Assembly (NCBI RefSeq): GCF_029210375.1
Contig: NZ_JARGER010000043.1
Coordinates: 124,001 to 188,000 of the forward strand
Source: Nocardioides sp. YIM 152315
GTDB taxonomy: Bacteria; Actinomycetota; Actinomycetes; Propionibacteriales; Nocardioidaceae
Direction of reading: 5' to 3'
Length of the DNA stretch: 64,000 nt
Shown: positions 1 through 64,000 of the stretch, piece after piece
How the letters are laid out: every line of letters starts with the position of its first letter
Numbering within the stretch: the stretch's first letter is position 1
Program-made: the position numbers and the translations under genes
Notes under the pieces: generated by a model
Database searches by the model: none
What the model was told of the DNA's origin: nothing
The model's input: the letters and a program-made list of their open reading frames with translations, nothing else

Positions 1-225
1 CACCACCCGCGTCGCCGACTCCTCCACGACGCCGACGGTGCCGACGTCGTGGGTCTCGTCGCGCCCGTCGGTGCGGTCGACGGTGGCCAGCAGGGAGAGC
101 CGGCCCCAGTCGGTCCCGTCGACGACGAGCCGGGCCGCGGCGCCCCGGCGTGGCAGGGTCAGCGTCCAGCGTTCGGCACGGACGACGAGCTCGTCGTCGG
201 TCTCGGTGAGGGAGAGGTCAGGCAC
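1..225 (-). CDS. Unidentified N-terminal fragment (partial at window edge)
   Basis: This is the first 75 codons of a leftward gene whose remainder lies outside the window. The GTG start at 225 has an ACGGAG ribosome-binding site about 5 nt upstream and begins 15 nt after the GH1 stop codon, so it is probably the next gene of the same sugar operon. The visible residues (VPDLSLTETDDELVVRAERW and onward) look like short beta-strands of a leading beta-sandwich domain. I see no catalytic motif and do not recognise the family. Context suggests a carbohydrate-active enzyme, but this is inference only. Confidence 0.55.
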   Translation of the reverse strand, partial: MPDLSLTETDDELVVRAERWTLTLPRRGAAARLVVDGTDWGRLSLLATVDRTDGRDETHDVGTVGVVEESATRVV

Positions 226-240
226 GCGGGCTCCGTCGGA

Positions 241-1587
241 CTAGTGGGCGTGGTTGCGGATCAGCTCGGCGTAGGAGCGACCGGAGTCCTTCACGATGCG
301 CTCGCCGGTGCGGTAGTCGACGTAGGTCAGTCCCATCCGGGGCCGGTAGCCCATCGCCCACTCGAAGTTGTCCATCAGCGACCAGTGCAGGTAGCCGCGC
401 ACGTCGGCGCCGGCGTCGACCGCCGCCTCGACGGCGAGCACGTGGTCGCGCAGCAGATCGGTGCGGCGCACGTCGTGCACACGGCCGTCGTGCGTGGGCG
501 AGTCGCCGTAGATGCCGCCGTTCTCGGTGATGAACATCGGGGTGTCCGGGTAGTCCTCGTGCAGTCGCAGCAGCAGCCCGGTCAGCGACGACGGCACGAC
601 CTCCCACGACTCGTCGGTGCGGGGCACGTCGCCGCGCGGGCCGACGACCCGCCACGGGAAGGGACGTTGGGGGGTGACCTCGGCGTGTGCCATCACGCGC
701 CGCGTGTAGTAGTTGATGCCGAGCCAGTCGCTGCGACCCGCGATCGCGTCGGCGTCGCCGGCCCGGATGAAGTCGAGGGGCTCGCCCAGCGCGCGCTCGT
801 AGTGCTCCCACATGTCCTCGGGGTATCCCTTGGCGAGCAGCGGGTCGAGGAACCAGCGGTTGACGTAGCCGTCCGACCCCCGGGCGGCGGCGACGTCCTC
901 GGCCGCGTCGCTCGCGGGATCGCAGGGGAAGAGGCTGAGGGCGCAGCCGGCCTTCGCGCCCGGGTGCCGGTGCAGCACGTCGGCGGCGACGCCGTGGCCG
1001 AGCAGCACGTGGTGGGCGGCGCGCACCGACTTGCCGAGGTCGGCGACGCCCGGGGCGTGCAGACCGAGGTGGTAGCCGAGCAGCGCGATGATCCACGGCT
1101 CGTTCTGGGTCACCCACCACTCCACGCGGTCGGCCAGCCGGTCGGCGACGGCCTCGGCGTACTCCGCGAAGGCGCCGACCGACTCCCGCCCGACCCAGCC
1201 CTCGTGGCTCATCAGCGCCTGCGGCATGTCCCAGTGGTTGAGCGTGATCATCGGCGTCACGCCGATGTCGAGCAGCGCGTCGGTGAAGCGCTCGTAGTGG
1301 TCCAGCGCGCGCGTCTCGACGCGGCCGCGCCCGTCGGGCAGCACGCGCGACCAGCCGATGGAGTAGCGGTAGGCCTGCAGGCCCAGCTCCTCGATCAGCG
1401 CAACGTCGTCGCGCCACAGGCGGTAGGAGTCGCAGGCCACCGACGCGTCGCCGCCGCCCTCGATCGCGCCGGGGAGGCGGGCGAAGGCGTCCCAGACGCT
1501 CTCGCCGCGGCCGTCGACGTCGAGGCTGCCCTCGACCTGGTGGGACGAGGTGGCAGCTCCGAAGAGGAAGCCGTCCGGGAAGGGCAC
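241..1587 (-). CDS. GH1 family beta-glucosidase
   Basis: This 448-residue protein is the usual length for a single-domain (beta/alpha)8 GH1 enzyme. It would hydrolyse beta-glucosides or related beta-glycosides in the cytoplasm with retention of configuration. The acid/base glutamate lies in TQNEPW (E163) and the nucleophile in ITENG (E355). The start region FLFGAATSSHQVEG and the C-terminal SLMDNFEWAMGY are standard GH1 signatures. The start is GTG at 1587. It lies 7 nt downstream of the GH2 gene in the ABC transporter operon, so imported oligosaccharides are the likely substrates. No signal peptide is visible. Exact sugar specificity (gluco-, galacto-, manno-) cannot be read from sequence. 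Confidence 0.93.
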   Translation of the reverse strand: MPFPDGFLFGAATSSHQVEGSLDVDGRGESVWDAFARLPGAIEGGGDASVACDSYRLWRDDVALIEELGLQAYRYSIGWSRVLPDGRGRVETRALDHYERFTDALLDIGVTPMITLNHWDMPQALMSHEGWVGRESVGAFAEYAEAVADRLADRVEWWVTQNEPWIIALLGYHLGLHAPGVADLGKSVRAAHHVLLGHGVAADVLHRHPGAKAGCALSLFPCDPASDAAEDVAAARGSDGYVNRWFLDPLLAKGYPEDMWEHYERALGEPLDFIRAGDADAIAGRSDWLGINYYTRRVMAHAEVTPQRPFPWRVVGPRGDVPRTDESWEVVPSSLTGLLLRLHEDYPDTPMFITENGGIYGDSPTHDGRVHDVRRTDLLRDHVLAVEAAVDAGADVRGYLHWSLMDNFEWAMGYRPRMGLTYVDYRTGERIVKDSGRSYAELIRNHAH

Positions 1588-1594
1588 GGGTCGC

Positions 1595-4144
1595 TCACTC
1601 CTGTCCGAGGTCGAGCAGCATCGGGTCGAGGTTGAATCCCTCCAGGCGGAGGAGGGGCGGTCGGTCCCCGGTCCAGGAGATCGCGAAGCTCCGCGACTCG
1701 CCCGGCAGCAGGGGGTTGGGGTCGCCGTGCACGGCGACCAGCCCGGCGTCGTACGCCGGGCGCGCGTCGGCCAGGGTCGGCCCGACCACCAGCGGACCGG
1801 TGAGCTGGGCGACCTCGACGACGGCGCGGTCGGGACCGGTGTGGGTGACGGTGGTCGCCACCGAGGCGCGGTCGAGGTCGAGCACCGGCGACCAGTCCGG
1901 CGCGGTGGTCAGCAGCTCGACGGTCCGGTCGAGCACGGTGCCGTCGGCCGCGGTCCAGCGCGCGTCCCAGCAGAGCACCGCACCGGCCGGAGCCGAGGCG
2001 GGCGAGACCGTCGCCCGCACGGCGGGCTCGCCGACCGAGGCCAGGTCGCGCCACCGCCAGCCGTCCACGGGCTTGCCGTCGTGGTCGACGAGGAGCAGCC
2101 GCAGCGTCGACCCGGTGGCGACACCGCCGGTCGACCACAGCCACAGGTCGGCGGCGGGTGCCGCGTCCGGCCAGGCGGCGCGGTCGACGCGCAGCGTCAC
2201 GCGGTCGTCGGCGAACGCCCGCGTGACGGCGTGGTAGGCCGGCTTGGGCTCACCGAGGTGGTCGACGACCGCGGTGCACCAGGCGTTGGGGAACGACTCG
2301 GCGAGCTGCCACGGCAGCACCATCGAGCAGCGGGGCGACCGACGCCGCAACGCCTCCACGGCGTACCGGAGACCCGTGGCCTGGAGCAGCTGGCTGGCGC
2401 GCCGCACCGACGCGACGTCGGTGAGCCGGTGACCGAACGACTCCTGCACGAGCGGCTCGTTGTCCCACCACTCGCCGAGGTGGCGCATGACCGCGTTGGT
2501 GCGATCGAGCGGCCAGCGGTCGGCCTCGGGCACCAGCCGCTCGAACGAACGAGCGTTGGCCATCCCCTCGACCCCGAACTCGGTGTGGGCCAGCGAGGTC
2601 CGGGCGTCCCAGTGCGCGTGGTGGCCGTCGAGCCCCTGGTGCTCCCACGGTCCGTGCTCGTCGGCGCCGGCTCCGCTCGGCGAGCTCGGCACCCAGTGTC
2701 GGCCCGGGTCGAGCCGGGCGACCTCGTCGCGCAGCGCGGCCAGCACGGGCGAGGTCGACTCGTCGCAGGGGTGGCCGCCGTCGTCGAGCTCGTTGCCGCC
2801 GCCCCACATCAGCAGGCAGGGGTGCCGCCGGCGCGGAGGTACGACGACCCGCGCCTCCTGACGCATCATCGCGACGAAGCCGGCGTCGGTCGCCGGCGCG
2901 CTCTGGAAGCCCGAGCTCGACTGGGAGAACTCCTGCCAGACCAGCAGGCCGGCCTCGTCGCAGGCGTCGTAGAACTCCGGGGTCTCGAGCAGCCCGCCGC
3001 CCCACACGCGCAGCAGGCGGGCGCCCGACGCGGCGGCCAGCCCGACCAGGTGGCGGACCCGGTCGAGGGTGACCTCGCCGTGCAGGGCGTCGACCGGTGC
3101 CCAGTTCCAGCCGACGAGAGGGATGCGCTCCCCGTTGACCTCGACCGTGTAGGGCAGCGCGTCGGCGGGCGCACCCCGGTTGGGGAGCATCCGCACCGAC
3201 CGGAAGCCGGTCCGTCCGGACCACGCCGCCGAACCGACGCCGGGGTGGCGCAGCGTCACCGTGTAGAGGGGTTGCTCGCCGTGCCCGCGCGGCCACCACG
3301 TCCGCGGTGCGGGCACGGCGAGCTCCACTGCGATGCGGCTCTCGTCCCGAGGACGGGCCGCCACCGACTCCTCGGCCACCACCGTGCCGTCGGGGTCGGA
3401 GACCGTGCAGACCAGGAGGTCGTCGTCGTACGTCGTGCCGTCGAGCCGCGCCTCGACGCGCACCCGCCCGCGGCCGTCGTCGAGGCTCGCCGCGAGCACG
3501 ACGTCGTGGAGGTGCAGCCGCCCGACGCGCAGGCGCACCGGCCGCCAGAGGCCCTGGTGGGGCAGCCGCGGGCTGAAGTCCCACCCGTAGTTGAGTCGCG
3601 GGGCGTGCAGGCGCACGTCCTCGGTGCGGCCGACCTGCGGCACCGACGGCGGCACCGGGTCGACCACGACGGCCAAACGGTGCGGTCCGGGCCGACGCAG
3701 GAGGTCGGTCGCGTCGGCCCGGAGCTGGTGGAAGAGGCCGGACACCCGCCCGATCTCGGTGCCGTCGACGAAGACCCGGCCGCCCGGGTCCGCGCCGTCG
3801 AGCTCGACGACGACGCGGTCGTCGGGCCCGAGCGGCGGCACCTCGAGCGGGCGGCGCAGCACCCAGTGCCGGTCGGCGGTCCATTCGACGGCGCGACTGT
3901 TGCGCCCGACGTAGGGGTCGGGGACCTCGCCGGCGCGCACCAGCGACCCGACGACGGAGCCGGGCACGCGGGCGGGGTGCCAGCCGGGCGCGGCAGCGGC
4001 GGCCGTGGCCGCGTCGGCGACGTTGTTGCCGGCCGTGTTGTCGGGCTGGTGCAGCGGCTTGTCGACGTACCACTGCCAGGTCTGCCCGAGCGCCTCCCGC
4101 AGGGTCCAGCCGCCGGACAGGTCCGGGTGGGCCGCTTCGGTCAC
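1595..4144 (-). CDS. GH2 family beta-mannosidase-like glycoside hydrolase
   Basis: The 849-residue product has the GH2 layout: an N-terminal jelly-roll sugar-binding domain (about residues 1-180), an immunoglobulin-like domain, then a TIM barrel. The barrel carries VGWNWAPVDALHGEV, RVWGGGLLE and the acid/base pair N451-E452 in GGGNELDD; the glutamate in HTEFGVEG (about 522) is the probable nucleophile. RVWGGG and WGGGNE favour beta-mannosidase over beta-galactosidase. The GTG start at 4144 overlaps the TGA of the upstream permease as GTGA, so the two are translationally coupled. There is no signal peptide, so it should act on imported oligosaccharide together with the GH1 enzyme. Beta-mannosidase activity is inferred from family resemblance. 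Confidence 0.85.
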   Translation of the reverse strand: MTEAAHPDLSGGWTLREALGQTWQWYVDKPLHQPDNTAGNNVADAATAAAAAPGWHPARVPGSVVGSLVRAGEVPDPYVGRNSRAVEWTADRHWVLRRPLEVPPLGPDDRVVVELDGADPGGRVFVDGTEIGRVSGLFHQLRADATDLLRRPGPHRLAVVVDPVPPSVPQVGRTEDVRLHAPRLNYGWDFSPRLPHQGLWRPVRLRVGRLHLHDVVLAASLDDGRGRVRVEARLDGTTYDDDLLVCTVSDPDGTVVAEESVAARPRDESRIAVELAVPAPRTWWPRGHGEQPLYTVTLRHPGVGSAAWSGRTGFRSVRMLPNRGAPADALPYTVEVNGERIPLVGWNWAPVDALHGEVTLDRVRHLVGLAAASGARLLRVWGGGLLETPEFYDACDEAGLLVWQEFSQSSSGFQSAPATDAGFVAMMRQEARVVVPPRRRHPCLLMWGGGNELDDGGHPCDESTSPVLAALRDEVARLDPGRHWVPSSPSGAGADEHGPWEHQGLDGHHAHWDARTSLAHTEFGVEGMANARSFERLVPEADRWPLDRTNAVMRHLGEWWDNEPLVQESFGHRLTDVASVRRASQLLQATGLRYAVEALRRRSPRCSMVLPWQLAESFPNAWCTAVVDHLGEPKPAYHAVTRAFADDRVTLRVDRAAWPDAAPAADLWLWSTGGVATGSTLRLLLVDHDGKPVDGWRWRDLASVGEPAVRATVSPASAPAGAVLCWDARWTAADGTVLDRTVELLTTAPDWSPVLDLDRASVATTVTHTGPDRAVVEVAQLTGPLVVGPTLADARPAYDAGLVAVHGDPNPLLPGESRSFAISWTGDRPPLLRLEGFNLDPMLLDLGQE

Positions 4145-5055
4145 CCCTTGGACCCGGTGGTCGCGATGCCGTCGATGAACTGCCGCTGGCCGAGGAAGAA
4201 GAGGATGATCATCGGGATCGTCGTGATGACGCTCGCGGTCACGATGATCTCCCAGTGCCACTCACCGCCGAAGCCGAACTGGTCGACCAGCGTCTTCAGG
4301 CCGCGCGGCACCGTGAACGTGTCTTGGTCGCGCAGGTAGATCAGCGGCCGCATCAGGTCGGTCCAGGCCGCCTGGAACTCGAAGAGCAGCGTCACGATGA
4401 GCGCCGGCCTGCACAGCGGCACCGCCATCCGCCAGAAGATCGACCAGTGCCCGGCACCGTCGACCCGGGCCGCCTCGAAGACGTCGCGGGGCAGCCCGAG
4501 GAAGAACTGGCGGAGCAGGAAGACGTAGAAGGCACTGGCGAAGAGGTTCTGTGCCCACAGCGGATTGATCGTGCCGACCTGGCCCAGCGCGTCCCAGATC
4601 AGGTAGGTCGGCACCATGGTCACCGCCCCGGGCAGCATCATCGTCGCCAGCAGCAGCGCGAACAGCGCGTTGCGTCCGCGGAACCGGTAGTAGCTGAAGC
4701 CCCACGCCACCATCGCGCTGCTGATCGTGACCGTGACTGCCGCGAGCACCGTCACGATGACGGAGTTCATCATCCACAGACCGAGCGGCGCCTCGTTCCA
4801 CACGTCGACGTAGTTGTCGAAGGTGAACGTCTGCGGGATCAGCTTGTTGTCGAACACCTCGCCGCGCGGCTTGAACGACGCGCTCAGCAGCCAGACGAAC
4901 GGGTAGATGAAGACGATCGTGAAGGCGACCAGGCCGGCCCAGGCCAGCAGCATCTTCACCGTGATCCGGTGCGGCTGTCGCGGCGGCTTCGACGGCCCCG
5001 GGACGACGGCGCCCTGCGCGATCGTCTCGGCCTCGGGGGCGCGGGTGGCGCTCAC
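4141..5055 (-). CDS. Carbohydrate ABC transporter permease, MalG type
   Basis: This 304-residue inner-membrane permease forms one half of the sugar channel. It has an N-terminal cytoplasmic tail, then about six hydrophobic segments starting with MLLAWAGLVAFTIVFIYPFV. The EAA loop that contacts the ATPase is EAARVDGAGHWSIFWRMAVP in the second half of the protein. The GTG start at 5055 overlaps the TGA of the partner permease (GTGA). No ATPase is encoded in the operon, as is common for actinobacterial MalFG-type importers that share an MsiK-like ATPase encoded elsewhere; that partner is inferred. Confidence 0.92.
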   Translation of the reverse strand: MSATRAPEAETIAQGAVVPGPSKPPRQPHRITVKMLLAWAGLVAFTIVFIYPFVWLLSASFKPRGEVFDNKLIPQTFTFDNYVDVWNEAPLGLWMMNSVIVTVLAAVTVTISSAMVAWGFSYYRFRGRNALFALLLATMMLPGAVTMVPTYLIWDALGQVGTINPLWAQNLFASAFYVFLLRQFFLGLPRDVFEAARVDGAGHWSIFWRMAVPLCRPALIVTLLFEFQAAWTDLMRPLIYLRDQDTFTVPRGLKTLVDQFGFGGEWHWEIIVTASVITTIPMIILFFLGQRQFIDGIATTGSKG

Positions 5056-6026
5056 GTGTTGTCACCGCCCTCGTAGTAGACGAACTTCTTGCTGCCCCAG
5101 AACTGCAGCGCCGTCACGACCATGACGATCACGAACATCAGCCAGGCCAGGGCCGAGGCGTAGCCCATCTGGAGGAACTCGAAGGCCTGCTGGAAGAGGT
5201 AGATCGCGTAGAACAGCGCGGCGTCGTTGCTGTACGTCGAGTTGCCGGCCCCGAAGAAGGCCGTGTAGGCCTCGGTGAAGGACTGCAGCGAGTCGATGGT
5301 GTTGATGATGACCACGAAGAAGATCGCCGGGCTGATCATCGGCACCGTGATCCGCCAGAAGCGCTGCCACGGGCTCGCGCCGTCGACCATCGCGGAGTCG
5401 TAGAGCTCCTGAGGCACGTTCTGCAGCGCCGCCAGGAAGATGATGATCGTGGCACCGATGGTCCACAGGCTCATCAGCACCAGGCCGGGCTTGACCCAGT
5501 TCGGGTCGGTGGTCCAGGCCGGACCGTTGATGCCGAAGATCCCGAGGAACTCGTTGATCAGGCCCTGCTGTCCGTTGAAGAGCAGCAGCAGGAGCACGCC
5601 GATCGCGACGGGGGGCGTCATCTTCGGCAGGAAGAACGCGGTGCGGAAGAAGCCGGTCGCGCGTGCCGCCTGCTTGAGCAGCGTCGCCAGCGCGAGGGAG
5701 ACGATCACCTTCGCCGGCACCGACATCAGCGTGAAGACGAACGTGTTGCGCAGCGCCAGGCGGACCTTGTCGTCCTCGAGCATCTCCCGGTAGTTGTCCA
5801 GCCCGACGTACGTCGGCGGGTTGATGACGTCGTAGTCGGTGAAGGACAGGTAGGCGCTGTAGATCACCGGCCAGAGCGTGAAGACCAGGAACCCGATGAT
5901 CCACGGACTGATGAACAGCAGCGCGGCTCGGGTGTCGGAGCGCTGCTGCGGGCTCGAGCGGCGGCGGCCCCGCCGCGGAGACCGCGAGGTCTCCGCGACG
6001 GGAGCGTCCAGCTGGGCTGACGACAT
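5052..6026 (-). CDS. Carbohydrate ABC transporter permease, MalF type
   Basis: This 324-residue membrane protein is the MalF-like partner of the adjacent MalG-type permease. The first about 35 residues are basic and serine-rich (MSSAQLDAPVAETSRSPRRG), followed by six hydrophobic segments beginning AALLFISPWIIGFLVFTLWP. The EAA-like loop reads YDSAMVDGASPWQRFWRITV. The ATG at 6026 follows an AAGGAAG ribosome-binding site by about 5 nt. It lies 42 nt downstream of the binding-protein gene, giving the order binding protein, MalF, MalG, GH2, GH1. Confidence 0.92.
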   Translation of the reverse strand: MSSAQLDAPVAETSRSPRRGRRRSSPQQRSDTRAALLFISPWIIGFLVFTLWPVIYSAYLSFTDYDVINPPTYVGLDNYREMLEDDKVRLALRNTFVFTLMSVPAKVIVSLALATLLKQAARATGFFRTAFFLPKMTPPVAIGVLLLLLFNGQQGLINEFLGIFGINGPAWTTDPNWVKPGLVLMSLWTIGATIIIFLAALQNVPQELYDSAMVDGASPWQRFWRITVPMISPAIFFVVIINTIDSLQSFTEAYTAFFGAGNSTYSNDAALFYAIYLFQQAFEFLQMGYASALAWLMFVIVMVVTALQFWGSKKFVYYEGGDNT

Positions 6027-6068
6027 GTCTTCCTTCTCAGTCGCTCATCCGGGTGATGGGGCGACGAC

Positions 6069-7448
6069 CTACTCGTCGTCCCACTTGCCCCAGGCCTCGT
6101 CGAGGGCCGACTGGGCCTCGTCCTGCGCCTGGTCGAGCGCCTCCTGCGGGTCCTGCTGACCGTTGAGTACCCGGTTGACCGCGTCCTGCCACGCGGTCTT
6201 GAACTCCGCGTCGGCCGGGTTGGCCGGCAGCGCGAACGTGTGGTCGTTGGCCGCGTACATCGCCTCGACGCCCGTCTTCCACGGGTCCTCGTTCGCGGTG
6301 GTCATGGCCTGGATCTCGGCGTCCGCCTCGTCGTTGCCGGTGAGCACGCCCGTGAACGGCTTCTTGTCCTTGTTGCGCAGGTCGAGCCGGGCCTGGGCCG
6401 CGGCCTTCCAGGTGTCGACCGTCGTCATCTCCTTGGCGAAGCGGCACGCGGCGCCCGGGTTCGGCGAGCCCTTCGGGATCGCCCAGGCCGAGCCGGAGGA
6501 GAACGCGATCGGGTTGTTGTCGCGGTCCATCACCGTCGAGTAGGCCATCGGCGCGTCCGGCGAGACGTCGTTGACGACGTTGAGGTACCACTGCTCCATC
6601 GGCATCGCACCGAGGACGTCAGTGGCGAACTGGTTGCCCTCGCCGAAGAAGTCGGCCGAGTCGCGGTAGGCCTTCACCTTGGCGAAGCCGCCCTGCTCGT
6701 CGTAGATGCCGACGGCCCAGGTCAGCGCCTCGACGACCGCGGGGTCGTTGAGCTGGGCGGTGCGACCGTCCTCGGAGAGGATGTCGACGCCGTTGGCGTG
6801 CGCCCACAGCGGCAGGAACTCGGGCAGCTTGCTGTCGTAGCCGATGATCTTCAGCTTGCCGCCGGGAGCCGAGTACATCTTCTTGGCCGCCGCCGTCACC
6901 GCGTCCCAGTCGTGGCCGTCGACGTCGGCGACCGTCAGCCCGGCCTGGTCGAGCAGCTTCTGGTTGGCCTGGGTGAGCTGGACCTGGTTGAACTCCGGGA
7001 TGCCGTAGATCTCGTCGTCGAAGGTGACCTGCGACAGCGCGGAGTCGTCGTACTGGTCGGTGTCGATGCCCTCGCCGTCGATGCAGTCGGAGAGGGGGAG
7101 GATCGCGCCGCGGCTGGCGAAGGTGCCGATCTGGTCGCGGTTGGCGTAGACGAGGTCAGGCGCATCGCCGGAGGCGACCGAGGCCAGGAATGCCTGGATG
7201 TCCAGGTCGCCCTCGACCAGCTTGACCTTGGCGCCGCCGAGCGCCTCCTCGGCGACGTCCATGCGGGTGGTGGCGATCTCGTCACCGGCGCCGAAGCCCA
7301 TCGCGGTGATGCTGCCGCTGTAGCTCTTGTCGGGGTCGAAGCTGCTGGCCAACGTGTCGTCGCTGTCGTCGCTGGTTCCCGACGCACAGGCGGAGAGGGC
7401 GAGCAACGCCAGGGACGCCACCGAGGCAGCGGCAAGACGACTCTTCAT
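6069..7448 (-). CDS. Extracellular sugar-binding lipoprotein of the ABC importer
   Basis: The 459-residue protein is a family 1 (MalE-like) solute-binding protein. It starts with the lipoprotein signal MKSRLAAASVASLALLALSA followed by the lipobox cysteine (LSAC at about 22), so it should be tethered to the outer face of the membrane. The ATG at 7448 has a GGAGGAA ribosome-binding site 7 nt upstream. Recognisable stretches are SGDAPDLVYANRDQIG and YGIPEFNQVQLT. It is the first gene of the operon, behind a LacI-type operator. The sugar bound is unknown; the downstream GH2 and GH1 genes suggest beta-linked oligosaccharides. Confidence 0.9.
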   Translation of the reverse strand: MKSRLAAASVASLALLALSACASGTSDDSDDTLASSFDPDKSYSGSITAMGFGAGDEIATTRMDVAEEALGGAKVKLVEGDLDIQAFLASVASGDAPDLVYANRDQIGTFASRGAILPLSDCIDGEGIDTDQYDDSALSQVTFDDEIYGIPEFNQVQLTQANQKLLDQAGLTVADVDGHDWDAVTAAAKKMYSAPGGKLKIIGYDSKLPEFLPLWAHANGVDILSEDGRTAQLNDPAVVEALTWAVGIYDEQGGFAKVKAYRDSADFFGEGNQFATDVLGAMPMEQWYLNVVNDVSPDAPMAYSTVMDRDNNPIAFSSGSAWAIPKGSPNPGAACRFAKEMTTVDTWKAAAQARLDLRNKDKKPFTGVLTGNDEADAEIQAMTTANEDPWKTGVEAMYAANDHTFALPANPADAEFKTAWQDAVNRVLNGQQDPQEALDQAQDEAQSALDEAWGKWDDE

Positions 7449-7534
7449 GGGACCGTTCCTCCGGAGGGGTGAGAGGCGCGTTCCGCGCGCCGATTCAGGG
7501 TGCCTCGGTGTGGGCTGCGTGACCGCCATCACTG

Positions 7535-7583
7535 TGGCATCGATTCCATGTGAGAACGTACCCACACCCTCAGTGACGGTCAA
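7535..7583 (-). promoter_or_regulatory. Promoter with LacI-type operator for the ABC/GH2/GH1 operon
   Basis: On the minus strand a -35 box TTGACC (7583-7578) is separated by 17 nt from a -10 box TACGTT (7560-7555). Directly downstream, over the expected transcription start, lies the near-palindrome TGGCATCGATTCCA (7535-7548), which has the central CG and TGG/CCA edges typical of LacI-family operators. The -35 box lies inside the last codons of the racemase-like gene. No LacI-type regulator is encoded in the window. Confidence 0.6.
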
Positions 7584-8268
7584 CACTTTCCGCGGAACTT
7601 GTTCCCAGACCGTGACGAACGACCTCGACGAAGCGCCGCGCGCCCGTCGACACGGACTCGAGGACCGGGACGTCGAGGGCCGCCGCGTCCCCGAGCGCGG
7701 CCGCCATCGACGCCTGGGCGAGCACGACGACGTCGGCGCCACCGACCGCGGACCGCACCGCGTCGGCCACGAGAGCGTCGTGCCGGGCGAGGTCGCCGGC
7801 TCCGCGCGCGACCGCGGCGCCCGCGACGACCTCGGCGGTGACCGTGACCGCCTCGTGCCGGGCGGCCATCCGCTGCAGCAGCCGCTCGGTGGGGCCCAGC
7901 GTCGACCAGAGCGTGGCGAGGACGGCGACGCGGCCGCCGGCCGCGGCCGCGGTGCGCACCGCCTCCTCGGCCATCGCCTCGTCGACGCGGACCACGGGCA
8001 CGCCGACGTCCGCACCGACCGCCTCGGCGGCCTCGCCGATCGAGGAGCAGGTGACCAGCACGGCCTCCGCACCGCCCCCGACGAGGTGACGCACGTGGGT
8101 GCGCACGCGGTCCCGGACCACCTCGTCGACCCCGACGTCGATCGCGCGGGCGAGCAGCGACGGGTCGGCGACGTGGGTGAGCACGAGCCCCGGCTCGAGC
8201 CCCGTGAGACGGCCCTGGAAAGTGTCCGCCAGGGCGGGGACGGTGTGGAGCAGACCGGCGGCGGTCAC
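7570..8268 (-). CDS. Aspartate/glutamate racemase-superfamily protein
   Basis: This 232-residue protein has the two-lobed Asp/Glu/hydantoin racemase fold signatures. The first-lobe cysteine is present in VLVTCSSIGEAA, but the position where the second catalytic cysteine normally sits reads VVVLAQASMAAAL with no cysteine. A canonical two-base racemisation is therefore doubtful, and it may be a decarboxylase, isomerase or lyase of the same fold. The GTG start at 8268 overlaps the aldolase stop as GTGA. It is the last gene of the kinase-aldolase operon, so it probably acts on a sugar-derived acid or aldehyde; that role is inference. Confidence 0.75.
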   Translation of the reverse strand: MTAAGLLHTVPALADTFQGRLTGLEPGLVLTHVADPSLLARAIDVGVDEVVRDRVRTHVRHLVGGGAEAVLVTCSSIGEAAEAVGADVGVPVVRVDEAMAEEAVRTAAAAGGRVAVLATLWSTLGPTERLLQRMAARHEAVTVTAEVVAGAAVARGAGDLARHDALVADAVRSAVGGADVVVLAQASMAAALGDAAALDVPVLESVSTGARRFVEVVRHGLGTSSAESVDRH

Positions 8269-9167
8269 CGCGCCTCCCGCCAGGGACGGGCGTGGGCGTC
8301 CACGACCTCGCAGAGCCGCTCGAGCCGCGGGACCGACACCTCGCGCAGGGCGGTCGCGAGGTCCGGCGTACCGACCAGGTCGGACCAGAGCGCACGCCCG
8401 GCGAGGAAGCCGCTCGCCCCCGCACGGCAGGCCGTCGTGACCGCGCGCAGGAAGTCGTCGCGGTCGACGCCCTGCGACAGCACGACCCACGGGCCGGTGA
8501 TGTCGGCGGCGAGCTCGCGGCAGCGCGCCAGCAGCTCGTCGTCGCTCCCCCGCCCACCGGACGGCACCTGCACCTTGTAGAGGTCGGCGCCGACGGGCGA
8601 GAGCTCGCGGGCGGCCTCGCGGATCGCCTCGTCGAGGTCCCAGGTGCCGGCGGCCTCCTCGTCGGGTGTCGCCCGGACGACCGGTTCGAGCACCGACAGC
8701 ACGCCCCGGGCGCGGGCCTCCTCGGCGAAGCGCCGGGCGAGGTCGACCCGCGCCGGCCGCAGCTCGTCGCGGCGCCAGATCACCAGCAGCTTGAGGGCGC
8801 TGACGCCGCCGAGGTCGGTCGAGAGCACGATCTCGTCGAGCGCGGTCTCCATGACCGGCCCGCCGTCCTCCTGCGTCAGCTCGTCCGCGGCGAGGATCAG
8901 CCCGCAGCCGTCGGGCAGCAGCCCCTCGTCGCGGACGCGCTCGAAGCCGTAGTGCCGGTCGACGAGGAAGCCGGAGGCCAGCGGCCCGAGAGCGCGGGCG
9001 ACCTCGAGCTTGAAGTCGGTCAGCACAGGGTCGGCCGGGCGGCCGGCCCCCGCGTCGTCGAACATCGTGCGCAGGCTCTCGCGCTGGTCCATCGCCACCA
9101 TCGCGAAGCCGCCGCCGGGGCGGGCGATCGCATCCAGGGTCACGCGGGGGGTCATGCGGGGGGTCAT
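8265..9167 (-). CDS. Class I aldolase of the LacD/YihT (tagatose-bisphosphate / sulfofructose-phosphate) family
   Basis: The 300-residue product resembles class I ketose-phosphate aldolases: FAMVAMDQRESLR near the N-terminus, LKLLVIWRRDE mid-protein, LEPVVR with a conserved glutamate (about 161) and DLYKVQVP, where K198 is the likely Schiff-base lysine. It would cleave a ketose 1-phosphate or 1,6-bisphosphate, presumably the product of the upstream FGGY kinase. The ATG at 9167 overlaps the kinase TGA as ATGA and has AAGGA upstream; an in-frame ATG at 9155 is an alternative. The first codons are a tandem repeat (see findings). The substrate could equally be a deoxy- or sulfo-sugar phosphate. 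Confidence 0.8.
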   Translation of the reverse strand: MTPRMTPRVTLDAIARPGGGFAMVAMDQRESLRTMFDDAGAGRPADPVLTDFKLEVARALGPLASGFLVDRHYGFERVRDEGLLPDGCGLILAADELTQEDGGPVMETALDEIVLSTDLGGVSALKLLVIWRRDELRPARVDLARRFAEEARARGVLSVLEPVVRATPDEEAAGTWDLDEAIREAARELSPVGADLYKVQVPSGGRGSDDELLARCRELAADITGPWVVLSQGVDRDDFLRAVTTACRAGASGFLAGRALWSDLVGTPDLATALREVSVPRLERLCEVVDAHARPWREAR

Positions 9168-10546
9168 GCGGGGTCCTTTCGTCGTGCCTCGCGCACGAAG
9201 TCGGCGAGCACCGCGGCGTAGCGGTCCTCGTGGACGGGAAGGGAGTCCGTGGGCAGCGCCACGGAGCCGGGCTCGACGAGCCCGGCGCGCTCGGCCGCGA
9301 CGATCGCCGCGCCGATCGCGACCGGTTCGTGCTGCGTGACGAGTCGGAGCGGCCGGGCGAGGACCTCGGCCTTCACCCGGGTCCAGTCGTCGTTGCGGGC
9401 GCCCGGTCCGCCGAAGACCACGAACGGCCCGGTCGCGGCGCCCGGGTCCAGCGACCGCCCGACCGCGTCCATCCAGCGGGTCTGCAGCGCGAGACCCTCG
9501 AGCAGGGCGCGCAGCCGGTCGCCGTCGGTCGCCGCGCCGAGGTCTCCGACGACCCGCAGCCGCGCGCCGGGGTCGGGGTCGGGGCACTGCCGGCCGCGGA
9601 GGTGGGGCAGCACGAGGAGGTCGCTCGGACCGTTTGGGAGCTCGACCGCATCCGGGTCGAGGCCCTGGTCGGCGACCCAGGCGGCGTACGCCGCTCCGGC
9701 GCTGCCGTTGCCCGCGAGCAGGGCCCGCCGGGCGCCGCCGACCGTCCGCACCAGGCTCATGCCGGCGGCGTGCACCGCCGCCCGCTCAGGCGCACCGTCG
9801 AGGACACGGAGCACGACCTCGGTGGTGCCGAGGGAGTTCGCGGTGTCACCGGGCGCGCTGACCCCGCTGGCGTGGGCGCCGACCTGGTGGTCGTGCCCGG
9901 CGACCACGACCGGGATGCCGGCGGCGCGGCCGACGGGCCGGTCGCTCACCACCTCGGGGAGCCCGACGTGGGCGACGCCGGCCAAGGCGAGCAGGTCGGC
10001 GTCCCAGGCGCTGTCGTCGAGGAGATGGGCGCCGGTGCGGCCCGCGAGCGTGTGGTCGGTGGCCAGCGTGCCGGTCAGCGCAAGGGCGACGAGGTCCGCG
10101 GCGCCGGCCCAGCGACGCGTCCGGCGTACGACGTCGGGATGCTCGCGAGCGAGCCAGGCCCACGTCGCGAGCGGCACCTTGGGGCTCAGCCGCACACCGG
10201 TGCGGGCGAAGAGGCCGACCGGGTCCAGCTCGGCGAGCGTCGGACTCAGCGGTCGCCGGGCGTCCCACGTCAGCAGCTCGGTCAGTGGCCGGTCGTCGGC
10301 GTCGAGCGGCACGCCGGTCTCGGCCATCGAGGCGATGCCGATCCCCGCGGCGCCGTCGGCCACCTCGTCGAGCAGTCGGCGCGCGACCGCCACGAGTGCG
10401 GCGGCGCCGGTCGGCGTGGGGGCGCGGCGGAGCTCCCGGACCCGTACGGGCCGGTCGGACGCGGGGTCGAGGTCCACGCCGACGGTCTTGACGTACGACG
10501 TGCCGAGGTCGAGGCCGGCGACGCGTACGACGGGTCCGGGAGCCAC
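9164..10546 (-). CDS. FGGY-family carbohydrate kinase
   Basis: This is an FGGY-type sugar kinase of about 460 residues, with the ATPase phosphate-1 loop in VAGLDLGTSYVKTVGVD, a catalytic-loop region near VAGHDHQVGAH, and FVVFGGPGARNDDW near the C-terminus. It would phosphorylate a pentulose, tetrulose or similar ketose in the cytoplasm, feeding the LacD-like aldolase encoded just downstream with an ATGA overlap. I chose the GTG at 10546 because family N-termini begin just before VAGLDLGTS; TTG at 10582 would add 12 unlikely residues. It is transcribed divergently from the DeoR regulator gene, its probable controller. Confidence 0.85.
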   Translation of the reverse strand: MAPGPVVRVAGLDLGTSYVKTVGVDLDPASDRPVRVRELRRAPTPTGAAALVAVARRLLDEVADGAAGIGIASMAETGVPLDADDRPLTELLTWDARRPLSPTLAELDPVGLFARTGVRLSPKVPLATWAWLAREHPDVVRRTRRWAGAADLVALALTGTLATDHTLAGRTGAHLLDDSAWDADLLALAGVAHVGLPEVVSDRPVGRAAGIPVVVAGHDHQVGAHASGVSAPGDTANSLGTTEVVLRVLDGAPERAAVHAAGMSLVRTVGGARRALLAGNGSAGAAYAAWVADQGLDPDAVELPNGPSDLLVLPHLRGRQCPDPDPGARLRVVGDLGAATDGDRLRALLEGLALQTRWMDAVGRSLDPGAATGPFVVFGGPGARNDDWTRVKAEVLARPLRLVTQHEPVAIGAAIVAAERAGLVEPGSVALPTDSLPVHEDRYAAVLADFVREARRKDPA

Positions 10547-10632
10547 CACCCCAGTTTGTCCGAAACTGAACAGATTTGCCAAGGATGTGCGGATCTTGAC
10601 ATCTCGGGTGTCTGCGCCCTTGGATGACCCCG
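10545..10632. promoter_or_regulatory. Divergent promoter region between FGGY kinase and DeoR regulator
   Basis: Leftward, TTGGCA (10583-10578 on the minus strand) is followed after 17 nt by ACAAACT, giving a transcript that would begin almost at the kinase GTG. Rightward, TTGACA (10596-10601) is followed after about 18 nt by TTGGAT, close to the DeoR GTG at 10632. Neither gene has a strong ribosome-binding site, so both may be leaderless. The shared AT-richer core around CGAAACTGAACAGATTTG is the likely site for DeoR binding; no clear dyad is visible. Confidence 0.4.
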
Positions 10633-11375
10633 TGCGCTACACCGACGCCCCGGCCCGGCGACAGGAGCTGCTGGACCGGCTGGCCGCCGCGGGCTACGTC
10701 GCCTCCGCGGATGTCGCCGCCGCACTCGGGGTCTCGGAGATGACGATCCGCCGCGACCTGCGCCGGCTGGCCGACGACGGCCTGGCCCGGCGGGTCCCCG
10801 GCGGAGCGAGCCTCCCCGACGCGCGCGGGCCCGAGCCGTTCGAGACGCGCAGCGGCAGCGCCCGCCCGGCGAAGCGCGCGCTCGCCGAGGTCGCGGCCGC
10901 GCTCCTCACCGAGTCGAGCACGGTCGCCCTCGACGCCGGCACCACCGTCGCCGAGATCGTCGACCTCGTGCCCGAGGGCGTCGGCGTGGTCACCCACTCC
11001 CTTCCGGTCATCACGGCGTGCGCCGCGGCGGGCGGTCGAGAGGTCGTGGCGCTGGGCGGCTTCTACGAGCCGACCACCCGGTCGTTCACCGGCCCCGCCA
11101 CCTGGAACGCCGTGCGTGAGCTGACCGTCGACGTCGCCGTGCTGTCCTGCTCCGCGCTCGACGACCGCGGCGTCTACTCCGCCAACCCCGTCGACGCCGA
11201 GATCAAGCGCGCGCTGATCGAGGTCGCCGACCGCGTGGTCGTGCTCGCCGACCGCCACAAGGTCGGGGCCCGGGCGGCCGTGCGCTTCGCCGCCCCGGAG
11301 GCCGTGCACGTGGTCGTGACCGACGCGGACCAGGAACTCACGGCGTACGCCGAGGTCGTGCGGGTCGATGCCTGA
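10632..11375 (+). CDS. DeoR-family transcriptional regulator
   Basis: This 247-residue protein has the N-terminal DeoR winged helix (DVAAALGVSEMTIRRDLRRL) followed by the sugar-phosphate sensing domain with LDAGTTVAEI, VVTHSLPVI and CSALDDRGVYS. DeoR proteins usually repress sugar operons and release DNA when they bind a phosphorylated intermediate. Starts at GTG 10632 or the upstream in-frame GTG 10608 are both possible; no strong ribosome-binding site decides. Its stop overlaps the ATG of the DUF1537 kinase by 8 nt. It probably controls both arms of the divergent locus. Confidence 0.9.
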   Translation: MRYTDAPARRQELLDRLAAAGYVASADVAAALGVSEMTIRRDLRRLADDGLARRVPGGASLPDARGPEPFETRSGSARPAKRALAEVAAALLTESSTVALDAGTTVAEIVDLVPEGVGVVTHSLPVITACAAAGGREVVALGGFYEPTTRSFTGPATWNAVRELTVDVAVLSCSALDDRGVYSANPVDAEIKRALIEVADRVVVLADRHKVGARAAVRFAAPEAVHVVVTDADQELTAYAEVVRVDA

Positions 11376-12516
11376 GCCGGGTCCGCTCCTGGGCGTCGTC
11401 GCCGACGACTTCACCGGGGCCTGCGACCTGGCCGCGACCGTGAGCCGGGCGGGCGTGCCGGCGACCGTGCTGCTCGACGCGACGGCCGCGGTGCCCACCG
11501 TGGCGTGCGTCGTCGTGGCGCTGAAGTCGCGCACGGCGCCGGTCGACGTCGCCGTGGCGGAGTCGGTCGCGGCCGCCCGCGCCCTGCGCGCGGCCGGCGC
11601 ACGCTGGATCTACCAGAAGTACTGCTCGACCTTCGACTCCACCGACACGGGCAACATCGGACCCGTCGCCGACGCGCTCATGGACGAGCTGGGCGCCGCC
11701 ACCGACCTGACGACGCCGGCGACGCCGGCGCTGGGGCGCACCGTCCATCGCGGGCACCTCTTCGTGGGCGACCGGCTGCTCTCGGAGTCACCGCTGCGGC
11801 ACCACCCGCTGACGCCGATGACCGACCCCGACCTGGTGCGGGTGCTCGGCCGCCAGACCTCCCGGCCGGTCTCGCGTGGCGTCGTCGGGCCGGGCCACGT
11901 CGTGCTCGACGCGATCTCCGACGACGACCTCGACGCGCACGCGCGGCTGCTGCTCGAGCGGGCTGCCGCGGGGCACGTCGACCTCTGGGGCGGCGCCTCC
12001 GGGCTCGCCGCAGCGCTCGCCCGGGCGCTCCCCCGATCGGCACCGGCCGCGACGTCCGCGCCCGTCCCCGCGGGGCGGCGTCTGGTGATCGCCGGGTCGT
12101 GCTCGGAGCAGACCCGCGCGCAGGTGGCACACTTCCGCGGCCCGTCGTACCGCGTGGCGCCCGGCGACGTGTCCGGTGCCCTGGCCTTCCTGACCTCGAC
12201 CGACGGGACCGCACTGGTCTACACGAGCGCGGCGCCCGCGGAGGTCCTGCCCGGTGCGGCCGCCGAGATCGAGGCCACGCTCGCCGCGATCGCCCGGCGC
12301 GCCGTCACCGAGCTAGGAGTGGCGCAGCTGCTGGTCGCCGGAGGCGAGACCTCGGGTGCGGTCTGCCGGGAGCTGCGGCTGACCGCCCTCGACGTGCGCG
12401 AGCACGTCGGTCCGGGGCTGGCCTGGTGCAGCCCGCTGCCCGACCCCGGACTGCGGGTGCTGCTGAAGTCCGGCAACTTCGGCGACGACGACCTCTTCGA
12501 CGAGGCCTGGCTGTGA
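11368..12516 (+). CDS. Four-carbon acid-sugar kinase family protein (DUF1537, OtnK-like)
   Basis: The 382-residue protein matches the DUF1537 fold: N-terminal LGVVADDFTGACDLAATVSRAG, where the aspartates bind substrate, and a C-terminal nucleotide-binding part with VAGGETSGAVCRELRL and LKSGNFGDDDLFDEAW. Characterised members phosphorylate 3-oxo-tetronates or related acid sugars. The IYQKYCSTFDST motif is typical. The GTG of the class II aldolase gene overlaps its stop (GTGA), matching the usual OtnK-OtnC pairing that converts 3-oxo-tetronate to dihydroxyacetone phosphate plus CO2. The substrate assignment is from family knowledge; other acid sugars are possible. Confidence 0.85.
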   Translation: MPEPGPLLGVVADDFTGACDLAATVSRAGVPATVLLDATAAVPTVACVVVALKSRTAPVDVAVAESVAAARALRAAGARWIYQKYCSTFDSTDTGNIGPVADALMDELGAATDLTTPATPALGRTVHRGHLFVGDRLLSESPLRHHPLTPMTDPDLVRVLGRQTSRPVSRGVVGPGHVVLDAISDDDLDAHARLLLERAAAGHVDLWGGASGLAAALARALPRSAPAATSAPVPAGRRLVIAGSCSEQTRAQVAHFRGPSYRVAPGDVSGALAFLTSTDGTALVYTSAAPAEVLPGAAAEIEATLAAIARRAVTELGVAQLLVAGGETSGAVCRELRLTALDVREHVGPGLAWCSPLPDPGLRVLLKSGNFGDDDLFDEAWL

Positions 12517-13121
12517 ACCCGGCGCACGACGCGGTCGTCCGTGCCGCGCGGCGGCTCGCCGACCGGGGTCTCTCCCCCGGCAGCTCGGGCAACCTCAGCG
12601 TCCGCGTCGGCGACGAGCTGGTGATCACCCCCACCGGGATCGGGTTCGCGGACGTCGCCTCGTCGGACCTCGCCGTGGCACCGGTCGAGGGGGGTGCTGC
12701 CTCCGCGGGGCGTCCGTCGAAGGAGCTGCCGCTGCACCGCGCGGTCTACGCGCGCCGACCCGACGCCGGTGCCGTCGTACACCTGCACGCGCCCTGGTCG
12801 GTCGCGCTGTCCTGCCTGCCCGCGTCGTACCGACCGTGGCTCACGCCCTACCAGGTCGCCAAGGTCGGCCCGCTTCCGCTCGTGCCCTACGCCCTGCCCG
12901 GCTCCGCCGCGCTGGCCGACGCCGTGGCCGAGCGCGCCGCCGACGCCGCCTGCCTGCTGCTCGCCAACCACGGCAGCATCGCCGCGGCCGCGTCGCTCAC
13001 CGCCGCCGTCGACGCCGCCGAGGAGCTCGAGGCCGCCGCGCGGCTGCTGCTGACGGTACGGGAGCTGCCGTACGCCGAGCTCGCCGCGCCGCAGGTCGAG
13101 GAGCTGCGCACCCGGCTCTGA
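12513..13121 (+). CDS. Class II aldolase/adducin family protein (OtnC-like)
   Basis: This 202-residue zinc-dependent enzyme has the class II aldolase features: SPGSSGNLSVR, TPTGI, the base-bearing SKELPLHRAVY, metal-binding VVHLHAPWSVA and LLLANHGSIAA. Members act as fuculose-phosphate-type aldolases or as 3-oxo-tetronate 4-phosphate decarboxylases; the overlapping DUF1537 kinase upstream (GTGA at 12513-12516) favours the latter. At 202 residues it is near the short end for the family, but the fold motifs are complete. It is the last gene of the rightward operon. Confidence 0.85.
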   Translation: MNPAHDAVVRAARRLADRGLSPGSSGNLSVRVGDELVITPTGIGFADVASSDLAVAPVEGGAASAGRPSKELPLHRAVYARRPDAGAVVHLHAPWSVALSCLPASYRPWLTPYQVAKVGPLPLVPYALPGSAALADAVAERAADAACLLLANHGSIAAAASLTAAVDAAEELEAAARLLLTVRELPYAELAAPQVEELRTRL

Positions 13122-13130
13122 GGCCCGGTC

Positions 13131-13931
13131 TCAACCGCCGAGCAGGCCGTCGACATCGGGCAGCTGGTCGAAGCGGGAGAACGTGCCCGCTTCGGCGATC
13201 TCCGACGCGGCCTGGAGGAACCCGCCCCAGGCCGTGCGCGCGAGCGTGCCGCCGACGCTGATCCGCCGCACCCCCAGCCGCGCCGCCTCGGCGACGGTGA
13301 TGAAGGGCGCGTTGACCAACAGGTTCACCGGCTTGGGCGCCACCGCCGCGACGATCGCCGAGATGTGGGCGTGGTCGTCGATCCGCGGAGCGTAGAGGCA
13401 GTCGGCGCCGGCCTCGGCGTACGCGCGAAGCCGACGGATCGTCTCGTCGATGTCCGGGCGCCCACACACGAATCCTTCGCTGCGGCCGGTGAGCACGATG
13501 CCGGTGCCGCTCTCGTCGATCGCCTGCCGGGCAGCCGCGATCCGCTCGACGGCCAGCTCGAACTCGAACAGCGGCTCCGCCTCGTCGCCCGTCGAGTCCT
13601 CGATCGAGAGTCCGGCGATCCCCGTCTCCGCGGCCATCCGCACGTTGGTCGCCACGTCGGCGGGGTCCACCGCGTAGCCGCCCTCGAAGTCCGCGTTGAC
13701 CGGCACCCGCACCGCGCCCGCGACGAGGCGCAGATGGTCGAGCACCTGGTCACGCGCGACCTGGGCGTCGGCCCGACCCAGCGTCCACGCCATGCCGGAG
13801 CTGGTGGTGGCCAACGCCTGGAACCCCAGCTGCTCCAGAGCCCGGGCGCTCCCCGCGTCCCACGGGTTCGGCATCACGAAGCACCCCGAGGAGTGCAGCC
13901 GCTGGAACTCGGCGATCCGATCCTCGGGCAT
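13131..13931 (-). CDS. Isocitrate lyase/phosphoenolpyruvate mutase family protein
   Basis: This 266-residue protein resembles the PEP mutase/2-methylisocitrate lyase superfamily: VMPNPWDAGSARALE, VPVNADFEGGYA with the metal-ligand aspartate, GLSIEDSTGD, and VLTGRSEGFVCG. This branch often lacks the KKCGH motif of true isocitrate lyases, and I do not see it here. It may split or rearrange a small alpha-hydroxy acid. The ATG at 13931 follows GAGG by about 10 nt. It converges tail-to-tail on the class II aldolase gene with only 9 nt between stops. Confidence 0.8.
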   Translation of the reverse strand: MPEDRIAEFQRLHSSGCFVMPNPWDAGSARALEQLGFQALATTSSGMAWTLGRADAQVARDQVLDHLRLVAGAVRVPVNADFEGGYAVDPADVATNVRMAAETGIAGLSIEDSTGDEAEPLFEFELAVERIAAARQAIDESGTGIVLTGRSEGFVCGRPDIDETIRRLRAYAEAGADCLYAPRIDDHAHISAIVAAVAPKPVNLLVNAPFITVAEAARLGVRRISVGGTLARTAWGGFLQAASEIAEAGTFSRFDQLPDVDGLLGG

Positions 13932-14032
13932 GTCCACCACCACCTCTTCGGCCACTCGGTCCGGCAACCCCACGATTCTCGCGGACCCACCGCCGGCGCG
14001 CGACCCATGGCCCGGACCTGCTGCCGCACCTC

Positions 14033-15283
14033 TCACGTCCGGCGGTGGAACTGGACCTTCCCGGTGGGGAGGTAGGTGGTGTCGTAGCTGGGGTCGTGGG
14101 CGCGGTTGTGGTGCCAGTGGCAGAGGCTGACGCCGTTGTCGAGGTTGGTGGTGCCTCCGTCGGTCCAGCGGGTGCGGTGGTGGGCGTGGAGTCCGGTGGT
14201 GTGGTCGCAGCCCTCGGCGGTGCAGCCGTGGTCGCGGAGGAGCATCGCGACCCGCTGTGCTTCGGTGAAGTACCGCCGCTTCCTGCCCAGGTCCAGCGGG
14301 AGGGAGTCGCCGCCGAGGACGACGGGGATGATCCCGGCCTCGCACGCGAGCCGGCGCGCCTGTGCGGGGCTGATCTTCTCCCCGGTGTCCAGGACACAGG
14401 CCTTCTCGAGCCGGCCGAGGAGGACGTCGAGGTCGATCAGCACGGTCACCGTCGCGTTGACGCCGCCGATGTGCGGCAGCTGGTCGGTGGGGTAGCGCTC
14501 GATGAGCTCGCACAACGCCTCCCCGAGCGCCTCCGGGGTCGGCCGGCGCTCCACACCCGCACCGGCGCCGTGGGTGGCGGCCTGGTGCTTGGGTGCGGTG
14601 ATCGCGCTCAGCGCCTTCTTCAGCGCGGCGGCGTGGTAGGTGGGGATGGTGAAGGTCCCGTGGGCCTGGCCCTGCCCGTCGTCGTACAGGGTGAACCGGC
14701 ACGCCTTCGCCGCGGCGTTCTCCTCGGCTTCGAGTTGGGCGGCCTCGTGGGCGTCGGCCTCCTCGGGCGCGATCACCTCGTAGAGGTGCCGGCCCAGGTG
14801 GTTGAGCGCCTTCGCGTCGTGATCGCGGGCCTGGGCGAGCAGATGCTGCTCGGCCCTGGCCAGTGTCTCGGCGTCGAGGGTGTCGGGGAGCCGGTCGACC
14901 CAGCGCAGGATCACCCGCGCCTGCTCGACCAACACCCGTCCGGCTGCGAGGGCATCGCGGGTCAACGAATGGGCCTCGAGGTCGTGGCCGAACCGGACCG
15001 CACGGTGTGCCTCTGCGCGGGTGGTCTTGGTCTGGTGGGCGAGCCAGTTCGCCGCCGAGGAGGCGCCGACCTCGGAGCCGATGTGGAGGTCGTCGGCGTG
15101 CGCGGCGACCCGGGCCTCGAGCTCGGCCAGTCTGGCCTTCGCGCGGGTCAGCGCGGTCAGGGTCTGGCCGGTCTCGGCGGGGTCCATGGACCACACCGAG
15201 GCGTCGGTGACGGCATCGAGCTCGGCGTGGACGTGCGCGACCGCGGCACTGACCCGGTGTCGGGGTGTCGCGATCGCTGTCAT
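14033..15283 (-). CDS. DUF222/13E12-repeat HNH endonuclease
   Basis: This 416-residue protein has an N-terminal DUF222 region (about 20-300, helical, rich in Ala/Glu) and a C-terminal HNH nuclease motif: LRDHGCTAEGCDHTTGLHAHH, then DGGTTNLDNGVSLCHWHHNRAH. The cysteines around 355-360 and the His pairs form the metal-binding beta-beta-alpha fold. These proteins are multicopy in Nocardioides and mycobacteria; their role is unproven, and DNA cleavage or mobility is the usual guess. The ATG at 15283 lies 69 bp from the end of the IS30 element. All key histidines are present, so it looks intact. Confidence 0.9.
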   Translation of the reverse strand: MTAIATPRHRVSAAVAHVHAELDAVTDASVWSMDPAETGQTLTALTRAKARLAELEARVAAHADDLHIGSEVGASSAANWLAHQTKTTRAEAHRAVRFGHDLEAHSLTRDALAAGRVLVEQARVILRWVDRLPDTLDAETLARAEQHLLAQARDHDAKALNHLGRHLYEVIAPEEADAHEAAQLEAEENAAAKACRFTLYDDGQGQAHGTFTIPTYHAAALKKALSAITAPKHQAATHGAGAGVERRPTPEALGEALCELIERYPTDQLPHIGGVNATVTVLIDLDVLLGRLEKACVLDTGEKISPAQARRLACEAGIIPVVLGGDSLPLDLGRKRRYFTEAQRVAMLLRDHGCTAEGCDHTTGLHAHHRTRWTDGGTTNLDNGVSLCHWHHNRAHDPSYDTTYLPTGKVQFHRRT

Positions 15284-15352
15284 GGGTCCACTCAAGCACC
15301 GGCCACCGACACTGCGAGGCTCAGAACCCGCTAATTCACAGGGGTCTGGGTC

Positions 15353-16620
15353 GGCGGACTCATGCGGTGGTCGCAACACCCTCGAGCGGGAGGGGTTGGT
15401 TGGGATGCCGGCTGGTCGTCCGCGTGCGCCACGGGAGTGGGAGTTCCGGTTCTGGGCAGGGATCCGGATGGGGCTCTCACGCGACGATGCGGCGGCGCAT
15501 GCCGGCGTGTCGCACGCGATGGCTCTGCGCTGGTTCAACGATCGTGGCGGAGTGATGCCAGTTGCGTCGGCGGGCGCGCGGACCCGCACGTTGAGCTTCG
15601 CCGAGCGCGAGTTGATCGGTGTCCTGCGGGCCGCTGGCATGGGTGTGCGGGCGGTCGCCCGCGAGCTCGGTCGCGACCCTGCCACGATCAGTCGCGAGCT
15701 TCGACGAGTTCGGCTCCCCAAGGGGCACTCGGTGCGGGTGGGCTACCGTGCGTCGGTCGCCCAGGCCGACGCGGATGTGAAGGCGCGTCGACCCAAGCCG
15801 GCGAAGCTGGCCACCAACCTGCCGCTGCGTCGCGAGGTCCAAGACAGGTTGGGGAAGAATCACAGTCCTGAGCAGATCGCGGCCAGGCTGCGCGAGGACT
15901 TCCCCGACGATCCGGAGATGTGGGTGTCGCACGAGACGATCTACCAATCGCTCTACGTCCAAGCCCGCGGCGGACTCAAGCGGGAACTAGTCAAGCACCT
16001 GCGCACCGGACGCGGCACGCGTAAGCCCCGTTACACCGGGGAGAAGCGGCGCGGCCGGCTCCCGAACATGGTGAACATCTCCGAACGACCCAAGCAGGTC
16101 GAGGACCGTGCCGTGCCCGGCGATTGGGAGGGCGATCTGATCCTCGGGTCGTTGGCGTCCGGGTCCGCGATCGCGACCATGGTCGAGCGGGTCACCGGCT
16201 TTACGATGCTGCTGCACATGTCCGGTGACCGCAGCGCGGAGTCGGTCGCGGCAGCGATGGTGGCCAAGATCCCGCAGCTGCCCGAGCTGCTGCGACGATC
16301 GCTGACCTGGGACCAGGGATCGGAGATGGCCAAGCACGTCGAGATCGCCGGGGCCACCGGGCTGAAGATCTACTTCTGCGACCCGCACTCGCCCTGGCAG
16401 CGCGCGATCAACGAGAACACCAACGGCCTACTGCGTCAGTACTTCCCCAAAGGCACCGACCTGTCCCAGTGGGGACCTGGCTACCTCGACCTCGTCGCGT
16501 CCGAGCTCAACGCCCGACCACGCAAACGCCTTGGCTGGCGCACACCCGCCGAGGAGCTCGAACGGCTACTGTCCGAACAGTCAGATCCACCGGGTGTTGC
16601 ATCCACCGGCTGAATCCGCC
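15353..16620 (+). mobile_element. IS30-family insertion sequence, intact
   Basis: The element is 1268 bp. Its ends are 29-bp imperfect inverted repeats (15353-15381 and 16592-16620) sharing GGCGGA, CGGTGG and GCAACACCC blocks. GTC is present on both outer sides (15350-15352 and 16621-16623), a plausible 3-bp target duplication as expected for IS30. It carries a single full-length transposase gene. It separates the HNH gene from the repeat-rich spacer before the GH38 gene and disrupts no recognisable gene. Confidence 0.85.
15405..16613 (+). CDS. IS30-family transposase
   Basis: The 402-residue transposase has an N-terminal helix-turn-helix (GLSRDDAAAHAGVSHAMALR), the IS30 HTH GMGVRAVARELGRDPATISR, and a DDE core. 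The first Asp lies in GDWEGDLI, the second in LTWDQGSEM, and the Glu is in NENTNGLLRQYFPKGTDL. The ATG at 15405 has a GGGAGGGG ribosome-binding site. The reading frame is complete, and its stop lies inside the right terminal repeat. The element may still be active. Confidence 0.93.
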   Translation: MPAGRPRAPREWEFRFWAGIRMGLSRDDAAAHAGVSHAMALRWFNDRGGVMPVASAGARTRTLSFAERELIGVLRAAGMGVRAVARELGRDPATISRELRRVRLPKGHSVRVGYRASVAQADADVKARRPKPAKLATNLPLRREVQDRLGKNHSPEQIAARLREDFPDDPEMWVSHETIYQSLYVQARGGLKRELVKHLRTGRGTRKPRYTGEKRRGRLPNMVNISERPKQVEDRAVPGDWEGDLILGSLASGSAIATMVERVTGFTMLLHMSGDRSAESVAAAMVAKIPQLPELLRRSLTWDQGSEMAKHVEIAGATGLKIYFCDPHSPWQRAINENTNGLLRQYFPKGTDLSQWGPGYLDLVASELNARPRKRLGWRTPAEELERLLSEQSDPPGVASTG

Positions 16621-16675
16621 GTCACGAACAGGTCACGATCCAGTGTCTCGTCCACACCCGGACCGACGTCCTGTG

Positions 16676-17024
16676 GAGGGGGCGCCTTCCTCAACCACCG
16701 TGTGTCCCGACCGCAGGTCGGCGTCCTTCCGATAGGCGCCCAAGTCGTCCGGAGACAGGGCGGTCAAGGGCGCGAAGCGGCGAAGCGAACCCTTGACCGC
16801 ACTGGCGGAGGACGAATACTGGCGCCGCCGGGAGGACGCCAACAATCGCTGTCTCCGGGGGCACCGCGCCCGGCCCGACGTACCCGACCACCCCTGCGGT
16901 GGTTTCGAGACAGGCGCCGGGGCGCCTTCCTCAACCACCGTGCCCGTCGTTTCGAGACAGGCGCCAGCGCGCCTTCCTCAACCACCGCAGCTGGGGGCGA
17001 GGCGGCGCCTTCCTCAACCACCGT
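16676..17024. repeat. Cluster of dispersed palindromic repeats (GTTTCGAGACAGGCGC / CTTCCTCAACCACC type)
   Basis: The half-site GCGCCTTCCTCAACCACCG occurs four times (starting near 16681, 16922, 16969 and 17004). Two copies (about 16899-16940 and 16947-16987) are preceded by GTTTCGAGACAGGCGCC, so each complete unit folds as a stem GTGGTT...AACCAC around a GC-rich core. I recall such units as common intergenic repeats in Nocardioidaceae, which is consistent with the suggested host. The last copy overlaps the 3' end of the GH38 gene and supplies its stop codon. No ORF is supported between 16621 and 17013. Confidence 0.65.
16749..16858. repeat. Nested inverted repeat, about 110 nt
   Basis: Two perfect dyads are nested. 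The outer arms are CCGGAGACAG (16749-16758) and CTGTCTCCGG (16849-16858). The inner arms are GCGGTCAAGGG (16760-16770) and CCCTTGACCGC (16790-16800), closing a 19-nt loop with two GCGAAGCG-like units. The two left arms are only 1 nt apart, whereas 48 nt separate the right arms, so an RNA or DNA cruciform would have a side domain. It sits between an IS30 element and the palindromic repeats. Its function is unknown. Confidence 0.5.
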
Positions 17025-20000
17025 GCCTCCGACCGACCCGCAGCGTGACGACCTGGAACGGCCCGAGGTCGAGCGTGACCACGTCGCCGTCGACGGTGAG
17101 CGGCGCGAGGGCGGCGACCTCGGCGTCGGATCGCTCGTGCAGGTCGACGACCTCCACGGAGGCGTGGTCGAGGCCGAGCCGCAGTCGCGCGGACGTGCGC
17201 CCGCCGAGCGACTCGTAGAGCCGCACGACGACGTCGCCGCTGCGGTCCTCGGCGAGCTTGACCGCCTCGACGACCGCGGCACCCGACTCGACCACGACCA
17301 GGGGGGCGACGTCGGCGCCGGGCGCGGGGCGCAGCGGCAGGTTGATCCGGTAGCCCTCGCGCACCGCGTCCGCGATGTCGGCGCCGGGCACCAGCGCGTA
17401 GCGGAACGTGTGGGTGCCGCGGTCGGTGCCGGGATCGGGGAAGTTCGGCGCGCGCACCAGCGACATCCGCGCGGTCGTGGGCGACGGCCCGCGGCGGTCG
17501 CCGGAGCCGGCGCGCGTCACGTCGTGGCCGTAGGTCGTCGCGTTGACGAGCGCGACGCCATACCCGGGCTCGCCGACGTGCAGCCAGCGGTGGGCACAGA
17601 TCTCGAAGCGGGCGGCGTCCCACGAGGTGTTCGTGTGCGTGGGTCGGTGGACGTGTCCGAAGCCGATCTCCGAGGTCGACCGGTCGGCGTGCACGGCCAG
17701 TGGGAACGCGGCCTTGAGCAGGGTCTCGCGATGCTGCCAGTCGACGGTCGTCTCGAGCTCGACCCGGCCGGCGCCGGGCGCGAGGCGGAGCCGCTGCTCG
17801 AAGGTCGACGGCCCCTCACGTCGTACGACGAGCACCTCGGCCGCGCCGTCGTCGGCCACCGAAGCCAGCACCGAGTCGGCGGCGACGAGATCGGTGCACC
17901 GCGCCCGGTAGTGGGGCTCGATGTCCCACGCGTCGAACTGCGTGGGGTGGTCGGGGTGCAGCTGCAGCAGGTTGGCCGGGCCGGCCAGCACCTCGCGGCC
18001 GGCCCGCAGGTCGAGCACCGACACCAGCACCCCGGCGGCGTCGAGGCGCAGTTGCAGGACGCCGTTGTCGATCACGATCCCGTCGTCGGAGCGCTCCAGC
18101 GAGACCTCGCCAGAGGCCGCGACGACCGGACCCGCCGAGAGGGCGGGCACGCCGTCGACCTCGAACGGCGCGGCGTTGAACGCCACGTCACCGGTGCCAC
18201 CGAGGGCGGAGACCGCCGATCCGATGATCCCCTCGAGCGACGACGCGAGGTCGGCGTACACGGTGCGGGCCTCGCGGTGCACCCACGCGATCGAGCTGCC
18301 CGGCAGGATGTCGTGGAACTGGTTGAGCAGCGCCGCGCGCCAGATCCGGTCCAGCTCGTCGTAGGGGTACGCCGCGGCCGCGCGCACCGCCGCGGTCGTG
18401 GCCCAGAGCTCGGCCTCGCGCAGCAGGTGCTCGGTGCGCCGGTTGCCCTGCTTCATCGCGACCTGGCTGGTGTAGACGCCGCGGTGGAACTCCAGGTACA
18501 TCTCCCCGGACCACACCGGCGCATCCGCGGCGTACTCCTCCTCGGCGGCGGCGAAGAACTCGGCGGGGGTCTCGACCGCGACCCGCGGCAGGCCCTCGAG
18601 GTCGGCGAAGCGCGCGGCCCGGTCGAGCATCTCGCGGGTGGGTCCGCCGCCGCCGTCGCCGTACCCGAACGGCAGCAGCGACCGGGTGGCGGCACCGCTC
18701 TCACGGAACCCGCGCTGGCCGCGCAGCAGCTCTTCGGCGGTGACCTCGGCGCTGTAGGTGTCGCCGGGCGGGAAGTGGGTGAAGACGCGGGTGCCGTCGA
18801 TGCCCTCCCACCAGAAGGTGTGGTGGGGGAAGTCGTCGGTCTGGTTCCACGACATCTTCTGCGAGAGGAACCAGCGCGCCCCGGCCAGTCGAGCCAGCTG
18901 GGGCAGCGAGGCGGTGTAGCCGAACGAGTCGGGCAGCCACACGTCGCGGCACTCGACGCCGAGCTCGTCGCGGAGGAACCGCGCTCCGTGGACGAGCTGG
19001 CGCGCCATCGCCTCGCCGCCGGGCAGGTTGGTGTCGGCCTCCACCCACATGCCGCCCGCGGGGACGAAGGTGCCGGCGGTGACGGCGGCGCGGATGCGTT
19101 GCCAGAGCTCCGGGTAGTGCTCCTTCATCCAGGCGTACTGCTGGGCCGAGGAGCACGCGAACCGCAGCTCGGGGCGGGTCTCCGCGAGCGCGACGACGTT
19201 GGAGAACGTGCGCGCGCACTTGCGGATCGTCTCGCGCACCGGCCAGAGCCACGCGGAGTCGATGTGGGCGTGACCGACCAGGGAGACCCGGTGTGCGCTG
19301 GGGTTGGCCGGTGCCGCCAGGAGCGGCGCGATCGCCGCGCGGGCGGCGGTCGCTTCGGCAGGGACGTCGTCGAGGTCGAGCCGGTCGGCCATCCGCACCA
19401 GGCCGACCAGGATCTGCTCGCGCCGTGGGTCGCCCTCGGTCAGCCGGTGCGCGAGGTCGAGCAGCACCTCCACGTCGATCGAGAGGGCGCGCGCCTCGTC
19501 GTCGATGACGACCAGATCGGCGCGGTTGAGCCGATACAGGGGCGCCGAGCCGGCGGTCGACCGCTCGCCGAGCGAGGTCGGGGTCGTGCCGCGCAGGGTG
19601 GGGTTCGAGGCGGCCTCGACGTAGACGCCGACCCGGCCGTCACCGTCGAGCGGCACGTACGTCGTGCGCGGCTCCACGCCCTTGATGATCGAGCCGTCCG
19701 CGCGGTGGGCGAGGCCCTCGGCCTGGAAGCCCGGCCCGCCACCGCTGAAGCCGAGGTCGACGACGAGCTCGGCCGACCGCCCGCGCATGCGTTCGGGCAC
19801 GTCACCGGTCAGGCGGAACCAGGTGGTGCCCCACGGCGGTCCCCACGGCATGCCGACGGCGCCCGGCTCGTACGCGCGCGCGACGGCCTCCGCGAACGGC
19901 ACCGGCTCGCCGGGGAGCTGGGTCCAGGTCACGTCGAGCGGGTGGGTGTCGACCTCGGCGGCCGCCCGGATCCGGGCGAGGACGCGGACGAGGCGGTGGC

Positions 20001-20025
20001 GCTCGTCGTACAGGTTGCGGTGCAC
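17014..20025 (-). CDS. GH38 family alpha-mannosidase
   Basis: The 1003-residue protein is a full-length bacterial GH38 enzyme. The catalytic domain holds SLVGHAHIDSAWLWPVRETI with the zinc-binding His and Asp, CSSAQQYAWMKEHYPEL, and WLPDSFGYTASLPQL with the nucleophile Asp, followed by the middle helical domain and C-terminal beta domains. It removes alpha-mannosyl residues, probably in the cytoplasm as there is no signal peptide. The GTG at 20025 lies 4 nt after the phosphorylase stop, so the two form one operon. The last codons (RHGG, stop) come from a dispersed palindromic repeat, so the natural C-terminus has probably been replaced. Confidence 0.9.
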   Translation of the reverse strand: MHRNLYDERHRLVRVLARIRAAAEVDTHPLDVTWTQLPGEPVPFAEAVARAYEPGAVGMPWGPPWGTTWFRLTGDVPERMRGRSAELVVDLGFSGGGPGFQAEGLAHRADGSIIKGVEPRTTYVPLDGDGRVGVYVEAASNPTLRGTTPTSLGERSTAGSAPLYRLNRADLVVIDDEARALSIDVEVLLDLAHRLTEGDPRREQILVGLVRMADRLDLDDVPAEATAARAAIAPLLAAPANPSAHRVSLVGHAHIDSAWLWPVRETIRKCARTFSNVVALAETRPELRFACSSAQQYAWMKEHYPELWQRIRAAVTAGTFVPAGGMWVEADTNLPGGEAMARQLVHGARFLRDELGVECRDVWLPDSFGYTASLPQLARLAGARWFLSQKMSWNQTDDFPHHTFWWEGIDGTRVFTHFPPGDTYSAEVTAEELLRGQRGFRESGAATRSLLPFGYGDGGGGPTREMLDRAARFADLEGLPRVAVETPAEFFAAAEEEYAADAPVWSGEMYLEFHRGVYTSQVAMKQGNRRTEHLLREAELWATTAAVRAAAAYPYDELDRIWRAALLNQFHDILPGSSIAWVHREARTVYADLASSLEGIIGSAVSALGGTGDVAFNAAPFEVDGVPALSAGPVVAASGEVSLERSDDGIVIDNGVLQLRLDAAGVLVSVLDLRAGREVLAGPANLLQLHPDHPTQFDAWDIEPHYRARCTDLVAADSVLASVADDGAAEVLVVRREGPSTFEQRLRLAPGAGRVELETTVDWQHRETLLKAAFPLAVHADRSTSEIGFGHVHRPTHTNTSWDAARFEICAHRWLHVGEPGYGVALVNATTYGHDVTRAGSGDRRGPSPTTARMSLVRAPNFPDPGTDRGTHTFRYALVPGADIADAVREGYRINLPLRPAPGADVAPLVVVESGAAVVEAVKLAEDRSGDVVVRLYESLGGRTSARLRLGLDHASVEVVDLHERSDAEVAALAPLTVDGDVVTLDLGPFQVVTLRVGRRHGG

Positions 20026-20029
20026 TCGC

Positions 20030-21493
20030 TCATGCTCCCGTCGCGGTGAAGGTGGTGTCGAACGTTCGTCGAGCGAGGTCGGCGCGCAGCTCGGCGCGGT
20101 GCTCGCCGCGCGTCCAGGTCAGCACGAGCACGCCGTGACCGTCGGCCGCGCACGCGAAGGTGCCCGCGAACGCCGGGTGCTCGCCACGGGCGCGGATCAG
20201 CCCGAGCTGACGTCGTACGACGTCGCGGTCGAGCGCGGCCTCGATCTCCTCGGTCGAGTAGCGGTGCCGGTTGATCTCGCGGCCGACGCCGGTGGCGCGG
20301 AAGAGGTCGACGTCGTTGCTGCCGGCGAGCAGACCGACGTAGTAGACCTGCGGGCGGCCGGGCGTGAAGAGCTGGAAGGCCCGGGCGAGCAGGTAGGCCT
20401 CGTCGTCCTCGCCGAGGACGCTGTAGAAGGTGGAGTTGACCTGGTGCGGCAGCGCCGCCCAGGCGACCGCCGTCGAGGCCCGCGCGGACTCGCCGTCGGT
20501 ACGCCGGGCGGCCGCGTCGAAGACCGCGCGCATGTCGTCGTCATCCATCAGGCCCGGCCACTCGCGGGCGGGGCCGGCGTCGACGACGCCGATGCCGTCG
20601 TGGGTGTCGAGCACGGTGATCGCGTTCTGCGGGCGGACCCGCAGCCACTCCTCCAGGCGCGCCGTCTCGCCGGTCTCGAGCGCGTGCAGCAGCAGCGGCG
20701 GGAGCGCGAAGTCGTAGACGAGGTCGGTCCTGGCGGCGACGGCGGCCTGCTGGCTGTGGTGGGCGTGCACCTCAACGAGCACCTCGAGCCCCTGCTCATG
20801 CGCCAGCGCAGTGATCTCCTCGACGAACGACAGCGTCTCGTCGGTCATGAAGCTGTCCGTGCCGGCGGTCTTCACGGCGTAGCCGACCGCGTCGAGACGC
20901 ACCGTGCGCACCCCGCCCTCGGCGAGCGTGCCCATGACGCGGACGAGGTGGTCCCGTGCCACGGGATGCCGGACGTCGAGGTCGACCTGCGACGGCAGGA
21001 ACGTCGTCCACACGAGCCGGCGGGTGCCGTCGCCCATCTGGTACGGCGTGAACGGCAGCCCGGCGCGCGGACGGTAGAACGCCGTGATGCCGGCCTCCGT
21101 CCCGCCCTCGGGGAAGACCGTGTCGAAGGTGAGGAACATCCCCGCGTGCGGAGAGTCCGCGCCGCGCGCCAGCCAGTCGCGGAACTCGGCGGAGTCGGCG
21201 GAGACGTGGTTGACGATCACGTCGGCGGTGACGTCGAGGCCGCCGTCGCGCATCGCCTGCACGTCCGACCAGTCGCCGAGGCGTGGGTCGACGACGGTGT
21301 GGTCGACCGGGTCGAAGCCCGCGTCGGCGCCGTCGTACGGCGTGAAGAACGGCAGGACATGGACGCCCTCGAAGACGGCCAGCGGCCCCTCGGTCAGCAG
21401 CCGCCGCAGCCCGGCGAGATCACCTCCGAACCGGTCGGCGTAGGCGAGCAGGTGGACCCCGTGACGGGCCTCGGGTCGATCGGTGTGTGACAT
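20030..21493 (-). CDS. GH13_18 sucrose / sucrose 6F-phosphate phosphorylase
   Basis: The 487-residue protein closely resembles Bifidobacterium sucrose phosphorylase: GVHLLAYADRFGG, LPFFTPYDGADAGFDPVDHT, nucleophile D201 in VRLDAVGYAVK, acid/base E241 in VLVEVHAHH, and D299 in VLDTHDGIG. It would split a glucosyl-fructoside with phosphate to give glucose 1-phosphate. In the acceptor loop the Leu-Asp pair of sucrose phosphorylase is missing and the residue before the conserved Gln is His (ALPHQVN, H350). I recall a His at this place from sucrose 6F-phosphate phosphorylase, so a phosphorylated substrate is possible. The ATG at 21493 has GGGA 5 nt upstream. Confidence 0.85.
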   Translation of the reverse strand: MSHTDRPEARHGVHLLAYADRFGGDLAGLRRLLTEGPLAVFEGVHVLPFFTPYDGADAGFDPVDHTVVDPRLGDWSDVQAMRDGGLDVTADVIVNHVSADSAEFRDWLARGADSPHAGMFLTFDTVFPEGGTEAGITAFYRPRAGLPFTPYQMGDGTRRLVWTTFLPSQVDLDVRHPVARDHLVRVMGTLAEGGVRTVRLDAVGYAVKTAGTDSFMTDETLSFVEEITALAHEQGLEVLVEVHAHHSQQAAVAARTDLVYDFALPPLLLHALETGETARLEEWLRVRPQNAITVLDTHDGIGVVDAGPAREWPGLMDDDDMRAVFDAAARRTDGESARASTAVAWAALPHQVNSTFYSVLGEDDEAYLLARAFQLFTPGRPQVYYVGLLAGSNDVDLFRATGVGREINRHRYSTEEIEAALDRDVVRRQLGLIRARGEHPAFAGTFACAADGHGVLVLTWTRGEHRAELRADLARRTFDTTFTATGA

Positions 21494-21496
21494 CGA

Positions 21497-21532
21497 TCCC
21501 ACAACGTAGTCGGTCCCCTCCCGGTCCGGCAA
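21497..21532 (-). promoter_or_regulatory. Promoter of the phosphorylase-GH38 operon
   Basis: On the minus strand TTGCCG (21532-21527) and TACGTT (21509-21504) are 17 nt apart, a good sigma-70-type match. Transcription would start near 21497, only a few nucleotides before the ATG at 21493, leaving a very short leader. On the other strand TAGGGT (21543-21548) lies 8 nt before the GH4 GTG and may be the -10 box of a leaderless divergent promoter, though I see no good -35 for it. Confidence 0.5.
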
Positions 21533-21555
21533 CGATCACGCCTAGGGTGTCGGCC

Positions 21556-22818
21556 GTGAAGGTCACCGTCATCGGCGCAGGTTCGACGTACACCCCCGAG
21601 CTGGTCTCCGGACTGGCCGCCCAGCGGTCGCGCCTGGCCGTCGACGAGCTCGTGCTCATGGACATCGACGCCGAGCGGCTCCAGGTCGTGGGCGGGTTCG
21701 CGCAGCGGATGCTTGCCCACCAGGGACTCCCCACCGACGTCCGGCTCACCACCGACCGCACCGACGCCGTGCGCGACGCCGACGCCGTGCTGGTGCAGCT
21801 ACGCGTCGGCGGGCAGGCAGCGCGGCTGGCGGACGAGACCTTCCCCCTGGAGTGCGGCTGCCTGGGCCAGGAGACCACCGGCGCCGGCGGGCTCGCGAAG
21901 GCCTTGAGGACGGTCCCGGTGGTGCTCGACATCGCCGACGAGGTGCGGAGGATCGCCAAGCCCGACGCGTGGTTCATCGACTTCACCAACCCGGTGGGCA
22001 TCGTGACGCGCGCGCTGCTCGACGCCGGCCACCGGGCGATCGGGCTGTGCAACTACGCGATCGGCGTGCAGCGCTGGATGGCGCGGCTGCTCGAGGTCGA
22101 TCCCGTCCGCGTCGACGTCGACCCCGTCGGCCTCAACCACTTCTCGTGGATGCGTCGGGTCTTCGTGGACGGCGAGGACGTGCTGCCCCGGCTCCTCGAC
22201 GAGCGCATCGACGAGCTGCTCCAGCGCTCGCCGTTCCCCGAGCACCTCGTGCGGATGCTGGGCGCGCTTCCGTCGTACTACCTGCGCTACTACTACTTCC
22301 ACGACGCCACCGTCGCCGCGCAGCGGGCGGAGCGACCGCGCGCTGCGGTGGTCGCCGACCTCGAGGCGGAGCTGCTCGAGCTCTACCGGTCGCCCGACCT
22401 CGTCGAGAAGCCCGCGCAGCTCGAGCATCGCGGCGGTGCGTTCTACAGCGAGGCGGCCGTCGACCTGCTCGCGTCGCTGCACGCCGACGAGCCGACCACC
22501 CACGTGATCAACGTGCGCAACGACGGCCTGATCCCCGGGCTCGCCGACGACGACGTCGTCGAGACGCGCTGCCTGGTCAGCCGGACCGGGGTCGAGCCGC
22601 TGCCGCAGCCCCAGGTGCCGCCGGTCATGCTCGGCGCGATCCAGCACGTGAGCGCCTACGAGCGGATCGCCGCGCGCGCCGCGCTCTCGGGCGACGAGGA
22701 CGACGTACGCCGCGCCCTGCTGGCGCATCCGCTCGTCGGCCAGTGGGAGCTGGTCGAGCAGCTCCTGCCCCGGCTCCTCGAGACCAGCGCCGCGCACCTG
22801 CCACGGTTCGCGCGATGA
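21556..22818 (+). CDS. GH4 family 6-phospho-beta-glucosidase-like enzyme
   Basis: This 420-residue enzyme belongs to the NAD+ and Mn2+ dependent GH4 family. VKVTVIGAGSTYTPELVSG is the Rossmann fold; LGQETTGAGGLAKALRTVPV, FTNPVGIVTRALL, LCNYAIGVQRW (metal-binding Cys-Asn region) and GLNHFSWMRRV match the CelF/LicH-type branch, which cleaves 6-phospho-beta-glucosides. The GTG start at 21556 fits the conserved N-terminus. No PTS genes are near; instead a BadF-type kinase gene overlaps its stop by ATGA, so the phosphorylated substrate may be made by that kinase. This pairing is inference. Confidence 0.88.
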   Translation: MKVTVIGAGSTYTPELVSGLAAQRSRLAVDELVLMDIDAERLQVVGGFAQRMLAHQGLPTDVRLTTDRTDAVRDADAVLVQLRVGGQAARLADETFPLECGCLGQETTGAGGLAKALRTVPVVLDIADEVRRIAKPDAWFIDFTNPVGIVTRALLDAGHRAIGLCNYAIGVQRWMARLLEVDPVRVDVDPVGLNHFSWMRRVFVDGEDVLPRLLDERIDELLQRSPFPEHLVRMLGALPSYYLRYYYFHDATVAAQRAERPRAAVVADLEAELLELYRSPDLVEKPAQLEHRGGAFYSEAAVDLLASLHADEPTTHVINVRNDGLIPGLADDDVVETRCLVSRTGVEPLPQPQVPPVMLGAIQHVSAYERIAARAALSGDEDDVRRALLAHPLVGQWELVEQLLPRLLETSAAHLPRFAR

Positions 22819-23771
22819 CCGGACTCGTCCTCGGGGTCGACGTCGGCAACTCCAAGACGCACGTCGCGGTGGCCGACAACGCCGGGGTCGTGGTCGGCGC
22901 GGCCGCGGGGACCGGCTGGATGTCGGGCGACCTGACCGTCGACACGGCCGTCGACCACGTCCTCGGTCTGGTCGAGCGGGCCTGCGGACGGCGTACCGGC
23001 TTCGACGCAGCGGCGATCGCGATGGCAGGACTCGACCTGCCAGAGCAGGAGCGGGAGATGGCCGACCGCTTCGCCGCCGTCGCGCCGACCGGACGGTCGT
23101 CGGTCGTCAACGACACCTTCGCCCTGCTCCGCGCGGGATCGCCGACCGGCGAGGGCATCGCCGTCGTCGCCGGGGCGGGGATCAACTGCGTGGGCGTGCG
23201 CGGCGAACGCGTCGCCCGGTTCCACTCCCTCGGGCGGCTCAGCGGCGACTGGGGCGGTGGGTACGACGTCGGGGCCGAAGCGCTGGCGCTCGCCTGCCGG
23301 GCCGAGGACGGCCGCGGCGACGCCACCGCGCTCGAGCGGCTGGTGCCCCGCCACTTCGGCCTCGATCGGCCACTCCAGGTCAGCGAGGCGGTGCTGGCCG
23401 GCACGATCCGGCAGGACCAGGTGCTCGACCTCTGCCCGCTGGTCTTCACCGCGGCCACCGACGGCGACGCCGTCGCGCGGTCGCTCGTCGAGCGCCAGGC
23501 CGAGGAGGTGGTGGCGTTCGTGACGACCTCCGTACGCCGACTCGGGTGGGAGTCGGGCCCGGTGCCCGTCGTGCTCGGCGGCGGGCTGCTGCAGTCGCGC
23601 AACCCGGTGCTCCTCGACGCCATCTGCACCTCGCTCGACGACCGGCTCGAGGTCACGGTCAGCGACGAGCCGCCCGTGGTCGGCTCGCTGCTGATGGCGC
23701 TCGACCTGCTCGGCGTACGCCCCGCCGAGCGCAGCGGCCTGGCCACGGGACTGCGGTCCCGCCTGGGTTGA
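22815..23771 (+). CDS. BadF/BadG/BcrA/BcrD ATPase-family sugar kinase
   Basis: The 318-residue protein has the ASKHA phosphate loop GVDVGNSKTHVAVAD, a central VVNDTFALLRAG region, adenosine motif VVAGAGINCVGV and GRLSGDWGGGYDVGAEAL, all typical of N-acetylglucosamine-kinase-like members of this family. There is no iron-sulphur cysteine pattern as in the benzoyl-CoA reductase activators, so a sugar kinase is preferred. Its ATG overlaps the GH4 stop (22815-22818), implying coupled translation and a joint pathway in which the glycoside is phosphorylated and then hydrolysed. Confidence 0.8.
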   Translation: MTGLVLGVDVGNSKTHVAVADNAGVVVGAAAGTGWMSGDLTVDTAVDHVLGLVERACGRRTGFDAAAIAMAGLDLPEQEREMADRFAAVAPTGRSSVVNDTFALLRAGSPTGEGIAVVAGAGINCVGVRGERVARFHSLGRLSGDWGGGYDVGAEALALACRAEDGRGDATALERLVPRHFGLDRPLQVSEAVLAGTIRQDQVLDLCPLVFTAATDGDAVARSLVERQAEEVVAFVTTSVRRLGWESGPVPVVLGGGLLQSRNPVLLDAICTSLDDRLEVTVSDEPPVVGSLLMALDLLGVRPAERSGLATGLRSRLG

Positions 23772-23895
23772 CGATCGCCGGCCCGCGTCTGACATTTGTC
23801 GCCGCCGATCGACGACATCCGCCCCTGCACCCGCCCCGGTCGCGTTCCTAGCGTGGACGCACCGCCTCATCGGGAGGCGACGAAGGAGGAGTGAG

Positions 23896-24312
23896 ATGGG
23901 TCAGCTGGTCGGAGAACAGGTGCAGGAGCGATCGCGATCGTGGCGGGAGGACCTGCCGGTGGCCGCGGTCGCGGCCGTGGCATCCGGGCTCGGGTGGGCG
24001 GTGGCCCGCCTGGCCGGGTCGGACCTCGCGGTGCAACCCGGGTCGGAGACCCAGCACGTGGGCGTGGTCTCGGTCCTCGTCACCGCGGTCGTCGTGACGA
24101 TGGTCGCGGGGTTCCTGCTCCGGGCGCTGGAGCGGCGTACGCCGCGCGGGCGGCTCATCTGGACCTGGGTGGCGGTCGGGGTGCTGCTGGTCTCGCTGCT
24201 GATGGGCCCGCCGGCAGCGACGTCGCTCGCCGACGGGCTCGTGCTCGCCGGGCTGCACGTCCTGGTCGGGGCGATCGTCGTCATCGGTGCGCTGCGCCGC
24301 CAGGCGTCGTAG
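23896..24312 (+). CDS. DUF6069-type four-helix membrane protein
   Basis: The 138-residue protein has four predicted transmembrane segments (about 20-40, 55-75, 85-105 and 112-132) and a conserved LRALERRTPRGRLIWTWVAV loop typical of DUF6069 proteins. The ATG at 23896 has an ideal GAAGGAGG ribosome-binding site. The sensor kinase gene begins 1 nt after its stop, so it is the first gene of a three-gene unit. It may be regulated by, or feed signal into, the two-component system. No function is known for the family. Confidence 0.75.
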   Translation: MGQLVGEQVQERSRSWREDLPVAAVAAVASGLGWAVARLAGSDLAVQPGSETQHVGVVSVLVTAVVVTMVAGFLLRALERRTPRGRLIWTWVAVGVLLVSLLMGPPAATSLADGLVLAGLHVLVGAIVVIGALRRQAS

Positions 24313-24313
24313 C

Positions 24314-25426
24314 GTGAACGCCGTGTGGAGGCGCATGCGGTGCAACTGGCGGCGCAACGCGTCCGTGCTCGTCTGGGCGATCCTGCTGCTGCTCGGACCG
24401 ATCCTCGACGTCCACGGCACCCCCGGCGAGGTCGCCGTCCAGGTCGTGTTGATCCTCGCCATCGCTGCTTCGGCCGTCGTCGCGGGTGCGACCGGAGGAC
24501 CACCCTGGCGCTCCGCCGTGCCGTACGTCGCGCTGGCGACGCTCGCGGCGGCGACGATCGGCGGCGCCGCTCTGGGCAACAGCCAGTGGCTGTCGACCTG
24601 GGTCCTGCTGGCCAACGCGCTCGCTGCCGTGCTGCCGCGTCGCGCGCTCGTGGTCGGCGTGCCGGTGACCGTGCTGGCCTCGATGTGGGCGGCATGGCGC
24701 ATCGAGCCGCACGAGTGGGACCGGGTCTGGGCCGAGGGCCTCGTGGTGCTCCTGGCCGGCGTGGCCAGCGCGGCGTTCGCGGCGCTGATCGACACCGTGG
24801 CCGAGCTCCGGCGTACGCGCCGGGAGCTGGCGCGGGCGGCCGTGTCCGAGGAGCGTGAGCGGTTCTCGCGCGACCTGCACGACCTGCTCGGCCACACCCT
24901 CTCGGTCATGGTGGTCAAGGCCGAGGCGGTCCGGCGGCTCGCCGATCGCGACCCGCAGGCAGCCGCGGCGCACGCCGCCGACATCGAGCAGATCGGTCGA
25001 CGCGCCCTGGTCGAGGTCCGTCAGGCCGTCGACGCCATGCGCGCCCCGACGCTCGACGAGGAGCTCGACGGTGCGGTCACGGCGCTCAGCTCTGCCGGGA
25101 TCTCCGTCACCCTCGACCGCGACAGCGTCGTCGCCGCCGACCGGGCCGCCGACGTGCTCGCCTGGGTGGTGCGTGAGGGCGCGACCAACGTGCTGAGGCA
25201 CTCGGGGGCGTCGACCTGCCGGATCGAGATGGCCGAGCGGGACGACGGGGTCGCGCTCGTGATCAGCGACGACGGCGTCGGGGCGCCGAGCACTCCGGGC
25301 GACCGCCCGGGTGGCCTCGCCGGACTGCGTGATCGCGTCACGGCCGCCGGTGGCGAGCTGCGGTGCGGATCCGTCGAGGACGGTGGCTTCCGGCTGACCG
25401 CCACGATCCCCGGAGGCCGCCGATGA
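24314..25426 (+). CDS. NarL-type sensor histidine kinase (HisKA_3)
   Basis: This is a sensor kinase of about 370 residues with an N-terminal block of 5-6 membrane helices (about 15-150), a coiled-coil ending in RRELARAAVSEERERFSRDLHDLLGHTLSV, where the His of DLHD is the phospho-acceptor, and a HATPase domain with REGATNVLRHS (N box) and DDGVGAPSTPGDRPGGLAGLRDR (G boxes). It belongs to the DesK/NarX class. The GTG at 24314 follows the DUF6069 stop by 1 nt. The response regulator ATG overlaps its stop. Confidence 0.9.
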   Translation: MNAVWRRMRCNWRRNASVLVWAILLLLGPILDVHGTPGEVAVQVVLILAIAASAVVAGATGGPPWRSAVPYVALATLAAATIGGAALGNSQWLSTWVLLANALAAVLPRRALVVGVPVTVLASMWAAWRIEPHEWDRVWAEGLVVLLAGVASAAFAALIDTVAELRRTRRELARAAVSEERERFSRDLHDLLGHTLSVMVVKAEAVRRLADRDPQAAAAHAADIEQIGRRALVEVRQAVDAMRAPTLDEELDGAVTALSSAGISVTLDRDSVVAADRAADVLAWVVREGATNVLRHSGASTCRIEMAERDDGVALVISDDGVGAPSTPGDRPGGLAGLRDRVTAAGGELRCGSVEDGGFRLTATIPGGRR

Positions 25427-26037
25427 CGCGGACGATCCGGGTCCTGCTCGCCGAGGACCAGACCATGATGCGCGGCGCCCTCGCCGTCCTGCTCGAGCTC
25501 GAGGACGACATCGAGGTCGTCGCCCAGGTCGCCGACGGGAGCGCCATCGTGCCGACAGCACTGGCGACGGATCCCGACGTGGCACTGCTCGACATCGAGC
25601 TGCCCCACCTGTCCGGGCTCGACGCCGCCGTCCAGCTGCGCGACGAGCTGCCGACCTGCCGAGTGGTCATCGTGACGACCTTCGGGCGACCGGGCTACCT
25701 GCAGCGGGCCATGTCGGCCGGCGCCGCAGGCTTCCTCGTCAAGGACGGGCCGATCGAAGGGCTGGCCGACGCCATCCGCCGCACCGTGGCGGGTGAGACC
25801 GTCGTTGACCCGGAGCTCGCCGGCCGGGCACTCAGGATGGCGCCCAGCCCGCTCACGGCGCGCGAGCGCGACGTGCTCGCGGCCGCCGAGCAGGGCTCGT
25901 CGGTCGCGGACATCGCCACCCTCCTCCACCTGTCGGCGGCGACGGTCCGCAACTACCTGTCCGACGCGATCGGCAAGACCGGCACGCGCAACAAGACCGA
26001 GGCGGCCCTGCTGGCCCGCAGGAACGGCTGGCTCTGA
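25423..26037 (+). CDS. NarL/FixJ-family response regulator
   Basis: The 204-residue regulator has a receiver domain with acidic pair ED, phospho-acceptor Asp in VALLDIELPHLSG (about 53), Thr in VIVTTFG and Lys in FLVKDG, followed by a LuxR-type DNA-binding domain PLTARERDVLAAAEQGSSVADIATLLHLSAATVRNYLS. The ATG at 25423 overlaps the kinase stop (ATGA). Target genes are unknown; the preceding DUF6069 gene and its own operon are candidates. Confidence 0.93.
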   Translation: MTRTIRVLLAEDQTMMRGALAVLLELEDDIEVVAQVADGSAIVPTALATDPDVALLDIELPHLSGLDAAVQLRDELPTCRVVIVTTFGRPGYLQRAMSAGAAGFLVKDGPIEGLADAIRRTVAGETVVDPELAGRALRMAPSPLTARERDVLAAAEQGSSVADIATLLHLSAATVRNYLSDAIGKTGTRNKTEAALLARRNGWL

Positions 26038-26063
26038 CCGGATCGCTCGTGACGATGCGATGA

Positions 26064-26113
26064 CTTCGGCCTGTCTCGCCGGTCCACAGGGAGTACCCGT
26101 TCTCAGGCCGAAG
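26064..26113 (+). promoter_or_regulatory. Hairpin that can mask the leader-peptide ribosome-binding site
   Basis: CTTCGGCCTG (26064-26073) and CAGGCCGAAG (26104-26113) are perfect 10-nt complements with a 30-nt loop. The 3' arm shares its last three bases with the AAGGAG ribosome-binding site (26111-26116) of the 15-codon ORF at 26123. If the stem forms in mRNA, initiation at that ORF would be hindered. It could also act as an attenuator for read-through from the response regulator gene, as there is no U tract after it. Confidence 0.5.
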
Positions 26114-26122
26114 GAGCGCACC

Positions 26123-26170
26123 ATGGTGCAGGTCAGCAGCAACACGTCGAACGCAGGCGCCCGACATTGA
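26123..26170 (+). CDS. 15-residue leader peptide ORF
   Basis: MVQVSSNTSNAGARH starts at ATG 26123 behind a near-consensus GAAGGAG ribosome-binding site, 6 nt away. Its TGA overlaps the TTG start of the SCO6745-like gene (TTGA at 26167-26170). It has no resemblance to known leader peptides that I recognise, and no run of a single regulatory amino acid. The strong ribosome-binding site, overlap and upstream hairpin suggest that it couples translation to the next gene. Confidence 0.5.
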   Translation: MVQVSSNTSNAGARH

Positions 26171-27003
26171 GCGCCGGGAATCCATTGGCGCGCAGGATGT
26201 TCGAGCTCGTCGAGCCGATCGGGGTGATCCCCTACTCGGCCGACGAGCCCAACGAAGCGATGTTCGCACTCGGCTTCACCGACTACTGGGACACCTACTT
26301 CGCCGGCCGGGCCGCCCCGCTGGGCCGCTCGGTGCCCGCGGACGTCGTCCACGCGCTCTTCTACAACTTCGCCCCAGGTGAGGTCGCCCGCCACATTCCG
26401 AAGGTCTGGGGCACGACCACCCCGGACGCGGCGCTCGCCGCCCGGCAGGAGGGCTGCGCCAACGCGCTGCGCCGGATCCTGGGTGACCTCGTCGACTCGC
26501 CCGACTTCGCGCGGGCCGTCGAGCTGCTCAGCAGGGCAGCGACCAGCGCCCCGCTCGAAGGGCGTCCCATGTACGCCGCGCTGCGTACGCTCCCCCTGCC
26601 GGAGGAGCCGGTGGCCCGCCTCTTCCACGCCGCCTCGCTGCTGCGTGAGCACCGCGGCGACGGCCACATCTCCGCCCTCATGACCGAGGGCATCGGCGGC
26701 CTCGAGGCGCACGTTCTGGTGGCCCTCGACCTGGGGATCCCCGCCCCGACGTTCGGCCGGATCCACCACCTCCCGTCCACGCTGCTGACCGACCTGGTCG
26801 ACGGGATGAAGGCGCGGGGACTCGTCGAGGACGAGGCGACGTTCACCCCGGCCGGCCGCCGGACCAAGGACCGTGTCGAGGCGCTGACCGACCGCCTCGC
26901 CCTCGCGCCGTACGAGATCCTCGATCCGCGCGAGGTCGACGAGCTCATCGCCGCCCTCGAACCGCTCGCACGCAGACTCACCGCCGCCCAGGACCCGAGC
27001 TGA
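26167..27003 (+). CDS. SCO6745-family helix-turn-helix-like protein
   Basis: The 278-residue protein matches the actinobacterial SCO6745 family: LARRMFELVEPIGVIPYSADEPNEA, GFTDYWDTYFAGRAAPLG, VVHALFYNFAPGEV and a C-terminal winged-helix-like half (HHLPSTLLTDLVDGMKARGLVED). Function is unknown; a MarR-like regulatory role has been suggested from fold. A TTG start at 26167 is proposed because it keeps the whole family N-terminus and overlaps the leader-peptide stop; ATG at 26197 (MFELVEP) would remove conserved residues and lacks a ribosome-binding site. Confidence 0.75.
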   Translation: MSAGNPLARRMFELVEPIGVIPYSADEPNEAMFALGFTDYWDTYFAGRAAPLGRSVPADVVHALFYNFAPGEVARHIPKVWGTTTPDAALAARQEGCANALRRILGDLVDSPDFARAVELLSRAATSAPLEGRPMYAALRTLPLPEEPVARLFHAASLLREHRGDGHISALMTEGIGGLEAHVLVALDLGIPAPTFGRIHHLPSTLLTDLVDGMKARGLVEDEATFTPAGRRTKDRVEALTDRLALAPYEILDPREVDELIAALEPLARRLTAAQDPS

Positions 27004-27115
27004 GCCGGGGCACCGCTGCTGACCCCTGACCGAGCTCGACGTAGCGAAGCGCCATCCCGACGGGGGACGAGGCGGTGTCAGCGTCTCAGCCTGCATGGGC
27101 ACACGTGTCCGCAGG

Positions 27116-27348
27116 TCAGCGGTCCCGCAGTGCGCGCACGAGCCCCTGCTTCTTCGTCGACAAGTGGGCCTCGATCCCGAGCTCGGCGGTGCGCTCGCGC
27201 AGCTCCTCGGCCGACCACTCGTCGTACGACCCGCGGTCCCCACCCTGCGCTGCGCCTTCGGGCGCGACGTGTGGTGGCGCAACTCCGCGTGCCGCTCGTC
27301 ATCCTTGACGCTCGGGCCGCCGCTTCCGGGCATGCTTCCCGAACTCAT
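27116..27348 (-). pseudogene. Frameshifted DUF7218/Rho-N-like small protein
   Basis: From ATG 27348 (or MPGSGG at 27333) the first frame reads MPGSGGPSVKDDERHAELR, the typical start of small actinobacterial Rho termination factor N-terminal-like proteins. The typical C-terminal half (GSYDEWSAEELRERTAELGI, then a KKQGLVRALRDR end) is encoded in a different frame that closes at 27116. The middle segment (the usual EKAARIAN region) is missing. A deletion with frameshift has therefore broken a gene of about 85 codons. Bases 27004-27115 and 27349-27599 on either side show no convincing gene. Confidence 0.65.
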
Positions 27349-27599
27349 CTGAGCAGGCAGCTGCACGGCGGGGTACCGATCCCGCCGGGCATCCACGCGA
27401 CGCGTCGTCGGCTCACCGCAGGTTTGCTGCCGCCCATAGCACGAAGGTCGCTCTGGGCCGTCGGGTCGTGGGAGTCCACGATCAGCAAGCCGACGGCCGG
27501 TTCCCCGAGCCGGTGCATCTCGATGCCGGGGTGTGCACGTCGTCCTCCTGTCGCCACGGGAGACGGCATCTCGACGGACACTTCGGGTACGCGGGAAGC

Positions 27600-28709
<1,110 letters not shown>

Positions 28710-28734
28710 TCCAAAGGAGTGCGTCTGGTCCGCG

Positions 28735-28756
28735 CCTGTCGGCGCACGCCGACAGG
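28735..28756 (+). terminator. Hairpin after malic enzyme gene
   Basis: CCTGTCGGC (28735-28743) and GCCGACAGG (28748-28756) form a perfect 9-bp stem with a GCAC loop, 26 nt after the malic enzyme stop. No T tract follows, which is common for actinobacterial terminators. Confidence 0.5.
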
Positions 28757-28970
28757 AGAGGATCGCGGGCCACCCCGCGACCGCGAAGGGATCCCTGAAC
28801 CGGGCGGTGACACCTGAGTCGATCAGTTCTGCACGGGCGGGCGCACGACGTCGACTTCCGGGACCTGTCCACATGACGCCCTGCCTGCGGACTCTTTGCA
28901 GTTCCATGACATGCAGCGCACGGTCCAGTGGCGCACTCGAAAGGTTGTGGCTGAATGCGATCATGAGGCC

Positions 28971-29675
28971 ATGACTCGGCTCCTGATGCTCGAGGACGAC
29001 GCTGGGTTGCGAGCGTCCCTCCGCATGGTTCTGGAGGACGAGGGCTATCAAGTGGTGGAGGCTGCTGACGCCGAGCGTGCCCTTGATGTGGTGGCGGGCC
29101 CAGCAGGCGTGGACCTGATGCTGGTGGATCTGATGCTCGGGGGAATGGACGGCTTCTCCTTCATCCAGCGTGCTCGGCCACAGACGGAGGCCCCGATCGT
29201 CGTCGTGAGCGCGCGCGACGGGGTCGCGGACATCGTCGCGGCTCTCGAGGCGGGAGCAGACGACTACGTCACGAAGCCCTTCCTCGTCGACGAGGTGAGA
29301 GCCAGATTGAAGGCGCTGCTGAGGCGTCCGACCATGGTGAGCACCTCGCGCACGGAGGCCGACGCGTTCGTGCTCGACGCTCAGGACGGACCGCTCGTAT
29401 TCGACAGGGGCGCAGCCACCCTGGCTCGGGGAGACGATGAGATCCATCTGACCAACACCGAGTTCAGGCTTCTCGGAGTGCTTGCCGACAATGCCGGTCG
29501 GGTGCTCAGCCGGAGCTCGCTGCTTGAGCATGTGTGGGAGCGGGGATTCTTCGGGGACGAGCGGATCGTCGACGTGCACGTGCGCCGCCTGCGCAAGAAA
29601 CTGGAGGCAGAGCCGAGCTCTCCCACGATCCTGATCACGGTGCGGGGACTCGGATACCGCCTCGACGTGCGATGA
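28971..29675 (+). CDS. OmpR-family response regulator
   Basis: The 234-residue regulator has a receiver domain (MLEDDAGLRASL acidic pocket, phospho-acceptor Asp in LMLVDLMLGGMDG, Ser in VVVSARD, Lys in YVTKPF) and an OmpR winged helix (HLTNTEFRLLGVLADNAGRVLSR, VDVHVRRLRKKLE, TVRGLGYRL). The ATG at 28971 has GAGG 5 nt upstream. Its stop overlaps the kinase ATG. The three-gene order regulator, kinase, GerMN lipoprotein resembles mtrA-mtrB-lpqB, which controls cell-wall and division functions in actinobacteria. Confidence 0.93.
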   Translation: MTRLLMLEDDAGLRASLRMVLEDEGYQVVEAADAERALDVVAGPAGVDLMLVDLMLGGMDGFSFIQRARPQTEAPIVVVSARDGVADIVAALEAGADDYVTKPFLVDEVRARLKALLRRPTMVSTSRTEADAFVLDAQDGPLVFDRGAATLARGDDEIHLTNTEFRLLGVLADNAGRVLSRSSLLEHVWERGFFGDERIVDVHVRRLRKKLEAEPSSPTILITVRGLGYRLDVR

Positions 29676-31051
29676 AGGGTGACCGGCCCCGGCGGGGGCT
29701 GCGGGCTTCGGTGACATTGGCGTTTGCCGCGGGCGCCTTGGCGTTGTCGGTCCTCCTCGCACTCGGAACCTACTTCTCCGCTCGGCACTTCCTGGTGCAA
29801 CAGCGCGAGCGGACGGCAACTCGGCAGGCCTTCACGGACGGCGCGTTGGTGCGAGACAGCCTGCAGACCTCCGGCGCCCAGGTCAGCGACGTGCTCGGCT
29901 CGGTCTCACCCCCGGCCGGTGCGGTCATCTACCTCCGCCGACACGGCGAGTGGTACTCCTCGGTGCTCGACAGCGCCGGACCGGACCTGACCGCACAGGT
30001 CCAGCCCTTGGTCGCTGAAGGCGCCGTTGGCGTGGGATGGACCGACGACACGGATCCGTCGGCGGTGGTCGTCGGGATCCCCCTCCCGGCGGTGGAGGCC
30101 GAGTACTACGAGGTCTCGGTAGCCGAGGAGCTCGACCGGACCCTGTGGACCTTGAGCGTCGCCCTGGCGGTGTGTGCCGGACTCACCACGATCGCCGGCG
30201 TCATCGTTGGCCGGGCAGCGAGTCGCCGGGTCCTGGCGCCTCTGGAGCAGGTGACGCATGCCGCCGTCCGAGTGTCAGCGGGGGACCTGACCACCCGCCT
30301 CGGCGCCACACAGGACCCCGACCTGGCCGCTCTCGTCGGGTCCTTCAACCACATGGTCGACGCGCTACGGCAGCGCATCGAGCAGGACGCCCGATTCGCC
30401 GCTGACGTCAGCCACGAACTACGAACTCCGGTCACCACCCTGACCACGAGTCTGAGCCTGCTGGAGCGGTCGCCGGATCTCTCGCCGAGGTCCGCGCAAG
30501 CGGTTCGTCTCATGTCCGACGAGCTCTCCCGGTTCCGTCGTGCTCTTGAGGATCTCCTCGCCCTCGGCCGCCTCGACGCGGGCGGCTACGAGACGGAACC
30601 GTGCCTGACCGGCGCGCTCGAGCTGGTGCAGCAAGCGCTGCGAGCGACGGGCCATCCGCCCGGCCTGGTCGCCTCGCGTCCGGAAGGCGAACCCGACCCC
30701 ACGCTGTGGGTAGACCGCGTTCAGATGCTGCGAGTCTTCACCAATCTGTTCCGCAACGCCGACCTTCACGGCGGCGGCCTGACCGGTGTCTCGATCCGCG
30801 ACCGAGGTGATGTCGTCGACGTCCAGGTCGAGGACCGCGGGTCTGGCGTACCGACCGCCGATCGAACCAGGGTCTTCGAGAGATTCGCGCGCGCCGGGGG
30901 GAAGAAGACTGGCACGGGCAGCGGCCTTGGTCTGAGCATCGTCGAGCAGACCGTGCGCAACCATGGTGGCGATGTCTGGTGCGCCGATCGGCCAGGAGGA
31001 GGTGCGGTGTTCGTGGTGAGGCTCCCCTCCGCAGACGGTGCCGACCGATGA
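29672..31051 (+). CDS. HAMP-domain sensor histidine kinase
   Basis: The 459-residue kinase has two transmembrane helices (about 12-35 and 150-175) flanking an extracytoplasmic sensor of about 115 residues, then HAMP (about 175-230), HisKA with FAADVSHELRTPVTTLTTSL and HATPase with NLFRNADLHGGG (N box), VEDRGSGVP and GTGSGLGLSIVEQTV. The N-box Asn is present. ATG at 29672 overlaps the regulator stop, and the lipoprotein ATG at 31048 overlaps its own stop. The layout is that of MtrB, though residue identity cannot be judged by eye. Confidence 0.92.
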   Translation: MKGDRPRRGLRASVTLAFAAGALALSVLLALGTYFSARHFLVQQRERTATRQAFTDGALVRDSLQTSGAQVSDVLGSVSPPAGAVIYLRRHGEWYSSVLDSAGPDLTAQVQPLVAEGAVGVGWTDDTDPSAVVVGIPLPAVEAEYYEVSVAEELDRTLWTLSVALAVCAGLTTIAGVIVGRAASRRVLAPLEQVTHAAVRVSAGDLTTRLGATQDPDLAALVGSFNHMVDALRQRIEQDARFAADVSHELRTPVTTLTTSLSLLERSPDLSPRSAQAVRLMSDELSRFRRALEDLLALGRLDAGGYETEPCLTGALELVQQALRATGHPPGLVASRPEGEPDPTLWVDRVQMLRVFTNLFRNADLHGGGLTGVSIRDRGDVVDVQVEDRGSGVPTADRTRVFERFARAGGKKTGTGSGLGLSIVEQTVRNHGGDVWCADRPGGGAVFVVRLPSADGADR

Positions 31052-31689
31052 AGACCACGAGACCGGGGCGAGTCGCGCCCGTCTTGGCCGCCACCGCAGC
31101 GGTGCTGGCGGCTTGCGGCCTGCCGGGGGACGGGTCGGTGCGCGCGGTCGATGACGACACGGTGCCCTACCGACTCCTCGAATCCAGTACGCCGACCACG
31201 CCACCCTCATCGTTCGATAGCCGACCTGGTTCGGTTCCCGTCGTGTTCTGGCTCGCCGGCGACCGCCTCGTGCCGGAGGCGACCGACTTCGTGTGCACCG
31301 AGAGCCCTGCGGTACTGATAGAAGGGCTGCTGGACGCGCTGGCGACCGGCCCGTCTGAGGAGGCGCGTTCCGCCGGCAGATCGTCCGCGGTGCCGCCTGA
31401 CCCCGGGCTCGACCTCATCGAGCTCGCGGACGGGAGGGTCGAGGTGGACATCGAGCCGGAGACGTCGCTCAGCGCCGAACGGCTGCCCGTTGCCGTTGGC
31501 CAAGTCGTGCTGACGCTCACGTCGGCTCCGACCGTCCGCTCGGTTCTTCTCGTCGCGAACGGGAAGGAGGTCAAGGTCCCGCTCCCGGACGGAGCGCTCA
31601 CCAATGGGCCGGTGACCGCGGAGGACTACGCCGACCTCCTCCCCGATCGCCTCACCACGCCGCGGTCGTTCGGCTGTGCCCGCCCCTGA
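31048..31689 (+). CDS. GerMN-domain lipoprotein (LpqB-like)
   Basis: This 213-residue protein begins with a signal peptide ending in the lipobox LAACG (Cys about 23), so it should be membrane-anchored outside the cell. Residues about 65-200 fit a GerMN domain: VVFWLAGDRLVPEATDF, AVLIEGLLDALATGPSEEE-like, and VEVDIEPETSLSAERLPVAVGQVVLTL. It is shorter than LpqB, lacking the C-terminal beta-propeller. Overlap with the kinase gene suggests it modulates that sensor, as LpqB does for MtrB; this is inferred from gene order. Confidence 0.85.
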   Translation: MKTTRPGRVAPVLAATAAVLAACGLPGDGSVRAVDDDTVPYRLLESSTPTTPPSSFDSRPGSVPVVFWLAGDRLVPEATDFVCTESPAVLIEGLLDALATGPSEEARSAGRSSAVPPDPGLDLIELADGRVEVDIEPETSLSAERLPVAVGQVVLTLTSAPTVRSVLLVANGKEVKVPLPDGALTNGPVTAEDYADLLPDRLTTPRSFGCARP

Positions 31690-31709
31690 GCCGCGGCCAC
31701 CGGTGACGA

Positions 31710-32150
31710 TCAGCAAGTTTCCGCGACGATCCAATGCACCCAGTCTGAGCCGCTGTGCCCGACGCCCCACTCGTCCGCGATTGCGTCGAGGGTCGAGATG
31801 GTCGCGTCGACGTCGCGACTCGCTGTGCCCGGTAGGGCGGTGCTGGAACAGCCGACCCACCGCAGGTCGAGGCGCACCCGATCGAGATCCAGCCACCGGA
31901 TGAGAAGGGTCATCCTCGAAGGCTCGAACCGCAGACCATGCGTCATGGCGGCGTGCGTGAGCGACACGAGCCGCTCACGATCGACCCCCGTGAGGGCACG
32001 GTCGTCCGCCCAGCGGTCCGTCAGCCGTACCGCAGTCTCGACGACCTCCCGGTGACACAGCAGGTCGAACCTTGCAACACCGGGTGGTGTCGCGAGATCA
32101 GCAGGCACTTCCTGCGGGACCGCCGCGTGACCTCCATGGCCCTCGGTCAC
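31710..32150 (-). CDS. RsbW-like protein with degenerate ATP-binding site
   Basis: The 146-residue protein has the outline of a small HATPase_c_2 anti-sigma kinase (DLLCHREVVETAVRLTDRW, LVSLTHAAMTHGLRFEPSRM, and the end GVGHSGSDWVHWIVAE). The N-box Asn that binds Mg-ATP is not apparent and the glycine-rich ATP lid is absent, so kinase activity is doubtful. Its GTG start overlaps the STAS gene stop as GTGA. It probably forms a partner-switch pair with the STAS protein; no sigma factor gene is near. It converges on the GerMN gene 20 nt away. Confidence 0.6.
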   Translation of the reverse strand: MTEGHGGHAAVPQEVPADLATPPGVARFDLLCHREVVETAVRLTDRWADDRALTGVDRERLVSLTHAAMTHGLRFEPSRMTLLIRWLDLDRVRLDLRWVGCSSTALPGTASRDVDATISTLDAIADEWGVGHSGSDWVHWIVAETC

Positions 32151-32578
32151 GATTGCCTCACGAAAGGGATGCGGATTCGCCCGCCCACGGAGGACTCGAC
32201 CACCGCGATCCCCAACAGGCCGATGCGCTCGAGGGCGGCCCGGCAACGCCGAGACGGGTGCTGCAACAGGAGTTCGACCCCTCGTGACGAGCAACGCCGC
32301 CGCGCCCACAGCAACGCCGCGATCGTGGTCGACGACACCTGTCCGATCACCGACATGTCGAGGACGAGCGAGCGCGGTCCGCTGCTCAGGGCGACATCCA
32401 ATCGGCGGTCGAGATCGTCCAGGACATCGACCAAGCCAGCATTCGTCAGTCGGACGACCACGACTTCCTTCATCACCTCGTCGACGGGGGGCGCGGCCGC
32501 TGTCGGGACGACCGAGACCCGTTCGACCGCCCGGTGATCCGCGGCGTCGAAGCGATGCCATGTGCGCGATGACCGCAT
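32147..32578 (-). CDS. STAS-domain anti-sigma factor antagonist-like protein
   Basis: This protein of about 143 residues has a STAS fold: EVVVVRLTNAGLVDVLDDLDRRL, SLVLDMSVIGQVSSTTIAALLWARRRC, and VELLLQHPSRRCRAALERIGLL. The Ser-Ser-Thr run in QVSSTTIAAL covers the phosphorylatable serine position of RsbV/SpoIIAA. The ATG at 32578 has GGAG about 11 nt upstream; a GTG at 32623 would add 15 residues. Coupled to the downstream RsbW-like gene, it suggests a small partner-switching module. Confidence 0.7.
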   Translation of the reverse strand: MRSSRTWHRFDAADHRAVERVSVVPTAAAPPVDEVMKEVVVVRLTNAGLVDVLDDLDRRLDVALSSGPRSLVLDMSVIGQVSSTTIAALLWARRRCSSRGVELLLQHPSRRCRAALERIGLLGIAVVESSVGGRIRIPFVRQS

Positions 32579-32752
32579 GGCCCCACGGTGCTCCGCCGAG
32601 ATGACGCTTCGCTGACCCGCCACATTGCAGTCTCATGACCACCAGCGAGAGACGTTCGGACAGTAGCGGCGGATGTCTTGTGTCCAGCCGTCCGATGGGT
32701 CTGGATGGAACACCACGAAGAAACGACGACCAGACAAGGAGGTGAACGCCCC

Positions 32753-32902
32753 GTGCTCACCGCCCCTCCTCAGGACCGGACCGCACGGCTCGAACCTCGC
32801 CGCGCCGCGCGCCGAGAGGTCGTCCTTGCACGTCAACGCATCGCCGCGCTGCGCTTCGAGCGCCGCCGACTGCTCATCCAGCAAGTGCGACGCGCCTGCT
32901 GA
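32753..32902 (+). CDS. 49-residue arginine-rich small protein
   Basis: An exceptional AAGGAGGTGA ribosome-binding site (32736-32745), fully complementary to the 16S tail, lies 7 nt before GTG 32753. The ORF encodes 49 residues with about 14 arginines and a C-terminal amphipathic helix (RQRIAALRFERRRLLIQQVR). It lies alone between the divergent STAS gene and the convergent secreted-protein gene. I know no homologue. A nucleic-acid or ribosome-binding role would fit the charge, but this is a guess. Confidence 0.55.
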   Translation: MLTAPPQDRTARLEPRRAARREVVLARQRIAALRFERRRLLIQQVRRAC

Positions 32903-32957
32903 CGTCGGCTCGTCATGGTTCGAGGGGCGTTCGGGAGCTGGAGAGTGTCAGGTCCGT

Positions 32958-33632
32958 TCAGCAGAGTGAGTGGCGCGCCGACTTCGCCGAGCGCAGCTGG
33001 CGCTTCGCATGCTTCAACTGGTGCTGAGCTGTGCGCACCTTCTTCGCGGCTCGCTTGACGACACGGTGTGGCTTGTCTTGCGCTCTGGCCGAGCGGTGCG
33101 CCTTCTTGGCGCGCTTCAGCGACTGGCTCTTCTTCGTCGCCGCCTTCTCTCGGGCCGCGACCCGACCGATCGCGGAGTCGCAGGTGCCGCCGATGGTGAA
33201 CTCCGTCCCCGCGGTCGCCATCGGATCGATGCCCTGCCGGCTGAGATACCCGCAGAGGCGGTACTTCCCGAGCGGCCGCCCGTCGAAGACCTGCGCCAGT
33301 TGGTAGGTCGGGTCGACCCGGTTCTCCCACCACCGTCCCCACCGCTCGTCGAGCTGGTGGTCATAGTAGGTGGCCTCCGCCAGCGCCGCCGTTGGCTGAC
33401 AGGCCTCAGTTCGGGGCGCGAGGATCACCATCAGGTAGACCGAGCCGGTCCCCGGCGTCGCCGTGCCGGCCGCCGTCACCTCGAATGCGCCGCCTGTCGC
33501 CGGCACTCCTGGCGCGACGCTCAAGCTCATCGTGCTCGGCTCCGTCGCACCGACCGCCCCCGCAGTGCCCAGCGCCAACGATCCCGCTGCCGCCACGGTC
33601 ACCAACACTTGCGCTCGTCTCCGTCTCAGCAC
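32958..33632 (-). CDS. Secreted protein with lysine/arginine-rich tail
   Basis: The GTG at 33632 sits 8 nt after GAAGGAG and starts a 224-residue protein. The first about 32 residues form a Sec signal peptide (RRRRAQ, then VLVTVAAAGSLALGTAGAVGA). Residues about 35-150 look like an immunoglobulin-type beta domain (SLSVAPGVPATGGAFEVTAAG, YRLCGYLSRQG) with four cysteines. The last about 65 residues are a very basic helix (KKSQSLKRAKKAHRSARAQ and onward). Similar extracellular proteins exist in Nocardioides; the tail may bind cell-wall polymers or nucleic acid. Confidence 0.7.
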   Translation of the reverse strand: MLRRRRAQVLVTVAAAGSLALGTAGAVGATEPSTMSLSVAPGVPATGGAFEVTAAGTATPGTGSVYLMVILAPRTEACQPTAALAEATYYDHQLDERWGRWWENRVDPTYQLAQVFDGRPLGKYRLCGYLSRQGIDPMATAGTEFTIGGTCDSAIGRVAAREKAATKKSQSLKRAKKAHRSARAQDKPHRVVKRAAKKVRTAQHQLKHAKRQLRSAKSARHSLC

Positions 33633-34047
33633 TCTCGGCTCCTTCGTCGCGTTACGTCGGCGGTCGCCATGGTCTCGAGCGCTGCCCGCACGGGGCCGTG
33701 TCCACGTTAGGCGCCATGACCGGCCCGCGCAGTCGGATGGAGCGGATTCCCCTGAAACCGCTGGTCGAGACCGGGTGGTTGGAGGGTCCGACATTGCTGG
33801 CTCGGTTCTGAACGTAGGTGTCGATCACCAGATGCGACTCCTGGGCTTGCGGAGGTCGATGGCCTCCATGGGCTGTCAAACCATTGCCAGGCCGCGGAAG
33901 TCCACCCGCCAGTGGGGCGCGTCCCGAAGCGATCACCATCACCCCGAGTTCCAGCGCCACGCCTGGCTCGGTGAGCGAGACGACAAGCGCGAGTAGGCCG
34001 TTCGAGGTCATGGACACACCGACAGTGAGCGAGGAGCATGAGTACGC
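33633..34047. other. 415-nt intergenic region without a supported gene
   Basis: This stretch separates the divergent starts of the secreted-protein gene (33632) and the LuxR gene (34048). Open frames exist on both strands, including one leftward from 34011, but none has a ribosome-binding site, family resemblance or typical codon pattern. Promoters for both flanking genes are expected here; I cannot assign boxes with confidence. Confidence 0.4.
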
Positions 34048-35136
34048 ATGTTGGCCCACAGGTCGTCCGAGCGCCTTCTCATGGCGCGGGTCGCCGGGGT
34101 GTGTGCACGGGGTCTGGCGCCTCTCGACCTGCTCGCCAGAGTGGCCTCGCTGGTTCGACCCCACGTCCCGTATGTCGCCGCCGGCTGGATCCTCGTCGAT
34201 CCCGACACCCTGCTGATGAACGGCGTGTACGCGGAACATGTCCCGCGGGAACTGCACCTGTTGCTGATCGAGTGCGAGCTGACCGAGGACGACTTCACGA
34301 AGTTCTACGACCTCGCCCGCACGGGGGTGGGCGCGGCATCGCTGAGCGCAGCGACGAACGGCGAGCTGACCCGGAGTACGCGTTGGTCCCGGATCTATCA
34401 GCCGCACGGGTACGGCGACGAGTTGCGAGCCGTCTTCGCCTCCGGGAATGCGGTGTGGGGCCACGTCTGCCTGACCCGAGCGACTGACGACCCTTGGTTT
34501 GGCGCCGGCGAGGTCGATCTGTTGGCTCGAATCTGCCCCCATGTCGGCAACGGCATCCGCACATCCTTGGCGCTCGCCGGCGCCCCCGACGACGGCGGGG
34601 AGGCCGGTCCGGGCTTCGTGGTGCTGACCGACGACGGTCGCGTGGAGTCGGTGAGCCCCGAGGCCCGGAACTGGCTCGGACCCGTCGAGGACGAGTCGCT
34701 CGCGACGACCATCGTGTTGCATCAGGTCGCGCAGCAGGTCCGCGCGCTCGCCGAAGGCTGCACGGGCGGTCCCGTTGCGATGGCACGCGTGCGGGCCCGG
34801 TCCGGCGATTGGGTCGTTGTCCGCGGTGCACGAATAGGGTCCGATGCGGGCCCCTCCGGGCGGACGGCCCTGGTGCTGGAGCGGGCCAGCCGCTCCGATG
34901 TCGCCCCGCTGCTTCTTCGACAGCGCAAGCTCACTCGCCGTGAGCAGGAGGTCACACGGTTGATGCTCGCTGGCCTCCCCACTAGTGAGATCGCCGGCGA
35001 GCTGTTCATCTCGCCCGAGACCTTGCGTGGGCACGTGAAGGCCGTCTTTGCGAAGCTGGATGTGAGCTCGCGTCCCGAGTTGGCGGCCCTGCTCTCCCAC
35101 CAACCTGTCGTGCACCCCGACACCACGGTGTCGTGA
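34048..35136 (+). CDS. LuxR-type transcriptional regulator with GAF-like sensor
   Basis: The 362-residue protein has an N-terminal GAF-like ligand domain (about 15-180, with PYVAAGWILVDPDTLLMNGVY and VFASGNAVWGHVCLTR) and a second PAS-like stretch (FVVLTDDGRVESVSPEARNWLG), ending with a LuxR helix-turn-helix (LTRREQEVTRLMLAGLPTSEIAGELFISPETLRGHVKAVFAKLDV). ATG 34048 lies 11 nt after GAGGAG; ATG 34081 is an alternative. Its stop is 3 nt from the stop of the convergent monooxygenase gene. The ligand is unknown. Confidence 0.85.
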   Translation: MLAHRSSERLLMARVAGVCARGLAPLDLLARVASLVRPHVPYVAAGWILVDPDTLLMNGVYAEHVPRELHLLLIECELTEDDFTKFYDLARTGVGAASLSAATNGELTRSTRWSRIYQPHGYGDELRAVFASGNAVWGHVCLTRATDDPWFGAGEVDLLARICPHVGNGIRTSLALAGAPDDGGEAGPGFVVLTDDGRVESVSPEARNWLGPVEDESLATTIVLHQVAQQVRALAEGCTGGPVAMARVRARSGDWVVVRGARIGSDAGPSGRTALVLERASRSDVAPLLLRQRKLTRREQEVTRLMLAGLPTSEIAGELFISPETLRGHVKAVFAKLDVSSRPELAALLSHQPVVHPDTTVS

Positions 35137-35139
35137 TGC

Positions 35140-36294
35140 TCAATCCGACGATGGGACCGAGGCCAGCTCCGCGGTCTCCTGGCTGATTCGACGAGCGACC
35201 GCCCGGGCGGTCCGACCCACGTATCGCGTCAGTCCGGGCCGGTACACGTAGCCCACGAAGTGGAGGCCGGGCGTCTGCTCGCTGGCCACACCGTCACGAG
35301 GCATCCCATCCTTGTCGAGGACGCCGAGATGTCCGACCAGGGACTCGAGTCCCGGGCAGTAGCCTGCCGCCACGATCACCGAATCGACCTCGATGTGGGC
35401 GCCGCCTACGAGCCGAGCACCTTGGGCGTCGAGCCGCGCCACAGCCGGCACGACCTCGATGGTGCCGTCGCGAATCCGGTCGAGCACCTCTGTATCCACG
35501 ATCGCAGTACCCGCTCCTCGCCGCTTGAGCTGACTGATGGGTCCTTCGGCCGGTCGTGGCAGGCCGTACGGAGCAAGGTCACCGTTCACGACACGTTGCA
35601 TCGCCAGAAGCATCCGGTCGACCAGTCCGGTCGGAAGATGCAACAACAGCGGGGCCGGCAGATCGCTGGGTAGACCACCGACGACGCGGAGCAGGATGTT
35701 GGGAGAGTTGCGCACCGAAAGTCGCACCCGTCGTGCACCTCGCGTGGCGAGCTCGTGCGCGATCTCCAGTCCGGACGACCCGGCGCCGACGACAAGCACG
35801 TCGTGGCCGACGAACGGCGTTGCATTGCGATACGAGGCACTATGGATCAGCTCCCCTTGGAAGCCGCTCTCGATCGCCCACTCGGGCACTCTTGGTCGGT
35901 TCATGATGCCGGTGGCCACTACGACGTGGGGTGTGCGGCGCTCACCCTTCGAGGTGTGGACGAGCCACTCGTCCCGAGTCCGTTCGATGCGGGTCACCTC
36001 GACACGGGTCTCGACGAGCAGGCCGCGGTTGCCGCCATAGTCCTGAAGGTAGGCGACGTACTGATCGCGCGTGGGGAACTGCCCGAAGTCCCGGGGAAAC
36101 GGAGCGCCAGGCAGCGCCGAGTTCAGCCGGCTGGTGTTGAACCTGAGCGCGTCGTACCGCCCTGCCCACGCTGCTCCGATGGCGTCGCCCCGCTCGAAAA
36201 CCGTCGTCGGCACGCCAGACGCGACCAGCGCGGCTGCCGTCGCAAGGCCGGCCGGACCACTCCCGACTACCAGAACTCGCTTCCTGTCGTCCAT
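35140..36294 (-). CDS. Flavin-containing monooxygenase-like NAD(P)-binding protein
   Basis: The 384-residue protein has an FAD-binding GxGxxG motif at the N-terminus (VLVVGSGPAGLATAAAL), a second dinucleotide motif VLVVGAGSSGLEIAHELA, and between them FQGELIHSASY, which matches the FMO fingerprint FxGxxxHxxxY. It ends with LHFVGYVYRPGL. It would oxygenate a small organic substrate using NADPH and O2. The ATG at 36294 has GGAGG 6 nt upstream within a repeated GGGGTCATGGA. No operon partner is evident. Confidence 0.88.
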   Translation of the reverse strand: MDDRKRVLVVGSGPAGLATAAALVASGVPTTVFERGDAIGAAWAGRYDALRFNTSRLNSALPGAPFPRDFGQFPTRDQYVAYLQDYGGNRGLLVETRVEVTRIERTRDEWLVHTSKGERRTPHVVVATGIMNRPRVPEWAIESGFQGELIHSASYRNATPFVGHDVLVVGAGSSGLEIAHELATRGARRVRLSVRNSPNILLRVVGGLPSDLPAPLLLHLPTGLVDRMLLAMQRVVNGDLAPYGLPRPAEGPISQLKRRGAGTAIVDTEVLDRIRDGTIEVVPAVARLDAQGARLVGGAHIEVDSVIVAAGYCPGLESLVGHLGVLDKDGMPRDGVASEQTPGLHFVGYVYRPGLTRYVGRTARAVARRISQETAELASVPSSD

Positions 36295-36362
36295 GACCCC
36301 TCCATGACCCCGGCCACCTTGCGGACCGGCGTCGACAGCGTCAACCGCTTCGGTGCCGAGGA

Positions 36363-36382
36363 CCACCCCCCAGGTGGGGGGC
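36363..36382. terminator. GC hairpin downstream of the broken membrane-protein gene
   Basis: CCACCCCCCAGGTGGGGGG folds as a C-run/G-run stem and lies about 100 nt beyond the end of the leftward pseudogene and upstream of the monooxygenase gene. A short TTT follows on the plus strand. It may stop leftward transcripts before the monooxygenase. Confidence 0.35.
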
Positions 36383-36482
36383 TTTGATCGGGCACGTCCC
36401 CTTCCCGGTACCTGGCCACCGGCACCCGCCGACGGAAGGGCGTCGGCACGAGCCGCGCCCGCTTGGGGGAGGCGTGTCGATG

Positions 36483-36994
36483 TCAGGTCTGCGAAGGTCG
36501 ACGATCGTGGTCAGGCGATGTGACAGCGCGAGAGCGGCGCCAGCCGTACACCGCGAGCGCCGCGCATACGACCCCGATGTACCGAGTCCGAGGTCGCCCA
36601 ATGTGTCGGCGTAGGCGTGCGGCAGCTCGGAGGAGATTCGGAGGAACGCGAAGTACTCCGCGATCTCCCAAGCCACCGCTGCCGTGACGCCGAAGGCGAG
36701 GGCTCGCTCCGACGTGGCTGGGAGTGTGGCGTCGACGGGTAGCGTGAGCAGGATGGCGGCGGCCGCGAGCAACCCGGTGTTGACGAAGTGAATCCAGTCG
36801 TCGAACCAGACGATGGTGTCGTAGAGGTTCAATCGCTCGGGCCACGGCGGCGTTGTCGCGTAGATGACCGAGATCGGGCGAGAGGAATGCGGTGACCAGG
36901 AGCAGCACGAGTCCGCCTTGGCGGCCGCGGTGGGGCGACGAATTCCCTCACGAACTTCGATCCATTGATCGTCGAGCAGCACCGAGGCGGTCAC
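36483..36994 (-). pseudogene. Decayed DUF2238-like membrane protein
   Basis: A membrane protein can be read only by changing frame twice. LVLLLVTAFLSPDL is in one frame; NLYDTIVWFDDWIHFVNTG, ALAFGVTAAVAWEIAEYFAF and ADTLGDLGLGTSGS are in another; the ending AALAVYGWRRSRAVTS returns to the first frame and stops at 36483. Shifts fall near 36865 and 36570. The Asp/Glu-bearing motifs in membrane helices resemble DUF2238 (YjdF) proteins. It lies 62 nt downstream of the antiporter gene, so it was once probably in that unit. Sequencing error is possible, but two shifts favour decay. Confidence 0.6.
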
Positions 36995-37055
36995 TTGGGA
37001 GAAGCCAACCAGTCCGAGCCGGGGCGACGTTCGGTGGTTGGGTCTGTCAACGACG

Positions 37056-38261
37056 TCAGCGCCGCCTGTACGCGGGCCGTGAAGGGGCGGGGCTGACCGA
37101 GTCCCTGGCGAGCACGCGAGCTACGGCTACGTCGGTACTGCTGTGTGCGACGACCGAGACGAGGACGGCCACCGTGACGAGCGCGAAGACGTGCTGGTCG
37201 GCATCCATGTCGCTGAACGCGACAATCACGGCATACGCCACGCTGGCGAAGCCCTTCGGGCCGAACCAGGAGACGGCGAGTCGTTCGCGTCGCGTCAGGT
37301 CCGTCCCGAACAATGAGCAGTAGGCCGGCAGCGGTCGGGAGACGAGCACGACGGCCAGCGCGAGGACGACTCCGGCCACGCCCGCATCGGTGAAGACCTC
37401 GACGTCCAGGAGGGTGGCGAACGCGAGCAGCGCACCCCCCTTGGCGAGCTCGCTGACGAGGTCGCCGGTTCGCCGGAAGGCGTCGGACGCGGCCGGTCGG
37501 ATCGTGGCGATGGTGGCGCCGGCGATGAACGCGGCGAGGAACTGGTTGGCGTGCAGAAGGTCGCAGGCACCATAGAGGATGAGGGCGACGGCGAGCGGGC
37601 CGAGCGGTCGAAGTCCTTCGACGGCGCCGATGCCGGGCAACCGGAGGACCGCGGCGATCGCGACGGGGAGCACCACCCCGAGCGCCACACCCGTCCCGAG
37701 CTCGGTGAGCAGCAGCCACGGATCGGTGGTCCAGCTCTCCGGGTCGCCGCCGGCCAGGCCGGCGAGGAGGAGGACGGCGGGCAGGGCGAGTCCGTCGTTG
37801 AGGCCGCTCTCGATGTTCAGGGTGTGCCGGACCCGCGGAGGGACGTCATCGCGCCCGACCAGGGCCGAGGCGAACACCGGGTCGGTCGGCGCGAGCACGG
37901 CGCCGAGGACGAGCGCCGGCGTCCACGGGAGGCCGGCGATCCAGTGACCGAGGCCGGCAACGATCAGGAACGTGAGCGGCATCCCGATGACCAGCGCCTG
38001 GGCCGGCGCTCGCCAGTTGCCGGCGACCACCTTGAGGGGCGCGTGCTGGCCGTCGGTGAACAGGATGGCGAAGAGGGTCACCTCTGCCGCATGCTCGACG
38101 TGGATGCTCTCGACCTCGATGAGTCCGAGGCCGAGCGGCCCGGCGATCAGGCCGACGGCCAGGAAGACGGTGCTCGTCGACAGCGGACTCCGGTCCGCCA
38201 CCGCCGAGGTCAGGACAGCCAGCAGCAGTGCCACGCCGAACACCAGCACGTAGACCGTCAT
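37056..38261 (-). CDS. Na+/H+ antiporter of the CPA1 (NhaP) type
   Basis: The 401-residue membrane protein has about twelve hydrophobic segments. VLGAVLAPTDPVFASALVG holds the TDP motif and LNIESGLNDGLALPAVLLLAG holds the ESxxND motif with the ion-binding Asp, both diagnostic of CPA1 exchangers. SWFGPKGFASVAYAVIVAF matches the later conserved Gly-Pro-Arg/Lys segment. It should export Na+ (or K+) in exchange for protons. ATG 38261 is upstream of the first helix. It diverges from the DUF4396 gene across about 100 nt. Confidence 0.92.
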   Translation of the reverse strand: MTVYVLVFGVALLLAVLTSAVADRSPLSTSTVFLAVGLIAGPLGLGLIEVESIHVEHAAEVTLFAILFTDGQHAPLKVVAGNWRAPAQALVIGMPLTFLIVAGLGHWIAGLPWTPALVLGAVLAPTDPVFASALVGRDDVPPRVRHTLNIESGLNDGLALPAVLLLAGLAGGDPESWTTDPWLLLTELGTGVALGVVLPVAIAAVLRLPGIGAVEGLRPLGPLAVALILYGACDLLHANQFLAAFIAGATIATIRPAASDAFRRTGDLVSELAKGGALLAFATLLDVEVFTDAGVAGVVLALAVVLVSRPLPAYCSLFGTDLTRRERLAVSWFGPKGFASVAYAVIVAFSDMDADQHVFALVTVAVLVSVVAHSSTDVAVARVLARDSVSPAPSRPAYRRR

Positions 38262-38364
38262 CGAACCGGGAGTACCCGCGATGCCGATCGCGATGCGAGC
38301 CCGTGTGCGGAGCCAGGTGGTGGGTACCCGACCGCCCGGACGTCCGAGCCGCGGAAGGGGAGTC

Positions 38365-39054
38365 GTGCCGCCGCACTGGTTGACCGTCGTGTCCTGGGTG
38401 GCCCTGATCGTCGCCTTCGCGTCTGCCGCGTGGGTCCTGGTCGATATCGGTCGCCACCCGCAGCGGATGAGGGTGATGGCGTGGGTCTGGCCGATCACGG
38501 CGTTGTACGCCGGCCCGGTCGCCGTGTGGGGGTACCGGCGGTTCGGGCGCCCCGCTAGCCCGGTCTCGTTGCGCGAGCACGGCGCCGAAGAGCCGCCGCC
38601 GAAGCCCCGGTGGGCGACCACGTCGGTCGGCGTCAGCCACTGCGGCGCCGGCTGCACTCTGGGTGACATCGTCGCGGAGACTGCGATCTTCGCGCTCGGC
38701 ATCACGATCGCTGGCCGGGCCTTGTGGGCGGAGTTCGTCGGTGACTACGTCCTAGCAGTCCTGTTGGGCCTGGCCTTCCAGTACTTCGCCATCGCGCCGA
38801 TGCGTGGGCTCGGCATCCGGGACGGGCTGATCGCAGCAGCGAAGGCCGACCTGCTGTCGCTCACGGCGTTCGAGGTGGGTCTGTTCGCCTGGATGGCGTT
38901 CCAGGCCTTGATCCTCTTCCCCGGGCCGCACGCCATCGATGCCTCGACACCGGTGTACTGGTTCGGGATGCAGATCGGCATGTGCCTGGGGTTCCTCACC
39001 GCCTACCCAGTCAATGCGTGGCTGATCCGGCGCGGTACCAAGGAAGCCATGTAG
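38365..39054 (+). CDS. DUF4396 domain membrane protein
   Basis: The 229-residue protein has a membrane segment near the N-terminus (WLTVVSWVALIVAFASAAWV), then a cytoplasmic loop and SHCGAGCTLGDIVAETAIF, the Cys-Gly-Cys signature of DUF4396, followed by four more helices. The SHCxxxC motif suggests metal binding; similar proteins are found near metal and copper resistance genes. The GTG at 38365 has a GGAAGGGGAG ribosome-binding site. No substrate is known. Confidence 0.8.
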   Translation: MPPHWLTVVSWVALIVAFASAAWVLVDIGRHPQRMRVMAWVWPITALYAGPVAVWGYRRFGRPASPVSLREHGAEEPPPKPRWATTSVGVSHCGAGCTLGDIVAETAIFALGITIAGRALWAEFVGDYVLAVLLGLAFQYFAIAPMRGLGIRDGLIAAAKADLLSLTAFEVGLFAWMAFQALILFPGPHAIDASTPVYWFGMQIGMCLGFLTAYPVNAWLIRRGTKEAM

Positions 39055-39316
39055 GGACGCGAGAACGTCTGCGCTGCGAGACCGACGAACCCTCCTCGCT
39101 GGCCGACGTCGAGCCGGCCTGGATGCCGTCCAGGGACGGAGAAGTGCCAGCAACCGGCTCGCTGGGATGGGTGGGACTTCACGTCCGCCGCGACCCGCCG
39201 CGAGCGCCAGCGGCCCACCGCCATGGAGCAGGTCCCCGAGTTCCGCGACAGTCACATCTCGCGCGTTGTCCGCGCGCCGGTCCCGGTGATCAGACAGCAC
39301 ACGTGGTGGCGGGGCC

Positions 39317-40120
39317 TCAGCCGTCTCCGGTGCGTTCCATCAAGTTCTTGACGGCGGCAGTGGTGGCGTCGTCAGCGGGAAAGAACGTCTCGATCGCGAT
39401 CTCGTCGAGGGTCACGTCGCGCGCCGCACCGAAGACGGTCAACGCGTAGTGGAATGCCAGCTCCCCGTCGTCCGTCGCAAGCCGCATCGGCGCCACGAGA
39501 TCGTTGTGGGAGACACTGGCGCCAGGCTCGGAAGATGGTGGTACCGGATAGGCCTCGATCTCCGACAGCAGGTCGGCGAGTCCGTCGGCTGCGGTGCGCT
39601 CCAGCTGCCGGCGGACTCGTCGCACGGCGTGGGTTCGCCACTCTTCGTAGTTGCGGATGCGCGGTGCCAGCCCCTCAGGATGCAGCGTCGCGCGCAGCAC
39701 ATTGATCGGCGGCTCGAGCAGGTCAGCAGCAAGGTCGTCGAGGAAGAGCCGCATCGCGCGGTTGGCCGACAGCAGCTCCCAGCGGACGTTGACGGCAAGC
39801 GCCGGGCTGGGCTCGTGGCCGGCCAGCACCGTCTCGATCGCCGTCCGCGCGACACCGAGGTCGGCGAGCGGCCGCTCCGGGTATGCGGGCGCGAACCCTG
39901 CAGCCAGGTGGAGGGCGTTGCGCTCGCGCAAAGGTACGTCGAGCTCGTTGCACAGACGTTCGATCATCTCCCGGCTCGGTCTGGAGCGGCCGGTCTCGAT
40001 GAAGCTGAGGTGGCGGGCCGAGAGGTCGGCGGCGATCGACAGGTCGAGCTGTGATCGACCGCGTCGGTCGCGCCAGCGTCGCACGAGTTCCCCCACCGAC
40101 ATCTCAGTCGTCACGGTCAT
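39317..40120 (-). CDS. XRE-family regulator with MmyB-type ligand domain
   Basis: The 267-residue protein has an N-terminal helix-turn-helix (GELVRRWRDRRGRSQLDLSIAADLSARHLSFIETGRSRPS) and the MmyB-like PAS/ligand domain (PSPALAVNVRWELLSANRAM, then ATLHPEGLAPRIRNYEEWR). Such regulators normally repress a divergent enzyme gene and respond to a small hydrophobic ligand. The ATG at 40120 faces the tautomerase/YHS gene across 87 nt containing TACCCGCGAGGTA, a possible operator. Confidence 0.88.
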   Translation of the reverse strand: MTVTTEMSVGELVRRWRDRRGRSQLDLSIAADLSARHLSFIETGRSRPSREMIERLCNELDVPLRERNALHLAAGFAPAYPERPLADLGVARTAIETVLAGHEPSPALAVNVRWELLSANRAMRLFLDDLAADLLEPPINVLRATLHPEGLAPRIRNYEEWRTHAVRRVRRQLERTAADGLADLLSEIEAYPVPPSSEPGASVSHNDLVAPMRLATDDGELAFHYALTVFGAARDVTLDEIAIETFFPADDATTAAVKNLMERTGDG

Positions 40121-40157
40121 GGTGGCCACGTTGCCCGCTCCCCGGTGCGGTCTCAAC

Positions 40158-40170
40158 TACCCGCGAGGTA
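40158..40170. promoter_or_regulatory. Possible operator between XRE regulator and YHS-domain gene
   Basis: TACC (40158-40161) and GGTA (40167-40170) flank CGCGA, forming a 13-bp dyad in the shared upstream region. An AGGAGG sequence follows at 40177-40182 but is too far from the proposed rightward starts to serve as a normal ribosome-binding site. Confidence 0.35.
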
Positions 40171-40207
40171 ATCGACAGGAGGCGCTGACGGCCCGAGCGT
40201 GGTGCTC

Positions 40208-40843
40208 ATGAACCTGATCGAGATCCGTTGCCCGTGCGGCGCTCTGGATGCAGAGAACCGCGCCCTGCTCGCCGGCGACATCACGGCCGGCCTGGTCGGC
40301 GACCACATGGCCGACGACGTTCCCGAAGAGACTCTGGCCAGGGCTCGCGCGATGACCCACGTGGGGTTCTGCCAGCTGGATGATTGGACCACCGGGGCGG
40401 GACCGTGGCGGCACGACTCGACGCCACCGTTGTGGATCACGATGACGGTGCCGGAGCTGTGGCGCGAGGAGATGGCAGGCTACGTCATCGGCTGGATCCG
40501 GCGGGCGGTGCGACGAATGGATGCTCGGAACGGCTGGAAGCGCTCCATCGGTGACCTGTGGATCAATGTCACCGGCGTCGGCGACGGCAGCATCGGGCTC
40601 GACGGCAAGCCGGCGACCTCCGACGATGTGGTCTCGGTGATGAGCGAGGAGTTTCGCGCGAAGGCCGACGCGGGGAAGATCGTGCTGCCCGAGGGAGTCG
40701 TCGTGGACCCGATGTGCGGAATGAAGGTGAAGCTCGGTCGTCGGGCGATCACGCTCGAGCACGACGGACGCACGCTCGGCTTCTGCGCGACCAACTGCCG
40801 CGACGCCTACGCCCGACGAGAGGGGATCCCGGTGCCCGCGTGA
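40208..40843 (+). CDS. Tautomerase-like protein with C-terminal YHS domain
   Basis: The protein of about 211 residues starts MNLIEIRCPCGALDAENRALLAGDI, which resembles 4-oxalocrotonate tautomerase-like domains but without Pro as the second residue. A second repeat-like stretch (PPLWITMTVPELWREEMAGYVIGWI) could be its partner subunit. The C-terminus (about 165-205) is a YHS domain: VVDPMCGMKVKLGRRAITLEHDG and FCATNCRDAYARR, with metal-binding cysteines. It is divergent from the MmyB-type regulator that probably controls it. GTG 40199 is an alternative start. The combination is unusual; function unknown. Confidence 0.7.
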   Translation: MNLIEIRCPCGALDAENRALLAGDITAGLVGDHMADDVPEETLARARAMTHVGFCQLDDWTTGAGPWRHDSTPPLWITMTVPELWREEMAGYVIGWIRRAVRRMDARNGWKRSIGDLWINVTGVGDGSIGLDGKPATSDDVVSVMSEEFRAKADAGKIVLPEGVVVDPMCGMKVKLGRRAITLEHDGRTLGFCATNCRDAYARREGIPVPA

Positions 40844-40961
40844 GCCATCGGGCCACGTGGTCCCCGCCGGCCGAGGCGTTTGGCGAAGTGCCGAGTCGTT
40901 GCCGACTATTCACTCTGTCTCCTCGGGGAGGAGCTTGGAGTTGCGGTCTGACCTGCGATCT

Positions 40962-40998
40962 TGGTGGAGCTGAGGGGATTCGAACCCTGACATTCTCA
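40962..40998 (-). other. tRNA 3'-end remnant (attachment-site-like), copy 1
   Basis: On the minus strand the sequence matches the 3' half of an alanine-like tRNA: T arm GGGTTCGAATCCCC and acceptor end CAGCTCCACCA. One C of the T stem is missing, and the 5' half is absent. It is the same as copy 2 (44190-44228) over about 35 positions and in the same orientation. Such truncated tRNA ends normally mark integration sites. An imperfect pair of TGCCGA motifs lies at 40888-40906 next to it. Confidence 0.65.
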
Positions 40999-41101
40999 TC
41001 GAGTCTCCCGCGAATCGCCTTTCGGCGATCCTCGGAGTTCTCCATCGAAGTGACGTTCGGCGTCATGCTGGAGAGCCGGTCGACAACGAAGGAGGAGCGT
41101 G

Positions 41102-41515
41102 ATGAGCGCGAGAAACGTCCTGATCTCGGTAGTGATCGACGTCCAGGACGCCGAGAAGGTCGCCCGGTTCTGGGTGGAGGTGCTCGGCTGGCGGATCGTG
41201 GAGCGAGGAGACTACGGTGTCTCGATCGGCATCGAGGGTGGTCCCTGCGAGATCGACTTCCGTACCGTGCCGGACGCGCCGAAGAACGAGAAGAATCGAG
41301 TACACCTGGACATCACGCCCGTCAGCGGCGACCTCCTTGCCGAACACGACCGACTCATGGCTCTTGGGGCGCGGGAACGCGACGTAGGTCAAGGACAGCG
41401 GCGCTGGTATGTCCTGGCCGACCCGGAGGGCAACGAGTTCTGCCTGTGCCCGGCGCCTCCGCGGCCGCCTGTCTCCATCGCTCACCTGGCTGATCGCGAG
41501 CCTGATCCTCGGTAA
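41102..41515 (+). CDS. VOC (glyoxalase-like) family protein
   Basis: The 137-residue protein has one VOC beta-alpha-beta-beta-beta unit: VLISVVIDVQDAEKVARFWVEVLGW, CEIDFRTVPDAPKNEKNRVHLDI and WYVLADPEGNEFCLCP. The His in RVHLD and Glu in NEFCL are at metal-ligand positions. ATG 41102 follows AAGGAGGAG. Its final codons (about 41460-41515) run into sequence that in another frame encodes a membrane segment of the following decayed gene, so its natural C-terminus may have been altered by the rearrangement. Confidence 0.85.
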   Translation: MSARNVLISVVIDVQDAEKVARFWVEVLGWRIVERGDYGVSIGIEGGPCEIDFRTVPDAPKNEKNRVHLDITPVSGDLLAEHDRLMALGARERDVGQGQRRWYVLADPEGNEFCLCPAPPRPPVSIAHLADREPDPR

Positions 41516-43161
41516 CGTCCTGCTCTGCCCCGAACGGTCCGCCGCCCGACGGCTGTCACCCGTCGACAGGGTGGCCACCTCACCACTGGCGCTGCTGGTG
41601 CTGGTCGCCGTCGTCGCGGTCACCACCGTGTTCGTCCTCGCTGACGTGATCCTGTTCGCCGTGATCGGTCGCCTCTCGCTGGAGTGCGAGCCGGTGACAT
41701 TCACCAGTGTCCTGCGTCGTTCGCGGACGACGGTGGCCAAAGCGGTCAGCTGGCAGGGTCTGCTGCTGGTCCCCTACCTCACGATCGTGTTGCCGATCTC
41801 GGAATTCGGGTTCTCCTCGGTGCTGACCCAGTACGTCGCGCTGCCCGAGTTCATCAGCGGCGAGCTGCTCAAGACCACCTCGGGGGCTGTCCTCTACGTC
41901 GCGGCGATGGGCGTGATCGTCTACTTCATGATGCGCTTCCTGCTCTTTCCCGCCATCGTCTCCGGCGGGGACCACTCGATCGTGGGCTCGCTGCGCGGCA
42001 GCTTCCGGATGACCCGCTGGCGGCCGTTGCACGGGATCGGGGCGGTGATGCTGGCGGCGGTGCTGGTCGGCTTCCTCGCCCTGTCGTTGCTGGCCGCGAT
42101 CGGGCTGTTGCCGGTCGCGCTGGTCGGGACCCACGCCGCCGCCGGGGTCGCGCTGGATCTGTTGGACCTGGCGCGGTTCTTGGTCGTCGGCGCCGTGACG
42201 GCCTTCCTCGCGTTCTTCTTCGTCGCCTACGTCCGCCTGGCGCAGGGCGATCCGGTCGAGGTCGCGCCGGCGTACGGGGGCTCGCGGGGCACCCGGGCGG
42301 CGTCGGTGACGCTGGTCGTCCCGGCCGGTTTCCTCGCGACTCCCAAGGTGTTGGCCGCGGCCGACGCGGCTGCTCTGACGGCGGAATCCACCCCGGACAT
42401 CATCGGGCACCGTGGCTACCCGGCGAAGGCAGTGGAGAACAGCATCGCGGGGCTTCGCCGCGCCGCCCGTGCCGGAGCAGACATGGTCGAGACCGACATC
42501 CAGGAGACCCGCGACGGTGGCCTCGTGGTGATGCACGACGTCGGACTGGGCAGGTTGACCCAGAGCGACGAGAACGTCTACGAGCTCACCGAGGCCGAGG
42601 TCACGTCCCTGACGCTGCGTCAGGACGGTCGCACCGCGTCGATTCCCACCCTGGTCGAGTTCGTCCGCCAGGCCGACAGGCTCGGCGTCCGGCTGCTGGT
42701 GGAGGTCAAGCCCCACGGCGGAAGAGCCCGGGCTCGCTCGTCGTGTCACCGACGAACTGGACCGGCTGGATCCCGACCACACCCACATGATCCAGTCGCT
42801 GGACCGGGAGCTGATCGAGGAGATCGCCCGCCTCGACCCGGACCACCCCACGGCGTACGTGGTGGGCTTCCAGATCGGCGACCTCCCTGTCACGAGCGCC
42901 GGTGGTGCGATCGTGATCGAGGACTGGTCCTTCCACGAACGGATGTTGGTGGAGGCCAAGGAGAAGGGGCGCGATCTGTACGTCTGGACCGTGAACGATC
43001 TTGCAGATCAGAGCGATTACCTGGCGCGCGGCGTGGACGGCATCATCACCGACGAAGTCGGCCGAGCAGTCGCAGCCAGGGAGCGGATGGCTTCGGGACC
43101 GGTCGGGCTCTACCTCGAGCGCGCCCGCGGGCTGGTCGGCATCGGGCTGGGGCTCGAATGA
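41516..43161 (+). pseudogene. Decayed membrane-anchored glycerophosphodiester phosphodiesterase
   Basis: The first frame carries several membrane helices (LVLVAVVAVTTVFVLADVIL, LYVAAMGVIVYFMMRFLLF and others) as in GDPD membrane-domain proteins. The catalytic domain follows with TPDIIGHRGYPAKAVENSIAG, MVETDIQETRDGGLVVMHD and LLVEVKPHGG. At about 42717 the frame shifts; the remainder (MIQSLDRELIEEIARLDPDH, LYVWTVNDLAD, GVDGIITD) is in a second frame ending at 43161. No start codon suits the first helix, because the 5' end abuts the VOC gene. The gene is thus truncated and frameshifted. Confidence 0.75.
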
Positions 43162-43218
43162 CCGGTGCCTCTGTCGACTCGAGCCACGACCAACGGCATC
43201 CCACGCAGACGCGATCGA

Positions 43219-43247
43219 TTGTGTTTCCGATACGGAAACCTTAGAGT
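43219..43247 (+). promoter_or_regulatory. Promoter with perfect palindromic operator before the membrane/HTH operon
   Basis: TTGTGT (43219-43224) and TAGAGT (43242-43247) are spaced by 17 nt. Overlapping the -35 and the spacer is a perfect 17-bp palindrome GTTTCCGATACGGAAAC (43223-43239; 7-bp arms, 3-nt centre). The expected transcription start is 43254-43255, the A of the ATG, so the first gene is probably leaderless. The HTH protein encoded second is the natural candidate to bind here and autoregulate. Confidence 0.6.
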
Positions 43248-43254
43248 TGCCAAC

Positions 43255-43719
43255 ATGGAAACTTCTGGTGAGCGCTTCCGGATCGGCCCGGGGGAAGCAG
43301 CGGCGTCTCTGGCCGCCGCGAAGGAGAGTCGCCGCATGGCGCAGCGCGCCGACTACCCCGTGTGGTTCTGGCTGGGCTGCGGCGCAGCGCTGGCGCTGGT
43401 CCCCCTCTGGATCGGCGAGCCGTGGATGGGCGATGCCTGGGAGCAGGTGCTCCCCCTGGTGTCGCTCTGGCTGGCCCTGGCGACAGGCTGGGCGGCGTAC
43501 CGGATCCGACGGGTGAGGGAGTCCATCTCGAGCCCGGGTACGAGGTGGCAGTTGCTGGCCGTCCTCGCTCCCGCGGCGGTCGTCATGCTTGCCGGCGGGA
43601 TCGCCTGGCACTACGACCGGTGGCAGGCGCCAGCGGCACCGCTGGGCACTGCGGCAGCGGTGTTCGTCGTGGTGGTCGGGGTAGGGCTGTGCATCACCGA
43701 CCGACCATCACGCCGATGA
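43255..43719 (+). CDS. Small membrane protein in an operon with a winged-helix regulator
   Basis: The 154-residue protein starts METSGERFRIGPGEAAASLA at an ATG with no ribosome-binding site, matching a leaderless transcript. An N-terminal helical cytoplasmic part of about 40 residues precedes four membrane segments (YPVWFWLGCGAALALVPLWI, VLPLVSLWLALATGWAA, LLAVLAPAAVVMLAGGI, LGTAAAVFVVVVGVGLC). The following regulator gene overlaps its stop by ATGA. Such membrane/HTH pairs are common in actinobacteria, but the role is unknown. Confidence 0.75.
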   Translation: METSGERFRIGPGEAAASLAAAKESRRMAQRADYPVWFWLGCGAALALVPLWIGEPWMGDAWEQVLPLVSLWLALATGWAAYRIRRVRESISSPGTRWQLLAVLAPAAVVMLAGGIAWHYDRWQAPAAPLGTAAAVFVVVVGVGLCITDRPSRR

Positions 43720-44054
43720 AGTCGGCCAGCCAACGGGATCGGGCCACTCCGGACCTCGACGGGTTCGACCCGGTCATCCATGCCCCGATCAGGCTGAGGC
43801 TGTGCGCTGCGCTGGATGCGTCGGACGAGGTGGAGTTCGGTGCCGCGCTGGAGATCCTGGACGTCAGCAAGTCCGTGCTCAGCAAGCACGTCGCCACGCT
43901 GGTCTCGGCCGGCTACGTCGAGCAGCGGCGGGCCGTGCGCGACACCCGTCAACGCGTCTGGCTCCGCCTGGCGCCGGCCGGTCGCATCGCCTATCGCGAC
44001 CACGTCGCTGCGCTCCGCGCCATCGTCCGCGCCGCCCCGGAGACCCCGAGATAG
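43716..44054 (+). CDS. Winged-helix transcriptional regulator (HTH_34/MarR-like)
   Basis: This 112-residue one-domain regulator reads DPVIHAPIRLRLCAALDASDEVEF, then the recognition helix LDVSKSVLSKHVATLVSAGYVEQRRA and the wing DTRQRVWLRLAPAGRIAYRDHV. It belongs to the short winged-helix family that usually represses its own membrane-protein operon. ATG 43716 overlaps the membrane gene stop. The palindrome at 43223-43239 is its likely operator. Confidence 0.85.
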   Translation: MKSASQRDRATPDLDGFDPVIHAPIRLRLCAALDASDEVEFGAALEILDVSKSVLSKHVATLVSAGYVEQRRAVRDTRQRVWLRLAPAGRIAYRDHVAALRAIVRAAPETPR

Positions 44055-44189
44055 CCCGGGCCAGCAGCACACAAGTGCCAGTTCTTCGGCGCGTCAACCA
44101 CGCTCACGCCAGATCTGCCAAGGTCGCGACATCGTGGGTGGCGACGAGGCGCGCCGTGAGCATCAGGGGTAGTGCTCTGACCAGCGGGT

Positions 44190-44228
<39 letters not shown>

Positions 44229-44390
44229 TCCCAGCAGGGGCGCTGAAGCACCGCCACACTCTTCGGACAGACTCCCCCAAACTCGGTCGATCTAGCGTCA
44301 ACCTCCAAGCTGGGTTGGACTTCGTGATCTCAACCTACCTCATCCCTCGGGCATACCATCGAGCTCTCGGGGCGCCTCGAGGACTCTGAA

Positions 44391-44410
44391 GTGCCGAGTA
44401 AGTGCCGACA
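44391..44410. repeat. Paired GTGCCGA motifs beside the tRNA remnant
   Basis: GTGCCGAGTAAGTGCCGACA contains two GTGCCGA units 11 nt apart. A similar pair (GTGCCGAGTCGTTGCCGAC, 40888-40906) lies beside the other tRNA remnant, and GTGCCGACA recurs upstream of the recombinase fragment at 49001-49009. They may be arm-type recombinase sites; that is inference. Confidence 0.35.
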
Positions 44411-44582
44411 GATTCCGGAGCACGCGAGGAGGTCCGTCGGTCGTCCTGTCTCGCGACACCATCGTCACATCGCCGCGTTTGCCGCGAACTCCGGTGACAT
44501 CCGTGCCGGTTGGCTCCGCTGTAGTAACTGATCTGGATGCAACGCACCAGCGGGACAAGGCGACGCGTCGCGCCACGATCAC

Positions 44583-45203
44583 CTACCCGTGGATTTCCTG
44601 AATCTTGAAGTCCTTGGGGCTGATCGCCACTAGGAACTCGGCGACGTCGCGTCGCCATAGGATTTGACGGAAGGACTGCATGCCCGCACCAAACCACTCT
44701 GGGCTTGCGACCACGAGCAGGTTCCCATCCAGGATGGACTCCGACGGCAGCGGAAGCGCGTCCATCCCGACGGGCATCCAACGCGTGGTGCCGCATGCTG
44801 TGCACGTCGTCGACGACACTTCGTGAATCTGCCCAATGAGGCGTTCAAGGTCGGCCGATCTGAAGCACGGCCCCGTCGATGACTCGATGACGATCTGGCT
44901 CGCTCCGATAGTTCCTGAGCGGTCGAGACAACCGAGCGAAGTTCCACCCCGAAAGCGACGCTGCGCCTCCTCGGCCAGGTCCTGCGCCAAGCAGTAGACG
45001 TCGAACTGCCAGTTTGGAACCCAGCCACCTTCGATCCTCAGGCCCTTGCGCTGAAGCATGATCGAGCCAGTTTGCGCGTGCTTCGGTATGCCACAATCAC
45101 GACACCACCCGTCTTCTCCGGACATTGGGGTGAGGCCCCACGAATCTTCGGGCCACGGCCAACCGCGGTTCCGGCGGAGGACGATCTCGACATAGTCGGT
45201 CAT
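44583..45203 (-). CDS. Hypothetical protein with two Cys-x2-Cys pairs
   Basis: The 206-residue protein begins MTDYVEIVLRRNRGWPWPED and contains CRDCG at about 35 and CTACG at about 135, so it may bind zinc. The central part (GGWVPNWQFDVYCLAQDLAEE) and end (ILWRRDVAEFLVAISPKDFK) are not recognised. It lies downstream of an immunity-gene candidate in the toxin cassette array, and its lower GC matches that array, so it may be a further immunity protein. ATG 45203 lacks a strong ribosome-binding site. Function unknown. Confidence 0.6.
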   Translation of the reverse strand: MTDYVEIVLRRNRGWPWPEDSWGLTPMSGEDGWCRDCGIPKHAQTGSIMLQRKGLRIEGGWVPNWQFDVYCLAQDLAEEAQRRFRGGTSLGCLDRSGTIGASQIVIESSTGPCFRSADLERLIGQIHEVSSTTCTACGTTRWMPVGMDALPLPSESILDGNLLVVASPEWFGAGMQSFRQILWRRDVAEFLVAISPKDFKIQEIHG

Positions 45204-45217
45204 CCGATCCCTAAAGC

Positions 45218-45448
45218 CTAGTCTTCGGGGTCGCGGACCCGGACGCGCGCAGCCTCCAGCATCGAGCGATCCTCAGCATCGAGTTGCTCGGTCAGCAGGG
45301 CTTCGAGTGCCGACTCCAGATTCCAGAGCACCCGTTGCTCGGCTTGGTCCTCGAACTCTGCAGGCTGGCCAGATCCTGTCCGTGCCAGCCACTCGAAAAG
45401 CACCAGCGCTTGATCCCGAGACAGCTCGATTGAGATCTCGTCAGCCAC
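45218..45448 (-). CDS. Immunity protein candidate for the colicin-D-type cassette
   Basis: The small acidic protein (about 76 residues, VADEISIELSRDQALVLFEW and onward) is encoded immediately after the orphan toxin fragment; its GTG at 45448 overlaps the toxin stop (45441-45443) by 8 nt. Similar short proteins with an ALVLFEWL segment are common next to CDI and RHS toxins. The acidic character suits binding a basic nuclease toxin. An ATG at 45469 would add 7 residues. Its toxin is frameshifted, so it may now be a solitary protective gene. Confidence 0.6.
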   Translation of the reverse strand: MADEISIELSRDQALVLFEWLARTGSGQPAEFEDQAEQRVLWNLESALEALLTEQLDAEDRSMLEAARVRVRDPED

Positions 45449-45759
45449 CACCAAGACCCCCGTGCGCAAGGACGTTCGCCATCTGGGCTGGGCTCAGTCG
45501 CCAGCCGCTGACGAACTCTCCGCCCCGAGGGATGACGTTCAGCCCGGTCGATGGGTCGAGATAATCCGTCACCGCGCCCCCTGTAGGTGCCATGGATTCC
45601 TCGCGTCCCAGCCGCGCTGATGTGCTGGTTAATCGCTGCGCTGAACTCGGCCGCGGTCGGCCTACTGCGGTTGCCAGCGACACCGAAGTCACGTTGCCAC
45701 TTAAAGTCGATGTCTCGCCTCAGTTGACCTGCGGCAGTTTTCTCAATCGCATTGGTCAT
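45441..45759 (-). pseudogene. Orphan CDI/RHS toxin cassette, colicin-D-like C-terminal domain, frameshifted
   Basis: The first frame reads DENPMTNAIEKTAAGQLRR, KWQRDFGVAGNRSRPTAAEF, SAAINQHISAAGTRGIHGTY. After TYRG a frameshift near 45575 is needed to continue with VTDYLDPSTGLNVI, GGEFVSGWRLSPAQMANVL and a GGLGGG end. Together these match the C-terminal domain found in contact-dependent toxins related to colicin D tRNA nucleases. The leading DENP junction resembles the pretoxin boundary of RHS proteins, and there is no start codon of its own, as expected for an orphan cassette. The frameshift should inactivate it. Confidence 0.65.
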
Positions 45760-45897
45760 CGGATTCTCATCGTGCCGAATATGACTCGGGAGTACTCACG
45801 AAACCTCGGGTCAACACCAGTCACGGTACTGCGCAACACGAGTTAGGCAAAGGCCGCTATTTCAAGAGGACCGCTGAGCGCGTCCGCGGCGCGTCCG

Positions 45898-46104
45898 CTA
45901 CAACCGGGCCCTTGCTTCGGCCAGCAGCATCTCAATCGCGTCGATGGGCACGTCGGAAAGAAACACATTCACGGTTTGGCGGCCTGTCTCGTCGTCCTCG
46001 AATACCTCCGCCACTCGAGTTCCGTCCTCAAGAGCGAGTTCGATCGCCATCCCCTCGCGATCACCGACGGAACTAGCCAAGAGGAGGCGATAACCCTCGA
46101 TCAT
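45898..46104 (-). CDS. Immunity protein candidate for the RHS C-terminal toxin
   Basis: The 68-residue acidic protein (MIEGYRLLLASSVGDREGMA, ending IDAIEMLLAEARARL) starts at ATG 46104 overlapping the toxin stop as ATGA. Its position and size are typical of immunity proteins in polymorphic toxin systems, which bind and block the adjacent toxin. I do not recognise the family. The toxin reading frame above it is still open, so the immunity function may matter. Confidence 0.6.
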   Translation of the reverse strand: MIEGYRLLLASSVGDREGMAIELALEDGTRVAEVFEDDETGRQTVNVFLSDVPIDAIEMLLAEARARL

Positions 46105-46962
46105 GACAACGGCTCCAAGAACCCCATGAATGTCCCGTCATTGCCCATTCGAATACCTCGTCCCGATGCGTCCCAAATGTTTGTGACGTTATCAAGTACC
46201 TCGGTTGTGCTCGCCGGATCCGTCAAAATCTCGTCCAGCACTCGCATCCCCTGTTCGTTTCGTGCGACAGCAGTCCCACTCGACATGTTGCCAAATACAC
46301 TGCCCTGGCGGCCCGAGTGCTTCTGAAGAGCTCGTCCCGCTCTCGTCAGTCCGTTGCGATCGATCACCTCGGCGGCAGTCCGAATGTCGGAGGCGCCAAA
46401 CTTCCCGAAGGTCTCTGCGACCTTCGTAGCTTCAGCAACTCTATCCGCGTTCCTGAAAGCGTCGACCACCTTGGTGACCTTTGCGAGTTTCCCGAAAGGA
46501 AGGATCCCGAGGATTTCCACACCGCAACTGACGGTCGCGGCCTGGCAAGAGTCTGGGTCGAAGACAGCGATGCGCAGAGCCGTCTCGAGCGTGTTGTCCC
46601 AGGTCTCGGGGTGGGTGTCGTAGTAGCCGCTGATGATGTCGCCTGCGTCGACCCATTCGCCGTGAACCGTCATCATCGTGTCATTGCGGTTACCGAGCTG
46701 GTAATCGTTGTTCACCGACGTGGCGAGGTTGAGGTAGGTCTGTTCGGTGTCAGCTGGGTCGGCCGCCGGCAGGGTTCTGTCCGGGCCGGGGGTCGGCGGA
46801 CCACCCGCGGGGTTGTCGGTGTAGGTGCAGGTTCCCATCCCCACGCAGGCGGCAGCCATGCCGGAGGGGTCGCTGAGGTTGATCGGGTTGCTGTTCGCGT
46901 AGGTGTACCCGTTAACCGAGAGCGGGTCACCGGTGTCGAGCAGAGGGTCCGTGGAGATGAAC
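46101..46962 (-). pseudogene. RHS repeat-associated core fragment with C-terminal toxin domain, 5'-truncated
   Basis: The fragment begins with FISTDPLLDTGDPLSVNGYT, YANSNPINLSDPSG, the end of an RHS core. A linker follows (NDTMMTVHGEWVDAGDIISG), then a toxin-like end: LTRAGRALQKHSGRQGSVFG, EQGMRVLDEILTDP and GRGIRMGNDGTFMGFLEPLS. The last segment resembles toxin domains at the ends of large secreted proteins, but I cannot name the type. All upstream repeats are gone, as the right end of an IS3 element lies exactly at 46963. The polymorphic toxin cannot be exported as it stands. Confidence 0.75.
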
Positions 46963-46989
46963 TGAACCGTCACGGGTTCTCTGCCGCTC

Positions 46990-47944
46990 TCATGCGGGGT
47001 GCGGCTCTCGGCTGAGGGCAGCGTAGTGGTCCTGCTCGTACTCGTCTGGGGTGAGCATCCCAAGGGATCCGTGCAGGCGTCGGTGGTTGTACCAGTCGAC
47101 CCAGCCGGCGGTGGCGTACTCGACGTCGGCGAGGGTCTTGTAGGGGCCGTCGTGGAAGACGGTCGTGGCGATGCACTCGGTCTTGAACAGGCCGATGATC
47201 GACTCCATCAGGGCGTTGTCGTAGGCGTCCCCCACGGTCCCGATCGACGGCGCAATGCCCTCGAGCTCGAGGTGTTCGGTGTAGCGCAGCGAGGTGTACT
47301 GGCTGCCCGCGTCGCTGTGGCAGATCAGGACACCGGGCTGGACGGGTCGCCCGTTGCGGTCGCGGTCCCACATCGCGATCCGAAGCGGCGTCAAGACCAG
47401 ATCGGTGCGCTTGTCGCTGGCGACGTGCCAGCCGATGATCCGTTGGGCGAAGACGTCGACGACGAACGCGGCGTAGACGAACCCGGCCCAGGTCCTGCAG
47501 TAGGTGAAGTCGGTGACCCAACGGGTGTTGGGTGCCGGTGCAGTGAAGTCGCGGTCCAGCAGGTCGCCTGCGCGATGGCCGTCCTTGGCCGGGATCGTCG
47601 TACGGAGCCGCCTGCCGCGGCGGACCCCATTCATGCCCAGGTTTCATGTCCAGGTCGCGCATCAGGCGATCTACGGTGCAAAACGCCACGTCGTACCCTT
47701 GTCGGCGCAGCCAGTGGGTCATCTTGCGGCGACCGTAGAGCCCTTCGGGGCTGCCCTGGGCGTCCAGCAACGCGTCGATCACCACGGCATCGGTCAGGGT
47801 CCTGGCCGCGACCGGGCGGCTGGCCTGCTTCCAGGCCCGGTAGGTCCGCGCGGCGACCTTGCAGCCGTGCTCGGTGAGCACCCGGCAGGTCGACTCGACC
47901 GCGTGGTCTTGGGCTCTCATGTCGTCGATGAACGCCATGATCAC
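46990..47944 (-). pseudogene. IS3-family transposase OrfB, frameshifted
   Basis: From GTG 47944 (overlapping the OrfA stop) the frame reads MAFIDDMRAQDHAVESTCRV, LYGRRKMTHWLRRQGYDVAF, TVDRLMRDLDMKPGH and then runs into nonsense. The second half (GVRRGRRLRTTIPAKDG, WVTDFTYCRTW, CHSDAGSQYTSLRY, DNALMESIIGLFKTE, ending SREPHPA) is in another frame. The DDE residues are all present. Removing 13 bp between two CCTGG copies at 47637-47654 restores RDLGMNGVRRG, so a 13-bp insertion explains the break. Confidence 0.8.
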
Positions 47945-48252
47945 CGGTTGCGGGGGTCGAGCTCCCCGGCGAAGAAAACCGTGGCCGCCTTGAGGATCTC
48001 GTTGTCCTCGCGCAGCTTCTTCACCTCGGCCTTCAGACGCCGGATCTCAGCGTTGTCGTCGCTGGTCGTCCCCGGACGGGCGCCGGCGTTGATGTCGGAC
48101 TGCACCAGCCACCGGCGAGCGGTCTCACGACCCACACCGACCTTCTTCGCCACCGCCTCAGCCAACGCGGTGTCCGAGGGATAGTCCTGCCGGTGCTCGG
48201 CGAACATCCGTAGCGCCCGCTCCTTCACAGCGGGATCGATCTTCTTCGGCAT
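47941..48252 (-). CDS. IS3-family transposase OrfA
   Basis: The 103-residue protein starts MPKKIDPAVKERALRMFAEH, has the HTH segment ALAEAVAKKVGVGRETARRW and a C-terminal leucine-zipper-like stretch EIRRLKAEVKKLREDNEILK used for multimerisation, ending FFAGELDPRNR. The ATG at 48252 lies inside the element, 28 nt from the inner edge of the right terminal repeat. Its stop overlaps the OrfB start (GTGA). OrfA is intact; OrfB is not. Confidence 0.9.
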   Translation of the reverse strand: MPKKIDPAVKERALRMFAEHRQDYPSDTALAEAVAKKVGVGRETARRWLVQSDINAGARPGTTSDDNAEIRRLKAEVKKLREDNEILKAATVFFAGELDPRNR

Positions 48253-48306
48253 GTGCACATCCTCCTGCGACTCAAACAGGAGCGGCATCAAACCCGTGAC
48301 GGTTCA

Positions 48307-48928
48307 GCAGCCCGGCAGGTTTACCGGTGGTCTGGTTCCCGGCGGGGTTGCCGGTGGGGTGGTGTTCGATGTCGGCGAGGGCGAGGGCGGCGAGCTCGCT
48401 GCGGCGCAGGGCGCCGGCGTAGCCGAGCAGGATGATCGCGGCGTCGCGGGCGTCACCGGGTCGGTCGGGGTCGAGGCGGGCGAGGATCTGGTGCAGCTCG
48501 GCCACGGTGAGCGGGCGGGCCTGGCGCCGGGGTGCAGTGCCGTAGGTGCGGCGCAGCCCGGCGCGGACCTGGCGGACGGACTCGTGGGCGACCGGGTCGG
48601 GGTGGCCGTGGATGCGGTGGGTGTGCCGGATCGCGGAGCAGCACACGTCGAGCGACACGACGGCGGTACCGCCGGCGGCCCGCTCGGCCAGGTACGCGCA
48701 CAGCGCGCCGGGGTCGCCGGGCAGCGAGACCAGGCCGCGGGCGGTGCACCAGCGCTCCCAGACTCCCCACAGCCGGGCATAGAGCGCGCGCGTGCTCGGC
48801 GCCCGGGCGGCCACGAACGCGGCGGCGACCCGCTGCGCGTCGGCCTCGGTCAGCCCGGACAGGCCGGACAGGTCAGCCAGGCCGGACTGGTCGGACAGGG
48901 ACTGGTTCGTTTCCTGGGCATGGCTCAT
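48307..48928 (-). pseudogene. Tyrosine recombinase/phage integrase, 3'-truncated by IS3
   Basis: From ATG 48928 the protein has an N-terminal SAM-like DNA-binding domain (VAAAFVAARAPSTRALYARL, WERWCTARGLVSLPGDPGAL) and the start of the catalytic domain, PLTVAELHQILARLDPDRPG then RDAAIILLGYAGALRRSELAAL, which holds the first catalytic Arg. The His-x-x-Arg and Tyr motifs are missing because the IS3 terminal repeat starts at 48306. It is the likely remnant of the integrase that brought in the island. A tandem LSGLSGL-type repeat occurs near the N-terminus. Confidence 0.8.
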
Positions 48929-49002
48929 GCCGGATACGTAGCGGCCCATCGCCCCGGGGACTGGCTGGCCAGGCCGAGGTCGGCTGTAACCAGCGAGTTT
49001 GT

Positions 49003-49068
49003 GCCGACACATTGCGCTCAGATCGATGCGCAGGACGAAGACTAGGCCGCTTGCCCGAATGTGTCGGC
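49003..49068. repeat. Inverted repeat upstream of the recombinase fragment
   Basis: GCCGACACATT (49003-49013) and AATGTGTCGGC (49058-49068) are perfect 11-bp inverted arms 44 bp apart, upstream of the truncated recombinase start. GTGCCGAC within the left arm is shared with the motifs beside the tRNA remnants. It may be part of a recombination site or an operator. Bases 48929-49225 otherwise hold no supported gene. Confidence 0.45.
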
Positions 49069-49225
49069 GCTCGATGCAATCCTGAGGTTGTGGCAGGACA
49101 CATCCGGCCCAACCGCGCCGGGCAACAGCCCGACGGAGAGGTCGTCCCCATGTCGTTGACCACCGAGCAGGCATCGCAGAATCGGATCGTGCGCCCAGTT
49201 TGAACCGTCGGTCCAAGTGCGTGCC

Positions 49226-50485
49226 CTACGGCGACGACGTCCCGCGTCGCGGGCGGGTCAACGCCACGAGCAGCAGACTGGAAGCAACGGATACAGCACC
49301 AAGCGCAGACACGATCAACGGCATGACTTCTGCCCCCCAGTTCTGAATCGCGACGCCCACCAACCATGGCGAGAACGCCATGCCAGAGAAAGCCGCCGCG
49401 ACCACGTACGCGAAGCGGTTGCCATGAGCGTGGCCGGTAGTCGCAAGCCACGTGAGTCCGTTCGGGAAGATCGGGCCCATGAAGAAGCCGGCGATGAGCA
49501 GACCTAGCGCGGCCATCTCCGGCTGCGTTGCCAGGAGCGTCCCGGCGAGCATTCCGAGACAACTTCCACACACGAGCAATGGCGTCGACACGTACCGAGC
49601 TAGCGCGGCTGCGCCGAACCGCCCGACGACCAGCGCAAGCCAATACAACGACGTCAGGAGGGCCGCCGTCCGCGCATCGTGACCGAGCGATCGGAGCAGC
49701 GTCGGCTCCCAAGTGCCGATACCAGTCTGGACTGCGAAGTGGCTGATGTAGAGGACAAGGAATCCCGCCATCACCCAGACGCCGAGCGAGCGGACACGGC
49801 GGGATCTCGCGCCCACCTCAACCACCCCAACCACCTGATCCGCCGTAGCGTCACCGGGAGCATCGACGAACCATCTGAGCGACAGCCATCCGTAGAGTCC
49901 CAGTACGCCGATGGCCACGAACACCAACTGGTAGTGCTCTGGCCCGACCAGTGCCACGGCTGCGGGCGCTGCGACCGTTCCGACGCCGAAGAATCCGTGA
50001 GCGACATTGACCAGGGCCGGCCCGCGTGCGCCCATCCGTCGGATCAGCAGTTGCGTTGCCAGGATGTCGCAACCACCCACACCCACGCCCGCAATGAATG
50101 CAGCGAAGAGGGTCAGCGACCAGAAGGGAACGACGGCAATGGCGACGGCACCCGCCACAATCAGCATCGACAACGCGCTTAGCGCCGTGCGCGCCCCTTT
50201 GCGGCGAGCCAAGGAGGGTGCGATCAGGACGCCCATCACGGCACCGACCGACTGGATCGCGAGTGTCGCCCCGGCAGCGGCACTGGTTACGCCGAACACG
50301 GCTTTGAACCCGAGAATGCTCGGCCCATAGATCGCGGTCATGGCACCCAGCGCCGCCATCGTGACGATGAGGCCAGTAACGACTGCCGGCTTTAGCGGCT
50401 CCGGCGCTTCCGTGCTGTTCGGTCCTGCCGCGGCTGCCTGTTGCGACGTCGGGCGTCCATCCGACCGTTGCGTGAATCGACTCAT
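49226..50485 (-). CDS. Major facilitator superfamily transporter
   Basis: The protein of about 419 residues has a cytoplasmic N-terminus and twelve hydrophobic segments, e.g. VVTGLIVTMAALGAMTAIYG, FAAFIAGVGVGGCDILATQL, ALGLLIAGFFMGPIFPNGLT. The layout with LARRKGARTALS after helix 2 is the MFS loop 2-3 motif, and the later NVAHGFFGVGTVAAP recalls the fucose-permease-like branch. ATG 50485 lies 1 nt after the stop of the upstream small ORF, implying coupling. It could import the substrate of the oxidase encoded upstream. Confidence 0.85.
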   Translation of the reverse strand: MSRFTQRSDGRPTSQQAAAAGPNSTEAPEPLKPAVVTGLIVTMAALGAMTAIYGPSILGFKAVFGVTSAAAGATLAIQSVGAVMGVLIAPSLARRKGARTALSALSMLIVAGAVAIAVVPFWSLTLFAAFIAGVGVGGCDILATQLLIRRMGARGPALVNVAHGFFGVGTVAAPAAVALVGPEHYQLVFVAIGVLGLYGWLSLRWFVDAPGDATADQVVGVVEVGARSRRVRSLGVWVMAGFLVLYISHFAVQTGIGTWEPTLLRSLGHDARTAALLTSLYWLALVVGRFGAAALARYVSTPLLVCGSCLGMLAGTLLATQPEMAALGLLIAGFFMGPIFPNGLTWLATTGHAHGNRFAYVVAAAFSGMAFSPWLVGVAIQNWGAEVMPLIVSALGAVSVASSLLLVALTRPRRGTSSP

Positions 50486-50486
50486 G

Positions 50487-50786
50487 TCAGCCCACAGCTC
50501 GCGCTTGAATAGCCCGGCGGCACTCAGCGCAGCCGTCAGTGAGGGCGTCATCGAAATTGAGTGTCCAGAAGTATTGCCATGTCACGGCCGAGCGCCCGCA
50601 GGCGGTCTGATAACTCCCGACCTGACGGGCATGCCACGCCCCGTGGGGAACTAGCGAGGGAGAGTCGTCGGGAGCTCTGACCGCATGGGGGGACGTCACT
50701 AGGTAAGACGGCCAGTCGTGACGCGCTGGCGTCTGCAACGCCACTCCCTCCCGTTGTACGACGATTCTCGCCGGATGTTTTGTCAT
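50487..50786 (-). CDS. Small hypothetical protein with Cys motifs
   Basis: The 99-residue protein (MTKHPARIVVQREGVALQ and onward) has WHARQVGSYQTACGRSAVTW and a C-terminal CAECRRAI, giving three cysteines in a zinc-ribbon-like arrangement. The ATG at 50786 is 32 nt after the oxidase stop, and its own stop is 1 nt before the MFS start, so it belongs to that operon. I do not recognise a family with assigned function. Confidence 0.5.
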   Translation of the reverse strand: MTKHPARIVVQREGVALQTPARHDWPSYLVTSPHAVRAPDDSPSLVPHGAWHARQVGSYQTACGRSAVTWQYFWTLNFDDALTDGCAECRRAIQARAVG

Positions 50787-50818
50787 CGGTACTCCCACTG
50801 ACACGCTGACACGCACAT

Positions 50819-53665
50819 TCAGCCCACCTCTTTTCGCTGAGTGCTCGCCGGCACCTGCGCGCTGCCCGAGAGCAGGATCGCCATCGTCACTGCGTCGCGT
50901 CCGGCGAGCTCATGCAGCTGAAGGCGGCAGGAGAAGCCGTCCGCCAGGACCAGCGCTTCCGGTGCCTCGCGGACGGCAGGGAGTAGGTCGTGCTCGGCGA
51001 CTGCCACTGAAACCTCGTAGTGGCCAGCTTCGACCCCGAAGTTGCCTGCGAGTCCGCAGCATCCGCCCAACGTCTGGACGGTCGCGCCTGTTCGTCGGAG
51101 TAGCTCGGCGTCGCTGTCCCACCCGAGGACTGACGAGTGGTGACAGTGTGGCTGCGCGACAAGGGTGGTCCCGGACAGGTCTGGTGGTGACCAGTTCGGG
51201 GCTTGTAGAAGTGCCTCTGCGAGCGTGGACATTGAGCGCACCACGTCCGACGTTCGCGGATCGTCTCCAATGAGCTCGAGGGCATCACTTCTCCACGTAG
51301 CGAGGCACGATGGTTCCAGGCCGACGATTCGGATCCTCTGCGCGGCGAACGGGTGCAGTACATCCAGTGATGCCAAGAGCTGGCGGCGGGCGGCTTCGCG
51401 TTGACCTGTCGAGATCCACGTCAGCCCGCAGCAAGCCTTTTCACGGATGACAGTCGGCGCATACCCGGCACCTTGAAGGGTAGTGACGAGGGCCGAGACG
51501 GAATCGCCTTCGAACGAGTCGGAGAACGAGTCGACCCAGATGGCGATAGGAGTTCCTTCCATGGCTGGCACAACCACGGAGGAGCGTCGAGGGGATGAAG
51601 CGAAACGTGGCAAGCCTCGACGTTGATCGATGCCAGCTAGCCATCTGATGGGATAGGCAAACAGGCGCATCCCTGCGAATCGATTCACGACCGGGCCGAG
51701 TCGAAGGGCAGTCACGAGGCGTGCCCATCTCGGCAGCCAACCCAGCGCGTAGTGAGCTCGGGGCCGGAGGCGTCGGCGATAGCGCTCCTCCGTTGCGATG
51801 GACTTGTACGTGGCCATGTCAACCCCGGTCGGGCAGTCGCGGGAGCAGCCCTTGCAAGACAGACAAAGATCGAGTGCTTCTGCCACCTCCGGCGAACGCC
51901 AAGACTCCACGACTTCACCGTTGACTAGCTCTTGGAGAAGGCGAGCGCGGCCGCGGGTTGAGTCCTTCTCTGCACCGGTGGCTTGATAGGACGGACACAT
52001 CACGCGCCCGGCACTCGTGCCGTTCACCAGGCACTTGCCAACGCCCGAGCATCGGTGAACCTCCGCCGCGAACTCCGGATGCAAGAGGGCAAGCGGACTC
52101 GACAAGGAACTGGGTGCACGAAGCGCCGTTCCCAAGGGTTCAGGGTCAACGATGATGCCCGGGTTCAGGATGTTGTCGGGGTCAAAGATGGCCTTAACAG
52201 CGGCCATCAACTGCAGAGCTTCTGCTGAGTACATCTGCCCCAGGACGGCCGACCTTGCCCGCCCGTCGCCGTGCTCACCAGACATCGAGCCGCCGTATCG
52301 CGCGACGAGTCGGGCGGCGTCTTCAACGAACGACCGGTAGCGGTCTGCGCCATCGGTGCTCGTCAATGGGAAGTCGATGCGGCAATGAACGCAGCCCTCG
52401 CCGAAGTGACCGTATGGGAGGGCATGCATGTCGTGCTTGCCGAGGAGGTCCTCGAACTCTCGGAGGTAGGCGCCAAGTGCTTCGGGAGGTACCGCCGCGT
52501 CCTCCCAGCCACCGTACGCGGGTGCGTCGAGGCTTTGCTCTGCGAGGCCAGCGCCGTCCGCCCGGACTCGCCAAATGGCCGCGGCGATTGCCGGATCCTC
52601 GACTGCCCATCCTTCGAGCGTCCGGCTAGCGGCGATGAGGTTGGCAGCTTGCTTGTTGAGGACATCGAGGTCATCGCCGACCAGCTCTACGAACATCCAG
52701 GCGTCCCCATCTGGGAGCGGCGGCAGCGCTGCAGAACCCTGTCGACGTCGAACGACATCGACGATTCGTCGGTCGAGGCCTTCAGCGGCGACAGCCCCGG
52801 CGGTCGCTAGTAGAGGTGCGTCATCCGCGGCATCGGGCATGCTCGAGTAGCCGAGGACTACGGTCAGTTTGTGCGGGGCATCCTCTACGAGTCGAACCGT
52901 CGCCTCAGTCACGACTGCGAGGGTTCCCTCGGTCCCAGCGAGGAAGCGAGCGACATTGAACCCGTTCTCCGGAAGTAGGTGTTCCAGCGAGTAGCCGGAG
53001 ACCTGGCGGCTGAATCGGCCGAACTCCGTTCGGATGAGGGCGAGGTTGTCCATCACCAAGCGTCGGAGCGACGCGAGCAGGGGGGACCCCGCACCGTCGC
53101 CAGAGTCGTCGAGAACTAGCAGCTCGCCGGTTCCCGCGATCGCCCGCAGAGCGACGATGTTGTCGGCTGTGCGGCCGTACCCGAGCGCTCGAGGACCACA
53201 CGCATTGTTGCCGATCATGCCTCCGACTGTGCACCGGTCGCTCGTCGAAGGATCAGGGCCGAACCGCAAACCGAACCCAGCTGCCTGCCTTTGAAGATCG
53301 GCTTGCACCACTCCGGGTTCGATCGTGGCGGTCTTGGCGTCCGCGTCGATCGTGACGACGTTCGTCATGTGACGAGTGAAGTCGACGATGAGCCCTGGAC
53401 CGATCGCGTTGCCAGCGCAAGAGGTTCCCGTTCCACGCGGGGTGACGGCGACCCGGATGGTCCGGCACCACTCAAGAGTGCGTGCGACGGCCATTTCGTC
53501 CTGCGGATAGGCGATCGCCTCAGGGACGATCCGGTGCAGGCCCGCGTCGCTGGCGTACAGCGACCGGGTGAGCCGCGACCTGTCGAGATCCGTCTCGATC
53601 ATCTCAAGCCCGGTCCAGTCGACAACGTGCCCGTTCCGCTGCGGTCTAACCCGCGACCGCTCCAT
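50819..53665 (-). CDS. Fused FAD-linked oxidase / Fe-S protein (GlcD-GlcF or D-lactate dehydrogenase type)
   Basis: The protein of about 948 residues joins two subunits usually separate. The N-terminal half is a PCMH/VAO FAD domain (AVTPRGTGTSCAGNAIGPGL, GGMIGNNACGPRALGYGRTA, FLAGTEGTLAVVTEATVRL, C-terminal MSGEHGDGRARS). The second half is a GlcF-like ferredoxin domain with cluster cysteines in CSGVGKC and CLSCKGCSRDCPTGVD, then two CCG domains (ACCGLTW, GGCCGLAG). It oxidises a 2-hydroxy acid such as D-lactate or glycolate, passing electrons to the membrane. ATG 53665 has AGGAG at good spacing; ATG 53683 is an alternative. Confidence 0.88.
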   Translation of the reverse strand: MERSRVRPQRNGHVVDWTGLEMIETDLDRSRLTRSLYASDAGLHRIVPEAIAYPQDEMAVARTLEWCRTIRVAVTPRGTGTSCAGNAIGPGLIVDFTRHMTNVVTIDADAKTATIEPGVVQADLQRQAAGFGLRFGPDPSTSDRCTVGGMIGNNACGPRALGYGRTADNIVALRAIAGTGELLVLDDSGDGAGSPLLASLRRLVMDNLALIRTEFGRFSRQVSGYSLEHLLPENGFNVARFLAGTEGTLAVVTEATVRLVEDAPHKLTVVLGYSSMPDAADDAPLLATAGAVAAEGLDRRIVDVVRRRQGSAALPPLPDGDAWMFVELVGDDLDVLNKQAANLIAASRTLEGWAVEDPAIAAAIWRVRADGAGLAEQSLDAPAYGGWEDAAVPPEALGAYLREFEDLLGKHDMHALPYGHFGEGCVHCRIDFPLTSTDGADRYRSFVEDAARLVARYGGSMSGEHGDGRARSAVLGQMYSAEALQLMAAVKAIFDPDNILNPGIIVDPEPLGTALRAPSSLSSPLALLHPEFAAEVHRCSGVGKCLVNGTSAGRVMCPSYQATGAEKDSTRGRARLLQELVNGEVVESWRSPEVAEALDLCLSCKGCSRDCPTGVDMATYKSIATEERYRRRLRPRAHYALGWLPRWARLVTALRLGPVVNRFAGMRLFAYPIRWLAGIDQRRGLPRFASSPRRSSVVVPAMEGTPIAIWVDSFSDSFEGDSVSALVTTLQGAGYAPTVIREKACCGLTWISTGQREAARRQLLASLDVLHPFAAQRIRIVGLEPSCLATWRSDALELIGDDPRTSDVVRSMSTLAEALLQAPNWSPPDLSGTTLVAQPHCHHSSVLGWDSDAELLRRTGATVQTLGGCCGLAGNFGVEAGHYEVSVAVAEHDLLPAVREAPEALVLADGFSCRLQLHELAGRDAVTMAILLSGSAQVPASTQRKEVG

Positions 53666-53735
53666 CACATTCTCCTCATCCATCGATAGCGCCCCCTCCA
53701 GGCCCGAGCTCCGGGTTGGCGCAGCGACATGCGTG

Positions 53736-53773
53736 GGCGGCGCCTGAACGGCAGTTTGCGTTCAGGCGCCGCC
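53736..53773. terminator. Strong 15-bp hairpin between isomerase and oxidase genes
   Basis: GGCGGCGCCTGAACG (53736-53750) and its perfect complement (53759-53773) are separated by an 8-nt loop. It lies downstream of the leftward isomerase-like gene (stop at 53832) and upstream of the oxidase start, so it can separate two transcripts. No T tract follows in the leftward direction. Confidence 0.6.
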
Positions 53774-53831
53774 GCGGCTGTGCGCTCGGGTGTGAGCCGC
53801 CCGCGCAGTCAGCCGCTTCTCGCGGCGTTCC

Positions 53832-54596
53832 TCAGTAGCCGACAAAGACCGACTTCAGGTACGAAGCCGTGCGCTCGTCGTCCGGGGCTACGTCAGAAGG
53901 TCGAATCGCCGCAAGCCGTCCAAATACAAGTCGAACGAAGGCTTCAGCCGACATCGTGAGGTCTGCGTTGGTCGCGTTCTCAAGAGACTCGATCGCCGTG
54001 ACCAGCCCGAGCTCGACGAGTAAGTAGGCCTCAGGGTCGACGACACGAACAACGATCTTCTGTGCCTCCTTGACCTCGCGTCCGCTTCGGGGGGCGATGC
54101 CCGGGAGTTGCTCCAGGAGGAAGGCCAGGTGTTCGGCCGGGATCGTTGCGTACCGGTTCGAGGCGACCTCGACGTCCCAGGTGTGCACAATGTGCTCCTG
54201 CAGTCGCATCCCCAGGAATTCGGTCAGAGGCCATACCGAACCGAACGCCGGGACCTTGTCCAGCGCGCTGTCGATCCCGTCCACGAGGTCAACGAAGTCC
54301 TCGTCTGCGTTGAGTCCGTCCCGGACCTGCTCATCTGGAGACTTGGCGTTCCATTTGTCCCAGATCGCCACGAAGTCGTCCTGCGTTGGCGCGTCCTCGC
54401 CGGCCAGCAGGCGAGTCAAGATCAGTCCGAAGATCTCGGCACCTGACCCGAGGTGCGAGAGCACGTCGCTGACGTTCCATTCCTCGGGATACGCCGCCGC
54501 GTCGGCCGCAGGCGAGGCTGGGAAGCCCATCACGGCCACAAGGCGATCGTGGGAGGTGCGGAGTGCGTCGCGGAGTTGCGCGAGGTTCTGCGTCAT
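53832..54596 (-). CDS. Maleylpyruvate isomerase family mycothiol-dependent enzyme
   Basis: The 254-residue protein has the DinB-like four-helix MDMPI domain: LRDALRTSHDRLVAVMGFPA, WNVSDVLSHLGSGAEIFGLI (first metal His) and RLQEHIVHTWDVEVAS (HxxxHxWD metal ligands), followed by a C-terminal SCP-like part. Family members use mycothiol as cofactor, for example in maleylpyruvate isomerisation. ATG 54596 has GGAAGGAAA upstream. It follows the CoxG-like gene by 32 nt. The actual substrate is unknown; it may detoxify or isomerise an intermediate of this catabolic locus. Confidence 0.85.
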   Translation of the reverse strand: MTQNLAQLRDALRTSHDRLVAVMGFPASPAADAAAYPEEWNVSDVLSHLGSGAEIFGLILTRLLAGEDAPTQDDFVAIWDKWNAKSPDEQVRDGLNADEDFVDLVDGIDSALDKVPAFGSVWPLTEFLGMRLQEHIVHTWDVEVASNRYATIPAEHLAFLLEQLPGIAPRSGREVKEAQKIVVRVVDPEAYLLVELGLVTAIESLENATNADLTMSAEAFVRLVFGRLAAIRPSDVAPDDERTASYLKSVFVGY

Positions 54597-54628
54597 GCTG
54601 ATTTCCTTCCTTGTCTTTGTCGCGGCGG

Positions 54629-55276
54629 TCAGGACGAGACCCAGCGGCGGATCAATAGAACGAGAAGCACGACGACAAGGCCCCCCGCAGCGAGAAGGCG
54701 CTTGTCCGGTACGCCGGCCACGGAGAGCAAGTCGACCGGCTCAGCGGACGGCGAGTTCGGCTCCGGGGCGGCGTGCACCTCGCCTGGCACCCGTGTCGAG
54801 CCGACGGTCGGCTCACCTGGCTGAGGGTTCTTCGTCGCCTCGATGTCCTTCGCGAGGGCGTCCGCGAACTGACCAATGATCTTGCGTCCGACGTCGTTCA
54901 TCAGCCCGCGGCCCAGTTGCGCGGGCTTTCCCGTGATCGCGAGATCGGTGATGAGCTGGACCTCAGTGTCATCGCCACTTGGCGAGAGGATCGCGTCTAC
55001 GGTCGCTGACGCATCGCTTGTGCCCTTGACGTCCCGGCCCGACAGTTCGATCTTGGCCTTCAGGCCATCCCTGTCGCGCTCGACGATCTTCGCCTTACCG
55101 TTGTAAGTCATGACGACCGGGCCGAGCTTCACCTTGACCGTGCCGGCAAAGTCGTCGCCATTGACCTCTGTCAGGGCCGCGCCCGGCATGCAGGTGGCGA
55201 TACGCGGAACGTCAAGCAGGAGGTCGAATGCCTCCTGCGGCTCCAAGCCGACGACGAACGAGTGGGTCAGTTTCAT
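54629..55276 (-). CDS. CoxG-like SRPBCC protein with C-terminal membrane anchor
   Basis: The 215-residue protein has a CoxG/START-like domain (MKLTHSFVVGLEPQEAFDLL, RIATCMPGAALTEVNGDDFA, GTVKVKLGPVVMTYNGKA), a proline-rich linker and a C-terminal helix LLAAGGLVVVLLVLLIRRWV that should anchor it to the cytoplasmic membrane. CoxG proteins tether molybdenum hydroxylases of the CO-dehydrogenase family to the membrane, which fits the CoxL-like gene at 62050. The gene order is unusual, since a regulator and the ABC operon lie between them. Confidence 0.88.
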   Translation of the reverse strand: MKLTHSFVVGLEPQEAFDLLLDVPRIATCMPGAALTEVNGDDFAGTVKVKLGPVVMTYNGKAKIVERDRDGLKAKIELSGRDVKGTSDASATVDAILSPSGDDTEVQLITDLAITGKPAQLGRGLMNDVGRKIIGQFADALAKDIEATKNPQPGEPTVGSTRVPGEVHAAPEPNSPSAEPVDLLSVAGVPDKRLLAAGGLVVVLLVLLIRRWVSS

Positions 55277-55382
55277 GTGATCTCTCCGTTAGTGAATGCA
55301 GGCGTGGTCAAGCAGGCGCGCGCCATCGCCCCACGACGGTGTGGGGGATGTGCGGCGGATGACCCGCTCGTACTGCCTGGGC

Positions 55383-56141
55383 TTATGCCTTGCGGGCTCG
55401 GGGGGCGGATTCCTCGACGTCGTCGGCGACGACCACATGTTCGAGGTGCCGCATTAGTGAGATGCGCGCTCCCTCGATGTGTTCACGCATGACGAGCTCT
55501 GCGCGAGCTCCGTCTCGGCGCGCGATGGCCTGGTAGATCTCGAAGTGGCCCGCCTCTGCGACGTTCGCACGCCCCGGCAGGGCCAGGGTGACGTTCCGGT
55601 AGTGAAGGATCCGGCCATAGAGCAACTCGAGCGGCTCGAGCAATTGCGTGCTGTGCGCGTACTGGTGAACAGCGCGGTGGAATTGATCCGCCTCAGTCAC
55701 GGCGGCGCCACCCTCCACGTGATCGTGCTCATCCTCGTGGACGAGTGTGTGTAGGTGCTCAAGCTCGTCGGGTGTGATCCGTTCGGCAGCTAGCCGCGCA
55801 GCGAGAGCTTCGAGCGCGCCCCGCACGCGGTAGATGTCGTCTGCCTCTTCGATAGAGATCGATGCGACGAAGATTCCTCCGCGCGGACGGACGTCGAGGA
55901 GGCCGTCTTGCTGCAGCCGGCGGACCGATTCGCGAACAGGATTGCGGCTGATACCGAGCTGCTCCGCGATCTTGGACTCGTAGATTCGCTCACCTACCGC
56001 GAGATGGCCTTCCAAAATGGCGCTTCGCAGCGTCTGGTAGGCCCGCTCCTGTAGCGACGGGTGATCCGCGATCGTGATGAGGCTGAGCGAGGAGGCACCT
56101 TCGCCCGTGCCGCCCATACGATCCGAATCGTTCTCACTCAT
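55383..56141 (-). CDS. GntR-family regulator, FadR subfamily (FCD domain)
   Basis: The 252-residue protein has the GntR winged helix (SLQERAYQTLRSAILEGHLA, ESKIAEQLGISRNPVRESVR, LQQDGLLDVRPRGGIFV) and a helical FCD ligand domain with metal-binding residues in EADQFHRAVHQYAHS and AEAGHFEIYQAIARRD. Such proteins repress catabolic operons and release DNA on binding a carboxylate. ATG 56141 overlaps the dehydrogenase stop (ATGA), so it is co-transcribed with its presumed targets. Confidence 0.92.
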   Translation of the reverse strand: MSENDSDRMGGTGEGASSLSLITIADHPSLQERAYQTLRSAILEGHLAVGERIYESKIAEQLGISRNPVRESVRRLQQDGLLDVRPRGGIFVASISIEEADDIYRVRGALEALAARLAAERITPDELEHLHTLVHEDEHDHVEGGAAVTEADQFHRAVHQYAHSTQLLEPLELLYGRILHYRNVTLALPGRANVAEAGHFEIYQAIARRDGARAELVMREHIEGARISLMRHLEHVVVADDVEESAPRARKA

Positions 56142-57259
56142 GGTGAACTCCCTTCGCCGAGGTCTCCCACACCTGCCGTGAGCAACTCTGTTCCCAGGGT
56201 TGCATTGTCCACTGCGCCGAGAACTGCTGCGACCACCTGGTCGGTCGTAGCGTCGCCGCCCATGTCTCTGGTTCGCGGACCGCGGTCGACGACGGACCGC
56301 AGCGCAGCCATCACGAGGCCGCCCGCCTCGACCTCGCCTAGGTGCTCGAGCATCATCGCTGCGCTCCAGATCGCACCGACGGGGTTCCCGATTCCCCGTC
56401 CCGCGATGTCCGGTGCAGAGCCGTGCACGGGCTCGAACATGCTGGGGAAGTCTCGCTCCGGATTGAGGTTGGCCGACGCAGCCAGCCCCAGACTGCCCTG
56501 GAGCGCTGCTCCTAGGTCAGTCAGGATGTCGCCGAAGAGGTTGCTGGCGACGACGACGTCTAGTGTCTCTGGCGCTGACACGAATCGCGCAGCCAGCGCG
56601 TCGACGTGGTAGTGCGTGACATTCACGTCCGGATAGTCCTGCGCCACTCGGTCAACGACTTCGTCCCAGAGGACGGCGCTGTATTGCAGCGCGTTCGACT
56701 TCGTGGCGCTCGCCAGGCGGCCGCGTCGCTGGCGGGCAGTTTCCATCGCGTACCGAACGACGCGCTCGATCCCGTTCTCGGTGAACACCGAGACTTGCGT
56801 TGCGACACGTCCCGAACTTGTCTTGAGGATTCCACCGGAGCCCGAATACTCACCTTCGGCGTTCTCTCGTACGCACAGAATGTCCAGGTCACCGACGCCC
56901 TTGTCGCGCAGTGGTCCTTCGACGCCGGACCACAGCTGAAGTGGCCGCACGTTCGCGTACTGCCTGAACTCCTGACGGATAGGGATGAGAAGCCCGCGCA
57001 GCGAGATGTGGTCCGGTACACCAGGAAAGCCGACGGCGCCCAGCAAGATGGCGTCCGAACCGCGGAGCTGGTCCAGGCCGTCCGACGGCATCATCGAACC
57101 GTGCTCGACGTACCACTCGCACGACCAGGGAACCTCTACCCAGTCGACGCTGAAAGCGCCGGTCTTCGTGGCAACGCGGTCGACGACCGCCATCGCGCCG
57201 GGGGTGACCTCCTTGCCAATGCCATCGCCGGCAATGACCGTCACCCGGTAGGTCTTCAC
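56138..57259 (-). CDS. Tartrate/D-malate dehydrogenase family protein (isopropylmalate dehydrogenase fold)
   Basis: This 373-residue NAD-dependent beta-decarboxylating dehydrogenase reads VTVIAGDGIGKEVTPGAM, GAVGFPGVPDHISLRGLLIP, IRQEFRQYANVRPLQLW, VRENAEGEYSGSGG, SNLFGDILTDLGAALQGSLG and FEPVHGSAPDIAGRGIGNPV. HISLRGLLIPIR and the absence of the leucine-pathway SSLR loop point to the tartrate/D-malate branch rather than LeuB. The GTG at 57259 overlaps the asparaginase stop (GTGA). It probably oxidises a 2-hydroxy diacid produced in this pathway. Confidence 0.88.
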   Translation of the reverse strand: MKTYRVTVIAGDGIGKEVTPGAMAVVDRVATKTGAFSVDWVEVPWSCEWYVEHGSMMPSDGLDQLRGSDAILLGAVGFPGVPDHISLRGLLIPIRQEFRQYANVRPLQLWSGVEGPLRDKGVGDLDILCVRENAEGEYSGSGGILKTSSGRVATQVSVFTENGIERVVRYAMETARQRRGRLASATKSNALQYSAVLWDEVVDRVAQDYPDVNVTHYHVDALAARFVSAPETLDVVVASNLFGDILTDLGAALQGSLGLAASANLNPERDFPSMFEPVHGSAPDIAGRGIGNPVGAIWSAAMMLEHLGEVEAGGLVMAALRSVVDRGPRTRDMGGDATTDQVVAAVLGAVDNATLGTELLTAGVGDLGEGSSP

Positions 57260-58272
57260 GGTCCCACCTCCGCCAGGGAAGAGAATCTGGCACGGACGGC
57301 GCTCAGCGAGCCGCCCTCACCAAGTGCTGCGCTCAGCGCGATCCATGCCTTCTCCGTAGTGAGTGACCCTGCCGACAGCAGTGGTAGGTCAGCAAGTGGG
57401 GAGCCGGTACCGCCCGTGGGCGGATTCGGAACAGATCCAGACGGCGCTCGCGACGAGACGACGACCACCGTGTCAGTTGCTGCCAACCGTTCGAGCGCCT
57501 CGAACATCTTGGGCGGTATACCTCCCGCTCCGGGCAGACCCTCGATAACCACTCCCCTGACTCCGCGAGCAGCTACGGCGTCAAGGAGGTCACCCTCTGC
57601 ACCCGGGAAGACCTTTACGATCTCGACCCCTTCGACGGGCGTTCCCCTCAATCTCGGCATCGTCGGCGGAACGCGGAGGAAGTGAGGCCCGTCGCCGTCC
57701 ACGACCCCAACCGAACCGTCAGTGTCGAGGAACGCGTTGTTGGCCGAGCGGGCCATCTTCCAGCACCCTCGCGCCGAGAGGATCTTGCCGGCGAAGCAGA
57801 CGAGCACGCCACGCCCGGCCGCCTCCGGGCTTCCAGCGACTCGGACAGCGTCCGCCAGGTTCGCGGGACCGTCGGGATCGGCCTCGTCGGCCTTTCGCAT
57901 TGCCCCGGTGAACACGACCGGCACGGTCGCATCGACGTACAGGTCCGAGACGAACGAGACGTACTCGAGTGTCGTGGTGCCGACGGTGACGACAACCCCT
58001 GCCACGTCCTCGTCATCGAGCGCCGCCCCGACTGAGCGTGCGATCGATGCCATGTCGGCAATCGTCATCGCCCAACTGGGAGTCCTCCGAAGCTCGAGGA
58101 CTTCCGCCCTCTCGAGGCCCGGAGCGAGGCGGGCGATCTCTGCAGCTCCGAGCGCGGGCGCTGTCCGGCCAGTGGCAGGATCGAGCCGGGTTGCGATCGT
58201 TCCTCCGGTGGTCAGGAGTTTCAGCGTCCCCGGCGACCCGTCGGCGCGCCGCGACGTCTCGTGCAGAGTCAC
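57256..58272 (-). CDS. Asparaginase family amidohydrolase
   Basis: The 338-residue protein has the type I/II asparaginase motifs: KLLTTGGTIATRLDPATGRT with the first catalytic Thr, VVTVGTTTLEYVSFVSDL with the second Thr region (normally HGTDT, here VGTTT), and PANLADAVRVAGS. The GTDT block is altered to GTTT, replacing the conserved Asp by Thr, so the substrate or mechanism may differ from asparagine hydrolysis. The GTG at 58272 overlaps the permease stop. It probably removes an amide from the imported compound. Confidence 0.85.
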   Translation of the reverse strand: MTLHETSRRADGSPGTLKLLTTGGTIATRLDPATGRTAPALGAAEIARLAPGLERAEVLELRRTPSWAMTIADMASIARSVGAALDDEDVAGVVVTVGTTTLEYVSFVSDLYVDATVPVVFTGAMRKADEADPDGPANLADAVRVAGSPEAAGRGVLVCFAGKILSARGCWKMARSANNAFLDTDGSVGVVDGDGPHFLRVPPTMPRLRGTPVEGVEIVKVFPGAEGDLLDAVAARGVRGVVIEGLPGAGGIPPKMFEALERLAATDTVVVVSSRAPSGSVPNPPTGGTGSPLADLPLLSAGSLTTEKAWIALSAALGEGGSLSAVRARFSSLAEVGP

Positions 58273-59315
58273 TTGATGATTCCGATCTTCGAGCGGTCGA
58301 GCGAGAGCAGCACCGCGCCCACCAGGACGATGCCCTGGGTGATCAGCTGCACCTCGCCGGAGACGCCGAGGATGATCATGCCGTTGAGGAGCATGGAAAG
58401 CACCAGGGCCCCGATGACTGTGTTCACGACGTTTCCGATCCCACCGGTGAGCGGCGTGCCGCCCAGTACCACGGCGGCGATCGCGGTCAGCTCGAACCCG
58501 CTCGCAGCGTCGGGGGTTGCAGCGCCGACGCGCGCCGAGAGCACGATGCCTCCGATGGCTGCCATGAGACCGCCGAAGCAGAACAGTGCGATCTTCACCC
58601 GGTTGACGTGAATTCCGGACAGCTTCGCGACCCGCTCCTGACCGCCGAGCGCGACCGTTCGCCGGCCGAACGACGTCAGGTGGAGGAGGATGGCGGTACC
58701 AGCGAAGCAGATGGCGAAGACGATGTAGATGCCGGGACGCTGCCCGAACCACAACCATCCATCGGGCACGTTCTCGGGCTGGGCACCAGAGATCTTGATG
58801 CTGATGCCGCGGGCAACGGAAAGCATGCCGAGCGTCACGATGAACGACGGCACCTTGAGGATTGCGAACGCGACGCCGTTGCAGAATCCCGCGGCGATGC
58901 CAGCGAGGATTGCCGCAGCTAGGCCGACGACGATGCCGTGCTCGTTGGCGACGATGGCTCCGACCATTCCGGACAGAGCGACGACCGATCCAACAGACAG
59001 GTCGATGCTGCCGGCGATGATGATCAAGGTGACGCCGAAGGCCGGGATAGCGATGATCGCCGTCTGCTGAAGGAGGAACTGGAAGTTCGTCGTGTTCAGG
59101 AACCGGTCCCCGGCGGTCAGGCTGAAGAAGGCCGTTACGGCGATCAGAGACAGGAAGGGAACCAGCCAGGCCGGAAGAAGTCGAGTGCCACGGCTCAGCG
59201 GGTTGCGACGCTTGGCGCCACCTCCCGACGTCGGGGCCGCCGGCGAGATGACGGTGGGAGTGACGGCAGCGGCTCCACTTGCGGAGACGCCCGTGTGTTC
59301 GCTCTGGGTGTTCAT
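58269..59315 (-). CDS. Ribose-type ABC transporter permease (RbsC family)
   Basis: The 348-residue permease has a proline- and serine-rich cytoplasmic N-terminus of about 45 residues, then about ten hydrophobic segments with the RbsC-type signatures FGVTLIIIAGSIDLSVGSVV, VPSFIVTLGMLSVARGI and LGGTPLTGGIGNVVNTVIGA. It forms the channel for the importer whose ATPase gene overlaps its start (ATGA at 59312-59315). Although the family is named for ribose, members carry many other solutes. Confidence 0.92.
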   Translation of the reverse strand: MNTQSEHTGVSASGAAAVTPTVISPAAPTSGGGAKRRNPLSRGTRLLPAWLVPFLSLIAVTAFFSLTAGDRFLNTTNFQFLLQQTAIIAIPAFGVTLIIIAGSIDLSVGSVVALSGMVGAIVANEHGIVVGLAAAILAGIAAGFCNGVAFAILKVPSFIVTLGMLSVARGISIKISGAQPENVPDGWLWFGQRPGIYIVFAICFAGTAILLHLTSFGRRTVALGGQERVAKLSGIHVNRVKIALFCFGGLMAAIGGIVLSARVGAATPDAASGFELTAIAAVVLGGTPLTGGIGNVVNTVIGALVLSMLLNGMIILGVSGEVQLITQGIVLVGAVLLSLDRSKIGIIK

Positions 59316-60811
59316 ACCATGTGCCCAATCAGTTGCTTTTCGGTCAGGGGTTCGTCGGTCGAGAACTCCGCAGAAATGACGCCTCGCCGCATGATCACGA
59401 GGTTGTCGCTCATGGAGATCAGCTCGTCCAGGTCATCGCTGATGAGGAGCATCGCGACGCCGTCGTCAGCGAGCTCGTTGATGACTCGATGGATCTCAGC
59501 CCGTCCACCGATGTCGACACCGCGAGTCGGGTTGTGCAGGATCAGCAGGCGATTTCGCCGAACTAGCCACTTGGCGATCGCAATCTTCTGTCGGTTGCCA
59601 CCGCTGAGATTGAGCGGCAAGTCGTGGCATCCCTGACAACGAACGCCCAGCCGCTCAATAAGCGTCGTAGCGCGACTCGATCCGCGCCGCGGATTGAGAA
59701 AACCGAACGCGCTCGTCCAGCGAAGCGCGACCAGGTCGATGTTCTTGTCGATTCGGAGGTTGAGGAGGAGACCCTCTCGATCGCGGTCGGCCGGTACATA
59801 GGCCACACCCGCCGAGACCGCCTGGACTGGCGAGCGGAACCGCACCCGCTTGCCGTCAAGCAGGATCTCGCCTTCGCTTGGCTTCGTCACTCCGAAGATG
59901 CTGTGCGCGAGCGCGTCGGCCCCGCAGTCCATCAGGCCACCCAGCCCCAGTACCTCTCCCTTGCGGACTCGCAAGGAGACACGCTCGGCTTGGCCGGCGA
60001 CCGAGACGTTCCGGAGTTCCAAGACCGTCTCTGCCGAGTCCGGGATGGTGCGGTTGGAGGACTGCTCGACGACGTCGCCCACCATCAGCGAGGAGATCTC
60101 TTGCTTCGTAGTGCTTTTGGCGTCGAGCGTGGTCACCACTTCACCACTGCGCATCACGGTGACGCGGTCGCAAAGGCCAACGATTTCATCGAGGTGGTGC
60201 GAGATGTAGATGACGAGCCCGCCGTCCCTGGCGAATGCTCGCAGCGTCTCCTGAAGCGCTTCCACACCGTGTGCGGACATTGCCGCTGAAAGCTCATCCA
60301 CGATCAGGATGCGAGGCTTCGAAGCCAGCGCTCGAGCCATCTCCACGAGCTTCTGGCTCTCGAGCGGGAGGTCGCCGGCTCGTGCCTTGAGGTCGATCCG
60401 CTGAGGCAGCCGTTCAATCACTGCCTCAGCGAATCGCCGGCGCGTCCAAGGCATGAAGATGCCCGCGGGCGCAAACCAACCCTCTCGCCCGAGGAGGAGG
60501 TTCTCCTCCACGGACATGTGTTCTTCGATCAGAGGCTCTTGCAGCACGATGTCGACACCATGCTGACGAGCCTGGGCCACGTCAGCGGGAGCGTAAGGCT
60601 CACCGCCAAGTCGCATTTCACCTGCGGACGGCTTCTGCATTCCAGCGATCAAGCTAACGATCGTTGACTTGCCTGCACCGTTTTGTCCGACGAGCGCGTG
60701 GATGTGCCCGTATTCGAAGGTGAGCCGTTCCTGCTCTCCCAACCGAACCGCGATGGTTCCTGGGTAGCGCTTCTCGACGCCGATGAGCTCGAGGGCGGGG
60801 GCCTGCGACAT
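59312..60811 (-). CDS. Ribose-type ABC transporter ATPase, duplicated (RbsA family)
   Basis: The 499-residue protein has two nucleotide-binding halves. The first has an intact Walker A (GQNGAGKSTIVSLIAG), signature LPLESQKLVEMARAL and Walker B RILIVDELSA. The second has the degenerate Walker A usual in RbsA proteins (GLGGLMDCGADALAHSI) but a signature LNLSGGNRQKIAIAKW and Walker B LLILHNPTRGVD, where the usual Glu is Asn-Pro as in many second domains. ATG 60811 is 31 nt after the binding-protein stop. Confidence 0.92.
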   Translation of the reverse strand: MSQAPALELIGVEKRYPGTIAVRLGEQERLTFEYGHIHALVGQNGAGKSTIVSLIAGMQKPSAGEMRLGGEPYAPADVAQARQHGVDIVLQEPLIEEHMSVEENLLLGREGWFAPAGIFMPWTRRRFAEAVIERLPQRIDLKARAGDLPLESQKLVEMARALASKPRILIVDELSAAMSAHGVEALQETLRAFARDGGLVIYISHHLDEIVGLCDRVTVMRSGEVVTTLDAKSTTKQEISSLMVGDVVEQSSNRTIPDSAETVLELRNVSVAGQAERVSLRVRKGEVLGLGGLMDCGADALAHSIFGVTKPSEGEILLDGKRVRFRSPVQAVSAGVAYVPADRDREGLLLNLRIDKNIDLVALRWTSAFGFLNPRRGSSRATTLIERLGVRCQGCHDLPLNLSGGNRQKIAIAKWLVRRNRLLILHNPTRGVDIGGRAEIHRVINELADDGVAMLLISDDLDELISMSDNLVIMRRGVISAEFSTDEPLTEKQLIGHMV

Positions 60812-60842
60812 GCCGATTACTCCCTAGTGGTCTTTTCCGTCG

Positions 60843-61910
60843 CTACTTGAGCGTGATCTTGAAGTCAGCCGTCGAGGCGCCCGGCGTGTACTCCTGGGAG
60901 ACCGCCTTGAAGTCGTAGGTGTCCATGCCGTTGATGACCTGGTCCTGATACGCCTGCGCGTTCTCCGTGGTGATCGGGAGCAGCGGAATGTTCACCTCTC
61001 GGTTGTCGGGCTTGTGGCCCTTGATGAAGTCGTATAGCTCGACCAGTGCGAACGCGCCACAGGCGTAGCCGCCACCGACCGAGGTGAGGAGTTCACCGTC
61101 CACGACCGCCTGCACGGCGTCCGGAGTGCCGTCCATAGCTGTCACGCTCACCGAGTCGAGGTCGCCCGAGTTGTCCAGCGCCTGGATCGCGCCGAGCGCA
61201 CCTTCGTCATTGAACGAGAAGACGCCGTCGAAGCCGGGGCCGGGAAGGGCCGACAGGAAGTTCTCCATCGTCTGCTGCCCAGCGGCTCGCGCCTCGTTGC
61301 CGTACTGCGTCTTGAGAAGCTCGACGTCAGGGTGCTCGGCCACGAAGTCCTCCGCGGCAGCGAGTCGCTGCTCAGCGACGGAGTTGCCCTGGTCGCCAGT
61401 CATCGCAACCCACTTGCGAGCACCGGAGTCGTACAGAGTCTGGGCGGCGAGGGTTCCGCCGCCGCTGTCGTCCGTTCCGACGTAGCCGACGTAGATGTCT
61501 TCGGGCGAGTCATCCAGGTCGACGCCCGGCGCACGCTGCATGAAGGTCACCGGGATGCCGGCGGACTCCGCCTCGCGGAGCACGGTCTGCCCAACCTTGT
61601 CCGAAACCGGGCCGACGACGATGCCGTCGACGCCGGATGAGATCCAACCCTGAACGATGTTGATTTGCTTGCTCTCGTCGCTGTCGGCCTGGGCCGTCAG
61701 CAGGTCGATCCCGAGCTGACCGGCGGCCCCCTCGGCGAACTCCTGCATCAGCTCCCAGTACGGGTTGGAGATGAGCGGGACCACGAAGCCAATGGTCGGC
61801 TCGCCATCGGCGGAACTGCCGCCACCGGAGTCGCTGGATCCGCAGCCAACAAGCGTGCTGGCACCGGCCACGAGTGCTACGGCGGCCGCTACGAACTTTC
61901 TCGAGCGCAT
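60843..61910 (-). CDS. Ribose-type periplasmic-binding-family lipoprotein
   Basis: The 355-residue protein begins MRSRKFVAAAVALVAGASTL followed by VGCGSS, a lipobox with Cys at about 23. The mature part is a family 4 sugar-binding fold (TIGFVVPLISNPYWELMQEF, SGVDGIVVGPVSDKVGQ, FDGVFSFNDEGALGAIQALD, SVTAMDGTPDAVQAV). It delivers the unknown substrate to the RbsC/RbsA-type importer. ATG 61910 is preceded by AGAAAGG; the open frame extends to 62000 but the lipobox decides this start. It is the first gene of the ABC-asparaginase-dehydrogenase-GntR operon. Confidence 0.92.
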   Translation of the reverse strand: MRSRKFVAAAVALVAGASTLVGCGSSDSGGGSSADGEPTIGFVVPLISNPYWELMQEFAEGAAGQLGIDLLTAQADSDESKQINIVQGWISSGVDGIVVGPVSDKVGQTVLREAESAGIPVTFMQRAPGVDLDDSPEDIYVGYVGTDDSGGGTLAAQTLYDSGARKWVAMTGDQGNSVAEQRLAAAEDFVAEHPDVELLKTQYGNEARAAGQQTMENFLSALPGPGFDGVFSFNDEGALGAIQALDNSGDLDSVSVTAMDGTPDAVQAVVDGELLTSVGGGYACGAFALVELYDFIKGHKPDNREVNIPLLPITTENAQAYQDQVINGMDTYDFKAVSQEYTPGASTADFKITLK

Positions 61911-61930
61911 GTACAGACCTTTCTGGAATG

Positions 61931-61953
61931 TTCGGTACCGGAGGTACCGGAAC
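61931..61953. promoter_or_regulatory. GGTACC dyad upstream of the binding-protein operon
   Basis: TTCGGTACCGGAGGTACCGG (61931-61950) contains two GGTACC cores 9 bp apart, forming both a direct repeat and an imperfect dyad. It sits 21 nt upstream of the binding-protein start. It is the best operator candidate for the FadR-type regulator encoded at the end of the same operon. The -10 and -35 boxes are not clear. Confidence 0.45.
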
Positions 61954-62017
61954 GTTTCGGACCTTTGGAGGTCCCACGGGTCGCGTCCCAGAAGCGACAT
62001 TGCTGAGCGAAACTTCG

Positions 62018-62037
62018 CCGAGAGCCCACGCTCTCGG
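62018..62037 (-). terminator. Terminator hairpin after the CoxL-like gene
   Basis: CCGAGAGC (62018-62025) and GCTCTCGG (62030-62037) form a perfect 8-bp stem with a CCAC loop, 13 nt beyond the CoxL-like stop. It probably ends that transcript before the ABC operon begins. Confidence 0.6.
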
Positions 62038-62049
62038 GTCCTGCGGGTG

Positions 62050-64000
62050 TTACTTGTGTTCGTCGCTTTTCGCGTCGACGACTCCCGAATCGTCGATCGA
62101 GGCTTCTTGCGGCGTCTGTGTCACGAGATTCGCAATCTGATGCGGAAGCAGAGGCATCCGATCAATGAAGACGTTGAACGGAGAGAGCGCGTCTTCGATG
62201 GCCTCCGCAAGAACAGCGGCAACCGGAATAGCACCTGCCTCTCCGGTGCCCTTCACTCCCAAGGGGTTGAGGGGCGACGGCGTTTCGACGTGGTCGAGGA
62301 TGATTTCGGGAAGGCCTTCGATTGAAGGCATTCGGAAGTCCATGAAGCTGGTTGCCTGAGGCTGGCCCTGCTCGTCAAACGGAAGCACCTCCAAGAGCGC
62401 GCCGCCCAGCCCCTGGACCAATCCTCCGAGGACCTGTCCCTCGACAATGGTCGGGTTGACGACCACCCCGCAGTCATGAACAAGGACGTATTTCTGTACG
62501 TCGACGGCCCCGACCTCCGGGTCCACCTCGACGATGGCTGCGTGAACACCGCTTCCGAACAGCTGTTGGCCCACGCCGAAGTAGCCGTCTTCTGTGAACA
62601 CTGGCGGGGTAGCCACATTGGCAGCTCTTTCGCGGAGCTTCTCCAACACCGCGGGGTCGTCCTTGAGGGGCTTGTCGACGGGGTAGCCGTACGCGTTGGC
62701 GAGTGCCGCGATGGCGGCGAGGCTGATGGACTGTCCGGGAGCTCCCTTGACGGAGACCTGGCCTTCGGAGAACTCGAGATCGTCGTGGCTGCATTCGAAC
62801 AGCTCGCTCACGTAGGCCGCGATCTTGTTGCGTAGCCGCTCTGAGGCCACCGCCACCGCGTTCCCTGCGAGGAGCAAGGACCGACTGCCGAACGTGCCAA
62901 TGCCGAAGTCGACCTTGCCACTGTCTCCGCCTCGCACGACAACGTCGTCGATGCCAGCACCTAGCGAATCCGCCGCGATCTGCGCGAACGACGTGGCGTG
63001 TCCTTGCCCCTGCGAGGCGGTCGCGACGTCGAGGACGACGGTGCCGGCGTCGGTCAGTTTCGCCGCACACCCTTCGTACGGCCCAGGTCCGCTCGACTCG
63101 ATGTAGGCGCAGATACCCATGCCGAGATAGCGTCCACGCGCGCGCGCTTCCTCCTGTGCCTTGCGGAAACCGGCCGGATCGAGGTGGTGGATTGCCTTCT
63201 CGAAACCGGCTTGATAGTTGCCACTGTCGTAGCGGATCGGGGCGTCAATGGTGAGCCCGACGTCGTACGGGAAGGCGTCTGCCGGCACCAGGTTGCGCAG
63301 CCGAACCTCATACGGCTCCATGTTGAGCTTGGCCGCAACGGTTCGGATAAGGCGCTCCATCGTGAAGACCGCATGCGGGCGCCCAGCGCCGCGGTACGGG
63401 CTCACCGGCGGCTTGTTGGTGTATAGGATCGTCGCCTTCGCGGCGTAGTTCTTGACCGCGTACTGACCGAGTACGTGGGTGAGTGTGTTCGCCGGAACGG
63501 CAATGCCGTAGGGAATGTAGGCGCCGGTGTCGTGCACGAAGTTGGTGCGGACGGCAAGGATCGTGCCCTCGGCGTCGAACGCAACCTCAGCGTCGTGGAT
63601 CTGTCCCCGCTCCTGGTTGGCGGACACGAAGTGTTCCCAACGGTCTTCGATCCACTTGACCGGACGTCCGAGTGCACGCGCGGCGAACGGGACGAGAACC
63701 TCCTCCGGGTAGAAGAGCATGATCTTTGTCCCGAAGCCGCCACCGACGTCCGGAGCGATCACCTCGACCTGCTGGCTGGAGAGGCCAAACATGCGGCAGA
63801 GGCCGTGCTTGATTGCCACTGGGGCTTGCGTCGAGTCCCAGACGCGCAGCATCCGCTCACGAGGATCCCAGTCCGCCAATACCCCTCGCGTCTCCATCGG
63901 CATGCCGCCGGTTCGTTCGAGCGAGAGTCGCAGCTTCGCCGTGTAGGGCGCAGACGCGAAGACGCTGTCAGGATCTCCGACACCGTCGGTGACGACCCCG
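62050..64000 (-). CDS. Xanthine dehydrogenase/CoxL-family molybdopterin-binding subunit (partial)
   Basis: About 650 C-terminal residues are present; the 5' end is beyond the window. VIAPDVGGGFGTKIMLFYPE binds the molybdopterin, PPVSPYRGAGRPHAVFTMER is the active-site loop, and GVKGTGEAGAIPVAAVLAEA has the catalytic Glu. The loop lacks the CSFR of true CO dehydrogenase (form I) and resembles the form II / hydroxylase pattern, so hydroxylation of an N-heterocycle or aldehyde is more likely than CO oxidation. The CoxG-like gene at 54629 belongs to the same enzyme class. FAD and Fe-S subunits are not visible and may lie to the right. Confidence 0.9.
   Translation of the reverse strand, partial: GVVTDGVGDPDSVFASAPYTAKLRLSLERTGGMPMETRGVLADWDPRERMLRVWDSTQAPVAIKHGLCRMFGLSSQQVEVIAPDVGGGFGTKIMLFYPEEVLVPFAARALGRPVKWIEDRWEHFVSANQERGQIHDAEVAFDAEGTILAVRTNFVHDTGAYIPYGIAVPANTLTHVLGQYAVKNYAAKATILYTNKPPVSPYRGAGRPHAVFTMERLIRTVAAKLNMEPYEVRLRNLVPADAFPYDVGLTIDAPIRYDSGNYQAGFEKAIHHLDPAGFRKAQEEARARGRYLGMGICAYIESSGPGPYEGCAAKLTDAGTVVLDVATASQGQGHATSFAQIAADSLGAGIDDVVVRGGDSGKVDFGIGTFGSRSLLLAGNAVAVASERLRNKIAAYVSELFECSHDDLEFSEGQVSVKGAPGQSISLAAIAALANAYGYPVDKPLKDDPAVLEKLRERAANVATPPVFTEDGYFGVGQQLFGSGVHAAIVEVDPEVGAVDVQKYVLVHDCGVVVNPTIVEGQVLGGLVQGLGGALLEVLPFDEQGQPQATSFMDFRMPSIEGLPEIILDHVETPSPLNPLGVKGTGEAGAIPVAAVLAEAIEDALSPFNVFIDRMPLLPHQIANLVTQTPQEASIDDSGVVDAKSDEHK

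Follow-up and report, generated by a model that had tools for sequence, protein, structure and literature searches.

A SigG-type promoter and a short coupled leader, rather than an RNA switch, probably precede an SCO6745-family gene in Nocardioides

How is the gene at positions 26167-27003 (+ strand) of the window controlled? The window is a 64,000-nucleotide stretch of Nocardioides sp. YIM 152315 (contig NZ_JARGER010000043.1), whose genome comprises 4.82 Mb in 50 contigs. The gene starts with TTG; a second in-frame TTG, at 26185, could be its start instead. Profile searches assign its product to the SCO6745 family, as an earlier note on this DNA had proposed for the gene downstream of a short ORF: the product scores 302.1 bits against NF047719 (cut-off 120) and 277.9 bits against PF21863 (HTH_67; cut-off 27). 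Our literature search found no paper that uses the name SCO6745 for this family. The earlier note took the sequence just upstream for a translational control device, in which a hairpin masks the ribosome-binding site of a leader peptide. Our analysis indicates that the region is probably not an RNA switch but a SigG-type promoter with a short coupled leader behind it and that, as part of the same explanation, spacer DNA of the promoter pairs with the Shine-Dalgarno region in the 10-bp stem by chance.

The window contains the core CGATGA-N18-GTC at positions 26058-26084. The promoter motif reported for M. tuberculosis SigG, in the portion of the paper cited here, is CGATGA(N18)GTCNNTA, derived from the promoters of Rv0887c and Rv0911 (PMC3776920), and the window shares its core. 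The putative -35 element, CGATGA (26058-26063, + strand), fits this motif and is invariant in an alignment of five sequences, namely the window and the orthologous loci L003, L004, L034, and L036. The putative -10 element, GTCCACA (26082-26088, + strand), places GTC 18 nt after CGATGA and has one mismatch to the published GTCNNTA, the tail being CACA (26085-26088) instead of NNTA. L003, L034, and L004 match the published motif exactly, including NNTA, and L036 has GTT for GTC. Because the published SigG motif derives from two promoters only, we treat the CACA tail as a tolerated deviation and not as an exclusion. A motif scan of the window alone gives 2 matches versus 1.2 expected, which is not significant. 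The evidence that points to a promoter is positional, across orthologues.

The orthologue set comprises 106 distinct sequences, the window's gene included, after 32 duplicates were dropped and 2 sequences were skipped for short upstream sequence. Nocardioides and Marmoricola are among the named relatives at the near loci. Within -150 to +9 of the gene start, CGATGA-N18-GT[CT] is present in 27/106, compared with 0.002 expected per region as computed from the remainder of the same loci, a count that overstates the evidence since related species are non-independent. The core occupies a conserved position, -112 to -56. Its occurrence follows identity: 6/10 orthologues at 76% or above, 16/24 at 70-76%, 5/24 at 66-70%, and 0/48 below, so that it is absent in 79 of the 106. 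The gene of the closest relative (L003 1501-2316, genome G144) has one in-frame TAG inside the match; the gene may be disrupted, or the draft genome may contain a sequencing error.

A candidate for the cognate sigma factor is encoded elsewhere in the same genome, which has a single match to TIGR02960 (SigX5) over the cut-off (370.3 versus 264.75 bits). Sigma regions 2 and 4 are present in the protein, and its C-terminal part gives a SnoaL-like match that lies under the Pfam cut-off (24.3 versus 27 bits). The cited parts of two reports sort ECF factors that carry SnoaL-like extensions into ECF41, ECF56, and others (PMC8999054, PMC7730460). An exact CGATGA-N18-GTCNNTA starts 68 nt before the ATG of the SigX5-type gene (L144 1441-2472, contig C31), so that motif and gene together span L144 1373-2472. 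We surveyed 50 SigX5 loci, made up of L144, 29 others, and 20 hand-picked among the listed matches, from 40 genomes chosen for having the gene. The core motif precedes 21/21 of the genes at least 60% identical to L144 and 1/29 of those below 60% (0/9 at 48-60% and 1/20, L231, below 48%), where 0.01 is expected per upstream region. The motif thus splits one SigX5 clade from its distant relatives and offers a signature for mapping the regulon elsewhere. In genomes G079 and G386, the sigma gene and the SCO6745-family gene are each preceded by exact copies. The SigX5-type gene and its close relatives all carry a SigG-type motif before themselves, a pattern that suggests autoregulation. From the motif and the family model TIGR02960, we infer that the factor is SigG-type. 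The mere presence of SigX5 fails as a predictor of promoter type and gives no separation, 38/40 of the chosen genomes being positive.

Genome-wide counts of the exact full motif, compared with a reversed-pattern control, are 6 versus 1 in the window's genome, 4 versus 0 in G079, 8 versus 0 in G386, 2 versus 0 in G144, and 0 versus 0 in G215. At three of the six exact sites in the window's genome (L167, L174, and L181), no downstream frame of at least 60 amino acids with an SD-like start is listed, and therefore not every site there need be a promoter. A looser pattern finds 11 sites in this genome versus 2 in the control; three of them (L132, L136, and L141) precede frames of the 3-demethylubiquinone-methyltransferase/glyoxalase type or DUF1905 frames. 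The motif targets thus include glyoxalase-type genes, in agreement with M. tuberculosis SigG, for which the cited results give glyoxalase-like genes as top targets (PMC3776920). There are also differences. The window's motif has the CACA tail and precedes an SCO6745-family gene, and the sigma gene of the window's genome carries the motif before itself, whereas overexpression of M. tuberculosis SigG is described, in the same part of that paper, as having no effect at SigG's own promoter (PMC3776920). The window's CGATGA-N18-GTC also differs from the motif given in the cited part of the report on Streptomyces tsukubaensis SigG1 of group ECF56, CCG ... 17 bp ... CCCTCC (PMC7730460).

Frankia is an exception. 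In Frankia (the kin of G800, G590, G580, G708, and G677), the core motif is present before the SCO6745-family gene but precedes the SigX5 gene at 0/15 loci examined, 11 of which were added specifically. A link between motif and sigma gene is therefore shown for Nocardioidaceae only, and because of this result we hold both the preferred explanation and the broader regulon reading given below less firmly. In one Frankia-like genome (G636, locus L158), the motif precedes an SCO6745-family gene, yet the genome has no SigX5 match at E <= 1e-60; there the motif may be recognised by a different sigma factor.

The -10 element also bears on the proposed hairpin. Given the spacing that usually separates an ECF -10 element from its start site, transcription is expected to begin at about 26090-26096 (+ strand), and therefore the 5' arm of the stem would lie outside the transcript. 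The earlier note had named a start downstream of 26073 as telling against the hairpin, and the predicted start lies there. The perfect 10-bp stem ending in AAGGAG, as first described, is present: the 5' arm, CTTCGGCCTG (26064-26073, + strand), pairs across a 30-nt loop with the 3' arm, CAGGCCGAAG (26104-26113, + strand), which runs into the Shine-Dalgarno AAGGAG (26111-26116, + strand). However, the 5' arm forms the first part of the spacer of the ECF-type promoter and is probably untranscribed from it, and the 3' arm belongs to a CGAAGGAGC-type SD region common to relatives, with GGAGC invariant in the five-sequence alignment.

Translational control by a hairpin that hides the SD of a leader peptide coupled to the gene is very improbable. 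The perfect stem does end within the SD and does form in the predicted fold of 26040-26200, and its register outscores slid ones (68% of cells paired versus at most 52%), although the register was taken from one of the aligned sequences and is hence favoured. Against masking, the stem is perfect in only one of the five aligned sequences: of the 10 pairs, the window keeps 10, L003 keeps 8, L004 and L034 keep 5 each, and L036 keeps 6. Compensatory change among relatives, which the earlier note had suggested looking for, does not emerge. Two-sided changes amount to 2 cells, a number reached by 125/500 shuffles, the paired percentage is reached by 50/500, and the covariation score is reached by 33/500. 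For covariation as a whole, between 33 and 145 of the 500 shuffles do as well, depending on the measure. The predicted fold is no more stable than shuffles, either for 26040-26200 (z = 0.38) or for 26092-26200 (z = 0.89). Perfect stems of 10 bp or more (maximal stems, loop 3-40 nt) number 13 in the window, whereas 30 dinucleotide shuffles average 7.3 (sd 2.9, max 12); such stems are somewhat enriched window-wide, and the one described here is one of 13 and not clearly special. An Rfam search of the window finds no known RNA element at the gathering score. Since the 5' arm is promoter spacer, the hairpin is possible only in readthrough RNA from upstream, where it may matter if most transcription of the gene comes from the two-component operon at 24287-26037 (+ strand), a histidine kinase and a LuxR/NarL-type response regulator ending at 26037. 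We consider this reading improbable, though less so than translational control by masking. The operon is on the same strand, 20 nt separate the response regulator stop from the promoter motif, and a simple scan of 25800-26300 finds no intrinsic terminator. The same scan finds no sigma-70-type promoter. Against the operon reading, no homologue of the kinase or the regulator (E <= 1e-15) turns up in the other six loci of the closest clade, in the upstream 3 kb for five of them and 1.5 kb for L004, whereas the motif accompanies the gene in 4/6 (L003, L034, L004, and L036). A distant regulator (33%) is found upstream in one Frankia locus, L041. The kinase and regulator genes overlap as ATGA (25423-25426), a standard coupled two-component operon.

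Downstream of the SD, the 15-codon ORF MVQVSSNTSNAGARH (26123-26170, + strand) runs from ATG 26123 to TGA 26168-26170. Its stop overlaps the TTG start of the gene as TTGA (26167-26170), just as the earlier note described. The closest clade, fully supported (100/100), has seven members, three of which share the layout: in the window, in L036, and in L004, where it starts with GTG, the leader has exactly 15 codons and the TTGA junction, so that in each the leader stop overlaps the gene start, as in termination-reinitiation. Where most close orthologues have their starting ATG, the window and L004 read GGG and L036 reads GTG. L003 and L034, by contrast, go straight from the same SD-ATG into the gene, which makes the leader dispensable, and L033 and L035 have neither promoter nor leader. 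Conservation of the short ORF among relatives thus holds for its length, start position, and junction in L004 and L036 and not for its peptide or its presence across the clade. The leader interior is 54-63% identical, versus 66-73% at third codon positions of the gene, and the peptides share 3 to 6 of 16 positions (stop included) in pairwise comparison. A function at the peptide level is not supported, the interior being less conserved than the gene's third codon positions. The length of the open frame is unremarkable: in 50% of shuffles, all three sequences stay open. Frameshifting from the leader into the gene was rejected: at the TGA the frame of the gene is -1, and no slippery sequence is seen by reading.

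These features leave room for the leader being a neutral remnant between an old and a new start, with the gene starting alone at TTG 26185 or 26167. The unconserved peptide and the direct use of the SD-ATG in L003 and L034 would fit such a remnant, as would a GGGA a few bases before TTG 26185 in the window. It is nonetheless unlikely, although it is the least unlikely of the readings set against ours: an identical 44-nt spacing, 15 codons, and TTGA are kept in three diverged sequences, and L004 (CTG) and L036 (CTC) have no start that matches TTG 26185. Of the coupling that the earlier note proposed, the TTGA junction stands, shared by L004 and L036 and accompanied by the absence of the usual ATG in the window and L004, while the leader itself is dispensable. 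The constant spacing and junction give moderate evidence for translational coupling. The leader looks real and ordinary, and looks like one that hands ribosomes on to the gene.

In the preferred reading, a SigG-type promoter with a coupled leader, a SigG-type sigma factor would guide RNA polymerase to the CGATGA-N18-GTC core at 26058-26084. The factor, whose identity we infer, would be an ECF protein of the TIGR02960/SigX5 type that ends in a SnoaL-like part. Transcription would begin at about 26090-26096. Ribosomes would load at AAGGAG, translate the 15-codon ORF, and terminate at TGA 26168-26170. They would then restart on the overlapping TTG at 26167 and produce the SCO6745-family protein. 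SigG-type promoters and termination-reinitiation coupling are both known kinds. In the cited part of a survey, leader genes of Actinobacteria are proposed to raise translation by reinitiation, and the window's leader resembles them in being short and close to the gene (PMC4833913). It differs in that its stop and the gene start overlap as TTGA, whereas the survey leaders, as described there, are non-overlapping with a peak at 10-11 bp (PMC4833913).

The placing of SCO6745-family genes under a SigG-type promoter seems to be new, and our literature search found no earlier report of it; among the papers cited here, PMC3776920 is the only one with the CGATGA-N18-GTC motif. A tempting and probably wrong RNA-switch reading thus gives way to a testable regulon assignment, in which the SCO6745 family would be placed under a SigG-type sigma factor, at least in Nocardioidaceae. 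Tentatively, and at somewhat less than even chances, SCO6745-family genes may be regular ECF targets in Actinomycetota, with a SigG-type branch and a TGTCGnAT ... TTCGT branch, to which a small Nocardioidaceae clade adds a reinitiation leader. If true, this would tie the unstudied family to a glyoxalase-type stress regulon.

The other branch is a second motif of fixed geometry, TGTCG[AGT]AT...TTCGT[AG]G, found upstream of the SCO6745-family gene in L016, L062, L068, L096, L117, and others. It is present in 52/103 orthologues in one count, which also gave 23 SigG-type motifs, one of them (L073) with the wrong spacing, and in 53/79 orthologues without the SigG-type core in another. The motif looks like another ECF promoter, possibly of ECF42. 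In the window's genome, a TGTCG[AGT]AT-type site (L214) precedes a frame that starts MPRYMMSV and is YCII/DGPF-like by eye. In Segeticoccus rhizosphaerae (L033), a glyoxalase-like frame, identified by reading its translation, abuts the SCO6745-family gene (from 3001), replacing promoter and leader.
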